A stretch of 64,000 bases of DNA from Theodoxus fluviatilis (taxonomy: Eukaryota > Mollusca > Gastropoda > Cycloneritida > Neritidae). Numbering within the stretch: position 1 is the stretch's first letter; each line of letters begins with the position of its first letter. Shown piece by piece: positions 1-64,000 of the stretch. The stretch spans positions 28,501 through 92,500 of the forward strand of contig JAWQFJ010028822.1 of assembly GCA_034096865.1 (NCBI GenBank). Direction: 5' to 3'. Below the pieces are notes generated by a model. That model saw only the letters and a list, made by a program, of their open reading frames with translations. It was not told where the DNA came from and did not search any database. Both the position numbers and the translations under genes were made by a program.

Positions 1-1617
1 TACAATTTGATGAGACTTTATCATTTGACTTTAATTAGATGACACTTGGAGATATGATCACGAGAAGACAAGACTTGAAGATTTTATCGCAAGTTGACAA
101 GACTTAAATCTATTATCACAAGTTGACAAGACTTGAAGATTTGCAGACAGCCAACCCTATGCTTTGAATGTCTACATGCAGAAGAATATTAAGCATGAAG
201 ATGCAGATATTTTGCATTTGCTGAGAATTGAGAGAAATCATCATCATATCATCTAGAGACAGTACAGGGTTTTCATAGGGTGAATGTTTGAACAGCTAAC
301 ATGCTCAGCTCCATGAAGGTAATCCCCCCCCCCCCCCCTCTTCACATTCCCTCGTGAGAGAAGCAAGGTTTACAAAAGACAACCAATCATTGGCAAAGTA
401 AACAGTGTTCAAGTAAAACTATTTGGTAAAATTTTGGAGTATTTCTCTCCAAGTCGAAAAAAGAATGAGGTTTTATCTAGCACTACTTTGTATAGCTATG
501 TGCACTTCTAGAATTACAAAAACCTGGGTCCAGCAGTATGTATCCAAGTTGGTTAGTACATAGCAGTGTTTGCTTCATGCATGAAAGCATCACGAAACAT
601 AAATGATAAAGTACTTTTCAAAACGCATATATACAAACGTTTAAGTCACGACTACTTAATGCAGGGGGTTTCCACTACAATGCAGGGAAACTGAAACTGA
701 TTGTGGTTCTACATCTTCCTTTCCCCAAAGATGTCAACCATGACCTTCCAAACACCAAGACTACTTACACAATACCAATCATTTGCTGAATTCCTCATTG
801 AGTAAAATGTACAGTTAAAATATAGCAAGCTACAAACTTCATCCATTTAACATTCATGATTTCAAACTTTTCTCCTTCTAAACAAAACCAACTGAAATAC
901 ATTTTTTTTTTAAACCGGCATGCCAAATCCCTTTCCTTCTGATAAGAACATGAATAATAAAACACCTTAGTCAACATACTACGACCTTACACACACACAC
1001 AAAAGGTATTGTGGCTTCTTCATGTACATACTACAGAGGGAACTTTCACTGGAGACCTTTTATCACCTGCAAACAATATTTTTCATCCTAAGAAGTTACA
1101 TTCAGATAGACATGATCAATCTAAGTTTATGACTGGGGATGAAAGCACATGCCTGAGAATCCCAGTATACGACTGACAATCCTGAACACAACACAGCCCA
1201 AGGGGCAAAGTCTCAGTGCTTTGAGATGAAGATGAAAGATGTGTCGAACGACAAATCACAGGCTACTTTACACACATCAGATCTATTCTTTACACTGCCT
1301 CAATCTCTGACCCTCTCATACAGACTTTGACTGAGAAGTCAGGCTGGAAGTTTCTTCTTGCTCCTTGTGGAGTGTCAGCCACTTTCCAGAGTTCTGCAAC
1401 TACAAAACATATATGGAATGAAGCACCTCGCCAGAATGACATTCAAATCTGTGTCAAACAGATCACAAAAGCAAGCACAAACAGCACGGGAGGACTGCCA
1501 GAACACACCTTTTGAAGAACATCATTAATCCACTAATGTGATACAAAACAAGAGTAAAGCCTAAGTGCAATGTTAAAAAACAGTTTACAATATGCATAAT
1601 TCCAGCTGCTGAGGCAC
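1..1617. other. No gene seen
   Basis: AT-rich unique sequence with a short C-run. Only frames of under 65 codons. Beyond the 3' end of the zinc-finger gene. Confidence 0.6.
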
Positions 1618-1626
1618 ATCCAATGT

Positions 1627-1772
1627 AAAGGCTATGTAAGGCAATTAAGCACGAACATCACTAGAATATTTTCAAGTACACGCATTTCAAGTCACGATGT
1701 CCTTATTTATTTGCCTCTTATGCATCGTGAGACACGGTGGGTGTATTCTTTTAGCCCCCAACCCACAGGGGG
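1627..1772 (-). mobile_element. SINE-like repeat, copy 1 (tail-truncated)
   Basis: Shares the family core GGCTATGTAAGGC ... ATTAAGCACGA ... CACGGTGGGT ... ACCCACAGGGGG. Flanked by a 9-bp duplication ATCCAATGT (1618-1626 and 1773-1781). The (GGAT)n side seen in other copies is missing. By the tail rule its sense strand is minus. Confidence 0.75.
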
Positions 1773-1781
1773 ATCCAATGT

Positions 1782-3159
1782 CATGAAGCAAACTTAAAAG
1801 CAAACAAGTCAGAATCTTAAAAAAAAATTGTAAATTTTTTCCATAATGCCATACTAAATAAACACAAGAAGACATAGTGAAAATATTAAGCAAGAAATCA
1901 GCCCATTTTTACAAAAAGAAATTACTAATCTGTTACCAAGCTTATTCAATTGTTTATAACCATGCTTTCTTAGCATGAAAATCATTGAGCAAGTGTTTTA
2001 CTTCATCAGTAAAACTAATTTCATGAAGCCATCTTGCCTGACCTGTTTGTAGATGAGCTGGCTTAGCTTCGTCTGGTCGACTTTATTAACTGAAAAGTAT
2101 AAAACCATTGGGGGAAACACCACACACAACCACTTTTACAAAATAAAATATTCCCTCTTAACTTTTTGAGCCAGGGTAATAAAATGCCTTCCTCAACATT
2201 TTAAGCTGTTGTGATGATAAGCAAAAAAGCCATATGTTAAAACTATTTAACAAATGCATCGAAAATATAATTCCTTGGTCCAAACAGACATTGGGAAAAT
2301 ACAAAAGTTTGAGACCAACATTTTGGCAAGTTGTGAAGCAGCTGTGTACCAGGTTGTCAAGATCACCACATACTTCCAGAGGTGTTAACAAGAAACAACC
2401 CTGGTTAGTTTCAGTTTCTGAGAGGCATACTCATAGAGAGACCCTACTGGTTTCAGTTGTCCTGCCGTCATGCAGAATGTTTAACATGTCTAAATTCGGC
2501 CTCAATCAAGAGAGCAAATAAAATATTCCTATTGTGGAATATTACAGATATACATTATACTTTTCATGAAGGTCGGGAAAAGAAGAAGCTTTTATTCACT
2601 GCTTGCTTGATCATACATCATTAAAAGATAATTCAGAAACATCAAATGGTTGCATGTATACACAGTCATGTGCTTTGTGCTAAACATGCATGGTTATACA
2701 AGTACACTTGTTTGCAATGTGCACATGTACATGCATTATCTGTGCATTCAGGGCACACACAAGCACAGCACAGGAGACAAGCCATTCTCCAGAACAGACA
2801 TGAAACTTTCCAAATGCAAAAGATTTTTGCAACCAGAGAGAACTCCGAGAGCACAAACCTCCACCAAGGAAACCTCAACCACTCTTCCATGGCCTGTATT
2901 ATTAATTCAGGCAGGTTTTCTGCTAGTCAGGCCTGATGCTACAAAGTTTTGTTCATTTTAGTGGCAGAAAAATTTCTGAATGACAAATGCATACGACAAT
3001 GTCATCAATAGTTTGACGTCATCAAATTTGCAATAAAATGTCACTTTTTGATGTAATTTGAAAACACGATAACATAACCTCCAAAATGTGATGGATTTTT
3101 CCTTGGGTAAAAGCCTGACCTTCCAAATTTCATCAGGATCCGTTTTGAACTGTTTGAAG
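1782..3159. other. No gene seen
   Basis: Overlapping frames at 2234-2961 and 2666-2890 are short and lack motifs. Interval 3562-4327 likewise shows only the GT microsatellite and may hold the 3' UTR. Confidence 0.55.
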
Positions 3160-3173
3160 TGAGTGAAGCAGGA

Positions 3174-3547
3174 TGGATGGATGGATGGTGTTTTACGGCC
3201 TATCAGCCTTTGTAGGCTATGTAAGGCCGTCAAGCACGACAATAACAAGAACAGTTAACAGACCTGCCCCCCCCCCCCCCCCCCCACCCCCCCCCAAGGC
3301 CAATTAGGGAGATAATGAAAAATAGGCCAGGGTCCAGGGGCCGCAAAGGCCCTGGTGGGGTCCAGGGGCAACGCCCTGGTGGGAAGAAACTGGCCTAAAT
3401 CGGGAGTCTCCCGAATTTTTCGGGAGAATAGGCAGGTCTGAATTAAGAGTGAATGCAAATTAAGTCACGGTGTCCCTAGTTATTCACTTCTTACGAATCG
3501 CGTAGGGAGACGCGGTGGGTCAATTCTTACCCCGAACCCACAGGGGG
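3174..3547 (-). mobile_element. SINE-like repeat, copy 2 (interrupted)
   Basis: Starts with GGATGGATGG and the core GGCCTATCAGCCTTTGTAGG, and ends ACCCACAGGGGG. Flanked by a 14-bp duplication TGAGTGAAGCAGGA (3160-3173 and 3548-3561). A 182-bp element (3259-3440) interrupts it. Confidence 0.85.
3259..3440. mobile_element. Small inverted-repeat element inside SINE copy 2
   Basis: Bounded by CAGACCTGCC and GGCAGGTCTG, a 10-bp inverted repeat. Other SINE copies lack this segment. TTAA lies just outside on the left and two bases outside on the right, so a TTAA-type target is possible but not proven. The interior has a C-run of about 30 bases and a palindromic GGGAGTCTCCCGAATTTTTC segment. Confidence 0.6.
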
Positions 3548-4125
3548 TGAGTGAAGCAGGAAATTTGACCCCCTAGAAATTCATAAAAGCAATACTGATA
3601 TCATTACTCCTTTATACCTTCCACAGTTTGTGATCTGGTAACACTGTTCTTGCCCCACCACAAAATGTTATTCCTCCAGTAAGTCTATCTCCACACTTAG
3701 TCAGCCATTTTGCAGTTCCTAAATTTTGTTTCATCATGTCAGTGAACTCACTATTAACCTCTCAAAAGTTTAATTTGCAAAGAAGGGAACCCACACACTC
3801 TCATTTGAATGCAAATATCTTAATGACTTGGTCTCACAATTTTTCCTCCATATCACAAGTCAACACATGTTAATTTCATCACCAATATATTAATGACAGA
3901 AACACCTGCCAGGCAAAACCCAGCAAAAACAATGCATTTTTCATATAGCATAAAAATACAAACATGAATTGACCAGGTGGAACATGCATGCACCCAACGG
4001 ACATAAATCTGTCATACTTCCACTCATAATGTCCCCAATCCCACACAATAGAACACAAAATAAACTCCTTATGGCTACACTCAACTGTGAAAAAGAACTA
4101 AAACACTAACCCCAAAGCCCAGCGA

Positions 4126-4128
<3 letters not shown>

Positions 4129-4164
<36 letters not shown>

Positions 4165-4187
4165 TGCGTGTGTGTGTGTGTGCACAC
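4129..4187. repeat. (GT)n microsatellite near the 3' end of the zinc-finger gene
   Basis: GT units with a few substitutions, followed by ACACACA. It lies about 145 bp downstream of the exon H stop and may be in the 3' UTR. Confidence 0.88.
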
Positions 4188-4327
4188 ACATGCAAGCAGC
4201 ACATACCATGCTTTGCACAACAACAAAAATCATGCCAAAAAATAAATCTCCCATCACAGTGATGAAACATACTTGTGATATTCTTGGGGAGTCTCTGCCT
4301 GGCCCGGCGAGACCGTGCAAAATGCCT

Positions 4328-4570
4328 TCATTTGTGGCACTTGGACATGTGGATTTTAACTCCAACCATAGATTTACACGATATCTTGCAGATGGGACAC
4401 ACACAACGAGCAGGTGAGGAAGACTGATATTTCTCTTTCTCCTGGTCTTCTGCAGCGGCAGTGAGACTCCCTTGATGATTCCCTCCAATCTTCTCAACAC
4501 TTCCTGTCTTCCCTCTGGACTCAGGATGTGGCCCAGCCCTGTCAGCCATCCACTTCTCCAGCAGTTGAGG
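4328..4570 (-). CDS. Zinc-finger gene, terminal exon H
   Basis: The exon is 80 codons plus a TGA/TAA-type stop, entered in phase 0 after acceptor attcttcag, which matches the out-phase of exon G. It encodes a Gln/Glu/Ser-rich segment and ends with a finger CPIC...HMSKCH (C-x2-C-x12-H-x4-H) followed by Lys and the stop. The finger is at the very C-terminus of the protein. Splicing from exon G needs an intron of about 14.5 kb that contains a pogo-like element, two Helentron-like copies, a LINE fragment, a piggyBac remnant and a P-like element. A further exon could hide in that distance, but none was found. Confidence 0.72.
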   Translation of the reverse strand, partial: PQLLEKWMADRAGPHPESRGKTGSVEKIGGNHQGSLTAAAEDQEKEKYQSSSPARCVCPICKISCKSMVGVKIHMSKCHK

Positions 4571-4678
4571 CTGAAGAATTACAAAGTTCACCCTTAGAGG
4601 TGGAAGTTATTTGTATAACTCTTAACCGGAGTCCCAGACACGGCATTCAGCTTAGTTCATGCAGCAGTACAGAAGGTA

Positions 4679-5934
4679 CAGCAAAACATCTATTTTACGA
4701 CCCTCTCTTAAACGACTTCCTCTTGATTGCGACTTGAAAAATTTTAATGGATGTATTTTCCTATCAAAGTGACCTCTCTTGTACGACTTCCTCCAAAACG
4801 CGACCTGGGACTGTCAATCCTCTGCATTTTAACAACTTTTGGACCTAAATTTCCCCAAACTGCAGCCCCTTTAGCAGCACATGCAACTGCAGTTACTGTC
4901 CATTCCAAAATGACAGCTTTTGCGAGTGTTGTTATGCACATTTAGTGCAGTAGGAGTTACTTCATGTTCTGTAAGGATTGTCTGCCGTCCAGTGACGTCT
5001 CCCAAGACCAAGCGACTTGTGGTCAACTGGCAGACAACTTTCATGCATTACGGAATAACGCTTTCGTCCGAAAGAGAAATGTTAAGCTTCATAATAAACT
5101 TGTTGCACAAGTTTCACTCTGCATGAGATAACTGTCTTAAATTTCCAGCCATCGCGGGTTCAACAGTTTGAGTCTCATACCCATAGGTAAAAAGAGTATC
5201 AACTCGCAGCGAGCTGCCACGCCAGTGACTGAAGAGGCAGAGGCTGCTACTGGTGGCCTGGTTTTCGATTTTGCTGCGAACGTATCTGCATTGGTTTACA
5301 GGTGGCCAGGAGGCAGAGGCTACTCCAATGGCAGCACTGACAGTGACCGTAGTCGTCAGGCATTCGTCAGGTTAAAGTTAAAATTAGGTTGAAGTTAGGT
5401 CAATTTTCCTGTTGGCCATTCAATTAGCATGGAGTTAGGGTTAAGAAAGAACAAAACGATAAAGTAAACAGTTCAGCTATCGTTCCAGCAGTACCATCTA
5501 TTAGTATATATTTCAACAAAAAATCCCTTAAAGACATTCATCAAGTAAGGTGCCCTTGAAACAGCCGGAAACTTTGCAGCCAAAATTTAACCTATGTAAG
5601 TCACCTAATTGGTTACGTCATTTGCAAGAAGCAGTTGTATACATGTACATTATATCATGCAATATATCAGCCTCTTCGAAGTTTTTTATCTCCTGTATTC
5701 TGCTCATACAGTTGTTTTAAGTAGAAAAGGCAGTCTAGCTTACTCCAAGTTAACAGTAAAAAAAGATGTATTATTTGTGCATGTATTGCATTGCGTTTTA
5801 TGTTGGCATTATTCCTATATATAATACATTATGTTCATTTTATTCAAATCTCCTTACCTCCATTTTACGACTCCCTCCAAATTAAGATCTGATTCAGTAG
5901 GTTTTTCAAAGGTCGCAAAATAGAGGTTTTGCTG
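4679..5934. mobile_element. Tc1/mariner-type (pogo/Tigger-like) non-autonomous element
   Basis: Ends CAGCAAAACATCTATTTTAC and, inverted, CAGCAAAACCTCTATTTTGC match over about 26 bases. TA flanks both sides (4677-4678 and 5935-5936), the standard target duplication of this superfamily. TACGAC/ACGACTTCCTCC motifs repeat in the subterminal DNA. No transposase is encoded; the small open frames inside show no recognisable domain. Confidence 0.75.
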
Positions 5935-6583
5935 TATTAGTCTGCATGTATAAATAACTTCAACACAGCAGGAAAGAGTAGAAGCAGGCATCATGAGAAA
6001 ATACATAAAAAGTTAACTGTATTGCTTCTACATGATTCATGGACAATCCTCCAATAATTTATCACGTCTTCTCAAGGGGAGACATAGGTAATGGTCAAAA
6101 TGTCATTTTCTGGGGATTTTGACTTATAAATGAGCATCTTTTGAGTTGTTTCAACCCTCTGCAATGTAATTCCAATCGTCTCTTTACTTAAAACAAGCTA
6201 GATAACTTGTAAAAATGGGAAGAAAGAACCTTACCCCTCTGAGAATTGTTGCTGGCACTATTGGAAATTCATAGAAGATGGAAAAAGCAAGTTTTCCCCA
6301 GATTTCTTTTTTCAAGTTTTCTCATTAACTCCTTTTCATGGACTTGAAATTATGCAAAAAATATTTTGAGCATTGTACAGATCTGAAATTTTCAGGGTGT
6401 GTTCTTCATGCATGTAGCAACATTTTGTCACAAGGGTTTGTGATATTAGGCCCCTAGGTCAGCAGCTATACATTAAATAAGTTCTAAAAATGGAGATTCT
6501 TTCTAGTAAATAAAATAAGTAAATATCCTTTCCACAAGTATTTGGAATTTTCCCAAAAGGATGTGACAAGTTTTAAATATTAC

Positions 6584-7444
6584 AAGAAGGGCAAAGCCCA
6601 TACGACTCACATGCTTGACCTTTATATGTCCTTGACCTTCAGGTGACCTTCAAGGTCAAGGTCAAACAACTAAACCTACCAATGACATCATACACAAAGA
6701 AATGCTTGACACATTTTTCCTACCAAAATACATGTGACCTTGACCCAAGGTCAAGGTCATCCAAGGTCTTGCAACACAAAGCTGTTAATTCAAGACATAG
6801 GAAGCACAATGGTGCTTATTGGCACTTTCTACTATGAGATATAGTCACTTTTAGTGGTTCACTACCCCATTTTGGTCACATTCCATAAGGGTCAAAGTGA
6901 CCTTGACCTTGATGATATGTAAACAAATGTGTCTCATGATGAAAGTATAACATGTGCCCCACATAATTATTAAGTTTGAAACAGTTATCTGCCATAGTTC
7001 AGGGTCAAGGTCACTTCAAAATATGTATACAATCCAACTTTGAAGAGCTCCAATGACCTTGACCTTGAAGCAAGGTCAACCAAACTGGTATCAAAAGATA
7101 GGGCTTGCTTTGACCTATATACCACTTGTAGCTAAGGTCGCCATTCTCAATAACATGGGAGAAAATTGGGGAAATGTGAAAAATGACTGTTTTGGAGACC
7201 ACATTTATGGCTCCTGTGACCTTGACCTTGAAGCAAGGTCAAGTCACTATGTATGTTTTTTGAGGCCTTGTCATCATACACCATCATGCCACATTTGGTG
7301 TTGATAGACTTAATAGTCTCCGAGAAAAATCCAACGTTTAAGTTTTTTACGCTCGGATGGACGGACGCCCGGACGGACGCCCGGACGGACGGACGACACG
7401 GCTCAGTACATAGACTCACTTTTGCTTCGCATGTGAGTCAAAAA
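6584..7444 (-). mobile_element. Helentron-like repeat with TCAAGGTCA motifs, copy 1
   Basis: One of four copies of an approximately 850-bp repeat beginning AAGAAGGGCAAAGCCC and ending CGCATGTGAGTCAAAAA. Near each end is GACTCACATGC in inverted orientation. The left end forms a GGGC-TTT-GCCC hairpin about 6 bases from the border, and a GGACGGACGCCC microsatellite lies near the right end. Hairpin, subterminal inverted repeat, internal microsatellite and lack of target duplication match Helentron-associated (HINE/DINE-1-like) elements read on the minus strand. No helicase or other protein is encoded. About eleven TCAAGGTCA/TGACCTTGA sites are present. Confidence 0.75.
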
Positions 7445-8551
7445 TTGCAAATCTAAGGAAACCAAAATAAATTTTTTGCTGTATATAGTTTTTGAGCTGT
7501 ACATTTTTGAACAAGAAAAGTATGTTATTCGAATTATTAACAGATGACCATTGAGCAAAAGTGGTTTTCACTTATTTTCATGTTTATCTTTGAATTGCAA
7601 TGCATGAAAGTTTGAAATCTCATTGCAGTTTTTAAGAATCGTCTCTTTTACCCATGTCTCCCCTTTATAAAAAAATCATGGTGAAAAACTTTAGATAATC
7701 ATGTGCGAGTTGCATCCAACCATCATAACGGCATAATGTCCCATACCATTATATTCAGTCCCTTGCAAAACTGCCTCAAACCACTCCTGTTGGCGTGTGC
7801 ACACACATGCATGCTTCAGTGCATATTTTGTTTTACCTCATTACCTGACTTTCAATCAGGTTTGTGGCAGCACATGCTCAATGACATATATATCTGATCA
7901 TGCATGAGAAACAATGCTGAAGTCCTCTAAACAGTTTTTCAGCAAACGCCGAGAATTGTCACAGGTGCACCAAGTCAGGTATTGCTTTCTTGAGCATTAC
8001 ATTACTGTAAGAAATGTTTCCTTCATGAACATGCTGTTTTTTCTGGAATATGCATGAATGAATAAATTATATTGTGGTTGAAACATCTCTTCTTTTTTTG
8101 TACTTTAGCCTTTTTATTTCTTGTGCAGTGTCACATGTAATGCAATACTTTAGCCATGAAAAGAGTTTAAGATTGTCAGCAAGAAATGCACAAAAAATCC
8201 TTAACCCCAAAATAGTGAAATTACCATTCCATGTACTAATGTTCACGCATATTTATTAAGGATATAATACTGACTAAAGTAGACAAAAATGCACTATTCT
8301 ATTCAGCCCAATCACCATAGCAGATTTGATAGAAAGTGAGATGCCTTTGTCACATACTGGGTCTTCTACTTGAGCAAACCACTTGGAGAAGAGGCACTTT
8401 GTTATCTCTTTTGTGATTCGACCATGTTGACCTCATGTGGCAAAAACTGCCCACCAAATTTTACTTTAGTTTTTATTGGATTAATTGCTGCGGTTGGGGA
8501 TTTGGATGGAATTCCCTATTCCAAATCTTATCTATGGATCATGGTTACAAC

Positions 8552-9384
8552 AAGAAGGGCAAAGCCCATACGACTCACATGCTTGACCTTGACCTTTATA
8601 TGACCTTGACCTTCAGGTGACCTTCAAGGTCAAGGTCAAACAACTAAACCTACCAATGACATCATACACTAAGAAATGATTTACACATTTTTTCCTACCA
8701 AAAATACACGTGACCTTGACCCAAGGTCAAGGTCATCCAAGGTCATGCAACACAAAGCTCTTAATTCAAGACATAGGAAGCACAATGGTGCTTATTGGCA
8801 CTTTCTACCATGAGATATGGTCAATTTTAGTGGTTCACTACCACATTTTGGTCACATTTCATAAGGGTAAAAGTGACCTTGACCTTGATGATATGTGACC
8901 AAATATGTCTCATGATGAAAGTATAACATGTGCCCCACATAATTATTAAGTTTGAAACAGTTATCTGCCATAGTTCAGGGTCAAGGTCACTTCAAAATAT
9001 GTATACAATCCAACTTTGAAGAGCTCCTGTGACCTTGACCTTGAAGCAAGGTCAACCAAACTGGTATCAATAGATAGGGCTTGCTTTGACCTATATACCA
9101 CTTGTAGCTAAGGTCGCCATTCTCAATAACGTGGGAGAAAATTGGGAAAATGTGAAAAATGACTGTTTTTGAGACCACATTTATGGCTCCTGTGACCTTG
9201 ACCTTGAAGCAAGGTCAAGTCACTATGTATTTTTTTTTAGGCCTTGTCATCATACACCATCATGCCACATTTGGTGTTGATAGACTTAATAGTCTCCGAG
9301 AAAAATCCAACGTTTAAGTTTTTTACGCCCGGACGACACGGCCGAGTACATAGACTCACTTTTGCTTCGCATGTGAGTCAAAAA
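8552..9384 (-). mobile_element. Helentron-like repeat with TCAAGGTCA motifs, copy 2
   Basis: Nearly full copy, very similar to copy 1, with a shortened GGACG microsatellite near the right end. Same orientation. Confidence 0.75.
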
Positions 9385-9486
9385 GGAGGGTGGGTAATAT
9401 TTTAAATACAGTTTCTTTTTTTACATTTCAACCAATCTTTCATCTGGAAGAAGGGTCCCATCAGTTTTTGATAAAAATGTGGGTTA

Positions 9487-10247
9487 TTGTACTGTATGTC
9501 TACAAACAAGTTAAAATTGAATGATGGAAAAACTGAAGCACTTTTTTTCTCTGGATCTGCTGCTGTGAATCCTACTCCTCCTTCTACTATCACAATAGGT
9601 TCTACAGAAATCACTTTCTCAGACAGTGCCAGAAACCTTGGTTTCATCATGGACTCTCACCTCTCAATGAAGCAACACATCGCCAAAGTCTGCCAAACCT
9701 GCTACTACGAGATCAGAAGAATAGGTTCCATTAGAAAGTTTCTTACAGTAGAAGCTACAAAAACCCTAGTAACGTCCTGTATTCTGTCTAGAATAGATTA
9801 TTGCAACTCTCTTCTGATAGGCTGTCCTGACACTACTCTCCAACCTCTGCAGAAAGTCCAGCACTGTGCCGCCCGCCTCATTTACAGAGTGTGTCACATA
9901 CAACCTTGCACTCCTTTCATGATAAATCTCCACTGGTTGCCTGTTCCTGACCGCATCGACTACAAAGCTGCACTCTTCTGCTACTACTTCTTCACTGAAT
10001 CTGCTCCTGCCTACTTTTCTCAACTTATTTTTCGTTACATTCCTGCTCACACACTCCGTTCTTCTGCTGACACCCGACTCCTCATCCCAGGTGACTACAA
10101 TCGCAAATCTCATGGCTTCCGTTCTTCCTCATTCTACAGATTCACTGCCTCACCATGTCAGACACTCCGATTCTATCACCTCCTTCAAGTCTAATCTTAA
10201 AATACATCTTTTCCAGCAATATTTGAAACAAGTTAGAAGAACATGTT
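9487..10247 (+). pseudogene. CR1/L2-type LINE reverse transcriptase, C-terminal fragment, frameshifted
   Basis: The frame 9487-10194 encodes the end of a non-LTR reverse transcriptase and its C-terminal segment. It includes NKLKLNDGKTEALFF, LGFIMDSHLSMKQHI, ILSRIDYCNSLL, LQKVQHCAARLIY, HWLPVPDRIDYKAAL and TRLLIPG. The usual continuation (HSTDSLPHHVRHSDS ... SFKSNLKIHLFQQYL) is in another frame from about 10130, so one frameshift is present. The catalytic RT domain is absent (5' truncation near 9480). The copy is therefore dead. Same strand as the plus-strand transposon, opposite to the host gene. Confidence 0.88.
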
Positions 10248-10420
10248 CCAATCCCCCCCCCCCCCTTGTGATTTGTTTGCGGAATGTTGGGTCGTATTTT
10301 TTTTACTATATGTATGTACAGAGCATGTGTATGCAAATGTGTACGGTACTGTCTTTTTTGTATTATCTGTTGTTACGTGCGCTTAGAACCACTGCATAAG
10401 GCGCATTATAAATACTATAA

Positions 10421-10459
<39 letters not shown>

Positions 10460-10460
10460 A
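10248..10460 (+). mobile_element. LINE 3' end with (ATT)n tail
   Basis: Follows the reverse transcriptase fragment. It contains GCGCATTATAAATAC and ends with about 13 ATT units (10421-10459), the usual 3' structure of CR1/L2-clade elements. A C-run lies at 10253-10265. Confidence 0.75.
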
Positions 10461-11674
10461 TATTGTGTACAATAATTTTCTTAGACACTTTTTTTCTGTA
10501 CCGTCCAACCACACACGTCATCACTGAAAGTGATGGCCTGAAATAGGTCATGCCAAGCAAAGGAAGAAATGGTACACAACCTAGAAGCATCTACTTCCTA
10601 CAATGCCATGAACAACACTGCTAAGTACAATGTTGTTAACACCACTGCTACCTACAATGTTAAGACCACTGAGGGGTCAGTGATATTTCATACATAATGA
10701 ACATTCCAGAAACATGGATAATGAACATTTCAGAAACATGGATGACAACTCAAGTGAAAGATAAGGTACCATTGTACAGACATATTTAGTTTTAAATTTC
10801 AAAACAAGAAAATAACCATTGGCAGGTTTCACGATATTGCATACTGCAGTTTCCCACTACACCCAATCATTCATTTTTTAAAAAAAGTCAACCAGGGGCC
10901 CAAAAACAGTTTGCACAAAGAGTTCAACTTTTTTCTACCTAAAACAGTAAAAAAAATGTATATGAACATACTTATTTCCAAAGTTATTGATGTTCAAAGA
11001 CGCTATATCCTGAAACCACAAAAAATGCTTTTACAACTTCAGTGCATCATAACTGCTACAAAATGTTGTTTGGAAGCAACCAATGACAATCATCTTTAAC
11101 ATACACTATGTACACCTTAAGAAAAGTAGTAAACTTGCAATAAAAGTGACAACATTGATCAGAAGGATGGTTGACAGATAAATGACGCTAAATTTAGAAT
11201 AATTCTGTCTTTACCGTTTCCTGTATACCTCAGGAGTCATCACTAGATAAAGAAATCATTCTAAAATTGAAAACCAAACATCTATAAATCATATCCACAC
11301 AACAGATAGATATTTGACTCAATCACAATGACATGGGTGGACTCAAACGAACCCCCCCCCCCCCCCCCAATTCAAAAACGGGGTCAAACTCGCAGTTACT
11401 TGCTTCAAGGAAAACAATCCCAAACTTCTTCAATTTCAGTACAACCTAACTTATGGCCATAGAAAAGCAATCAGAAATGCATACATGCAAGCTTTAAGGG
11501 GGCACACAGCCTTTGCTACTTCGTAAAAAAATCATCAAAAATCAAGTTTTGAGTTTAACACAAATGAAGTCTGGAGAGTCTCCACAACACATTTGCATTG
11601 TAAATTTAAAAAACAAACATCTACAACTAATTTACCAAAAGTGTGTGTGTGTGTGCGTGCATGCGTGTGTGAGT

Positions 11675-11763
<89 letters not shown>

Positions 11764-11846
11764 AGGGAGGGAGAGAGAGAGAGAGAAGGAGGGAGAGGGA
11801 GGGAGGGAGGGAGAGGAGAGGAGGGAGGGAGGGAGAGGGAGGGAGG

Positions 11847-11914
<68 letters not shown>

Positions 11915-13157
11915 AATCTGTTAGCGTGTGTCGCTGTGTCGATCGTGTGGTGGTTGAACATTGCTGACAGATACAGCAAAACTCGACCAAAAGGCACTAA
12001 AAACGGTGAAACGTGTTTCTGCGATGCTCTGTTTTGAGGTAGGGTAGTGAAATCGGCGTACTCAGCACCTGCGTACTCTTGACCCAACACCCCCTGCGAG
12101 AGCATTCCAAACTGCTGAGCAGCGGTTGAGAGACAACGGCATTCTAAAAATAGCTTGAGCGAGAGGGGTGCCGCAACAGTGGACTAGCCCAATTTTAAGC
12201 TTAGTTTAGGGTTGCGAACGTTAGGGTTGCGAACGCTACGGACAGACAGATGAAATCGCCTTGGCTCGAGAACAAAGAGATCGAAACTTCGTGAACTAAG
12301 CTATCCCGCATGTTCTATGGCGCCATTCTAACCTGTGTAGAGCGTGTAAAACGTCACATTCGGTTTGGAAAGATGTATTATACACAAGAAAAGCGAAGTT
12401 GCGAACGTTGATCACGCGGACAGAAACGAGTCGGCAATCTGTAAGAAAGATCCCAGAGCCGTATTTTACCTTCAATTGGTGTGCTTGCCGGCTTTTATCA
12501 AAACTACACACCACCAAACATCGATTTCATCCCCCCAAAAGATCAAGAATGGCATTTTAGGTGGAGAAAATAGCCATTTATTTATCATCAGAGTAGCGCG
12601 ATTTAGCGGACAGACAGCTTCCGGTACTTCTTATTTTCTTCTTTTACTTCGATTTCTACCAAACTTAAGCCCGCCCCTTCGTGTTTCGTGACATTGATAT
12701 GTAGGTGGAACCGTTATTTAAACGACTTGACCATCCGATATTACGTTAAAGGTCCTGACTTCTGTTTTTATTACATTGACTCGAGGCATATGCAGGCCAG
12801 GAAGGAAATTGCGTCTGTCCGGATTCTAACGTTCACCACCAATCACACGCTCACAAAGTCAACAAAAACAACATTGATGAACAAACCATGTATAATTCTT
12901 AATTTAGAATAGCTGCTTCTTCCATTTGGTTGACAAAAAGAAGTTAAAATTGGTACAGTTTGTAAAAAATTCCCCACTTTTCTCAGCCATGTTCTCAACA
13001 CTACCAGATTGTGAAACCTGCCCATTCATTAAAAAAAAAAAAGACAGATTATCACAGTTACTTTTTAAACGTCAGTAAAAATCTAAACACTGTATTTCAA
13101 GATAATCCTTTCAGAAGTAACACTGATAAGAATCATATAAAAAGATCTACTTCACAA
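10461..13157. other. Intron sequence, no gene seen
   Basis: Unique AT-rich DNA with the GA microsatellite. 12.1-12.8 kb is slightly richer in CpG and contains GTTAGGGTTGCGAAC in two tandem copies (about 12207-12237). Also empty: 5937-6583, 7445-8551, 14884-15308, 16929-17303, 21691-22003. Confidence 0.55.
11641..11912. repeat. (GT)n-(GA)n/(GGGA)n microsatellite
   Basis: Short GT run, then GA with GGGA/GGA blocks. Confidence 0.92.
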
Positions 13158-13668
13158 CCCTTTAACTCATAAACATATTATGTACCATTTTATTCAGAAC
13201 AAACTAACCTTTCTTACTATGATATTTGATTTGAGATAAAATGTTATGTATAAACTATTTTTATAAAAATATGCAGAAAAAAATAACAAAAAACGCACTA
13301 AATTGACAACACTCTACAATCACAAAGAACAATAAAAAAAAAAAGTTTCTTTTGTTTTCTTTATTTCTAACATAAAATACAACTATATTTACACATAAAA
13401 TTTCAATTTGCATATTTTTTCATTCAAATTTAGTGATTTGATAGAGTTTTTTGTAAGGCTACTAGTCTGAAGCTTTCGGCGAAAAAACCCCATAAAATAA
13501 TGCACTTAACAACAGGTGAACTTACTTATTCAAAATGTATTTCATTTCCTCTTGTCTAAGTTACACATAAGTCATTTGTGCATAAACCATATTTACACAC
13601 AAAAAAAAACTGTCAATGTGAAATGAAAAAAAACCCAAAAAACTGGTTCTATGAGCCTGCCGATGCAA

Positions 13669-14480
13669 TTAAATCTGGTGGTACTCCAGCAGGCAGTTGC
13701 GGTCATCCTGTAAACACAGGAATGTGTTGCAGGCTACACAGTAAGTTCTTGTTTTCCTTTCTATTTTGAATTTAGTGTAGCACAGCTTACAGTTTCTTCT
13801 GTCTTTAGTTTTGCACATGTTGGGGATGATGCTGTGGATGGTGTATGTGACTGGCTTGTCCGCAACCGGCACATCCGCATCAACATCAAACCCCCCCAGT
13901 TGTCTTATAAGTTCTTCAGTGAAGGCCAGCTGATTATACTTTGCATTCCTTTTCAATTCTTCTACATCTCTGTGTTGTTCTCGCCAGTTTTGAAATAAAA
14001 TGTATGAGTTCACCCTAGCTATATCCAAGAAATGAAAAAAAAGAGTCTTCCAGTATTTGTTTGTTTTCCGCAGCATATTATACTTAGTAAGTAGTTGGTC
14101 ACTTTTATCAACTCCACCCATGTGTTTGTTGTAATCTTTAACAAGAATTGGTTGGGCAACTTCTAGGCTCTGAAAAGTTCCATTTACTTTAGATCTTCTG
14201 TTTGCAACAGAAAAATCATTTGCTGTGTGTAGAGTCGAGATAAAAGAAACGGTTTTATTGTCTTTCCACTGCATTCCTAGGATGTTTCCTTCTCTACACC
14301 ACCTCATTGCACCTCTCTCACTTTTCTTTTCCCATTCTTTTACATTCTTCAGTTTTGCAGGAAATCCCCTCCTATTACACAAAATAGTTCCACATGCTCG
14401 TATTCCTTTTTTCAAGAGATCGATGAACAGATGGACACTTGAATAAAAGTTATCTATGCAACACGCACCTTCGATAATCA
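13669..14480 (-). pseudogene. piggyBac transposase, C-terminal half
   Basis: About 270 residues, including EGACCIDNFYSS (second catalytic Asp of the DDD triad), CNRRGFP, WKDNKTVSFISTLH, MGGVDKSDQL (third catalytic Asp) and WKTLFFHFLDIARVNSYILF. It ends with a Cys-rich finger (CKLCYTKF ... YCVACNTFLC). The first Asp and the N-terminal catalytic half are missing: the frame joins almost directly to the acidic N-terminus upstream, in another frame. Intact family members are roughly 550-600 residues. This copy cannot make an active enzyme. Confidence 0.88.
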
Positions 14481-14605
14481 ATCCCGTCGATGTTTGGATC
14501 CATATTTTCGTCATTGCTTGAAAATGACGATTCATCATCACACCAAACTTCATCATCACTTGAATCATAAGCAATATCATCTTCAGAAGATGATTCTTGG
14601 TCCAT
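14474..14605 (-). pseudogene. piggyBac transposase, N-terminal acidic fragment
   Basis: MDQESSSEDDIAYDSSDDE followed by further acidic residues is typical of the N-terminus of piggyBac-like proteins. It runs out near 14474, where the C-terminal half begins in a different frame, marking the deletion junction. Confidence 0.7.
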
Positions 14606-15720
14606 ATTTGACGATTTTATTGAGCAGAGAAGCAAAACCAGTGACGCTAAAAAATTAAAGATGGCGGTCGGGAAGCAAGACGCTTTGCTGCGCAGTAAAT
14701 AACTATTTTTGCATATTTTCGGAATTAAACTGAAATATATTATAACTTTTTTTGCTTAGCAATGCTTTTTTCTTCAATGATATGTAATTTTTTCAAGAAA
14801 AAAAAATTTAAATTAAATTATAAGTGTTATTGTTATCGACCTTCGGTGGTCGAAATCATGCTTAGAAAACGTCTGAGGGTTAAAGGAAAATATCTGTATT
14901 TGGTCAGATTATATACATGTATATAAAATTAGTTGAGAACTATTAAAAATTGTCATTTTTATTTTTATTTAAGCAACAACAAGCATGTTTACTATCATAT
15001 GATCTAGATGCATAGAAAAGACAAACACTGCAGCATCAATTCTGACGATGCATCCCTCTTACTTTCTCTTGGTCAGATAGTGAGGTACTAATTATCTTTA
15101 TCATCCCACAAGGAAACTTTTATGTCCAACACAACAGAAGCAATTACATATACAATTCATGCAAGAAATATCCAATGCTCAACATTCTGGTAGGATACAA
15201 GTGAGTAAAACAGTAATCTGTAAGTGTGGATGCCCAGAACTGATGCATGCACACAAGCACATTAACACACACAAAAACACATGCAGACATAAGCATGCAC
15301 TAGCATAGTTCCACACCAAGGACTACTAAAGAGAAGGACTTGCAAAGCTTAGATTCAGCGCAGCTAGCGAAGGCCAACGCGATTCGAGCTGGCAGGCAGC
15401 TGAGATCTATTTTTAGCAAAACATCACACGGGTTGCGAGTAGTAATATACTGTAAAAAAATTAATAAATATATTTCGATTATTTTACTCCAAAAGCCCAT
15501 GTACTGTTTCACATTGTTATGAAAGTGTTTCAAATAAAGTTAAATGACACTAAAAGACTCTGTTAAGAGATCACGGTTTCTTCAAGTGTGGACTATTTTG
15601 CAACTCGCATTCGCAAACAAGTTGTTCGATCTACACTGTAATGGCGGCCCGCGAAGTACGTCTGCTCGTAGCAAGTGTTTTGATTGTGTACGTCTGCTCG
15701 TAGCAAGTGTTTTTTTCAGA

Positions 15721-15976
15721 ATGCCGACGAAGTGTGGTGTAGTTAACTGCAAAGGTAACTATAATGCAGCAAATAAGTGTAGATGTGGTATGACTTGCAT
15801 ACAATGTGCCTCCACGCAAGAACTTTTCCATCGACCCAGAGAAGTTTTTCGTTTGCGAGAGACACTGGCCAGCGGATCACCAAACTGTGAAAATTCCTGG
15901 AGGAACACGACCTGCCAATCCGCCTAGCATCTTCGATGTACCAGCTTCTTGCTTGCCGACTCCCAAGGACTACTAA
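15721..15976 (+). pseudogene. THAP DNA-binding domain, frameshifted
   Basis: MPTKCGVVNCKGNYNAANKC opens the domain (C-x4-C). After a frameshift between about 15780 and 15795, the second frame reads PPRKNFSIDPEKFFVCERHW, supplying the C-x2-H pair, then PANPPSIFDVPASCLPTP. The two pairs are about 35 residues apart, within the C2CH range for THAP. The frame stops at 15976, where the minisatellite starts. THAP domains are the DNA-binding heads of P-type transposases. No catalytic domain follows, so this is a remnant. An intron at the frame change is a less likely alternative. Confidence 0.75.
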
Positions 15977-15979
15977 AGA

Positions 15980-16590
15980 CTGGATGTGTGTGTCTGCAGA
16001 CAGACAGAGTGTGTATTGGGACTGGATGTGTGTGTCTGTAGACAGACAGAGTGTGTGTGTATTGGGACAGGATGTGTGTGTCTGCAGACAGACAGAGTGT
16101 GTATGTATTGGGACTGGATGTGTGTGTCTGCAGACAGTGTGTGTGTATTGGGACTGGATGTGTGTGTCTGCAGACAGACAGAGTGTGTGTGTATTGGGAC
16201 TGGATGTGTGTGTCTGCAGACAGAGTGTGTGTGTATTGGGACTGGATGTGTGTGTCTGCAGACAGTGTGTGTGTATTGGGACTGGATGTGTGTGTCTGCA
16301 GACAGTGTGTGTGTATTGGGACAGGATGTGTGTGTCTGCAGACAGTGTGTGTGTATTGGGACTGGATGTGTGTGTCTGCAGACAGTGTGTGTGTATTGGG
16401 ACTGGATGTGTGTGTCTGCAGACATACAGAGTGTGTGTGTATTGGGACTGGATGTGTGTGTCTGCAGACAGACAGAGTGTGTGTGTATTGGGACTGGATG
16501 TGTGTGTCTGCAGACAGTGTGTGTGTATTGGGACTGGATGTGTGTGTCTGCAGACAGACAGAGTGTGTGTGTATTGGGACTGGATGTGTC
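15980..16590. repeat. Minisatellite, 34-46 bp units, inside the P-like element
   Basis: About 15 units of ACTGGATGTGTGTGTCTGCA plus GACAGACAGAGTGTGTGTGTATTGGG, with variable numbers of GACA blocks. It makes long meaningless Cys/Val or His/Thr frames on both strands. Confidence 0.9.
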
Positions 16591-17303
16591 ATATTGTTTT
16601 CCCAAATCATGTTTAAAAAATTGTACAATACACTTATTGCAAAAGAAAGACAGGTGTTTAGATTGATAATACTTTAGTGTGAACGCGTGCTACTGGAGAG
16701 ACCCTCTATACCTCATGTTGGCAATAAAATTCATATTTAAACTTTACAAAATCAAACTAAGATTATGTTAATACTACATCATAACCTTTAGGACACATTA
16801 AATGGTAGTTTTAAAGAGAAAAATTGCAAATGATAGACAAACAGAGTGAGGAGGCAAATGGCCTTTGCTAGGAAAGTCTGAACATAGACTGTGCTAGTCC
16901 TTTCTCTTTAGTAGTCCTTGTTCCACACACACATTTCACATCTACACACATCTCACACGAAAGCACAACATTTGTGCATACTCAAATATTCTACACATAG
17001 AGCAAGATCTCTTGCATGCTGGTTAGACCTGAACACCAAGGAGAAAAATAATGCCCAAGCATGCCACAAAACAGTATAAACTATGATGATGATACATTAG
17101 ACATTTGTACAAATAGAACATCTTCACATCTCTCCATCCACATAAACACTTTCTTTCCCTTATCACCTTCCCCATCACTCTTCTCCCAACTATGCTGCCT
17201 GAAATCACACGCAGCACATCCACAGGCAAGACATGAATTTTCAACACGGAAGCACCGAGACAAGCTGCCCTGTAGGGCCGAAAGCATCTCATGTTTGGGA
17301 CAT

Positions 17304-17569
17304 GGGTGGAGACCTGGGTGCATATCAAAGGATGTACTCGCGGAGAGCAGGCAATAGGGTGGAGACCTGGGTGCATATCAAAGGATGTACTCGCGGAGAG
17401 CAGGCAATAGGGTGGAGACCTGGGTGCATATCAAAGGATGTACTCGCGGAGAGCAGGCAATAGGGTGGAGACCTGGGTGCATATCAAAGGATGTACTCGC
17501 GGAGAGCAGGCAATAGGGTGGAGACCTGGGTGCATATCAAAGGATGTACTCGCGGAGAGCAGGCAATAG
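17304..17569. repeat. Perfect 53-bp tandem repeat, five copies
   Basis: Units start GGGTGGAGACCTGGGTGCAT at 17304, 17357, 17410, 17463 and 17516. They look identical, so expansion is recent. Confidence 0.92.
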
Positions 17570-17658
17570 GAAAGAGAGACCAGTCAAGTGCCAAAACCTT
17601 CAGAACAGATGCGAGCCGGAGAGACATGCATCAGGCCTTGCTCCAGCTGCATAGACAT

Positions 17659-17850
17659 GTTGAAAGCAAGGATCTTGCTAGGTGTAGGCCCTTGTCAACA
17701 TATGTCAACATTAGATCTGCAGATGTAAAGGCTATCTAATGTTGACACATGTTGAAAGCAAGGATCTTGCTAGGTGTAGGCCCTTGTCAACATATGTCAA
17801 CATTAGATCTGCAGATGTAAGGCTATCTAATGTTGACACATGTTGACCCT
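17659..17850. repeat. 92-bp tandem duplication containing a hairpin
   Basis: Two nearly identical units begin GTTGAAAGCAAGGATCTTGC (17659 and 17751). Each contains CAACATTAGAT and ATCTAATGTTG, an 11-bp inverted repeat. Confidence 0.85.
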
Positions 17851-17940
17851 GGCCTATTCCTTGCAAGATCCTTACATCTGTGCACTGCAGGGCAGATTTT
17901 ATCCCAGCACCAATCAATGCAGGGCTGAGGACAGAGAGAA

Positions 17941-18972
17941 GAGGTCACTTCCTGTGATAGCAGGGACATGGAGGGCTTAGGACGGAGAGGTGGTCACTTC
18001 CTGTGAGAGAAGGGACATGGAGGGCAGAGGACACAGAGAGGAGGTCACTTCCTGTGAGAGCAGGGACATGGAGGGCAGAGGACAGAGAGAAGGTCACTTC
18101 CTGTGAGAGCAGGGACATGGAGGACAGAGGACAGAGAGAGGTGGTCACTTCCTGTGAGAGCAGGGACATGGAGGGCAGAGGACAGAGAGAAGGTCACTTC
18201 CTGTTAGAGCAGGGGCATGGAGGGCAGAGGACAGAGAGGAGGTCACTTCCTGTGAGAGCAGGGACATGGAGGGCTGAGGACACAGAGAAGGTCACTTCCT
18301 GTTAGAGCAGGGACATGGAGGGCAGAGGACAGAGAGAAGGTCACTTCCTGTTAGAGCAGGGACATGGAGGGCAGAGGACAGAGAGGAGGTCACTTCCTGT
18401 GAGAGCAGGGACATGGAGGGCTGAGGACGGAGAGGTGGTCACTTCCTGTGAGAGCAGGGACATGGAGGGCAGAAGACAGAGAGGTGGTCACTTCCTGTGA
18501 GGGCAGGGACATGGAGGGCAGAGGACAGAGAGGAGGTCACTTCCTGTGAGAGCAGGGACATGGAGGGCTGAGGACAGAGAGAGGAGGTCACTTCCTGTTA
18601 GAGCAGGGACATGGAGGGCAGAGGACAGAGAGAAGGTCACTTCCTGTTAGAGCAGGGACATGGAGGGCAGAGGACAGAGAGGAGGTCACTTCCTGTGAGA
18701 GCAGGGACATGGAGGGCTGAGGACGGAGAGGTGGTCACTTCCTGTGAGAGCAGGGACATGGAGGGCTGAGGACAGAGAGGTGGTCACTTCCTGTGAGAGC
18801 AGGGACATGGAGGGCAGAGGACAGAGAGGAGGTCACTTCCTGTGAGAGCAGGGACATGGAGGGCTGAGGACAGAGAGAAGGTCACTTCCTGTGAGAGCAG
18901 GGACATGGAGGGCTGAGGACAGAGAGAGGAGGTCACTTCCTGTAAGAGCAGGGACATGGAGGGCTGAGGACA
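17941..18972. repeat. 49-bp minisatellite, about 21 copies
   Basis: The unit is GGTCACTTCCTGTGAGAGCA followed by GGGACATGGAGGGCAGAGGA and CAGAGAGGA, with small variants. It ends 50 bp from the splice donor of exon G, inside the intron. Confidence 0.9.
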
Positions 18973-19020
18973 CACACACACAAACACACACACATACAGC
19001 GCCTAGGACAAGGAAGTTAC

Positions 19021-19330
19021 CTGCAGCATGGTTGTCTTGGCAAATGTCATGGTGACGCTGAGGCTCTTTTTCTGATCTTCAGTGACGTTGGATGGCAGGC
19101 TCTCTTCCAGCCAGGGAGTGCAGGTAGCGACGTGCTCCAGGTACTGCTCGCGGCTGTAGGTGGAGAACTCGCACTCGGGGCCATGGCAGAAGAGGAGGAA
19201 GCGTGCAGAATTGTTCACCATAGCCTCCAGATCCAGAGCGTAGAGTGGTTGGAACTTGTGGTTGGTCTCTATGTGGCGCCGAATACTGGCTGCAGTGTCC
19301 TGTGTGATGCGGCACATAGAGCACTTGTAC
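19021..19330 (-). CDS. Zinc-finger gene, exon G (C2H2 plus C2HC fingers)
   Basis: The exon is 310 bases, in-phase 2 and out-phase 0, acceptor tgtttgccag, donor GTAACT. It starts with a canonical finger YKCSMC...HIETNH (C-x2-C-x12-H-x4-H). After about 22 residues comes FCHGPEC...HVATC, a C2HC finger with C-x4-C-x12-H-x3-C spacing. This C2H2-spacer-C2HC order repeats that of exons D+E. Its acceptor lies inside the 15-bp target duplication of a SINE-like insertion, so a second copy of the same acceptor sequence sits about 610 bp upstream in transcript order. A 49-bp minisatellite begins about 50 bp beyond the donor. Confidence 0.85.
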
Positions 19331-19338
19331 CTGGCAAA

Positions 19339-19502
19339 CACAATGAGAGATGAATGAAGTTTTACCAACAATCGGCCTTTGTATGCTATGTAAGGCCACT
19401 GACCTCCAAATCACAGGAGCTGAGCACTCAGAATACAAGTAAGTCTTGATTTCCCTAGTTATTCATTCACCTTTTGCAAATCTTGTAGGGATGGATGGAC
19501 GG

Positions 19503-19538
<36 letters not shown>

Positions 19539-19933
19539 ATGGATGGATGGATGGATGGATGGATGGATGGATGGATGGATGGATGGACGGATGGATGGAT
19601 GGATGGACAGATGGACGGATGGATGGATGGACGGATGGATGGATGGATGGACAGATGGACGGATGGATGGATGGACGGATGGATGGATGGATGGACGGAC
19701 GGATGGATGGATGGACGGATGGATGGTGTTTTTCGGCCTATCAGCCTTTGTAGGCTATGTAAGGCCATTAAGCACAAAAATCCCTGGAAGAGTTTAGAGT
19801 ACATGTAAACGTATATCAAGTCATGATGTTCCTAATTATTCCCCTCTTACGAATCGGGGAGTGAGACGCGGTGGGTCAATTTTTACCCCGAACCCACAGG
19901 GGGAAATCTTGTAGGGAATGCAGTGGGTTTTTT
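19339..19933 (-). mobile_element. SINE-like repeat, copy 3 (inserted at a splice acceptor; host of copy 4)
   Basis: An older family member with core GGCCTTTGTATGCTATG. It is flanked by a 15-bp duplication CTTGTACCTGGCAAA (19324-19338 and 19934-19948). The left duplication contains the acceptor and first bases of exon G. Copy 4 has inserted into it, splitting it at 19491. Confidence 0.82.
19492..19903 (-). mobile_element. SINE-like repeat, copy 4, with long (GGAT)n tail
   Basis: Nested in copy 3 and flanked by a 14-bp duplication AAATCTTGTAGGGA (19478-19491 and 19904-19917). The left 240 bases are (GGAT)n with GGAC variants. The rest is a full family core ending ACCCACAGGGGG. The simple repeat directly next to the duplication is the expected 3' tail of a retroposon on the minus strand. 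Confidence 0.88.
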
Positions 19934-19974
19934 CTTGTACCTGGCAAAAGGTCAAGCAGTAAGGTCACCACCAA

Positions 19975-21012
19975 AAAAAGTTGCGGTTATGGTAACCCAA
20001 CTGACCCTATTTTTTTTCTTCTGCTGACAATTTTTTTTAAATATAAAGAGAAAAAAAAATTGGTGGTAAACAACAAACTGCATGCTGTCCAATCTTCCCT
20101 GCCCTTCAAGCGTTCAGGGAATCCACTGTTTATGTTTAAACGAGAAGGGCAAAGCCCATAGACTCACATGCTTGACCTTGACCTTTACATGACCTTTTCA
20201 GGTGACCTTCAAGGTCAAACAACTAAACCTAGCAATGACATCATACACTAAGAAACTATGCTTTACACATTTTTCCTACCAAAACACATGTGGCCTTGAC
20301 CACAAGGTCATGCAACACAAAGCTGTTAATTCAAGACATAGGAAGCATTTTCTACCATGAGATATGGTCACTTTTAGTGGTTCACAACCCATATTTCATA
20401 AGGGTCAAAGTGACCTTGACCTTGATGATATGTGACCAAATGTGGCTCATGATGAAAGTATAACACGTGCCCCACATAATTATTAAGTTTGAAACAGTTA
20501 TCTTCCATAGTTCAGGGTCAAGGTCACTTTCAAAATATGTGTACAATCCAACTTTGAAGAGCTCCTGTGACCTTGACCTTGAAGCAAGGTTAACCAAACT
20601 GGTATCAAAAGATAGGGCTTACTTTGCCCTATATACCATATATAGGTCAGGTATCCAATCTCAAAAACTTCAGAGAAAATTGAGAAAATGTGAAAAATGG
20701 CTGTTTTTTAGACAACATTTATGGCCCCTGCGACCTTGACCTTGAAGCCAAATTGGGTGTTGATAGACTTAATAGTCTCAGAGAAAAATCCAACGTTAAA
20801 GTTTTTCACGGACGCCCGAACAGACGAAATGGGTGAGTACATACTCACTTTTGCTTCGCATGTCAGTCAAAAAGCGTTTTCAGCAGAAAAGAAACTTGAT
20901 ACATGATCATTATGAACAACATTAAAAAAAAATTATTCAAAAAGTTTAGGCTTACCTACTGACCCTATGTTTTCTGGGGGGCCATGTTACAATAGCCACA
21001 ACTTTTTTTTGG
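19975..21012. mobile_element. Inverted-repeat element, family with GGTTAYGGTAAC ends, copy 1
   Basis: The left end AAAAAAAGTTGCGGTTATGG and right end (inverted) AAAAAAAAGTTGTGGCTATT are similar. The interior shares CAATCTTCCCTGCCC, AAACTTGAT and GTAAACAACAAACTG with the copies near 32.0 and 45.5 kb. Helentron-like copy 3 is nested inside. Target duplication not identified. Confidence 0.6.
20142..20873 (-). mobile_element. Helentron-like repeat with TCAAGGTCA motifs, copy 3
   Basis: The most diverged copy, with several internal deletions but both termini. It interrupts an inverted-repeat element (19975-21012) in the A-run between its TTTAAA and AGCGTTTTCAG segments. Confidence 0.75.
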
Positions 21013-21180
21013 CCTAATCATGTCATGGATGCTTGAATCAGAATGATGCCATTGTCCCCAGATGGCCTCCTGGGCTACTTGGAGCTGCTCCTGGCTGAGC
21101 TACTGGAGCAGGAGGCACAACCCCCCCAGTAGTCAGAGGTTCCAGCTAACAAGGGAAGCACTGAGCAGCTCCAGGTATGA

Positions 21181-21394
21181 AAGAATGAAAGAAAGAAAGA
21201 AAAGAAAGAAAGAATGAATGAACGAATGAATGAGGTTTTATGTCCTATCACCCTTTGTAGGCTATATAACTTAGGCCATTTATAACAAAATCACTGGAAT
21301 TCGTTAAGAGTAAAAGCAAGGCAAGTCACGATTCCCCCTGTTATTAGCATTTTACGATACAGTGGGTCTATTTTTATCCCCAACCCACAGGGGG
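21181..21394 (-). mobile_element. SINE-like repeat, copy 5
   Basis: A tail of GAAA/GAATGAAT units (21181-21232) is followed by the family core (CCTATCACCCTTTGTAGGCT ... CAACCCACAGGGGG). No target duplication was identified. Confidence 0.65.
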
Positions 21395-21433
21395 ATGAGC
21401 ATCTTCAGATAAATTTATCAATTCTCTCAGCGT

Positions 21434-21690
21434 TATGGCAGGGCCTGACACGCGTTATGGTATGGCATGACATGCGTTGTGGCAGGGCATGACACGCGTT
21501 GTGGCAGGGCATGACACGTGTTGTGGCAGGGCATGACACGCGTTATGGTATGGCATGACACGCGTTGTGGCAGGGCATGACACGCGTTATGGTATGGCAT
21601 GGCATGACATGCGTTGTGGCATGGCATGACACGTGTTGTGGCAGGGCATGACACGTGTTGTGGCAGGGCATGACACGTGTTGTGGCAGGG
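21434..21690. repeat. 21-22 bp minisatellite
   Basis: About 12 units of GCATGACACGCGTTGTGGCAG with a GTTATGGTATG variant. Confidence 0.88.
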
Positions 21691-22048
21691 CTCTACTTAC
21701 TGTCATGGCAAGTGTAGTGTTTTCTTAGCTTGACAAAGTGCATCATTTGGCTAGTTTTGACAAAGAAAGACCTTTCTAGCCATACCAAGTTTAGCTTTGT
21801 AGCTACAGTATTTATTTTACTACGATTTTTCAAACTTGATCCATTTTCCTGTGATTTCAGGGGACAGACGCACTAGAAATTCTGCGCCTTGAATGAGTTA
21901 AGCTCTTGACAAAGGGCAGGGTGCGATTTTATGGAATGACATACACCTCTTCAGTCTTCAGCGCCTCATGGTCTCAACACTTGTGGTAAAGACTTTAGGA
22001 TCTGCTATTCCGAGATGGATGGATGGAAGGAGTTTTACAGCCTATCAG

Positions 22049-25000
22049 TAGGTACCGGCACTGCGCCGGAAAACTGGCTAACTGCATGCAATCAGCTGAA
22101 ATTTTGACCACTTTCCCCAGCTTGTTACTCAGCTTCTATTCATGTGATTGTGATGAGGAAACTTTCTAATAAAAGATCATTCTTTTCTCTTTTGAATGCA
22201 TCTGTCTGTGTGTGTGTGGGTTTTGTCGCGATGTCGCTACAAGCGGTTAAAAAGAGTATACAATTGCGCTTGCCACGCGCTGTGGGCCGATTTTTCGCGT
22301 CAGTTCACACAGAGACGAAAAAGTACCCCTCTTTCGATCGCGTCTAGCCCTACCGCCGCTAATAGCAGCTTCCTATATTTGGTATCAGGATGTAGGTAAA
22401 AGCATCAAGAATCGAATTCCCGCCTAGTATCGATGATTCATCATACTATGGTGAAGTATGAAGCATTTTTCTGAGAAGCAGTGCTTTCTCCGTCAAATTT
22501 CACGCGTAAAAACAAACGGAAAACATGAAATCTTGGGTTCCAAACTATACCTAAATACCTTCTCTTTTCTCTCTAAAGAGGGCTAATTTATGCATGATGC
22601 GGCGATGGAGCTATGGCCAAACAAAAACATCGACCCAAGTTTCAAACACAGGAAATGGACGGCTCAAAATGGCTTCGTTGTTCCGGTACCGGTGCGCAAG
22701 AAGAAATCAACGAAATGTGTCATAAAAGAGGTAAGAATACTTAATTCTGACTACGCAAGTACCTTTATATATGTTTTAGATATTTGCTTTTATTAGTTAT
22801 ATGCTGCATTTTGCATTTTAGAAGCAAGATCGATTGTTTAAAAAGTTCAGTCGGTCAACCGGTTTTGGTCGTTTGAGTTGAATTTAGAGAGCGAGTCAGA
22901 GTGGCCAACAAAATGCTATAGTTTTACACAATATGCACCTCTGCTGTCGATTCAAAGGTTATTTCGTATTCTGTATACTATTTTTAAGAGTTGTAATTTT
23001 TTTCAGGGCCGGATGGTCCTTTTTAATTGGTTAATTTAGCGGAAAATGCGGCGAAGCTGATTTTCAAGGGAGGTAATCTTGGAGTTACATTAGGCCGAAT
23101 GCGGCAAGTTGATCATGCACTCGTCGACTCTATGATCGTGAATTTTCTGTCCTCGCCTGACCAGGGAAACGAAATAGTCAAATCAAGCCAGAACTAAACA
23201 GTTATCTGCTGCCACTCATTCGAGCTTTACATGAAACATAATATCACACTAGCTCGATCGTCTGCTGGCGTAGTCGGTTCGATCGTGTTCTTCTGCTGGA
23301 GCGATCTCTGTCTTCCGGCCCCTGACAAGTGACAGTGACTGACACAGTGGCAGCAATGAGCAATCCACACATGTGTCGCTTGATTCACTGCTGTTAATCG
23401 ATTTTAGTAAGAACTGTTGACACAGTTTTGATTCGTTACATGTGAAACAAGGTTTCTTTGTGTGATTTGGAATGTAAATAGCTTGACTCATGTAACTTTC
23501 TTTTCCTTTTTTCTCTCTCTTTGCCTCTGGTTTTCTTTTATTTTTAATACTTAATTTCTGTTTGTCACTTGCAGTAAAATTGCTGGCTGTGTTTGTTGCT
23601 TTTCTGTTTGGATGATTTGCAGACTGGTGAATTATATTATCTTCTTTCAGGTAGCATAATGCTGGATCAACCAAGGCTGAGGTGTGTTTTTTTTAATGTG
23701 ATCTGATTCTGCTGTGATTAGCAATTTTTGTGATCAAATGATAATCATATGTGCAATGTGTCATAGGGTCTTTGGCCATATTTTTTTTTCTTTTGGGAAG
23801 AAAAATACTTGTTCATTATGAACAGATTTAGCTGAGATGCTTTGTTTGTTGTGAACTGACTCAGCTGTGATTAGCAATGTTTGTGCCAATTTTATGAATA
23901 TAAGATGTTTTGTGTTGTCTGTGTAGCCTTGACGAACATGTTGTGAAAAGTAAGCTTTGTCACATTTTTACCCTTGTCAGGTTTGAAATTGCCTACATTA
24001 TCGTCAGTTTCTTATGCCAATAACTGGCATGCTGTAGCAATGCTCACTGGTTATGTGACTTTACTATATTTCTTATTTGAATGTTGAACATAGCTTGTTT
24101 GAAGTTTGAACTGTATGTTTGACACTTTCCTCTTTTTCAACTAGTTGTCGCAACAGCATTTGGAATATGACAGTGCATTGATGATGCTCACTGGTTTGGT
24201 AATTTATTGATGCTTTTCTTGCTGTGATTTATGTGGATGTTTGACATTGGTTCATTCATATTGTCAGCGCTTCTGTCAACATGAATTCTCCGCCCACCCC
24301 ACCCCACCCCCAACCCTTGTTAAATGGGCAATGTATATTTCTAAAAGGAGTGTTATTACATCTGTTTCACTCACAGAGATGTGGTTAAATGTTCTGTGAT
24401 CATTCTATACCATAATAGTACACTTTTTTAGTTCTGCAGTCTATGGGAAAGGTGTATGGTTCCGTTAACCATTTTTCGCATTTTTACCACACCAAGAAAA
24501 GGCTACTTAGTGCTTGAAAATGATTATAGAACATGGATCCTTTTTGTGTATACAGCCCATATCATCATTAACATTGTTTCCAAATTTTAAGGCATTCCAA
24601 ACAGAAGTTTTGAAGTTATGATTTTTTTGGTCTTTTTTCCTCTGGAAAGGTCTGCCGCAGGCCATTTTAAGCTTTTCCTTAACTTTGAGGTGTTGTACTC
24701 CTTTCACCATACTTATAAGACAGCTGGAAAAAATTATATTTGATCTATATCTATATGTTAGTTGCAAACTGGTAAAAAAACTCTGAAAGTCATTCACGTT
24801 TGGGTTGTGTGGCACCTAAAACATGGCTCTTCTTGGCATTTCGGACACTTTTCGTTGTTGTTTTCTCTGATTTCTGACATGCTGCAGACTATTTATTAAT
24901 GAGCATGTGCTTCTGATATTTACTGGATTTCTTTTCCTGTATATATTAAATGAGAAAACCACAATTATCTTGTGTTCAGTGTCAAAGTGTTGTATTTGTG

Positions 25001-25181
25001 AATGCTCAAAGTTGGTGTTTCATAACATGAAAACGGACTCGCGGACACCCCTCAAACTTTGAAACTCAATATCTTTTGAACTAATGACCCAATTTTCATA
25101 ATTTTTTTTCAAAGGTTCTTTAAAGAAATTGCAAAAAATATACTAGTATGAGTATTTTTAAATTTCATGTGCCTGTACCTA
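22049..25181. mobile_element. 3.1-kb DNA element inserted in SINE copy 6
   Basis: Ends are TAGGTACCGGCAC and GTGCCTGTACCTA, a 13-bp inverted repeat with one mismatch. It is flanked by an exact 7-bp duplication CTATCAG (22042-22048 and 25182-25188), a sequence present once in intact SINE copies. Two weak coding hints occur inside (22590-22730 plus; 23249-23674 minus), but no transposase was recognised. A 7-8 bp duplication is compatible with P, hAT or related groups; the superfamily is open. Confidence 0.8.
22590..22730 (+). CDS. Possible exon inside the 3.1-kb element
   Basis: A 47-codon open segment from ATG (MHDAAMELWPNKNIDPSF...) to a strong GTAAGA donor at 22731, phase 0. The C-terminal part is basic (RKKKSTKCVIK). 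No family recognised. It may be the first exon of a lost transposase or chance. Confidence 0.3.
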
Positions 25182-25617
25182 CTATCAGCCTTTGTAGGCT
25201 ATGTAAGGCCATTAAGCACAAACATCACTAGAATAATTCCAAGCAAGCGCAACTCGTCACGATGTCCCTATTTATTCACCCCTTACATACTGTGTAGAGA
25301 GACATGGTGGGTCTATTCTTTAGACCCCCAACTCACAGGGGGCGGCTATTCCCAGATTCAATTAAAGTAGGAAGCATCCGATTGGCAGACTGGCTGCAAC
25401 GACTGTGACAGAGCCTCATTTTTCTCTTAATTCATAACAATTGGCATTAATTCACAGTAAACTCGCACACACACACACACACACATAAAACACACACATA
25501 CACAAGGCCACTGTTTTTACTGGCAACTCTTGACAAACTGAATGAAAATGCACCCACCAATAAGGCGCACGTGATCAAAATTCTTTCTCCTGTGTTCCGT
25601 TAGGCAGCAACAATTTA

Positions 25618-25671
25618 GTGGTGGTGGTGGTGGTGGTGGTGGTGGTGGGGGGGGGGGGGGGGGGGGGGGGA
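25618..25671. repeat. (GTG)n followed by a G-run
   Basis: About nine GTG units and about 23 consecutive G, 40 bp from the donor of exon F. Confidence 0.9.
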
Positions 25672-25710
25672 GGGATATATACACCAGAAACACACCAATT
25701 AGCCACTCAC

Positions 25711-26674
25711 CTGGCAGATTCAAATTTGCCCATGGAAACTGTGGCCTTGGCCGGCACCTCAGCTGGGGTGGGAGTGGTACCAGGAGAGGATCGGGCAAGG
25801 GGGGTGGAGGTTGGTGAGGGCAAAGCTCGGGGGGTAGCAACTCCCCCTTCAGGAGAAGACTTCTGTGACAAGGATTTCTCAGCAGGGCTGGAGGAGGTGG
25901 TCTCGGGGGACGAGCCTTGTGTCTGAGGGGTGGAGACACTGTTACTGGGGGAGAAAACGCCTACTGGGGGAAGGGGGCTATTTCTGGCACTCCCTTGTGT
26001 CTGAGGGGTGGAGACACTGTCACTGGGGGAGAAAACACCTACTGGGGGAAGGGGGCTATTTCTGGCACTCCCAGAGGCGGAGCCTGGTCTGGAGGCTACT
26101 GCAGAGTCTGGACTGGAGGCTGATGCGGATGCCGAGCCTGGTCCGGAGGCCGAGGCTGAACCTGGCCTTGACACTGATGCAATAGCGGTTGGAGAGGGCA
26201 TGACCTCAGCTGCCACCCTTGGGATGCCAGCAGAACCACCCATCTGATGGTCTGTCTGTGGAGGATTAGGCGTAGAGGCATTTTGAGGCAGAGGTTTCAC
26301 ACTTGCTACAGTCTCAGGGCTTATGAGCTCCCTAGGATTTTCTTGTGACATCTTCCACGGTCGTCCTCTCTGCCTCTTCACCCCAACTTGGATCATTCTT
26401 CCGCGACTTGCCCCTGCACGAGCCAACCCCCTGGGAGTCTTTTTTGAACAAGGTGATGTGGACTTGCGCTTTGCAGATGTGGGTAAGAAGTCTTCATCTT
26501 CATCATCCGAGAAGCTTTCCTCACTGTCTTCACTTTCATCTAACAAACAGTCCCTTTCACTCTCACATGACTGGGACAGTCTGCGAGTTTGAGAGCGAGA
26601 GCGAAGGACTCTTTTTTCTGTGACCTCCAGCCCAATCTCATCACTGCTGGTGCTTAAGTCATGTCTTCTCTTCC
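25711..26674 (-). CDS. Zinc-finger gene, exon F (disordered linker, AT-hook-like motif)
   Basis: The exon is 964 bases, entered with two bases of a split codon after acceptor gtcttttcag, and leaves in phase 2 at a GTGAGT donor. It encodes about 320 residues of low complexity. First comes a basic Arg/Ser segment (RVLRSRSQTRRLSQS), then an acidic cluster (DESEDSEESFSDDEDEDF), then KRQRGRPWK with the RGRP core of an AT-hook. A Pro/Ser/Ala-rich region follows and includes a perfect-but-one tandem duplication of a 26-residue unit starting SARNSPLPPVGVFSPS. No finger is present. Joining to exon G restores an Arg codon (AG+G), and the frame then reads RYKCSMC. The N-terminal side of the exon is the less certain boundary. 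Confidence 0.8.
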
Positions 26675-27519
26675 CTGAAAAGACGTGAGGAGCAGAAGAC
26701 CCAGATGATCAAGGAATTCTTCACAGTACTTACAATTTCTTATTATACATGATATATTATATGAATGACATATATCCCTCAATGTATGATCTTCCATGTG
26801 GCTGCAACCCTCCTAACCATCATTCCCGTAATGCCCCTTGCCCCTGAACAAAGGTGTGGGCAAGCTTTCTCGCTTTTGTACTCAATTTCATCATTCTACA
26901 TTTAGCTTCCTGGTGGACCCTCTGCAGTTCCGAGTGCTGACCCACAGTGGTCCCAAGACTGATAAATCACAACATTCAGTACCCAGAGGAAGACGTAAGA
27001 TGAGCAGTAAAAAATCCCCCAGCTAATAATTTGAGTGACGTTTGAACTGTTAGTTTCCATTACAGATCTTCAACATTAAGACAAATTTCCAGCTTTTAAA
27101 TTCTGACAGCAGAACAAACATTGTCCAGATGGCGATTCAGGCATTTCCGTTGCACACACACCCTCTATGGGGGATGAAACATGAAAATAACATGTCTACC
27201 ATGGAAGGAAAAGGAAATTACTCGGGTATACATACATAACTTGAAAACTTAAACAGTCTCAGCAAGCTAGGGAAGGACTTCTTCAAAAGCCAGGTATGGC
27301 AGTATTCATCACACAGAATACATTTGACAGGAAAGAAAAGCGTTACATAGCAGGTTGGAGTTGGTGCGAATACCAAATGAATGCATACATTTCTCTGAAG
27401 CAAGCTCATCCTTTGTGCCTGTGGTTTGGAATTGTAAGTTACAGAGCTTTTTGGTGTCAACTTTCACACAGAGCAACTGCAGATGTAGAAAATACAATCT
27501 TTCTTTCAACCACTCTCAC

Positions 27520-27711
27520 ATTGGTGGTGGTGGTGGTGGTGGAGGGGGTGGGTGGGTGGTTGGGTGGGTGGTTGAGTGGTTGGGTGGGTGGGTGAGTGGT
27601 TGGGTAGTTGTGGTTGTGGTGGTGGTGGTGGTGGCGGTGGTGGTGGTGGCGGTGGTGGTGGTGGTGGTGGTGGTGGTGGTGGTGGTGGCGGTGGTGGTGG
27701 CGGACAGAAAG
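27520..27711. repeat. (GGT)n microsatellite with TGGG variants
   Basis: GGTGGT units, then GGTTGGGTGGGT units, then GGT/GGC units. Confidence 0.9.
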
Positions 27712-27814
27712 AAACTCACTTGATTTTTTATTGAAAGATGAGCTTTCCTTTTTCTCAAACGAATCCTGTAAACAGATTAAAGTTTATGTGTTCATAAGAC
27801 AGGACAAAAATTCA

Positions 27815-28470
27815 AAGGAGGAGGAAGAGGAAGAAGAAGAGGAAGAGGAGGAAGAGGAAGAGGAGGTGTAAGAAGAGGAGATTGCGGGGGAGGAGACTTG
27901 GTGGAGGAGGAGGAGGAGGAAAGGGAGGAAGTGGAGGAGGAGGGGGTGGAGGAGGAGGAGGAAGGGGAGGAGGGGGAGGAGGGAAGGGGAAGGAAGAGGG
28001 GAGGAGGGGGAGGGGGGGAGGGGGAGGAGGTAAGGGGGGGAGGAGGAGCAGGGGGGAGGAGGAGCAGGGGGGAGGAGGAGCAGCGGGGAGGAGGAGCAGG
28101 GGGGGGGGAGGAGGAGGAGCATGAGGGGGATGAGGAGGAGGTAGGAAGAGGGAGAGGGGTAGGAAAGGGGTGGGTAGGGGTGAAAGAGGAAGGGGGGGGG
28201 GGGGGAGGGGGAGGAGGGTGAGAGGAGGGGAGGAGGGGGAGGAGGGGGAAGGGGAGGATGGGGAGTAGGGGGGAGGAGGAGGGGGAGGAGGAGGAGGAGG
28301 AGGAGGAGGAGGAGAGGAGGAGGAGGAGTAGGAGGGGGAGGAGGAGGAGGGGGAGGAGGAGGGGGGAGGAAGAACAGGGGGCAGGAGGAACAGGGGGGAG
28401 GAGGAGGGGGAGGAGGAGGAGGAGGGGGAGGAGAAGGAGGAAAGGGGAGGAGGGAGGAGTCTGAAAAAAA
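27815..28470. repeat. Long GGA/GGGGA purine tract
   Basis: About 650 bases almost free of pyrimidines on the plus strand. It lies in the intron between exons E and F. Confidence 0.92.
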
Positions 28471-29710
28471 GGAGGAAGGAAAAAAAGAAAAAAGAAAACA
28501 AAAGAAAAAAGGGACCACCGAAAGAAAAAAGGGAGCCAAGAAATAAAAGGAAGGAAGGAATAAGCAGAGAAAGCAACGAGTAGCAAGAGATTTACTCAAA
28601 GAACCTTTGAAAAGATGGGCAGGCATGATCTTTGCCTTGGACAATACCCTGGGGGCGTACAAGTAGATCTACTCATGGTTGTCTTTAAAGGATGCCCAGC
28701 TTTGTCAGCAGCAAATCCTTAGCAAGTGACAAGTTGATGACACACATCACAAAAAACAGATGGTGGGAGGGGCTACTAAGGGTTCAGCCATCTACACTTT
28801 AGATCAACTACACACATAATTATTATCACATCTGTAAACTAGTCTATAACACATTTCAAACCTACTCAGAGATCGCTACCTGCTGAGAATGAATCCAAGA
28901 TTTATCATAATTTGAGTAACAAATTGGTGTAAACTGAATTCGAAATCAAATATTTGTTTGGCATTTGTAATGTGCTGCTTTCTTTAGCCACTTTCGGAGA
29001 GACAGCCCTTCAGCCACCACTCACCCACACACATGAACAGGCACACACAAATGCGTATACAGTCAAAATACTCAAAATGTGACCAGCCACGACAAAACCA
29101 GTGCTAAGTCATTTTTTGGACAAAATAGGCTTTTAATATTTTTGAATTCTGCATTCATTTCTGTTTGTTTTGATATAAGAATGAACAGTGTGAGTTAATT
29201 AGTATGTGTGTGTATGTGTGTGTGTAGATGTGTGTATGTGCGTGTGTGTGTGTTTTAGGTAGAAGTAAATTACCAAATTTGTTGTTAACACCTGACTAAC
29301 TGGTATGCCTCTTGTTAATAAAACATTCATGAAAACTGCAAACCTTGTGCCCATGTTTAACAATGCTGGTAAACTACGTAGAGTGGGAGATATAGCCCAA
29401 AGGAGAGAGACAATCAACACAAAGTAAATTATCTTAAAGTTTACATGAAGATAACATGAACAAAAAGGAATCTCAGAAAAGCTTATGAGCATACATAGCT
29501 AAGATGTTCCTTCATTTCTCCTGTTACATGTGCAGAAATAATTGCCACCTTCCATTCCAAAGGCAAGAAGAGAACAAAATGCTGCGGTGCCACAAATGGT
29601 ACTGTAATACTAATCTATTATTATACAGACTGTTTCAAACTAACATTTCTCAACTGCATCGATATCTGTGTCTTGGCAAAACAATAGTGAGAACAGATTT
29701 TGAAGAAGCA

Positions 29711-29846
29711 TGATGATGATGGATGGAGTTTTGCGGCCTATCAGACTTTGTAGGCTATGTAAGGCCATTTAGCACGAAAATCACTAGAATCAAGTAAATG
29801 CAAATCAAGTCAAGATGTCCCTATTTATTTGCCTCTTAAGAAGCGC
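29711..29846 (-). mobile_element. SINE-like repeat, copy 7 (5'-truncated)
   Basis: Flanked by an exact 14-bp duplication ATTTTGAAGAAGCA (29697-29710 and 29847-29860). It starts GATGATGATGGATGG and stops about 50 bases short of the usual ACCCACAGGGGG end. Truncation at the end opposite the simple repeat is what 5' truncation of a minus-strand retroposon looks like. Confidence 0.85.
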
Positions 29847-29902
29847 ATTTTGAAGAAGCACAGAAGTAATTAATTATTTTTTTAATCGTTTTAAAAGCAT
29901 AC

Positions 29903-30196
29903 CGGGGAAAACGGTTTGGATTCCTGGACGGCATTAACAGTTCCCTTGACCCTGAGAATTTCCCCCACATTTCTCATGAAGGCCATGACTTGATCAATCT
30001 CCACTTGGTTGGTTGGGTCCTCTGCCAGACCCTCAATGCACGTCTCCATGTGCTCCTTGAACTCCTGGTGCTCAGCAGAGCTGAATGGGCACAGCCTCTT
30101 TGGGCAGATGTACATGAAGTTCTTCCAGTTCATTGCTCCAACTAACTCGGCTCCGAACAGCAAACGCTTGTGTTCCGACTCCTGGTGCTCACGAAT
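29903..30196 (-). CDS. Zinc-finger gene, exon E (finger helix plus C2HC finger)
   Basis: The exon is 98 codons, phase 0 in and out, acceptor ttggttgcag, donor GTATGC. Its first residues, IREHQESEH, complete the finger started in exon D. About 20 residues later comes a C2HC finger, C-PKRL-C...H-MET-C (C-x4-C-x12-H-x3-C). This is the same type as in exon G, at a similar distance behind a C2H2 finger, so the two exon pairs look like copies of one module. The tail (QVMAFMRNVGEILRVKG) may be helical. Out-phase 0 does not fit exon F, which needs phase 1, so a small exon of length 3n+1 is probably missing between 26.7 and 29.9 kb. Confidence 0.75.
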
Positions 30197-30340
30197 CTGC
30201 AACCAAAAAGTGTCCAGGGTTTATTTTATACCCAAGTATGAGTTTATGAGCAAGGTGTTTCACATAAGTATTATACCTAGTCACAAGCCCTGGACAAACC
30301 CCAGTGGTGTACCCCCACCCAACTGGCAAGCACCCTGGGG

Positions 30341-30341
<1 letters not shown>

Positions 30342-30433
<92 letters not shown>

Positions 30434-30465
30434 GGGAGAGAGAAAGAGAGAGCGAGAGAGAGAGG

Positions 30466-30497
<32 letters not shown>

Positions 30498-30762
30498 CGG
30501 AGAGCGAGGACATGAGAGAGAGAGAGAGAGAGAGAGAGGAGATGAGAGGGAGGGAGGGAGGTGGGAGGGTGGGTGGGAGGGAGGATGGAGGGAGGGAGGG
30601 ATGGAGGGAGGGAGGGAGGGAGGGAGAGGGTGAGGGAGGGAGGGAGAGAAAGAGAGAGAGAAAGAGAAAGAGAAAGGGAGGGAGGGAGGGAGGGAGGGAG
30701 GGAGGGAGGGAGGGAGGGAGGGAGGGAGGGAGGGAGGGAGGGAGGGAGGGAGGGAGGGAGGT
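30342..30762. repeat. (GA)n-(GGGA)n microsatellite
   Basis: About 200 bases of GA followed by GGGA blocks; 145 bp upstream (minus) of exon E. Confidence 0.92.
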
Positions 30763-31654
30763 TGGTCTGGCCCAAGCCTCCTGAGAGAGGCATCAGATCC
30801 AAGTCAGACCCAGCAACACCACTCAATCCAGTGCTGCAGTTGCTCCCACCTCTACATCTAGACTGGGCCTGCATCACCACCTCCAATCCCAGACTGACCC
30901 ACACTTCCTGCCATCTTTGAACTCACGAGCTAACTACCACATCAACTTGCAAGACTTCGGGGGTGTAAACCTAGAACTGTCGCAAGGCCAACACTTTGAT
31001 AACATTTCATGTTCAGTAGCTGCTCTGGTCCCCCAAATATACTCCCATTCCAATAAACCACTCTCCCACACGAAACTTCAACAGCTTCCAACAAGAACAG
31101 TTCATAACAGTTGGCCATAGTCACCACTCAACACAGCAGTGGGTCAGATTACTGGCTGTGTAACATTTCTATGTTAACTGTGATATTCGTGTAATCATCA
31201 TGTACAGATTTCTATGCAAAATTAAGTGTTCAAAACTGGGTTTTAACTGTCCATTTAAACATTAGAGCCATTCAGATGAACAGAGAAGACATCCCTGCAA
31301 TAAGGTCATCGTGAATTTTGTCATGAAAAGTTTACCGTCGAACCTCTTGTCCAATGGACAGAGCACTTGCCCACCATTGCTAATGGACAGCAGTGGTGTT
31401 GTTCCAAGCTATACGATCCTGGAGTTGCATTTTGGGGCAAGACACTGACTTGCATTGCCTCATCCCTTACAGGAGTAAAAATGGATACCCCTGAGGGCAG
31501 TGGAAGCACATTTGCAGCAAGATTAGTCCTTGCTGCAGCCTCACCCCCAACACCCCCTATGTGTGGAGATGCTGCTGGCATCCAAGTTTCCCGTCTGCTG
31601 TTGTGTTAGTCATCTGGTGCTAGTGAGGAGTTGATCCGATGTCCCAGAGATCCA

Positions 31655-31851
31655 AGATTGGATTGGATTGGATTGATGGAGTTTTATGGCCTATCAGCCT
31701 TTGTAGGCAATATAAGGCCAATAAACATGAAAATCACCAGAACAGTTTAGAGCAAATGCGAATCAAGTCACGGTGTCCCTAGTTATTCGCCTCTTACGCA
31801 TTGCTTAGGGAGACGCGGTGGGTCAATTCTTACCCCAGACCCACAGGGGGT
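31655..31851 (-). mobile_element. SINE-like repeat, copy 8
   Basis: Full core with a GATTG-type tail, flanked by an 11-bp duplication CCAGAGATCCA (31644-31654 and 31852-31862). Confidence 0.85.
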
Positions 31852-32009
31852 CCAGAGATCCAGGAGAAGTGTGAAATGCTACCTGTATTGCTCCTTGGTC
31901 ATAATGTTGCGGGTTTTTAAATATAAACAGGGTACGCAATAAATAAATTCCTTATTCTAAATAAGCACAAAGGGGGTGGACTGCAACAACATCTGATTAG
32001 GCCACACAC

Positions 32010-32362
32010 ACAAAATAGTCATGGTTACGGTAACACAATCAACCCATTTCTTTCCTGCAGACAAAACTTTTTCTTATCATGCAAAAAATTTATAAATGAA
32101 TTAATAAATACAAAGATTAAAAAATTTAATTAATAATCAGAGGTAAACAACACACTGTGTGCTGTCAGATCTTCCCTGCTCTATGAGAACTGGAATGCAG
32201 AATTTCTACGTTTAAAAAAAAAAAGCTATTTTCAGTGACAGAAAAGTTTTTTTTTAAATCTGGCCTCTTCTTATTCTAAAAAAATAAGACATTCAGGCCG
32301 ACTTCCCAACTTATCTTCTTTTGCCATGTTACCATTGCCACAACTTTTTGTGTGTGTGCAGA
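32010..32362. mobile_element. GGTTAYGGTAAC-end element, copy 2
   Basis: Runs from ACACACACAAAATAGTCATG to CACAACTTTTTGTGTGTGTG, an imperfect inverted repeat, with the shared interior. It lies about 60 bp beyond the GC donor of exon D. Confidence 0.6.
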
Positions 32363-32422
32363 ACTACAATCTTGTTTTTTTCTTCTGCCCTGCTACAATC
32401 AACAGTGGTGGTGACATCTTGC

Positions 32423-32593
32423 CAGAGTAGGGCTGCTGAGCCGGACTTGACAGTGGATGCACTTGAGGTAGTCAGCTGACTCCTGGGAACTAGAATCCCC
32501 CTCTTCAGCGCCTCCATTGAGTAGGTGGGCCGACATTGGCTTGACGTCCTTGTCCTCCCCTTCTTGTTTCACTGCTTTCTTCTGAGTGCAATC
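32423..32593 (-). CDS. Zinc-finger gene, exon D (first half of a split finger)
   Basis: The exon is 57 codons, phase 0 in and out, with acceptor gtcaacag. The frame would run on to a stop at 32399, but no consensus GT donor exists. A GC donor, CTG|GCAAGA, ends the exon after PTL. Joining there to exon E gives KCIHCQVRLSSPTL+IREHQESEH, a perfect C-x2-C-x12-H-x4-H finger split between its zinc knuckle and helix. The rest of the exon is acidic and Ser-rich (EEGDSSSQES). If the GC donor is not used, the exon would instead be a terminal exon ending HHHC and lacking a proper finger. Confidence 0.72.
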
Positions 32594-32838
32594 CTGTTGA
32601 CAAAAATATATATATTTGTAATTTTGAAACACATGCATGCAATCTTTTCCCAACTAACTGACTCTTCACAATGCTTCATCCACAGCCAAATCTAGTACAG
32701 TGTTCTGTTCCACTGAGATACTGTCCTACGATGATTGGGATATCAATTGTCCAACCTACACACTACTCACACACAAGTTTTTACCAAGCACTGCTTTTCT
32801 CCCAGGAGTGTAAGCACTGTATTTCTAAACACAAGTCT

Positions 32839-33372
32839 GCTTGTCTCAAAAAGTCTGCCTGTCTGAAAAAGTCTGCTTGTCTCAAAAAGTCTGCCTGTCT
32901 GAAAAAGTCTGCTTGTCTCAAAAAGTCTGCCTGTCTGAAAAAGTCTGCTTGTCTCAAAAAGTCTGCCTGTCTGAAAAAGTCTGCCTGTCTGAAAAAGTCT
33001 GCCTGTCTCAAAAAGTCTGCTTCTTGTCTCAAAAAGTCTGCTTCTTGTCTCAAAAAGTCTGCTTCTTGTCTCAAAAAGTCTGCTCGTCTCAAAAAGTCTG
33101 CTTCTCGTCTCAAAAAGTCTGCTTCTCGTCTCAAAAAGTCTGCTCCTTGTCTCAAAAAGTCTGCTCGTCTCAAAAAGTCTGCTTCTTGTCTCAAAAAGTC
33201 TGCTCGTCTCAAAACGTCTGCTCGTCTCAAAAAGTCTGCTCGTCTCAAAAAGTCTGCGTCTCAAAACGTCTGCTTGTCTCAAAAAGTCTGCTCGTCTCAA
33301 AAAGTCTGCGTCTCAAAACGTCTGCTTGTCTCAAAAAGTCTGCTCGTCTCAAAAAGTCTGCTCGTCTCAAAA
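32839..33372. repeat. Minisatellite of GTCTGC(T)TGTCTCAAAAA units
   Basis: Roughly 30 units of 12-21 bp. Early units alternate CTTGTCTCAAAAA and CCTGTCTGAAAAA; later ones contain CTTCTTGTCTC or CTCGTCTC. Long Lys/Ser/Cys frames here are an artefact. Confidence 0.9.
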
Positions 33373-34771
33373 ACGCCATATGGGAAAGTTCTGCAGGACA
33401 AGCACATGCATGTTTATTGGCTGGCAATGTGCACAGTGGCTGGGGCTGAGAGGGATGAAATGTGAAAAGTTTTGTTTTTCTAAATAACAACATTCTTCTG
33501 GTATGCATCAAATCCCTATTTACATTCACAACCAAATTGTGACATAATTGATATCACACTACTGAAAGTATTCACGTGCCACAGAAATCAAAAGCATGAA
33601 ATGGTATCAGTAAAGTTAACCCTGGATGAAAATAACACAAATATGGCTATTTAAATTTAGTGAGTATTTACTGTAGGTGCCACAAATTGACTTTCACTGA
33701 TGAAAACAAAATAAGAAGTTGATTTTCTCAGTTATTGTATTTTGCTGTCAACCACTACATATGATTCCAACTTTGTACTTCTGCTGTCACATAAAAAGTG
33801 CGCAAGTAGACTTCAAATGTGATCCTAACCTCTGCATAATAGAGATAACATGATTATTCTATATTAAAATAGATGATGTTGTTAACTGCAATTTAGTTTC
33901 AAAATTCATCTAAAATGTACCAATAATCAGAAACATTATACCAATACTATACATTTTTCTTCCGTATGTTTCAAATGGCATAAATCTATTTCTTACCAGT
34001 ATTGAGGCACATTTGTTGAACAAAGTGGCTGTTTTCACAAAATGGCATCATTTTGAAAATATATATTATCCACATCTAGCATCACCTATGTATTCATTTC
34101 CAACATTGCAAAGAAAAGAAAGTTGAGGGGGGGAATTTGAAGCTGGCTTTGAAACATGAAAAGTAATATCTGTCAGTGACATCACTACATTAAAGATCAT
34201 GACATTTTGATAAAATGGCAAACAACTCTGTCACCATATTTACTAGATGGACTGCCTGCATTGCATGTCCATCTACAAGCACCATATTCTCACTTCCCAC
34301 TCACTGGTCAACAGCATTCTGTGAACCCGAGTCAGTAGTGACTCTGGCACAGTTCGCTATGAATGCGTAATAGACTTGACCCTTTGCAATACAGCATTGA
34401 GCCCAAAATAGCTCGTTCTGGAAACTATTTTTTTCACTTTTTATAGAAATCATTCAGATGTCAAAACTTGTTTCCATTTCAACACAAACACTTTATTTTA
34501 TCGAATAGACGCTCGTTTATTTCCTCAGCAAGCGTAATTTAAGAGTTTAGTGCAAACTAGTCTTAAAAGTACTTTAACAGCATATGTCAGGGAGCAGAGT
34601 GCTATCCCACAAGCCTCTCCTGTGACCTCCTTATGAATATTCTGGACAGATTAGTTCCTTCACATGATATGAACTGTGCTAGAGACTATCCGGCAGGTGA
34701 AGACTTTAGTGGACTAGAATGGGTCAACAGTTCCCTGGAGTTCTGCACGCAACACATAGGCCTACACTCAC
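33373..34771. other. Intron sequence, no gene seen
   Basis: Unique AT-rich DNA between the minisatellite and exon C. 30.8-31.6 and 36.2-36.9 kb are likewise without recognisable features, apart from a GT run at 36535-36560. Confidence 0.55.
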
Positions 34772-36133
34772 CTGGTTTGCTGCATCCTTCTCAGTTCCTG
34801 GAGTGCTCTGGATTCCACGACCCGATGCTGCCCGATCTTTGTCTAGCTGCAAGATCTGCTTCATCTTTGCCGCAGTCACAATCTTGTTGGTGATGTCATC
34901 CTTGGTGAGAGGCCCACTGTTCAGCCTGTGAACCAATTTGACATGTTCCTGGGCAAACCTCCACACTGTGGTGAGGAAATCGCAGCGTGGGCAGCCCCAC
35001 ACGAGCCCAGCCTTGCATTGCTTTGGTACGGAGGAGCTCTGGGAAGGCTTGGAATTCCGGGCTGGGGTGTAGTCTTTCACAGGTTGGGAGGAATCTGCCA
35101 GTGTGGAGTTGACGGCAGGTTGAGCTGCAGGTTTTGAACCATCCACAGGAGTAGCCTCCATTGGAGGTTGAGATGCATCTGAAGTTACTTCAGTGTCAGT
35201 CACAATGGCCTCATGGGTAGATTGGCCGTCATTAACTGGCTCTGGGGTGTGAGTCACGCCAACCTCATGGGTAGGCTGGTTCTCATTAACAGGCTTGGAG
35301 GTGAGGGTGATAGTGGCATCGTGGGTAGACCGGTGGTCATTAACAGGCTTGGGGGTGAGGGTGATGGTGGCATCGTGGGTAGACTGGTTGTTATTGACAG
35401 GCTTGGGGTACTGTCCCACGGTCCTCTCTGTAGATGATGGTTTCCTGCTGTCCTTGCCAGCCAGGCTGGAAACATGCTGGGTATTTGTAGACTGAGAGTT
35501 GCCATCCAAGACCACCACAGAAGAATTGGGGAACATTCTGCCACACAGTCTGCGACGGCCACGAGCGGAACCACCACCACGGGGATAGGCACTCTCGATG
35601 CGCACAATGCTGCAGTCTGCATCGGCACCAGGAGAAGCTTTGCCAGCATCGGCACCAGGAGAAGCTTTGCCAGCATCAACAGTCTCGGGAAAGGTGTCAG
35701 AATCCCTTTTGTCATACTGGAGGAAATCCGACAGTATTGTGCACCATTTGTACTCATGTGCCACCTTCCTGAAATCGTCATGTGCCTTCAAACCATGGCG
35801 GCAAATGTCAACTCTTGAAAATGCCTGGAAACTGCAGTACCTGCATGAAAACCGATGAGTGAGGACATGCTCTTCAAGCTTCTGCTTTTCATCCGTATTA
35901 AATCGGCAGAAAGAACACCAGTAGTAACAGATGCCAATATCAGGAATGATGTCGCCCTTATCAGTTTGGAAAATGGCCTTGCTGGACATGGCACAGACAA
36001 TCTCATGGCGAAACTGGGACAGTCCCTGGTGGATGTCATCCAGGTCCTTCTCCATGAGCAGGCCTAGTGGCTGGAGGGCCTTGCACGGCAGTCCTGGGCT
36101 CATAGGCCTCAAGATGGAGCCGCTGCTACTCAT
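34772..36133 (-). CDS. Zinc-finger gene, large exon C (three C2H2 fingers)
   Basis: The exon is 454 codons, phase 0 at both ends. The acceptor (tgtgttccag) is directly followed by ATG and the donor is GTGAGT. The N-terminal third carries two adjacent C2H2 fingers: WCSFC...HVLTH and SCRYC...HGLKAH, with C-x2-C-x12-H-x3 or x4-H spacing. The middle is Ser/Thr/Pro-rich with an acidic KRDSDTFPE segment, a duplicated AGKASPGAD octapeptide-like unit, and four tandem 18-residue repeats of the type KPVNxxxSTHDATITLT. A third finger, WGCPRC...HVKLVH, lies near the C-terminal end. Because the ATG sits exactly at the acceptor, this may be a first coding exon after a 5' UTR intron. The frame also stays open upstream, so internal use is possible. 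It joins in phase to exon D. Confidence 0.82.
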
Positions 36134-36959
36134 CTGGAACACACGGCAAGGGCAGGTCAATGTATAAGGTACACCTTGGAATCTTGGCAGCATGCACCTA
36201 TTCAGTGCACTCTTCACTTGTTTTTATAAAGATTCATACAGAAATTCTGAGGCAAGATAAGAGAGTAAGCCAACAACATCTAAAAAAACAACCAAATATA
36301 CATGAAAATCCCCTCATAAAAATGTTTCTGTCCTAATGTATGCAGATTTAATACCAGCTTACATTAATTGATAAATAAATCAGGCACAATCACATACAAT
36401 GAAGGTGATCAGCCACACAGATGCATGCTACTAAACTGTTTTGGTATGTATGACCTGATTCAGTAATCCTACCATGCACATCATAATCTCTATACATACA
36501 ATAGGCAATCTGTGTGGGTTGAGTGCATGCATGTGTGTGCGCGTGTGTGTGTGTGTGTGTTACTCATACATTGTACAACCTACAACAATGAAACTAGGCT
36601 TTTTTAAAATGGCAATACGTATAGACGCCCCATCCTGGCCGTCTTTCCTTGCTGACCAGCTAAGGTCTGTACAACTACTAGCTCTCCAGTTTTCTCACTA
36701 CAATCCACTGTTCTAAATTTCCCACCATGTAGGCACCGCAGACAGCTCTGCCCCAAGGCCATCTTCCTTCTTCAGTTGATAGTTGTCTCCGTGATGTCAT
36801 GCATTCTGCAGCCGTCATTCATGGGCCAGATTAGGGCTGATGAGTCTACCCTTAGTGCACACACTTGGAGACAGTGAGAACACTGGAATGATGCTGTTCA
36901 TGTGGTGAATAGCATAGTCTTTCTGTCTTCCCTGGCACTGATTACAGTCTGAACAGCAT

Positions 36960-37143
36960 GGATGGATGAATGGATGGATAGCGAGCGTTTTACGGCCTAT
37001 GTAAGGCCATTAAGCACTAAAGTCACTAGAATGGTTTAGAGTTAACGCAAATCAAGTCACAATGTCCCTAGTTATTCACCTCTTACGAATCATCGTGTAG
37101 AGAGACACGGTGGGTCAATTCTTACCCCCAACCCACAGGGGGC
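36960..37143 (-). mobile_element. SINE-like repeat, copy 9
   Basis: Tail GGATGGATGAATGGATGG, full core, flanked by a 12-bp duplication with one change, TCTGAACAGCAT and TCTGGACAGCAT (36948-36959 and 37144-37155). It lacks part of the GGCCTATCAGCC core. Confidence 0.82.
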
Positions 37144-37377
37144 TCTGGACAGCATCTCTCAAAAGCTAAACTGCTCTATCAAGGCCCCCTAGTCCTGACA
37201 ATTCCAAAAGGAACATAACTGGAGCTCCCTGGCAGGAATTCCAGTGTTTGAGGCAGTCTTTGACAGAGTTCCTATAGCATCTCTTGGAGTGCCCCGAGGT
37301 CTATACCCTGTGCAAGTTCTCTACTACAGCAGGCAAGTGGGGCTAGACTCACTCCTCTGGTCTGCCCTGCCAACAGT

Positions 37378-37690
37378 ACCTCCTTATCAAAGAAATGCAT
37401 GGACCTCAGGGGAGCCAGGCTAGGGATAGGCCCGCCTCCATCTCAGCCTGTCCCAGAGTTTGTGTTTTCTTAATGATCGAAATAGGCTAATTGCTGCCTT
37501 ATACTTAACCAAAATTATTCACACCAAGTGTTGCCTCATCAGGCAAAACAAAGTCAATTGAATGAATATTGCACCATTGGAATCAGATGACTTAATTTAG
37601 AGAAAACATCAACTTTGTCTCTTATACAGCGTATTCAACAATTTAGACTCAGTGACAGGAGGGAACTGTCCAGGAGGGAACTGTCCTGGG
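37378..37690. repeat. Dispersed repeat R1, copy 1
   Basis: Similar over about 290 bases to the segment at the right edge of the window (CTCCTTATCAAAGAAATGCA ... GAATGAATATTGCACCATTG ...). No coding sequence and no terminal structure were found. The 6.36-kb transposon starts about 30 bp downstream. Confidence 0.7.
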
Positions 37691-39469
37691 GTCACCTGTC
37701 AAATCCAGTAAACAAACTATGTGTGCACGTCCATGATACTGGCAAAATGGTGGAAAATGCTGGTTGCCCTCACAAAATTATGATTCCTAAAGTCTCAAAA
37801 GCTTCAGATGGGCATGATTTGCGATGATATAGCTTCATGAAATGTTTTTCTAATAGTCTGCGTGTTTATATGTGTCATTTCGGTGCCTTGAGGTTCACAA
37901 AAATGAAATAAAGGCACTGCTTGTGAACAAAATGGTGCCGGGAAGTGTGACATTCGTCGAGTGCAGATTTTGTTCGCTCGAGTTCTTCTTTGAGATGCAT
38001 TCAAAAGGGAAATCTTTGGTGAAAATATGCATTTCCAACAGCATATTTTTTAATCATGCTATTAAAAACCGGGTTTCCAGAAGAAAAGTACCAGTATTGG
38101 CCACTCGAAAAAGAGCAATGCGTTCGTTACTTTGGTTTCGTCGAGCCATGGGAGAAGAAAAAAAATTGAACAACACACCGAATGGTATAATTGCAGAAAA
38201 CCAAGGTCATGATTGTGTTTTATTCATTTCACAATCGAAAGAAATAAAAAGATAATGAACGCACATAAATAATACCCTGTTATAGAGCCTATTTCGGAAG
38301 TCTATTCCGATCGTGTACACCGGTAACTTACGTTTTCTACACGTGTAGCAAATGTATCGCGAGATCATTTCCGCTTTCAACCACACAGGCATGCTTCCCC
38401 TTGTCTTTCGGGCTTGTATACACCGTTTGCGCATGTCTGCTGACTTTGAAACGCTATTTTTGACCAATCAAACGGCTTCGTTTCGGCTCGCTGCAGAAGT
38501 AACTTAACGTCATGCTGCGCACATGGGTTATTGCTTTCGGCGGTTTTCTGATGAATCCGACTCCATCCGACTCATAATCTGGTAAGTAGCAATTTCTAGA
38601 ATAGTTGAAATAATGTTTAAAGGACTAGTGTTGTGAAATAATGCCTATTTTATTGATAATTCACTCAAATCGTGACCACGAGCGTTCTCGGAAATCCATC
38701 GCTCAAGCTGATCGCCATCGCTGTTTTTGTTTCCTTTGTAACTTACACACACTCAATCGTTCATGCTGCTGTCATCATAGCTGCCAAGGTTATCAGAACT
38801 ACTCGATTTTGTAGTTTGATATGGAACATTAAATGTTTATTATCCCTGATATGAAAAACAGCATGCTTTCAATAGCTCAGGCCAGGGTAATCGCGTTCAT
38901 TACAAAGAATCGGCTGTTTCGTTTCCCATGTTGCTTTCGTCATTGTGTTATTATTTTTAGTAAATTTTACCATACCACAACCTGTACACAATGAACTTTA
39001 CTAAACTATAAGTTTTTTCCTTCAAATATACAACTAAATCTTACTCGATAGCCTTTTGGACAAGTTGTATGGTGTGCTTATTTTGATTTCAAGTTTTGTA
39101 AGTTTCAAAGGAAACAATCATTTTGCTTCAGTGTAACTTACAGTATCACTTGTGTCCTTGGAGTGTAAAATGTATGCTCAAGAATTTGCTCAATTTGTTT
39201 TTGAGTCAAGCTTTTGATTCAGATGATATTTTTGCAATGAGCAGCTTGTGTTTACAGAAAATTGAGTTTGTTTTAGAGCTGATAAATAATGTAAGTTACT
39301 TGGAAACTGCTCCTGCAAGCTTGACTTAGAGGCAGGGTTTCAGTACTGCATGCTGTCTCTGTAAATGGCACAGATAGCACTTTATCAGCAGTTATCTCCA
39401 GTGACATATTTACGTATACATTTATACTCCTGTTTTACAGTTTTTCAGTAACCAATCCGAGGTACAAGC

Positions 39470-41914
39470 ATGGATGCTGCACGGCGTACTTCCATGCGAA
39501 TCAGGGAGGTAAAGAGTGCTTCTGGGGTCCCACCCATGCCACAAAGAAAGACACCAGCTCAGGCCAGTAAAGAGTACAGAAAAAGATTAAAGCAAGATCC
39601 TGAAGCCTATGAATTTCACAGAAAGCATGAAAACATTCGCATTAAGCTTTTCATGGACCAGTTAGATGAGGAGAAAAGGGCACAGTACAGGGCGAAGACG
39701 CGTCTTCGTGTCCAGAAGTACAGAGCCAAGCAGAAGGCAGAAGGGTTGGCAAAACCACCAGTGAAGGCCATCACTCGTGCTGCAAAAGAAAAACAGCAAG
39801 CCAAGTGGAAGGAAGACAAAAGGCGCCACCTGGCAAATGAAACGCCCGAGGCCAGAGATCGCAGAAATGCCAGGAGGAGGGAGCTCTATGCCATGAAAAG
39901 CCAACCACAAGGCAAGAATGTGAGGAATGATCCCCCCCCCCCAACTGGACCTTCACCTACTGATGGCGATACAGAGCCTACACCATCAGTTTCTGCTCTA
40001 AGCTCGTCATCATCATCAGGATACAAGACGAAAGCCGCTTTAAGACAGGCAGCATGTCGCGCCAGGAAAGCTCTTCCAAAAGACAGCATCAAGGCTGCAG
40101 AAGTCATTGAGAAACTTGTGGCGAATGCCACTCCGACTAAAAAGAAGGCACTAAAGAGCAAAATGTTCCTTAGCCCAAACTCAAAGAAAAGACTGGACTT
40201 CCACAGCGATGTAGTAACTGGGCTCGCAGAAACCCTGAAGCGACTGAAAAAGAAAAGGTCTAAAGAAGACAACAGGACCAGGATCACCCTAGCACTGGCA
40301 CTGAAGAGAAAATCGAAATATCTGAGCACCAGCCAGCGGTCTGATCTGGGTATAGGCTACAGGTTAGCTGACAAAGTGCAGAAAGGAACCGACCCATTCC
40401 AGCGGAAGGTGAGGAAGGATGCGGTGAGTGCTTCCACAGTTGCGCTGGTGGAGGAGTTTTACCGGCGTGCTGACTTCTCCAGACAGCTTCCTGATGCACG
40501 CGGCACAAAGAGGCGCCGGAATGGCGAGATTGTAGCCCGGCGGGTGATGGAACGGTCAGTCGCTGCCATACATGAAGCCTTCAAGTCTGAACATCCAGAG
40601 TGCACCGTTGGCAAATCTCTCTTTGCTGCCCTCAGGCCGGATGACGTCCTTCCAACAACCAGCTGCAGGAAGAGAGACTGCCTCTGTGAATATTGTGCAA
40701 ATATTGATCTCAAGCTTGAAGCCCTGAGAGTGTTTGCCACAAAAAAGGGGCTGACCTGCACCTTCAAGGATCGTTACGAGGTCTCAAGATCAACGCTGTG
40801 CCCCAAAGGAGAGAGTGGCCAGTATCAACGAGAATGCCTCGATAGGCAGTGCAACTCGTGTGGAACGACAGCTATTGATAATCATCTCCGGCCACTGCTC
40901 GAGTCACACATGCAGGAGACCATCACCTACAAGAAGTGGACACATGTTTTGCGAAACGGGAAGAAGCGCCTGATGCGAATCAAGCGAACAACACTAATCC
41001 CTGACTTCGTGGATGAGATGGTGTCTGACATGGCCCCTTTCTCAAAGCACCTCTTCGATGCATACTGGCAGGGTCGTCAGTACGAGCATGTGTCACGCTG
41101 TCCTGAGAAAGACACAGTGGTGATTTGCGAAGACTACGCAGAGAACTACAAGACCGAGTATCAGGATGAGGCGCAAGGTGCGCATTGGAACTATGAACAA
41201 GTCACCCTCCATGCATCAGTGGCCTCCTACAAGTGCCAGCAAGCAGACTGCAACCTCACTGTCACCGAGTCGGTGGTTTTCGTGAGTGACGACCCGAAAC
41301 ATGACGCACATGCAATTCAGCATTTCCATCACATGCTGATGACCCATCTACAAGGTCAAGATCGACCCCCATTCAAGAAGGCCATTTTCTTCTCGGATGG
41401 CGCTCCAGGTCAATACAAAAACAAGACTTCTTTTATGGACTTGTCATGTGCTGAAGAGGACTTCGGCATCACTGCGGAGCGTCATTTTTTTGGCACAAGA
41501 CACGGCAAAGGTCCCTGTGATAGAGAATTTGGCACCCTCAAGGGCAGCATAGGGCGTCACATCAAAATGAGGGGAGTGGAAATAGACTCGGCCGAAACAT
41601 TCTTTGATTTTGTTGAAGAAAAATATTCTCGACCTGCACCACCAAGAGGGGAGGAGAACCATTGCCACTTTCAGAGGAAATTTTTCTTTGTGAAGAAGGA
41701 GAATGTGCAGCGTGAACGACAACACATGGAAAACCTCAAGCCAATCCCAAACACCAGACAGCAACACAGCATCAGACAAATAAGCAGGGGAGTTGTTGCC
41801 TTCAGGGAGAGATCCTGCTTCTGCGAGGTGTGCCTTGGCAAAGAACAGGGTGAATGCCCCAGTCATTCGCTGACAGGAGACTGGAACGTCTTCTCTCTAC
41901 TGAAAGGCCAACGT
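39470..41914 (+). CDS. Transposase, exon 1 (DDE/D catalytic core)
   Basis: The frame is open for 838 codons to 41986; splicing at a GTGAGT donor after GQR (phase 0) gives 815 codons. The first 130 residues are very basic with repeated KxxRxR units and predicted helices. Two Cys clusters follow, near residue 398 (CRKRDCLCEYC) and residues 444-464, suggesting a zinc-binding insertion. The likely catalytic triad is D555 (CEDYAENY), D643 (FFSDGAPGQYKNK) and D684 or E686 (HGKGPCDREFG), with 88 and about 40 residues between members. A last Cys cluster, CFCEVC, is near residue 781. The DxAENY / SDGxxGQYKN / HGKGPCD pattern recurs in uncharacterised transposon-like proteins of invertebrates, from general recollection. 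No stop or frameshift interrupts it. Start chosen as the first Met of the open frame. Confidence 0.85.
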
Positions 41915-42080
41915 GTGAGTATAATTTTTCATCTCTTGCGAATCAATTCAAGTTTAGATAGATTGACAGGTGTCCATTTCAGCTGAGTCAAAAATAAATT
42001 ATAAAAAAACACACACACACAAAACCTACTATTGAATCAATGCTATGCTTTACTAAGGTCTGATAATCTGTTGCATTCAG

Positions 42081-42329
42081 GTCCGAACACAAATGAATGG
42101 TGACCCCACTGCTGTGGACCAAGGTGACCCCACTGCTGCTGACCAAGACCAAGGTGGGACCCCTGCTGCAGACCAAACTGACCCCATTGCTGCTGACCAA
42201 AACCAAGGTGGGACCCCTGCTGCAGACCAAACTGACCCCACTGCTGCTGACCAAGACCAAGGTGGGACCCCTGCTGCAGACCAAGCTGACCCCACTGCTG
42301 CCGACCATGAATCAGTTGGCATCCCTGTG
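42081..42329 (+). CDS. Transposase, exon 2 (imperfect repeats)
   Basis: The exon is 83 codons between a tgcattcag acceptor and a GTGAGT donor, phase 0 on both sides, in frame with exon 1. It encodes imperfect 21-residue repeats of the type DPTAADQDQGGTPAADQ. Asp, Gln, Ala and Thr dominate. The DNA repeats here have diverged, unlike the identical array in exon 3. Function is unknown; a flexible linker is the simplest view. Splicing is inferred from sites and phase only. Confidence 0.65.
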
Positions 42330-42470
42330 GTGAGTGAATTAACTTTGTGATAGCCCAACCCATTTTTGAAAATCATTATTCTTTCATAAGAAGGATTGTT
42401 AATGGAAGTGTATACTTGTCTTCATGTTTTCAGTTTACAATTAATAACCAAATTTGATATTATGTTGCAG

Positions 42471-42952
42471 ACCCAGCTTCTAGACCAAGGTGGTGTCCCC
42501 ACAGACCAAGGTGGTGTCCCCACAGACCAAGGTGGTGTCCCCACAGACCAAGGTGGTGTCCCCACAGACCAAGGTGGTGTCCCCACAGACCAAGGTGGTG
42601 TCCCCACAGACCAAGGTGGTGTCCCCACAGACCAAGGTGGTGTCCCCACAGACCAAGGTGGTGTCCCCACAGACCAAGGTGGTGTCCCCACAGACCAAGG
42701 TGGTGTCCCCACAGACCAAGGTGGTGTCCCCACAGACCAAGGTGGTGTCCCCACAGACCAAGGTGGTGTCCCCACAGACCAAGGTGGTGTCCCCACAGAC
42801 CAAGGTGGTGTCCCCACAGACCAAGGTGGTGTCCCCACAGACCAAGGTGGTGTCCCCACAGACCAAGGTGGTGTCCCCACAGACCAAGGTGGTGTCCCCA
42901 CAGACCAAGGTGGCACTCGGGCACCAGAGCAACTTGCAGGCATCTCACACAT
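42471..42952 (+). CDS. Transposase, exon 3 (20 identical DQGGVPT repeats)
   Basis: Entered in phase 0 after a tatgttgcag acceptor. After TQLL come twenty tandem heptapeptides DQGGVPT (21 bp each, 42483-42902) and a partial twenty-first, then TRAPEQLAGISHM. The donor GTTAGT is weak but leaves phase 2, exactly what exon 4 needs. All six frames are open across the array because its length is a multiple of three, so coding status rests on phase agreement on both sides. The units are identical at nucleotide level, pointing to recent expansion. Confidence 0.65.
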
Positions 42953-43124
42953 GTTAGTTTCTGCTTCTTTTGGTCTTATTTTTAATACAAGTATCCATGT
43001 GGTTAGAATATCAAATTAATTTGACCCTTGTAGTACCAACATAAACTCTAAAAAAGGTGTTCATTGAAAATATTCCCCTGTTTTTTTCTTGCTTTATGAC
43101 TTTTTTCTTTCTCTATTTCTACAG

Positions 43125-43383
43125 AGCACCTGGGGTTTTCCTTCGGGCCCTGGTCTTGCCAGAAAGTGGGATCAGAGCCAAGGGGAAGGTGTACGTGGCA
43201 GTCGTCCGAAAGGTGCTGGAAGACGGGAAATTGATTGTGGCCTACCTGCGCACCGATGATGCTGGCAAGGGGTATTCTTACCCAGATAATGATGCCGAAT
43301 TCCCCCTGTCACGAAGTGATACTGAAGAAGTCCTTCCTGAACCTCGCTTTGATCGGCGCGGTGGACGCATGTTTTTTGAATAA
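43125..43383 (+). CDS. Transposase, C-terminal exon 4
   Basis: Entered after a tttctacag acceptor with one base completing an ATA codon, then 85 codons and a TAA stop. It encodes a compact beta-rich segment starting APGVFLRALVLPES, with KVYVAVVRKVLEDGKLIVAYLR and a C-terminal RGGRMFFE. The valine-rich VAVV...V.FL pattern resembles the small C-terminal beta domain seen in related transposon proteins; this is recollection, not a search. The stop codon overlaps an AATAAA polyadenylation signal. Together the four exons encode 1144 residues. Confidence 0.72.
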
Positions 43384-43384
43384 A
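43379..43384 (+). promoter_or_regulatory. AATAAA polyadenylation signal overlapping the transposase stop
   Basis: The hexamer AATAAA spans the TAA stop of the transposase gene. A GT-rich stretch (43400-43445) follows at a distance typical of a downstream element. Confidence 0.5.
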
Positions 43385-44770
43385 AAGTGAAATGGTGCAG
43401 TTCTTGTGTGTGGATTTTGGGGGTTTTTTGTTTGGTCTTGTCCTGTTTGTTATGTATTGTGTGTAATCAATGCTTATAGTCCCATAAAGCTGAGTTGAAG
43501 TGGCCAAAAATGACCATCTTTGGTTTGGTTTCCTCGTAACTTACGCAATATCTAGCTGCTGTTTGAAATGTACAATGTGTATTTATAGTGCTAATACATC
43601 AAGGTTATATGATCTGAATCACTTTCCTTATTTACTTTCATATTTATTCAAACTTTTGAAAAATTTGCTATACTTTTTGAACAGCAAAGATTGAAAGGTG
43701 CTTGTTTTGCGTAAGTTACGGTTTCCATGTAAACACAATTTTTATGTCATAATAAATACACAAAAAACTTAGATTTGTTTTCATCAAATGACACATCTGG
43801 GTCATTTGCAAACACTCAAGGTGGAAATAAAGTGCAACTGTCACAAATAAAGACAATAGAGTCAAAAGATGGAAACCATGTAACTTACATCATGGCCGTC
43901 AGTGCACATTTTATATTGATCATTGTGGAAAATCCTCACAAGTTTTTCTGTCTTAAATCACATGATAAGATAGGGTAAGGACATAACTAAACTATATTGG
44001 AAAATTCTGTACTTGGGAGGATATTTAATTTTCCACCTGCCTGTCACACATGCATTTGCCAGTATCATGGACGTGCACATATGTACACTGTTTTTGATGT
44101 TGGTGCTGTTGTTCCTAGAACTAGGGGCGGTGTGCATTCACATTAGAGAGAGAGAGAGGAAGACCCAGTCAATAAGATCAGTGACGGCTGATGCACTCAC
44201 CAGTTGTCAACAGCTCTCACATGGCAAGACATCAAGCTACATGTATCCACAAAGGAATTAAAAGCAACCAAAACTCCCATTCCAAGCTGCCATGGGTGAG
44301 AAGAGGCAAGTCAGAGCAATTTGATGGCAAGACAGTGCAGACAGTATGTGACCATCTCCACCTCCTGCACCCCATCTCACCTTCCTCCACAGCCAGCTAG
44401 GGGAAGCAGAGCTCACACTGTGCCTGCTAGTGCTGGCAATGAGTCACTGTGGGGAAACCATTGGGGCAGAATGTATACAGGCTGTGTGGGGAGGTCAAGG
44501 TTGGAATTATGATGGAGAAGGGAAGGAAAACCAAAACAATGCCACAAAAAGACTGGCCAAGGTTTATGACTTAGGCAGACACAACAAAAGGTTGCTTGAG
44601 TGCATAGTTGCCACAGCAAGGAAAGACTGAGGAGATTTTTGATCTAACTGAATGTACCAAAGCATGGATTGAGAGAGCAGAGATGTCACAGCAAAGCAGT
44701 GATTAGGAGATTACTTAAGAAAACAGACTGGGGCAAAGCACAGTGTGTGACGTTGATAGAAAGGGGACTG

Positions 44771-44809
44771 GGGGGGGGGGGGGGAGGGGGGGGGGGGAGG
44801 GGGGGGGAA
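44771..44809. repeat. Interrupted poly-G run
   Basis: Almost 40 bases of G with three single A. Other long C or G runs: about 326-338, 3266-3298, 11352-11369. Confidence 0.9.
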
Positions 44810-44938
44810 ACACTGCATGCACACAAGTAACATCCAGCAAACAGAGTGGTGGTAGAGTGCTGTATTCTCTCCCTCGTTTTCTGGCTAATGAAAATGATGA
44901 CTATTGACACAGTAATCAAGTAAGACCACTTCATTACA

Positions 44939-45460
44939 AGGCAACAACAAGCCGAGTGGTTAGCGCGCTGGACCTACAGCCGCTTGCGGCCAGTGGGTGC
45001 GGCGTTCGAAGCTGCGCGGTCCCCAGAATTGCATCCTTGAGCAAGATGCTTAACTCCCATTGCTTCTCCCCACCCAGGAGTGAAACCGGGTACCAAATGG
45101 CCCTCTTTAGGGCTACCAAACGGCCCTCCTCAGGGCCTCTCCCCAGGTCCTTCGGATGAGACCTTAATAAACCGAGGTCTAGTGTGTGATACGCATTCAC
45201 AACATCAAAATCACGCACTATAAAGATCCTGACGCCCATGTCCTCGACGGGTGGGTGTCGGCCACAGTAAAAACACCCAGCACGCACAATTTCTCCTTTG
45301 TGGAAAACAGTGTGCCAGCGCCCTTGGCAGCAGGAGACTGGTCTCATTGACTTGAGACACTACACACTGAGAGACAGCCTCAACATCGGCTCAAGCGCCT
45401 TGAGCATGCTGCCAGCATGGATACGTGCGCTATACAAGTAGACATCATCATCATCATTAT
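44939..45460 (+). mobile_element. tRNA-derived SINE, about 520 bp
   Basis: The head resembles a tRNA with a long variable arm: A-box-like AAGCCGAGTGGTTAGCGCGC and B-box-like GCGTTCGAAGCTGC. A conserved-looking body follows (AAGATCCTGACGCCCATG, GGTGGGTGTCGGCCAC). The 3' part, CGCCTTGAGCATGCTGCC ... GTGCGCTATACAAGTA, resembles the LINE fragment at 59964, and an (ATC)n tail ends it. This suggests mobilisation by a CR1/L2-type LINE. It is not a functional tRNA gene: the cloverleaf is imperfect. Confidence 0.78.
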
Positions 45461-45539
45461 AACATTTTTAAAAATTACTGTTTTCCGCTTATGTGATCAT
45501 AACGGTGAGCAAAGCATCTATAAATACTGCTTGGGCATA

Positions 45540-45880
45540 AAAAAGAATAGTAGTGGTTACAGTAACCTCTACAACTCTATTTTTTTCCTGCCGACCCTGA
45601 ACTTTATTCCAATTGTGGGGGGGAATACACACACACACGCGCGCGCGCGTGTGCGCACGCACACACACACACACACACACCCTTAAATTAAAAACAAACT
45701 GTGTACTGTCCAATCCTCCCTGCCCTATGAGCAGTCAGGAAATCCATTATTTTCTTCTTAAAAGGCATTTTCAGTGAATGAGAAACTTGATTTATGTTCA
45801 ATCTGGCCTCTTCTACTGAAAAATATAGTAACAACTCATTTTTGACAAAGTTCAGGCCAACCCTTTTTTTCACTGTACAA
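45540..45880. mobile_element. GGTTAYGGTAAC-end element, copy 3 (right end lost)
   Basis: Shares AGTGGTTACAGTAACC, CAATCCTCCCTGCCCTATGA and GGCATTTTCAGTGAATGAGA with the other copies. An AC/GC microsatellite (45628-45680) interrupts it. Confidence 0.55.
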
Positions 45881-46336
45881 AATTCTCAAATGGGGAAAAA
45901 ATCTGCCTTCACTGTTCACACACAAAAGCATGTTAATAGTGACAGTGCACACTCTATTCTAGCAAACATGCATTTATAACAAAAAAAACACTAAACAATA
46001 ATAATGTCCAACTAACTTAAAGACATCTGCAAGCAAGCATGCCTTTACCAAAAAAATCACAGGCAATCTAGCAAAGTGTGTATAATGCAAACCCAGTGAT
46101 TAAGCACATCTGCAAAACAAATGTCTCTAAAAGCACCAAAACTAACCTGCAATTAAACACATTGGCAATCAAGCACACCTGTAAAATAGCTACTAGAACA
46201 AACTTCAGCAATATAATCTATGGCACTTGAACTCACCTGGGTCAATTGTTTACTACACTTGCAATCAACGGATCAGCCCTGGACTACACCTGCAGTCATG
46301 TACACCTCAAGTTTACTCACAATCAAGCGCACCCAC

Positions 46337-46455
46337 CTGACATAGACGTAGGAGCCAGAGGAGCGTCTTATTCCTCTGCCAATGCTGCTGACGCTGCCTG
46401 ATAGGGCGTGTCTGTATTTGGTGGGACCATGGTAGGAACTGTGTCGCTTTACTGT
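46337..46455 (-). CDS. Zinc-finger gene, candidate exon B
   Basis: An open segment after a tgttgcag acceptor and before a GTGGGT donor, 39 codons plus two bases, in-phase 0 and out-phase 2. It encodes a basic, Ser/Gly/Tyr-rich stretch beginning TVKRHSSYHGPTKYRH and ending RRSSGSYVYV. In-phase agrees with exon A. Out-phase does not agree with exon C: direct joining would create an in-frame TGA. An exon between 36.1 and 46.3 kb is therefore missing, or exon C is entered from another promoter. The 6.4-kb transposon at 37719-44082 lies in this same interval. No domain recognised. Confidence 0.5.
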
Positions 46456-46504
46456 CTGCAACACACACAAAATAATAATCAGTACAATAAGCATAGGCAG
46501 ATAA

Positions 46505-46505
46505 T

Positions 46506-46543
<38 letters not shown>

Positions 46544-46553
46544 AATGAGAGAA

Positions 46554-46618
<65 letters not shown>
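46505..46618. repeat. (AC)n-(GA)n microsatellite
   Basis: AC run then GA run, 50 bp upstream (minus) of exon B. Confidence 0.92.
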
Positions 46619-46619
<1 letters not shown>

Positions 46620-47442
46620 AAGAACCAGGTATACTCCAACGCATTGATGAAGACATAGAGACAAAACAAAAAGGACTGACAGACAAGGGAGCAGACAGGC
46701 AGGCAGGCAGCCAGAGCAAGAGAAAAGTTCACCACTGTATACCGGTGCATTACACAGAAAGAGAAGTAAAGAAACAGGATGTAGTGAAACAAGGCACGCT
46801 ATTCCTACACTGACAGATCCCACACCAGAAGTACACATCTGTGACTGCATCTGACCACAGACAAGTCTGTTCTACAGTATATGAATCACTGCATTTGTCT
46901 TATCCACTCTCCCAAAGCAGGACAAGCCTGTTTCCCTGTTTCTGAATCCTGACAGATGATCTCAGGCTTCAGATAAACTGAAGAAAGAGATGACTTTGGT
47001 GTGCCTCAGGTGTCACTACTTCGGCACCTGTCTGGAACTTCAATGGGAAGGAGAAAACTTTGGGGGCATTGAAGGCTTAGCTATGAGAAGAACATGTTGA
47101 AATGAGTTGGGGTGATGAGGACTAGTTGTATTACTGATTGATAAAAAAACTAACTGTTAACAACTTTTCCCTAATAAAACAATGTACATTAAGCATTACG
47201 TAGACTCTTTCCTAAGCGGACACAACTTATGTAAATGAACATAATATACTTATATTTGTAAAGTTCAATGCATGCAAGTTGCTGATTATTACCAACAATA
47301 ATTCATTTTTCATATAATCTGATTACAGTATGAACGAGTTTAGATCTATACATACATACATTGCATACACTAAAGGGGGTAAAAGCAAAATGTCAAATTA
47401 AAACTATTTACTCAATTTACTGTATGCATGCCATTTCTTAAC

Positions 47443-49286
47443 AAGAAGGGCAAAGCCCATAGGACTCACATGCTTGACCTTGACCTTTATATGACCTTGA
47501 CCTTCAGGTGACCTTCAAGGTCAAGGTCAAACAACTAAACCTACCAATGACATCATACACAAAGAAATGCTTTACACATTTTTCCTACCAAAATACATGT
47601 GACCTTGACCCAAGGTCAAGGTCATCCAAGGTCATGCAACACAAAGCTGTTAATTCAAGACATAGGAAGCACAATGGTGCTTATTGGCACTTTCTACCAT
47701 GAGATATAGTCACTTTTAGTGGTTCACTACCCCATTTTGGTCACATTTCATAAGGGTCAAAGTGACCTTGACCTTGATGATATGTGACCAAATGTGTCTC
47801 ATGATGAAAGTATAACATGTGCCCCACATAATTATTAAGTTTGAAACAGTTATCTTCCATAGTTCAGGGTCAAGGTCACTTCAAAATATGTATACAATCC
47901 AACTTTGAAGAGCTCCTGTGACCTTGACCTTGAAGCAAGGTCAACCAAACTGGTATCAAAAGATAGGGCTTGCTTTGACCTATATACCACTTGTAGCTAA
48001 GGTCGCCATTCTCAATAACGTGGGAGAAAATTGGGAAAATGTGAAAAATGACTGTTTTTGAGACCACATTTATGGCTCCTGTGACCTTGACCTTGAAGCA
48101 AGGTCAAGTCACTATGTATGTGAGTTGTTCTCCCGAGTTCGTGACTGGATGGGGTGCTCTATTTAAGTTTCTTATAACCAGCTATTTTTTTGTTTTAGGC
48201 AAAGAAACATTGCATCAGGAGGTTGTACATATGTCCAAGAAACACCATGAGCAGTGGGATTTGATGAAAGTAAAGTTTGTGCATGTTAGAGTAATAAATA
48301 ATGTAAAATTGCCGTCAAAATGGTGGCCAAAAAGTGGAACGGCTGACCCAACACGCTCCACAAACTATCTGCAGCAAAGTATGCCATTGGTGTTTAAAAA
48401 TTCTGCTGTGAATCTGTTATTTAAAGTTTTATTTAGCTTTTCTCAGCAAGAAAACCGCGATGTCACAATAACTGTACGTGAAAATCGACTTCAAAGACAG
48501 GGTAACGCACGCTTCATGCGAGGTCACAAGTAGACTTGCTTTTTTCACAAGCCGCTTCCTCCCGAACGCATTCAACACACACCTCTAGGTTTTAAAATCG
48601 AAAGTACTGATTCAATAGATCAAACTCATACAGAAAACATTAGCATTTTGTGTGCAATGTTTAAAAAAAATTCTTCTTAAAAAAAGTCACAGATGAAGCG
48701 TGCGTTACCTTACAGTGGCCAGTAACAGCATTTCGCCGTCACACATATATCTTGTCCAGTATCTGTTAAGTAACAACTATATCCAGCTCTCATCTTGTCA
48801 CATGAAAGGTGCTTGCCATTTACTTTAGTGACAGGTATTTGTTTACTCCAAACTCATTTGCATTTCAGAATTACAGGTTCTAAGAAGTCACGGTGTAATG
48901 GTGTTACCTTTTGGGCAGGGGTATACTTAATGACACTGTTTTAAAAAAGTACTACTGCTGCTGCTTTTTTGGTTACATTCTCTGATACTGTAATGACTAA
49001 GCTGTCCAAAAATGACATTAAGAATTTCTAAATTGAATGTTTAAAATTTAGTCCATTTTCCTGGTTTTAGTCACGAACTTGGGAGAACAACTCATGTTTT
49101 TTGAGGCCTTGTCATTATACACCATCATGCCACATTTGGTGTTGATAGACTTAATAGTCTCCGAGAAAAATCCAACGTTTAAGTTTTTTACGGACGCCCG
49201 GACGCCCGGACGGACGCCCGGACGGACGGACGGACGACACGGCTCAGTACATAGACTCACTTTTGCTTCGCATGTGAGTCAAAAAA
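47443..49286 (-). mobile_element. Helentron-like repeat with TCAAGGTCA motifs, copy 4 (split)
   Basis: Halves at 47443-48121 and 49094-49286. The interruption is the 972-bp element 48122-49093. The site is intact in copies 1 and 2 (ACTATGTATGTTTTTTG). Confidence 0.78.
48122..49093. mobile_element. 972-bp DNA element inserted in Helentron-like copy 4
   Basis: Inverted repeats of 25 bp with one mismatch start GAGTTGTTCTCCC and end GGGAGAACAACTC. The flanking ATGT (48118-48121, 49094-49097) is a 4-bp target duplication, confirmed by the empty site in copies 1 and 2. Inside, GGTAACGCACGCTTCAT (48501-48517) and its exact complement (48693-48709) form a 17-bp palindrome with a 175-bp loop. An open frame ending at 48533 (KETLHQEVVHMSKKHHEQW...) follows a TTTTGTTTTAG acceptor-like site and could be an exon remnant; family not recognised. 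Confidence 0.82.
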
Positions 49287-49375
49287 CACACACACACACA
49301 CACACACACGTGCAGTCTCCATCTGGCCTTGAAAAAAGTGGGACAGAGAAAAAGTCAGGCCTGGCTACCAACCCA

Positions 49376-49655
49376 CCTGTCCCTTTCAATGTGTGGCCAA
49401 GTTATTTAAACCTGTCCCTTTCAATGTGTGGCCAAGTTATTTAAACCTGTCCCTTTCAATGTGTGGCCAAGTTATTTAAACCTGTCCCTTTCAATGTGTG
49501 GCCAAGTTATTTAAACCTGTCCCTTTCAATGTGTGGCCAAGTTATTTAAACCTGTTCCTTTCAATGTGTGGCCAAGTTATTTAAACCTGTCCCTTTCAAT
49601 GTGTGGCCAAGTTATTTAAACCTGTCGCTTTCAATGTGTGGCCAAGTTATTTAAA
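49376..49655. repeat. 35-bp minisatellite, eight copies
   Basis: The unit is CCTGTCCCTTTCAATGTGTG plus GCCAAGTTATTTAAA. Two single-base variants (49551 and 49621 units) are seen. Confidence 0.92.
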
Positions 49656-51605
49656 CCACTCTTTTTTTTAGGGGTTCTCTTTGCCTTATAGAACTTTGGG
49701 AAGCAAACTACTTTATCAATGTGAAGTTTCTATGAGACAAGACAGTGGAAACCACCAATGAGGCACCCCATGAGTTAGGAGCAGCCAACTCTGGGAGCAA
49801 TGGAGGAGGGCAGAACTAAAGGTGTGGGGACTGAGGGTGGGTAGCAGGTGGCAGGTGAGGTGCAGGTGATCTGTAGCTCTAGGGAAAGCCATACAATTCA
49901 TGACAATGGGCCTCAGCAAGGGGTCTGACTAAGGCAAGCAGCTGTCTGGTGAAAGCACTGAGATAACCTTTATTTCTCCCTTTGACTGATCACTGTAACT
50001 AAGAGTAAGGGCTGTGGTTAAGGGTCCCTGGCCAGTTGAGACATTACCCCAATCTTGACTCTTCCAAAGTGGGCAAATCTCAGCTTCAGTTTGTGTAAAT
50101 TTGTAATATTTTTCTTTAAAAGGAAGTTACATGTACAAATATTTACTTTAGGGAGTAAATTGACTGCAGTGTGTAAGGATCTCCTCAAAATGCTTCCCCA
50201 ACATCTAAGCAGTCAATCAGAACAGAAGGCCACACCTGCTCTGGAAATGACTAGAAATAGAAGCTGCAAAATAAGTGGATGTGCGCCAGTATGTCAGGTT
50301 ATCTGTGATGGAGTGATATCATTAGACATTGATTGTATGGGTGATATTTCTGTGCATTCAATACCATTGATAACGTGAGTGCATGAAACACATGTTCTTA
50401 ATGAGTAAAACACTGCAGTTATCTATTAATGAATGTGTATGTGCCTTAACCATACAGATTCAAATCAAGCTGAAATGAGCTTTGACATATATCTGATCAA
50501 GCATTTAAGTCCCAGAAGCAACAAAAATAACCATCAGCTGTGTACAACCAAGCACACAATAAATTATAGTCTCAAAAGTCTGTATGGAAAACATGTGGAA
50601 CATTATATCTTCTGTGGCTTTCTTGCTGCTAAACTGCCTTGTATGGGTGTGGCCATTACTTCCACTGATGACAGAGATTAACATTTTAAAAAGTGCACAT
50701 CAGGCCAAGTTACACAGACATGTTACCCTAAATCTGACAGTTTTGGCATCTACCTGAGAGACTAGAAAGTGCTTAAGAAATTTCACAACTGTTACAGACA
50801 CTGGCAGAAAGCTATCTTGTTTAAGCAAGTGTAAAAGGGCTGAGGGATTCTTTATATGAATATGGTTTCTTTTCCACGCCACAACTTACTTAACAGAAAT
50901 TAATCTGAACCCTACAAATCTACATGAGACTCTGCCCTCTTCTTCACTGTTTGAACTTGAAGTCTCCCATTTTTGGTCATCTCCTTTAGACTTGAGCTGT
51001 AGTGTACCAGAGCATTAGTCAACACTGCTGATACCCAAGATGTATACAGACAGCCCACTGGAGGCACAGACTGATTCAGATCCCTGCCAGCATTGTGATT
51101 CACAGCTCTGGTCATCAGGGATTCCCAACACTGTGATTGTGAAAGCAGACTATAGGACTTTGTTCAGTAGCATGACTGACCAGTCCTCTCAGTCAGAGAG
51201 AGGAGATATATTTAAGTCCGGTCTATCTGTAGAGCAGATGGCTACATGTGTGGATCAATGATTCTGCTGGTAGTGAAGCCTGAAAGGGTGCAAGGAGACC
51301 ACCAGCTACTTGTTGTTGCCTGCCTGCCTGTCTGCCTGCCTCCTTGACTGACTGCTTGCCTGGCTGAATAAAAACAAAATGACTTTGTCTAATGATTAGT
51401 CCTTTCATACAAACACAAGTGATGTCTCATGTGTAGATAATTTATTATCTCTGTCAAAATCTGTAAACAGGAAAATCCTGACCAAAAAACCTGGGGGAGG
51501 GGAGTTGTGGCAGGAGGGGGGGATAGAAATAGTCTCTGAAGAAGAAAAATCATCCATAGCTAGTATGTAGAAAAAAATGCTTCCAATTCAACACATTGTG
51601 CATGC

Positions 51606-51658
51606 ATGTGTGTGTGTGTGTGAGTGTGTGTGTGTGTGTGTGTATAAATAGATAGATC

Positions 51659-51720
<62 letters not shown>
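51606..51720. repeat. (GT)n-(GA)n microsatellite
   Basis: GT run, ATAGATAGATCTA, then about 60 bases of GA, ending in ATCTATA. Confidence 0.9.
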
Positions 51721-51723
<3 letters not shown>

Positions 51724-52449
51724 ATACACTAAAAAAGATAGATAGGCATGCAGAACTGCAGCCCCCTTTCACCTCCCCATGATAACTGGCTTGGGCTGCC
51801 TGCAGCCCGACACGTACACATCCACTCACCATGCACAAAGAGATGAGCCCAAGTATGGCGCATGGACAGAGAACTGCTACAGGAATCCACCTTCAGAGAA
51901 CTGAAGCCATCCATGGATACTGCCTAACACATACATGTAGGCACACATGACACAATGACATTTCGGTCGATGCACAGTCTATACATGTATGTGTATGGCA
52001 CTTGCACCAAAACCCCCCTGGAATCTACAGCATATAAAGTATATTGCACAGGACAATGCAGGCAGCACTACATGCAAATCATGGCTTTTTCCACTGTAGA
52101 GCTCATGCCTATAGTATGTTGATCCATGATTGATATATATATATGCATGTCCTTGTCCTTAGGCACTGCTGTACACTCCAGTCCCCACACCCGCTTCAGG
52201 TAGTGCCAGTTACAACATCCTGCACCTAGGTTTGATTTATGCCTTATTCATGGCAATGCAGAGAAGCACAGAAATGTGATCACCACACTGCCTCATTTGT
52301 AAGTCAGTTTCCAAAGGAAATGGACTTCTGCACCTTTGTGATAAATGATCCACTAGGACATCCTACTGGGCTAGCTAAGCAAGTCCTTTTGTGCCCACAG
52401 CATGATGTTCCATGCACTATGCTCTCAAATTCTGAACTTAGACTTCAAA

Positions 52450-52452
<3 letters not shown>

Positions 52453-52516
<64 letters not shown>
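52453..52516. repeat. (AT)n microsatellite
   Basis: About 31 uninterrupted AT units. Confidence 0.92.
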
Positions 52517-52521
<5 letters not shown>

Positions 52522-53847
52522 CCAGACCAGTTTCAACAGCCAAACCATTTCAATCAGAACTCCATGTAAAAATAAATTTAAAACCTTACAATCTTATCAT
52601 TCAACTTGGATGCATTAGCAGTATCTCAGTTGGGCTAACAAGATGATTTGTTGAGAAATAAGAGCATTAAAAAAGTCACAAGGAATTAAAAAGGAAATGG
52701 ATAAATTGTGACACACTACATGTACCCTGCACAAAGCTCTATACTAACAGTAGACCAGGACCAAACAAATAAACAAACAAACAAACACACACACATTTTT
52801 GGTCAGATCAAAGAGATCCAAAGACCACAGGTCTTCTGTCATCATGGGTCTTCTGTCATCATGGGTCTTCTGTCATCATGGGTCTTCTGTACCATCAACC
52901 AAGGTGCCTACTTTCCTACCACCAGTGGCAGACAAGAGCAAGGGCATTTGAGAGGAAAGAATGTGAATGGAGAGAGGAACTTGAACAAGAAAACAAATTC
53001 TGAAGGGTATGAATCAATCAGGAAACATAACAGATTCAGCAAGAAAAGGTTGGGGAAACAACTTGAAGAAGGAGGAAGGAGGAAGAATGTGGGGGAGGAA
53101 GAAGGAAGAATGGGGGGAAGAAGAGGAGGAAGGAAAGAAGAGGTGTGGAGGTGTAGCCAGATAGCCACAGTCAGATGAGGATGATGGCCTGTTGATGGGG
53201 GCTTTGTAAAGAGAAGACTGAAGAGGGGGGGCAAAGTTCAAGAGACATTATCAAGGTGCTGGGAGGAGGTGAGAAAGACAGGGCTGAGCTGCCAAAACTT
53301 CCACACTCTTCAACAGCCCTCACTCAGCAGAGGACACAGGGTGCATCCACCAACTGAAGGCAGCTATTGAACAGCAGAGTGATTCTATCTGGGTGGGTAG
53401 GTAGGTAGGCAGGCAGACCATGTGTGCACATTTACAGTGCTGAATTACATCCCATAGCACACACTATGAAGAGAGAGAGAGAAAAAAGGTTTTTGCTGGT
53501 TTTAGGACTTTTTTCAAATACAGATTTGCATTTTCTCAGTGCTTCAGGAATGATACTCCAGAGAAAGGTTGCAATGTAGTAAAGCCTTTATTTTCATGCT
53601 TGGAACCTTCAGAAGACTCTGGCATGAAAGAAGAGCTGAGGCAAAGACAGCTACCACATGCAATATGATCCATTTTATGCCCACCATAGCAGAGATGGCA
53701 GAGCAGGCACAAAAGATGTGGATGGTATGAGCAGGGGCTAATGGCAAGTTACAGTGGAAAATATACTGATCTCAAATATTTGGTGTAGCAGGGACAGCTG
53801 CAAGAAACTTTTTAGAGTTGGAAAGAAGCAGGAAGGCTAGCTGTCAG

Positions 53848-54185
53848 GAAGACAGGCAGACATACAGACAGGAAGACAGGCAGACATACAGACAGGAAGA
53901 CATACAGACAGGCAGACATACAGACAGGAAGACATACAGACAGGAAGACATACAGACAGGAAGACAGGCAGACATACAGACAGGCAGACATACTGACAGG
54001 CAGACATACAGACAGGAAGACATACAGACAGGAAGACATACAGACAGGAAGACATACAGACAGGAAGACATACAGACAGGAAGACATACAGACAGGAAGA
54101 CATACAGACAGGAAGACATACAGACAGGAAGACATACAGACAGGAAGACATACAGACAGGAAGACATACAGACAGGAAGACAGGC
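53848..54185. repeat. 16-bp minisatellite
   Basis: About 20 units of ACAGACAGGAAGACAT with GCAGACAT variants. Open in several frames by chance. Confidence 0.9.
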
Positions 54186-54676
54186 TGAGAGGCCAGCTAA
54201 AGCTAAAAGAAAGCCAGTGATAGGTACCACAAAACATGAAAGCTGTCCAGCAGGGAGGAAAATTAAGCAAAGATGTGGCCTATTGCACAGAAGCTCAAAG
54301 GCTTGTAAAACTTTGGTGCAAGAGAGGTAGGCAGGAAGGCAGGAGAAAGTTCATGCTGAGAAACAGGCAGGCAAGCAGCCCCAAATTTTCCAGCAGAGAA
54401 GAGAGGGGTAGGAGTGGAGGCGGTGGTGTGTCTAGAGAGAGGCACTCTGAGAAAAGTCTGGTGGCAGAGGAGGCAGGCAGGCAGGCGAGAGATTTGTGGC
54501 AGAGAAAAGATAGCTGTGGATTTTGTGACTATGGAGCAGATAGCAAGAAGAAACTTCAGTTGGCAGATTGGGTAGAAAGGGAGAAAAACTTTCTTAAGGG
54601 GGAGGAAAAAATATCTCTGAGGAAAAAGAGTGGGATGGAGGGAGAAAGATTGTGAGAAAGAAGGGAAGGGGTGGGG

Positions 54677-54677
<1 letters not shown>

Positions 54678-54758
<81 letters not shown>
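54678..54758. repeat. (GA)n microsatellite
   Basis: About 80 bases of uninterrupted GA. Confidence 0.92.
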
Positions 54759-54759
<1 letters not shown>

Positions 54760-54877
54760 GTGCACAGGCAAACACACATACTAACAGACACAAAAACAGA
54801 TGGACAGACTGACACACAAACAGATGGACAGACTGACACATAGACAGATGGACAAACTAACACAGAGACATGGATAT

Positions 54878-56081
54878 GTGCACGTCCACGATATTGCCTA
54901 ACACTATCAAAAACTGGGGGTCTGGGTAAAGACACTTGAATAAAACTATCTAACACAGTCAGCATGCATATATTTCAAATTTATATGGGTTCTTTAAATG
55001 TTTTTGTAATGTTATGACCAATAGTTTTTATAGTTTTGCTTTGCAGAGATTCACAAAAAAATAATTAAACTCGTACGAAGCGGAAAAATGGCGCCGAAAA
55101 ACGGGACATTTTGCGACGCCACTTTTGAATGCTTGTTATCTTGTGCAAATTCACCTTACAACGTATAGATTGTGTGAAATAATTCAAGTTCAATTATTAA
55201 TTTAGTCATATTTCAGTGGAAAGTCGCCACAAAATAAAAACAGAGGTAGTTCTACCGAAATAAAAAAGACCTATGTGTACGTTACTCTCGTTTCTACCAC
55301 CATTGCTCAGAGGAAAAAAATCGAAACCAAACATGTGTACATAAATGTGTTGAAGAGAAGGTTCAAATTACCTTTCCTTTCATTAGTTTACTATTACAAC
55401 TGCATAGTTTTATTCTTCTTTTGGTATTAACCAATTTCTTGGGACTATTTTGATGTTCAGCGTCGGTTGTTTCCCTGCGTTACTTACGAAAGGTACGCGT
55501 GTACCAAACGTGTTGCTATATTGTTCCGCACTCGAAACGGATACGAAGGAAGCTTTTGTCATCCCGCAGTAAATGAACACGTTTATAGAAGGATACGTCA
55601 TAGTACTCGCGATTTTTGACCAATGAGAAGGCTTCGTTTCCTTCACTTCCTTCTGTTACGTACGAAAATTTGCTACACATGTGCGAAGCTTTCAGTTCGT
55701 TTGATCCGTTCGATCGACCATCTTCATCCAATTTGGGTTAAGTAAGGCATTCTACATTAGTTTTTTATTAATACAATTCAATAGTTTCGTTCATGGGTCA
55801 TGAATAAATACTTTATGACTAGTTTTTATCAACGCCATTCTGGTTTTGGTTTCTGGTGTTTCTTACGAAACTCAATCGTCGCGGAGGAGCTTATCACATC
55901 GATTGATTTGGTCAGAATCACATCATGTTTGTTTTCATAGAACTAATTTGATGTTCCCTCATGCTAGATATCAAAATAATACCTTTTATAATGATATACG
56001 CATGTGATCGTCTCGCTGGTTACAAAGAAACCAAACACAGGTATGTCCCACCTAGTGTTAGGCAATATCGTGGACGTGCAC
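54878..56081. mobile_element. Non-autonomous relative of the 6.36-kb transposon (1.2 kb)
   Basis: Perfect 29-base inverted repeats begin GTGCACGTCCACGATATTGC and end the element at both sides. The flanking ATAT (54874-54877 and 56082-56085) is an exact 4-bp target duplication. The first 14 terminal bases match those of the 37719-44082 element with one change. No coding sequence was recognised. The interior holds TTACTTACGAAA and TTACGTACGAAA (about 55478 and 55656) and other TTACGAAA variants, similar to the GTAACTTACG motif of the large element. Confidence 0.85.
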
Positions 56082-56649
56082 ATATATATGCAAACATAAA
56101 TACACTGACACAAAGATTACTGTTGGATGACTGAGTCACAAAAAGTACAAAATTACACAAGACAAGAGAAGAAAGAAGTTTCAAGGGAAGAGAAAAGTGG
56201 AGGAATGAAAAGTTGGCAAAGGTTTTGATAAGAGACTATGTTGAAGCAGAGAGGGAAATAGGCGAGTTGAAAAATACTCTGAACTTCTGCATTTCACAGA
56301 AAGAAGAGGAGCAGCACAAGTTGAAATGCTGCATTGGAGTGGAGGAGAAAGAGAGATCTGAAAGGCCACTAGTGACGCAGTGCAGGGAGGAGGCAAAGCA
56401 GAATAAAGTTTTAGGGCACAGAGAGAGGAGGAGAGAGTGCTGCCACAAGAGAGGTGTTGAGGAAGGAGGAGGAGAAGGAGGGGGAGGAGGCCGAGACGGG
56501 CAGACCAGGGAGGAAACAGGCGGACTAAGGAAGCAGGCAGTGTGCCAGGAGAAGGGCTAAATATGGCTCCCCTCCCTGCCGCCCTGTGGAGGAGGAAAAC
56601 TGTAAACAGATATGTAAAACAGCTGGCATCCAATCTTGGCCAGAACAAG

Positions 56650-56698
<49 letters not shown>
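56650..56698. repeat. (GA)n microsatellite
   Basis: About 48 bases of GA. Confidence 0.9.
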
Positions 56699-56700
<2 letters not shown>

Positions 56701-57650
56701 AAAGTGCACAAACTCAAGACACATACACATCATCCAATCCAAAGTTCTCTTTGGTCTCATCATGTAGATGATCACAGAAAGTAAACACAACACTGAGAGC
56801 CATCATCAACAGCGGTCAATCCTACCTGTAAAGTATTGAGTATTGTGAGGAACAAACTAACTGCTTTGAATGCACAGAGGATCAGTTTTGTTAGAAGACA
56901 GACCCCACTTTAAAGCAAAATGGAATAAAGAGATGAATTCAGCCATACAAAAGCATGACTGAGTTTTGCAGGGAGCCATCAATTCACTTGGTACTCTGCA
57001 TCAAGATCACACTGAAAAACCTGGTGAACCTGAAGATACTAAGGAACATTCTATACAAAGTCCACCATGATGACATGTCATGCTCTAGATAGACTGTACA
57101 CAGATCAGGGTCACTGCAACTCAGACCAAGATCATCCGGGTTGACACATCTTGATCATATCTTGAGAGAAGCCATATGGCAAGGTAAAAAGTTTCTGCAG
57201 ACATCATGTACAAACTCGTATAATGTAAAGTTATTGGGTGTTATGCAAGAACTGATGCCAATGCAAGGTTACTAAACCAGCTGCAGTAGCATTCCTCAGT
57301 ATTTACTATGATATCACTCATTTCATTTGTGTGTGCAGAGTAAGTTATGACAGTATCAGTCAAAAGTACCTACTGATGCCAATGCTTGGTATGACCATGA
57401 CTCAAACTGAATGAAGTCCCATTCAGAGCAATGTGGTGTGACCTGCAGAATGGAAGACAAACCACTGATATTATTCTCGATACCCTGATCTTTACCAGCT
57501 CATTTTCTCCAGCCTGAAAGTTTTCCTCAACTTTACATCCATGACATGTCAGTGTCAATGATCCAATCAGTAAGAAATCTATCTGTTGTCCTCATCCACT
57601 TCAAACAATCCTTGGTTTCCATTTAGTCACCGTTTTCATAAATACCTGGG

Positions 57651-57670
57651 AGGGGGGGGGGGGGGGGGGG

Positions 57671-57762
<92 letters not shown>
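57651..57762. repeat. G-run plus (GA)n microsatellite
   Basis: About 20 G followed by about 90 bases of GA. Confidence 0.9.
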
Positions 57763-57764
<2 letters not shown>

Positions 57765-58198
57765 CATAACTTTCTAACATATTAAAGGGCAATGCATTTG
57801 TCCAGCCACTACATTCAAGTCTCCAGCAATTGGCACTCATGCCTACAATGGAACATGGCTGAGGCAGGGTCAACAGTGGCGTGACATTTGGTGACAGTGT
57901 TGGAGCAGTTCCAGTGAAAGCAAACCACAGCAGAAGTGAGGCAGCACAATCCACCAAGCACACCCCACTCAAAATGGTGCCCAAACCCATGCAGGCAAGC
58001 AGCAGTGTTTCAGTCAGGAAGAGCCAAGGAAGTTACAGTGGAACTTGTCTCACAGATGTTTCAAACAAATAAACATCAACCTTTGGTATGTAAAATGGAT
58101 ACCTTATATGCACAAGACAAGTGAAACATGGATTTCATGTATGCAAAGCCAGCACAATGGTTCAACAAGATATTGAATGTTTTACCCAGTGAACACAG

Positions 58199-58291
58199 AG
58201 GTGGGGGTGGGGGTGGGGGGTTGGGAAGTGGGGGTAGGGGTGGGGGTGGGGGGGAAGTGGGGGTGGGGGGTGGGAAGTGGGGGTGGGGGAT
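58199..58291. repeat. GGGGGT-rich degenerate repeat
   Basis: About 15 units of GTGGGGG with GGAAGT variants. Confidence 0.85.
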
Positions 58292-59597
58292 GAAGAAGGA
58301 GAAAGAGGAGGGCACTCCAACTTGTCAGGGATTTCAATAAAAGCTACAATGACTCATCATACCTATGTCAGTTGTTTGATAGTGAAAAGGTCAAATGATG
58401 CTTGTAGTCGTAATGATTCAGTAATTTCCACTCTTCAACCTTGGCTAGTTTTGAACCACACTGATGGCATGACTGATGCAGCAGATGAATGAAACTCTGG
58501 GAACTGCCATACTGCCAGTTTGAAGTGAAAACGACCACACCCATGAATAACTGATAATATATGAAAACTCCACATTTGCCAACAACCCATGACCTCAGTC
58601 TTGAAATGGTCAGTGCTGTTTTGTATGACTATGAACTAACCCAATACATCATCCACAGCTGAATCCAACCAGCAACATAGTAATTTATTCCTGTCACTGA
58701 TGTGTGTAAAACATGAAAAGGCACATGTATACACATACAGACCTCTGCAGTTAAATTGACAGAATAATGATGATAAATGAATACATGTACAGAATGTTCT
58801 ACCTTCCCCTATCCAAAACTTCAAATGCCAATGAAAGAGGGTTACAAATTCATGTATTCCTCCAAGTATATGGTGTTATACCAATGGTACATTTTTTGTG
58901 TGGCTTCCATGACACAATGTATTGGAAACCTTCACAAGTGATTTTGAATCAGAAGCAAAAACCAGGTGTGGAGGATACTCAGGGTATCAATACATGTCAA
59001 AAATATTTTCCTCACTAAAGCATTTTGTAGCAAGGGGACAAAGAGCAGACTCTGGATATTGGTAACAAGATTAAGACTAATAGTATAAAGATACAATTTT
59101 GACTAAATGGGGAGTGTTCCAAGAGACGGTATGACACTGCTCTTGCAGGTCAATAAAAATGTACTCATAAAATACTCTCTAAAACTGAGGTGTTGAGGGT
59201 AGAGGGTTGAAAAAGAAATGAAAAGAAGAGAAAAAAGGCAACCCAGCTCTAAAGCCTTGCCAGTCAGACCATCTGACAACATACCAAGTCCACCTTTGAC
59301 AATGTGAACGTGGATGACTTCAGCAAAGCAACACCTGTCAATGTAAAGGTTGAGAGGCTGCCTCAAACTATCACATCAGTGACATCATCTTCCCTAGAGT
59401 GTGGTTGTGAACAGCTGCAAAACACTTGCACACATTATTACAGAACAGGATGTGTAGTAGTGCATTCTGACTATTGTCCACACTGAGCAAAGTTAGTGAA
59501 ACCAGAGTCCACCATACATGAAAGTCAGAACCTATTCCTGGACTTCAGGTGCACAGCATCTCTAATAACACAGCACTTTGGCACTCACTGTTGTACA

Positions 59598-59601
59598 ACA
59601 T

Positions 59602-59646
<45 letters not shown>
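59598..59646. repeat. (AC)n-(ATC)n microsatellite
   Basis: 24 AC units, then CATCATCATCATCATC. A second AC/GC run lies at 59870-59920. Confidence 0.9.
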
Positions 59647-59649
<3 letters not shown>

Positions 59650-59889
59650 ATCATCATCATCATCCAGACTGAAAAAGAAACCTACAAACAAATTCAAATT
59701 GCCACATGTGCTCATATCCAAACAACCATGTACGTGTATTACACAAATTGAGTTCCCACAATAGCCATGCCAATTGTACATTTCTTTACAAGTCAATGCA
59801 CCTCACAAGTTATCAGCAATCCTTCTCTCCACAGGATAGCTGTGGTCAATCAGACAGACTGCTCACACACACCCACACATGCACACACG

Positions 59890-59921
<32 letters not shown>

Positions 59922-59963
59922 GATTTGTGAAGTAAATGAGGACAATAATGCCCCGACAGCAGG

Positions 59964-60095
59964 AGTTTAAAGGATTTTAAAAAAGGACTAAAAACACATC
60001 TTTTTAGCCAAGAACCTTGTTTTGGTGATTAATGATTATGTTGCGCATTGAGCATGCCTGCTATGTGTGAAGTCTTGCGCATAACAAGAATACAC
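59964..60095 (+). pseudogene. Short LINE 3' fragment
   Basis: The frame 59964-60032 encodes SLKDFKKGLKTHLFSQEPC and a stop. This corresponds to SFKSNLKIHLFQQYL at the C-terminus of the LINE at 9487-10247. It is followed by TTGCGCATTGAGCATGCC and GCGCATAACAAGAATA, like a CR1/L2-type 3' UTR end. Confidence 0.65.
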
Positions 60096-60304
60096 ATACA
60101 TGTATACGTACATACATGCGTACATGTATACATACATACATACATACAGCAGCCTATGGGATATGATAGAACAGTGAGCCATGGGGTCCCTTTATTTGTC
60201 ACCCCCACTCTGGGCTTTTGTGATGAAGATACCATGATTCAGGTATGACCAACCCTTGAGAGTGAGGAAGATAGGGTCAAAACCCTTGAAGACTGGGTTT
60301 TCTT

Positions 60305-60928
60305 ATCCTGGAAGAAGAAGAGAGAGGAGGAGGAGGAGAAGGAAGTGGGGGAGGAGGAGGAAGTGGGGGAGGAGGAGGAAGTCGAGGAGGAGGAGGAAGT
60401 CGAGGAGGAGGAAGAAGTCCAGGAGGAGGAAGAAGTCCAGGAGGAGGAGGAGGAGGAGGAGGAGGAGGAGGAGGAGGAGGAGGAGGAGGAGGAGGAAGAA
60501 GCATTAAGCAAGAAGACGAAGAAGAAGAAGAAGAAGAAGAAGAAGAAGAAGAAGAAGAAGAAGAAGAAGAAGAAGAAGAAGAAGAAGAAGAAGAAGAAGA
60601 AGAAAGAAGAAGAAGAAAGAAGAAGAAAGAAGAAGAAGAAGAAAGAAGAAGAAGAAGAAGAAGAAGAAGAAGAAGAAGAAGAAGAAGAAGAAGAAGAAGA
60701 AGAAGAAGAAGAAGAAGAAGAAGAAGAAGAAGAAGAAAGAAGAAAGAAGAAAGAAGAAGAAGAAGAAGAAGAAGAAGAAGAAGAAGAAGAAGAAGAAGAA
60801 GAAGAAGAAGAAGAAGAAGAAGAAGAAGAAGAAGAAGAAGAAGAAGAAGAAGAAGAAGAAGAAGACGAAGAAGAAGAAGAAGAAGAAGAAGAAGAAGAAG
60901 AAGAAGAAGAAGAAGAAGAAGAAGAAGG
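60305..60928. repeat. Long (GGA)n / (GAA)n purine tract
   Basis: About 190 bases of GGAGGA with GAAGTC interruptions, then about 430 bases of nearly pure GAA with AAAGAAG breaks. A homopurine-homopyrimidine mirror repeat able to form triplexes. It lies about 120 bp from exon A. Confidence 0.93.
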
Positions 60929-61045
60929 AATTCTTTAACCTCCAGTATTCCCATCCACCCATCTACAGGCATCCACCCCTTCCCCCTTCAACTGTGCCCC
61001 TCAATAAGCCCCACCCCCACCGACCCACCCACCCCTGCTACTCAC

Positions 61046-61174
61046 GGGTCGCTGCCTGTAGGCGTGCCTGGCTGCAGGGCACAGACGGAGTCCCTCCGCG
61101 GGGCTGACCAGGAGGTAGTCGCCCTCCATGGGCCGCGGGGGAGGCGTCTCGCCCCGACACAACATGCGAAACAG
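61046..61174 (-). CDS. Zinc-finger gene, candidate upstream exon A
   Basis: A 43-codon open segment beginning after a ggtcag acceptor and ending at a GTGAGT donor, phase 0 at both ends. It encodes a segment that starts LFRMLCRGETPPPRP and ends HAYRQRP. Codon third positions are strongly GC-rich, unlike the intron around it. The out-phase matches the in-phase of the next candidate exon (46455). No domain is recognised. It lies in the GC-rich, CpG-containing tract at 61.0-61.7 kb, so the promoter may be near. Its membership of the zinc-finger gene is inferred from strand and phase only. Confidence 0.5.
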
Positions 61175-61720
61175 CTGACCCCCGCCTCTATGGGGGGGAC
61201 AGCGAAAAGAAGGGGGTACAAGTGGGTGGGGTAGGGGTTGGTCGGTTGACACAGACGAAAAGCTCTTGGGTGCCTACAGGCGCGAGCGACACAGCGCGAC
61301 GGTCTTGGCCGGTGGGGGGAAGGGGGGTTGGGGGACCTCGGGGTCCGCCCTGCTTCTTCTGCGAGGGTCCTGCGCTTTCTGCCTGCCTGCTTCAAACTAT
61401 CGGCCTCCACCCTCCTAGCAGAGCAGCCCATCCTCTAGCTCTACAGCGCAGTAGGCATCACGCAAACTCCGCCTCAAAACAGCAGCAGGCTCTTCTGCAG
61501 CTCTCCTGGAGCAAAAAAACTCTTCCATCTCCACCTCCATACCCCCACGCAGCCCCCTCTTCAAGCACCCCGAAGGCAGCCTCGCTCCCCACCCCCACCT
61601 CACCCAAAGCCAGCAGCAGTCAGGCCACAGAAGAACCCCAGGAGCCCAGATTTGCAGATAGGGAAAGGCGCGGAGAAAAACGACACCACCATCAAGCTCT
61701 AGAGCGCCAGTGAGGTCCAG
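61175..61720 (-). promoter_or_regulatory. GC-rich, CpG-containing tract upstream of exon A
   Basis: Clearly richer in G+C and CpG than the AT-rich rest of the window. Placed just upstream (minus) of the most 5' exon recognised, so a promoter or 5' UTR of the zinc-finger gene is possible. No TATA box or initiator was singled out. Confidence 0.25.
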
Positions 61721-63189
61721 ATGAATGAATGGAGGGAAGGAGCGAGGGATAAAGGGAAGAAAGGCAGACGAATCTGACGTGAGAAAACAGGAGTGTTACT
61801 CCTGTTCAGCACAGGGAAGCTCCCGGTTTTCCGGTTTTCCGTGAAACCCCCTTTCTTGTCTCTTGCGAGTGGTTCTACTCAAAGACAGGGCACTGGATCC
61901 TTGGAGGGAGGCAGCTAATTTTCTCGGAAGAGGCAAAACATTTCACATTCACATTCAGGTTGTTGAGCACTCAAGACCTCTCATAAGAACTGCCTTATGA
62001 CGTTTACCACAAGTCTGTTGTGTTTTGAATAATGTGCTACAAATTCAACTTCAATCATGGATCAACACAGCTAGAGGAAGGAGGAGCGATATCTACATTG
62101 AAAATACCCATGAATACAAGATGGTGTAGGAATGTTGCAGGCATTAACAACTTTTTTTGGCTAGGAGAAAGTTTCCCCCCAGATGCATAGTCCTTATCTC
62201 TAAAGCTCTGTTATCCGAGGAGGATCCCACCTTTACCTGTCTGCCCATCAAGTATCCCTGCAGCCACAGAAGCCTGGAACCCTCCACACCTCTGACGGGA
62301 ACTCCTCTAGACCTCTCCCTGCACGCAGGAAAGAAGGTGCAGGGGTGGAGAGTGGCTTGTGCAGAGATGAGAGAGAAGGAGGAAGAAGGAATTAGGGAGG
62401 ATGAAGTCTCATGATTGGCTGAACTCCGCCACAAAACCACTCTTCCACTAAACCACTCTTCTTGACTTGACTTGACGTTGTCGACGTTTGAGGCCTCTCA
62501 TTCTTGCCGTGATGTTTTTTCTACTGAAAGAGTCTCCTGGGATCTTGACTACCGTTCAGTTCTAAAGATCGCGGCTATCACTTCTTTCACAGATCTCAGC
62601 CATCATTTGATCTCAGCCATCATTTATCTCTTGGAATCTTTGCTATCACTTATCTCTACATACCATCTCTTGCTCTATGTGGGATCTGTCTGGGCAATTA
62701 TCAAGCTACAGATAGAAGCATCATCTTGCTTGGTCTAGTTCGAGAGTGAAGATTCCTCACCTCCCTTCCCCTATCAAGAGCTGGCTCTAAAACTGAGCCA
62801 CACCATGCATGTCTCACTCATTCCCAAGCCCTAAACCTGGCAGAGCCAGGTTCTTCTGCTACACCTTGAAGAAGCACCAGAAGTAGAAAAACACAGAGCT
62901 CTACTACATCATCCCCTACCATCTTTGCTCCCCATTACCTGAATCTACAAATGGCATCATCGCCATGTATCTCTACAGTCACAGGTGTTCCTCCCTTGTT
63001 TTCCTCCAAGCCAAGGCCGATCATGCAGCTCTCTAGCAGCCCAATTTTGTTACAGTCTAACTTCAAGGATTGACTGACAGAAGCCTGATAGCAAAAAGCT
63101 GGAGTGTGTGTGTCTGTGTGTGTTTGTGTGTGAATGCACGTGCACATGTGTGCTTGTGTGTGTGTGAACATGTGTGCATGCATGTGTGT

Positions 63190-63191
63190 AT

Positions 63192-63284
<93 letters not shown>

Positions 63285-63303
63285 AGACAGGGAGAGAGAC
63301 AAG

Positions 63304-63355
<52 letters not shown>

Positions 63356-63368
63356 GGAGAGAGAAGAT

Positions 63369-63423
<55 letters not shown>

Positions 63424-63433
63424 GAGAGAGCGC

Positions 63434-63499
<66 letters not shown>
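63190..63499. repeat. (GA)n microsatellite
   Basis: About 310 bases of GA with short interruptions, preceded by a degenerate GT tract (63105-63185). Confidence 0.92.
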
Positions 63500-63501
<2 letters not shown>

Positions 63502-63711
63502 CTCTTGCACTTTCTGTGGGCGACGTTCAAATTATCCATAAGATATGAACATGGTGTGATGGGGTGGAGGCAAGGCTTGATGGTACAAGGGCCCAGGCAT
63601 GAGACAAAATCTCTGCTGCTTTCCACAACTTTATTGTTACCCATGGGTATAGGAGCTGCTGGCTGGTCCCAGGCTGGATGGTAATGTCCTAGACCAAACC
63701 CAAGACCTGTC

Positions 63712-64000
63712 CCTCCTTATCAAAGAAATGCAGGACCTCAGGGGAGCCTGGCTTGGGATCGGCGGTCGCATCTCAGCCTGTCTCTGGGTTGTGTTTTCCT
63801 AATGATAGAAAAAGGCTCATTGCTGCCTTATAGTTATACTTACTCGAAATTATTCACACCAACTGTTGCCTCGATAGGCATAACAAAGTCAACCGAATGA
63901 ATATTGCACCATTGCAATCAGATGTCTTAATAATATATTTAGAGAAAGCATCAAATTTGTCTTTTGTATCTAACAATTTAGGCATAGCGCTGGAGAACAA
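63712..64000. repeat. Dispersed repeat R1, copy 2 (cut by window edge)
   Basis: Same direction as copy 1 and about 85% similar by eye. The right end lies outside the window. Confidence 0.7.

Follow-up and report, generated by a model that had tools for sequence, protein, structure and literature searches.

A probable Sola-like DNA transposon with a spliced, uninterrupted transposase gene in Theodoxus fluviatilis

The window analysed here, a stretch of 64,000 nucleotides, contains a 6,356-bp element (positions 37723–44078, plus strand) with a further copy at another site. We favour, with moderate confidence, its reading as an autonomous DNA transposon, bounded by terminal inverted repeats and encoding a DDD transposase, that most likely belongs to Sola (Sola2-like), integrates at A-N-N-T with a 4-bp stagger and moved recently. 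A near-identical second copy and hundreds of further end matches are found in the same genome.

Ends, duplications and copies

The termini are perfect inverted repeats of 24 bp that start with GTGCACGTCC; the left one, GTGCACGTCCATGATACTGGCAAA, lies at 37723–37746 (plus strand) and the right one at 44055–44078 (minus strand). Hence, the matching termini that a sequence-only reading of the window had described are real. The element is flanked by ATGT (37719–37722) and ATAT (44079–44082), in which three of four bases are equal. A shift by one base gives ends beginning TGTGCAC and a perfect TATG/TATG duplication. As the probability of finding a perfect 4-bp match by chance in one or other of the two frames is 0.01, the single locus could not decide the frame. 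The shifted frame was ruled out by other copies: 24 copies in the genome make the frame beginning GTGCAC, with ATGT/ATAT, the correct one for the main element, which upholds the duplication with one change proposed earlier.

A 21-base end probe gave four matches in the window at up to three mismatches (mean of 0.00 in 100 shuffles), two of which belong to a second element at 54878–56081 (plus strand). This element spans 1,204 bp, has 29-bp ends and lacks a long ORF, and its duplication (ATAT/ATAT at 54874–54877 and 56082–56085) appears only if the ends are read from GTGCAC. Over its left 1.15 kb it aligns colinearly with the left 1.19 kb of the main element; 722 of the 1,083 aligned bases agree, and the score of 219 compares with a maximum of 66 in 100 resampled controls. 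Beyond this part, only the terminal repeat is common to both: the 3′ part scored 39, and the highest control reached 45. The second element is a non-autonomous, internally deleted relative from a sister subfamily. Rfam gave no match in the window.

We searched the assembly (965,456,814 bases in 19,668 contigs) for the end pattern GTGCACGTCCAYRATAYTGSC, which occurs 281 times forward and 283 times in reverse, 564 times in all, with 0 and 0 in the control. Facing ends span, for example, 1,043, 1,204, 2,087 and 4,050 bp among the matches listed, and many of the listed pairs span about 1.2 kb, the size class of the second window element. A search with the left 582 bp scored 40 of 97 candidate places, namely the window itself and 39 others with 93–95% identity. 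Twenty of these 39 were fetched first and then 7 of the remaining 19. Duplications were counted in 24 of the 27 fetched copies; L011 and L012 have no right end in the fetched stretch and L017 has an N in the right flank. Perfect 4-bp duplications were found in 20 of the 24 (ATAT 13, ACAT 3, ATGT 3, ATTT 1). The four imperfect ones are ATGT/ATAT (L014), AACT/ATAT (L019), ACGT/ACAT (L023) and ATGT/ACGT (L042). Together with the window element these make five mismatched duplications, four of which differ by one transition, in copies that are mostly less than 1% diverged.

Among the fetched copies is a short non-autonomous family with the same ends, represented by 24 copies of about 1.05 kb (including L017, excluding the 1,257-bp L013). 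Their pairwise divergence ranges from 0 to 9.1% with a median of 0.86%; when L009, L010 and L014 are set aside by eye, the 21 copies that remain as a core differ by a median of 0.76% and by 1.26% at most. In the short copies the left ~1 kb is retained, 90–93% identical to the window element, except that L012 retains just 770 bp. At the right end, 38 bp can be aligned to the window element in three of the 20 first-fetched short copies and 31 bp in a fourth, and the terminal repeat is present in the remaining short copies that have a right end.

Gene-bearing copies were found by a protein search of the genome, in which 55 of 1,942 candidates were scored and 56 matches listed. One of them, on contig C8398, is a second copy of the element, cut by the contig end such that the left end and the first 195 residues fall outside the contig. 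Residues 196–814 are 100% identical to the window protein, and 3,915 aligned bp contain 7 mismatches and 106 gap columns, of which 105 are five units of an internal repeat array. Its right flank is ATGT followed by sequence unlike that of the window; hence, it is another insertion and not an allele. These few differences between two gene-bearing copies bear out the proposal of recent activity. The existence of further copies with these termini, on which that proposal hinged, follows from the end matches, from this second gene copy at another site and from the short copies, which share the ends and also have 4-bp duplications. It is hardly conceivable that the element is instead a host or domesticated gene, non-mobile and copied by segmental duplication: a spliced and intact gene would suit such an origin, but the similarity stops at the element termini, the flanks differ and each carries its own duplication, and the end pattern is abundant in the genome and absent from the control. 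Contig C9948 carries a relative with 58% identity and no stops, and C4516 a degenerate copy interrupted by stops and frame breaks.

Twelve equal-scoring places among the matches listed form a sister lineage with 33% identity (C1020, C3244, C3325, C4642, C5449, C6734, C13901, C15063, C16553, C16726, C18716 and C926). Their open frames encode 1,033 aa in 11 of the 12 and 1,001 aa in C3325. The borders were fetched for two of the twelve places (L038–L041). Both elements are 6,504 bp long and begin with GGGTCGTTCTCAGGAACATGGGTCAAA, with one mismatch between their two ends; these ends (GGGTCGTTCTC...) are unrelated to those of the main element. The two elements are identical over the right 1,428 bp and show one difference over the left 2,167 bp, within the duplication beside the element. 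Judged from these sequences, the sister lineage is apparently a very recent burst. As the two bordered elements carry perfect duplications, ATCT/ATCT and ATAT/ATAT, 4-bp A..T duplications are common to two lineages with unrelated ends.

The earlier description also placed the element within a zinc-finger gene's intron, in the opposite orientation. The minus-strand ORF at 34727–36223 (499 codons) has three C2H2-like patterns, and its Pfam matches to C2H2 are all sub-threshold (best E 0.057), so the zinc-finger setting is not sustained. Elsewhere in the window are a piggyBac-type transposase fragment (13672–14616, minus strand; PF13843, E 1.2e-27) and an ORF (9475–10191, plus strand) that resembles a LINE reverse-transcriptase fragment by eye and has no match in Pfam.

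The gene and its product

The gene model has four plus-strand exons separated by three GT-AG introns (166, 141 and 172 bp); its product has 1,144 aa, uninterrupted up to a single terminal stop. Exon 1 (39470–41914) runs for 815 codons without a stop or frameshift, as had been read before, and holds the enzyme. A possible intron in the 5′ untranslated region (38582–39448, plus strand; donor GTAAGT, acceptor CAG) is suggested by the sequence. Exon 2 (42081–42329) encodes a linker of repeated 54-bp units, according to the repeat analysis and the gene model. Exon 3 (42471–42952) contains a 21-bp array (42482–42913) encoding TDQGGVP units, with 20.6 copies at 100% matches and five units fewer on C8398. 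In the gene model, exon 4 (43125–43383) encodes a small C-terminal domain; domains of this type in the sister clade gave sub-threshold Tudor/chromo-like matches in Pfam.

The identical internal array was thus correctly recognized from the sequence, but its use as a sign of recency fails: since two near-identical copies are five units apart in length, the array is no clock, and we rejected it as an age marker. Different tandem repeats occupy the same post-core position in the relatives P0003, P0004, P0012, P0020, P0033 and P0042 and in window exons 2–3, many of them DQ- or P-rich. The linker after the transposase core behaves as if it tolerated or favoured repeat expansion.

From the N-terminus, the exon 1 product comprises a basic helical region, a seven-cysteine cluster, an RNase H-type core with the acids D555, D643 and D684, and then another Cys motif. 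This numbering counts Met1, whereas alignment numbers are one lower as Met1 is left out. D555 and D643 are each conserved in 56 of 57 aligned proteins and D684 in 55. E686, which had been offered as an alternative third acid, is present in only 43 of the 57 and was ruled out. Hence, the triad is DDD; the three aspartates proposed earlier stand and the glutamate does not. The core is predicted to adopt an RNase H fold of the integrase/transposase type, and the folds closest to it include retroviral integrases.

The near-palindromic 9-mer GTAASTTAC (38323–38331, plus strand) starts also at 38738, 39133, 39291, 43536, 43711 and 43880. It occurs eight times in the 64 kb, seven of these in non-coding parts of the main element; only one of 500 Markov-resampled sequences contained any 9-mer as many times. 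Of the six short copies examined, each has the motif at offset 601–603, and three have a further one at 777. The motif may be a promoter or a transposase site. The 3′ sites are absent from the short copies and are thus probably dispensable in cis.

Relationship to known transposon groups

Near relatives of the protein are a Batillaria protein (66% identity over 22% of the query) and a Littorina protein (51%). A divergent profile found 651 relatives, of which none of the 120 listed is named a transposase. The relatives are common in marine invertebrates, unnamed and without a Pfam transposase domain. Two of them (P0006, P0010) have an OTU-like protease domain at the C-terminus; such a domain is also reported for Ginger1 elements (PMC2836005). 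Two others (P0162, P0170) are assigned to a bacterial metagenome bin (Sedimenticola) and are probably animal DNA in that bin. Viral or prokaryotic carriage was rejected, as no relative was found in viral contigs (end pattern included) or genome contigs. The viral fold library gave nothing at E ≤ 0.001, and a literature search for the HGKG motif together with "transposase" found no paper.

The superfamily, left uncertain by the sequence-only reading, is narrowed by the DDD triad and the 4-bp A..T duplications to a best fit with Sola, with some doubt retained. Sola elements, as characterized in part of PMC10741241, have a DDD triad and 4-bp duplications, are mostly 2–9 kb long and have inverted repeats of 11–1,124 bp. 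The perfect duplications of the short copies and of the two sister-lineage copies, the conserved triad with its predicted fold, and the dimensions of the element agree with this description. As in Sola2, the inverted ends measure a few tens of bases, the length is 6 kb and there are lineages with unrelated termini. Amoebozoan Sola2 elements, according to passages of PMC3627910, have AT-rich AWWT duplications and contain Fanzor genes; here, 14 of the 20 perfect duplications are ATAT or ATTT, whereas 6 (ACAT or ATGT) fall outside AWWT. The likeness to Sola is one of described features.

Less likely, though a possibility to be taken seriously, is a separate, undescribed superfamily of eukaryotic DDD transposases that is distinct from Sola and also makes 4-bp ANNT duplications. 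Such a superfamily might be marked by an integrase-like core set between the seven-cysteine cluster and the second Cys motif, with a repeat-expanded linker and a small C-terminal domain behind it; of these, the cluster, linker and C-terminal domain are distinctive. It might further insert at ANNT, be common in marine invertebrates and include two or more lineages whose copies within a single genome are nearly identical. The unnamed profile relatives favour it, as does the absence of a transposase domain from the Pfam and NCBIfam results of the members scanned. Many Repbase groups are, to our knowledge, missing from both collections, which counts against it, as does the agreement of the triad, the 4-bp duplications and the dimensions with Sola. 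Also in its favour, excerpts of a mollusc survey place Sola in bivalves only (PMC10294476).

Ginger2 shares 4-bp AT-rich duplications with the element, and Ginger1 and Ginger2 have TGTNR termini and a Gypsy-integrase-like core, as portions of PMC2836005 describe. The integrase-like predicted fold would fit a Ginger-type element with such a transposase. Unlike in Ginger1 and Ginger2, the ends begin with GTGCAC, and no integrase (rve) family, and hence no Gypsy-integrase domain at the sequence level, turned up when 57 members were compared with Pfam (E up to 0.1). A Ginger-type identity is therefore very improbable.

Kolobok, with TTAA duplications and 5′-RR ... YY-3′ termini, and piggyBac, also with TTAA duplications (both as given in parts of PMC9587614), are ruled out by the A..T duplications and, for Kolobok, also by the GT...AC termini. 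Mariner duplicates TA, that is 2 bp (PMC10741241, same part). A sequence search of the PDB gave no relevant similarity to any solved structure, which sets the protein apart from the Mos1/mariner transposase and retroviral integrases. Transposases specific to Chapaev/CMC, hAT, MULE and further superfamilies had no Pfam match in the 57 members and are absent from the fold lists, an absence that excludes nothing.

Proposed mechanism and implications

For the favoured Sola-like transposon, the spliced gene would yield a transposase that pairs the GTGCACGTCC ends. Its three aspartates would bind the metal ions that cutting and joining require, and the enzyme would cut and then join with a 4-bp stagger at ANNT, by a cut-and-paste route. 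The same transposase may have moved the short copies in trans. The products observed are ends that match each other, many independent sites flanked by 4-bp duplications, and a near-identical copy elsewhere; the non-autonomous relatives keep the left ~1 kb and, on the right, only the terminal few tens of bases.

A literature search, from which subscription papers were mostly absent, found no report of an activity test for the unannotated DDD group. With its intact gene, defined ends, known insertion product and many non-autonomous relatives, the element provides material for testing the enzymatic activity of this group. A protein profile made from it would label many "uncharacterized" invertebrate proteins as transposases.
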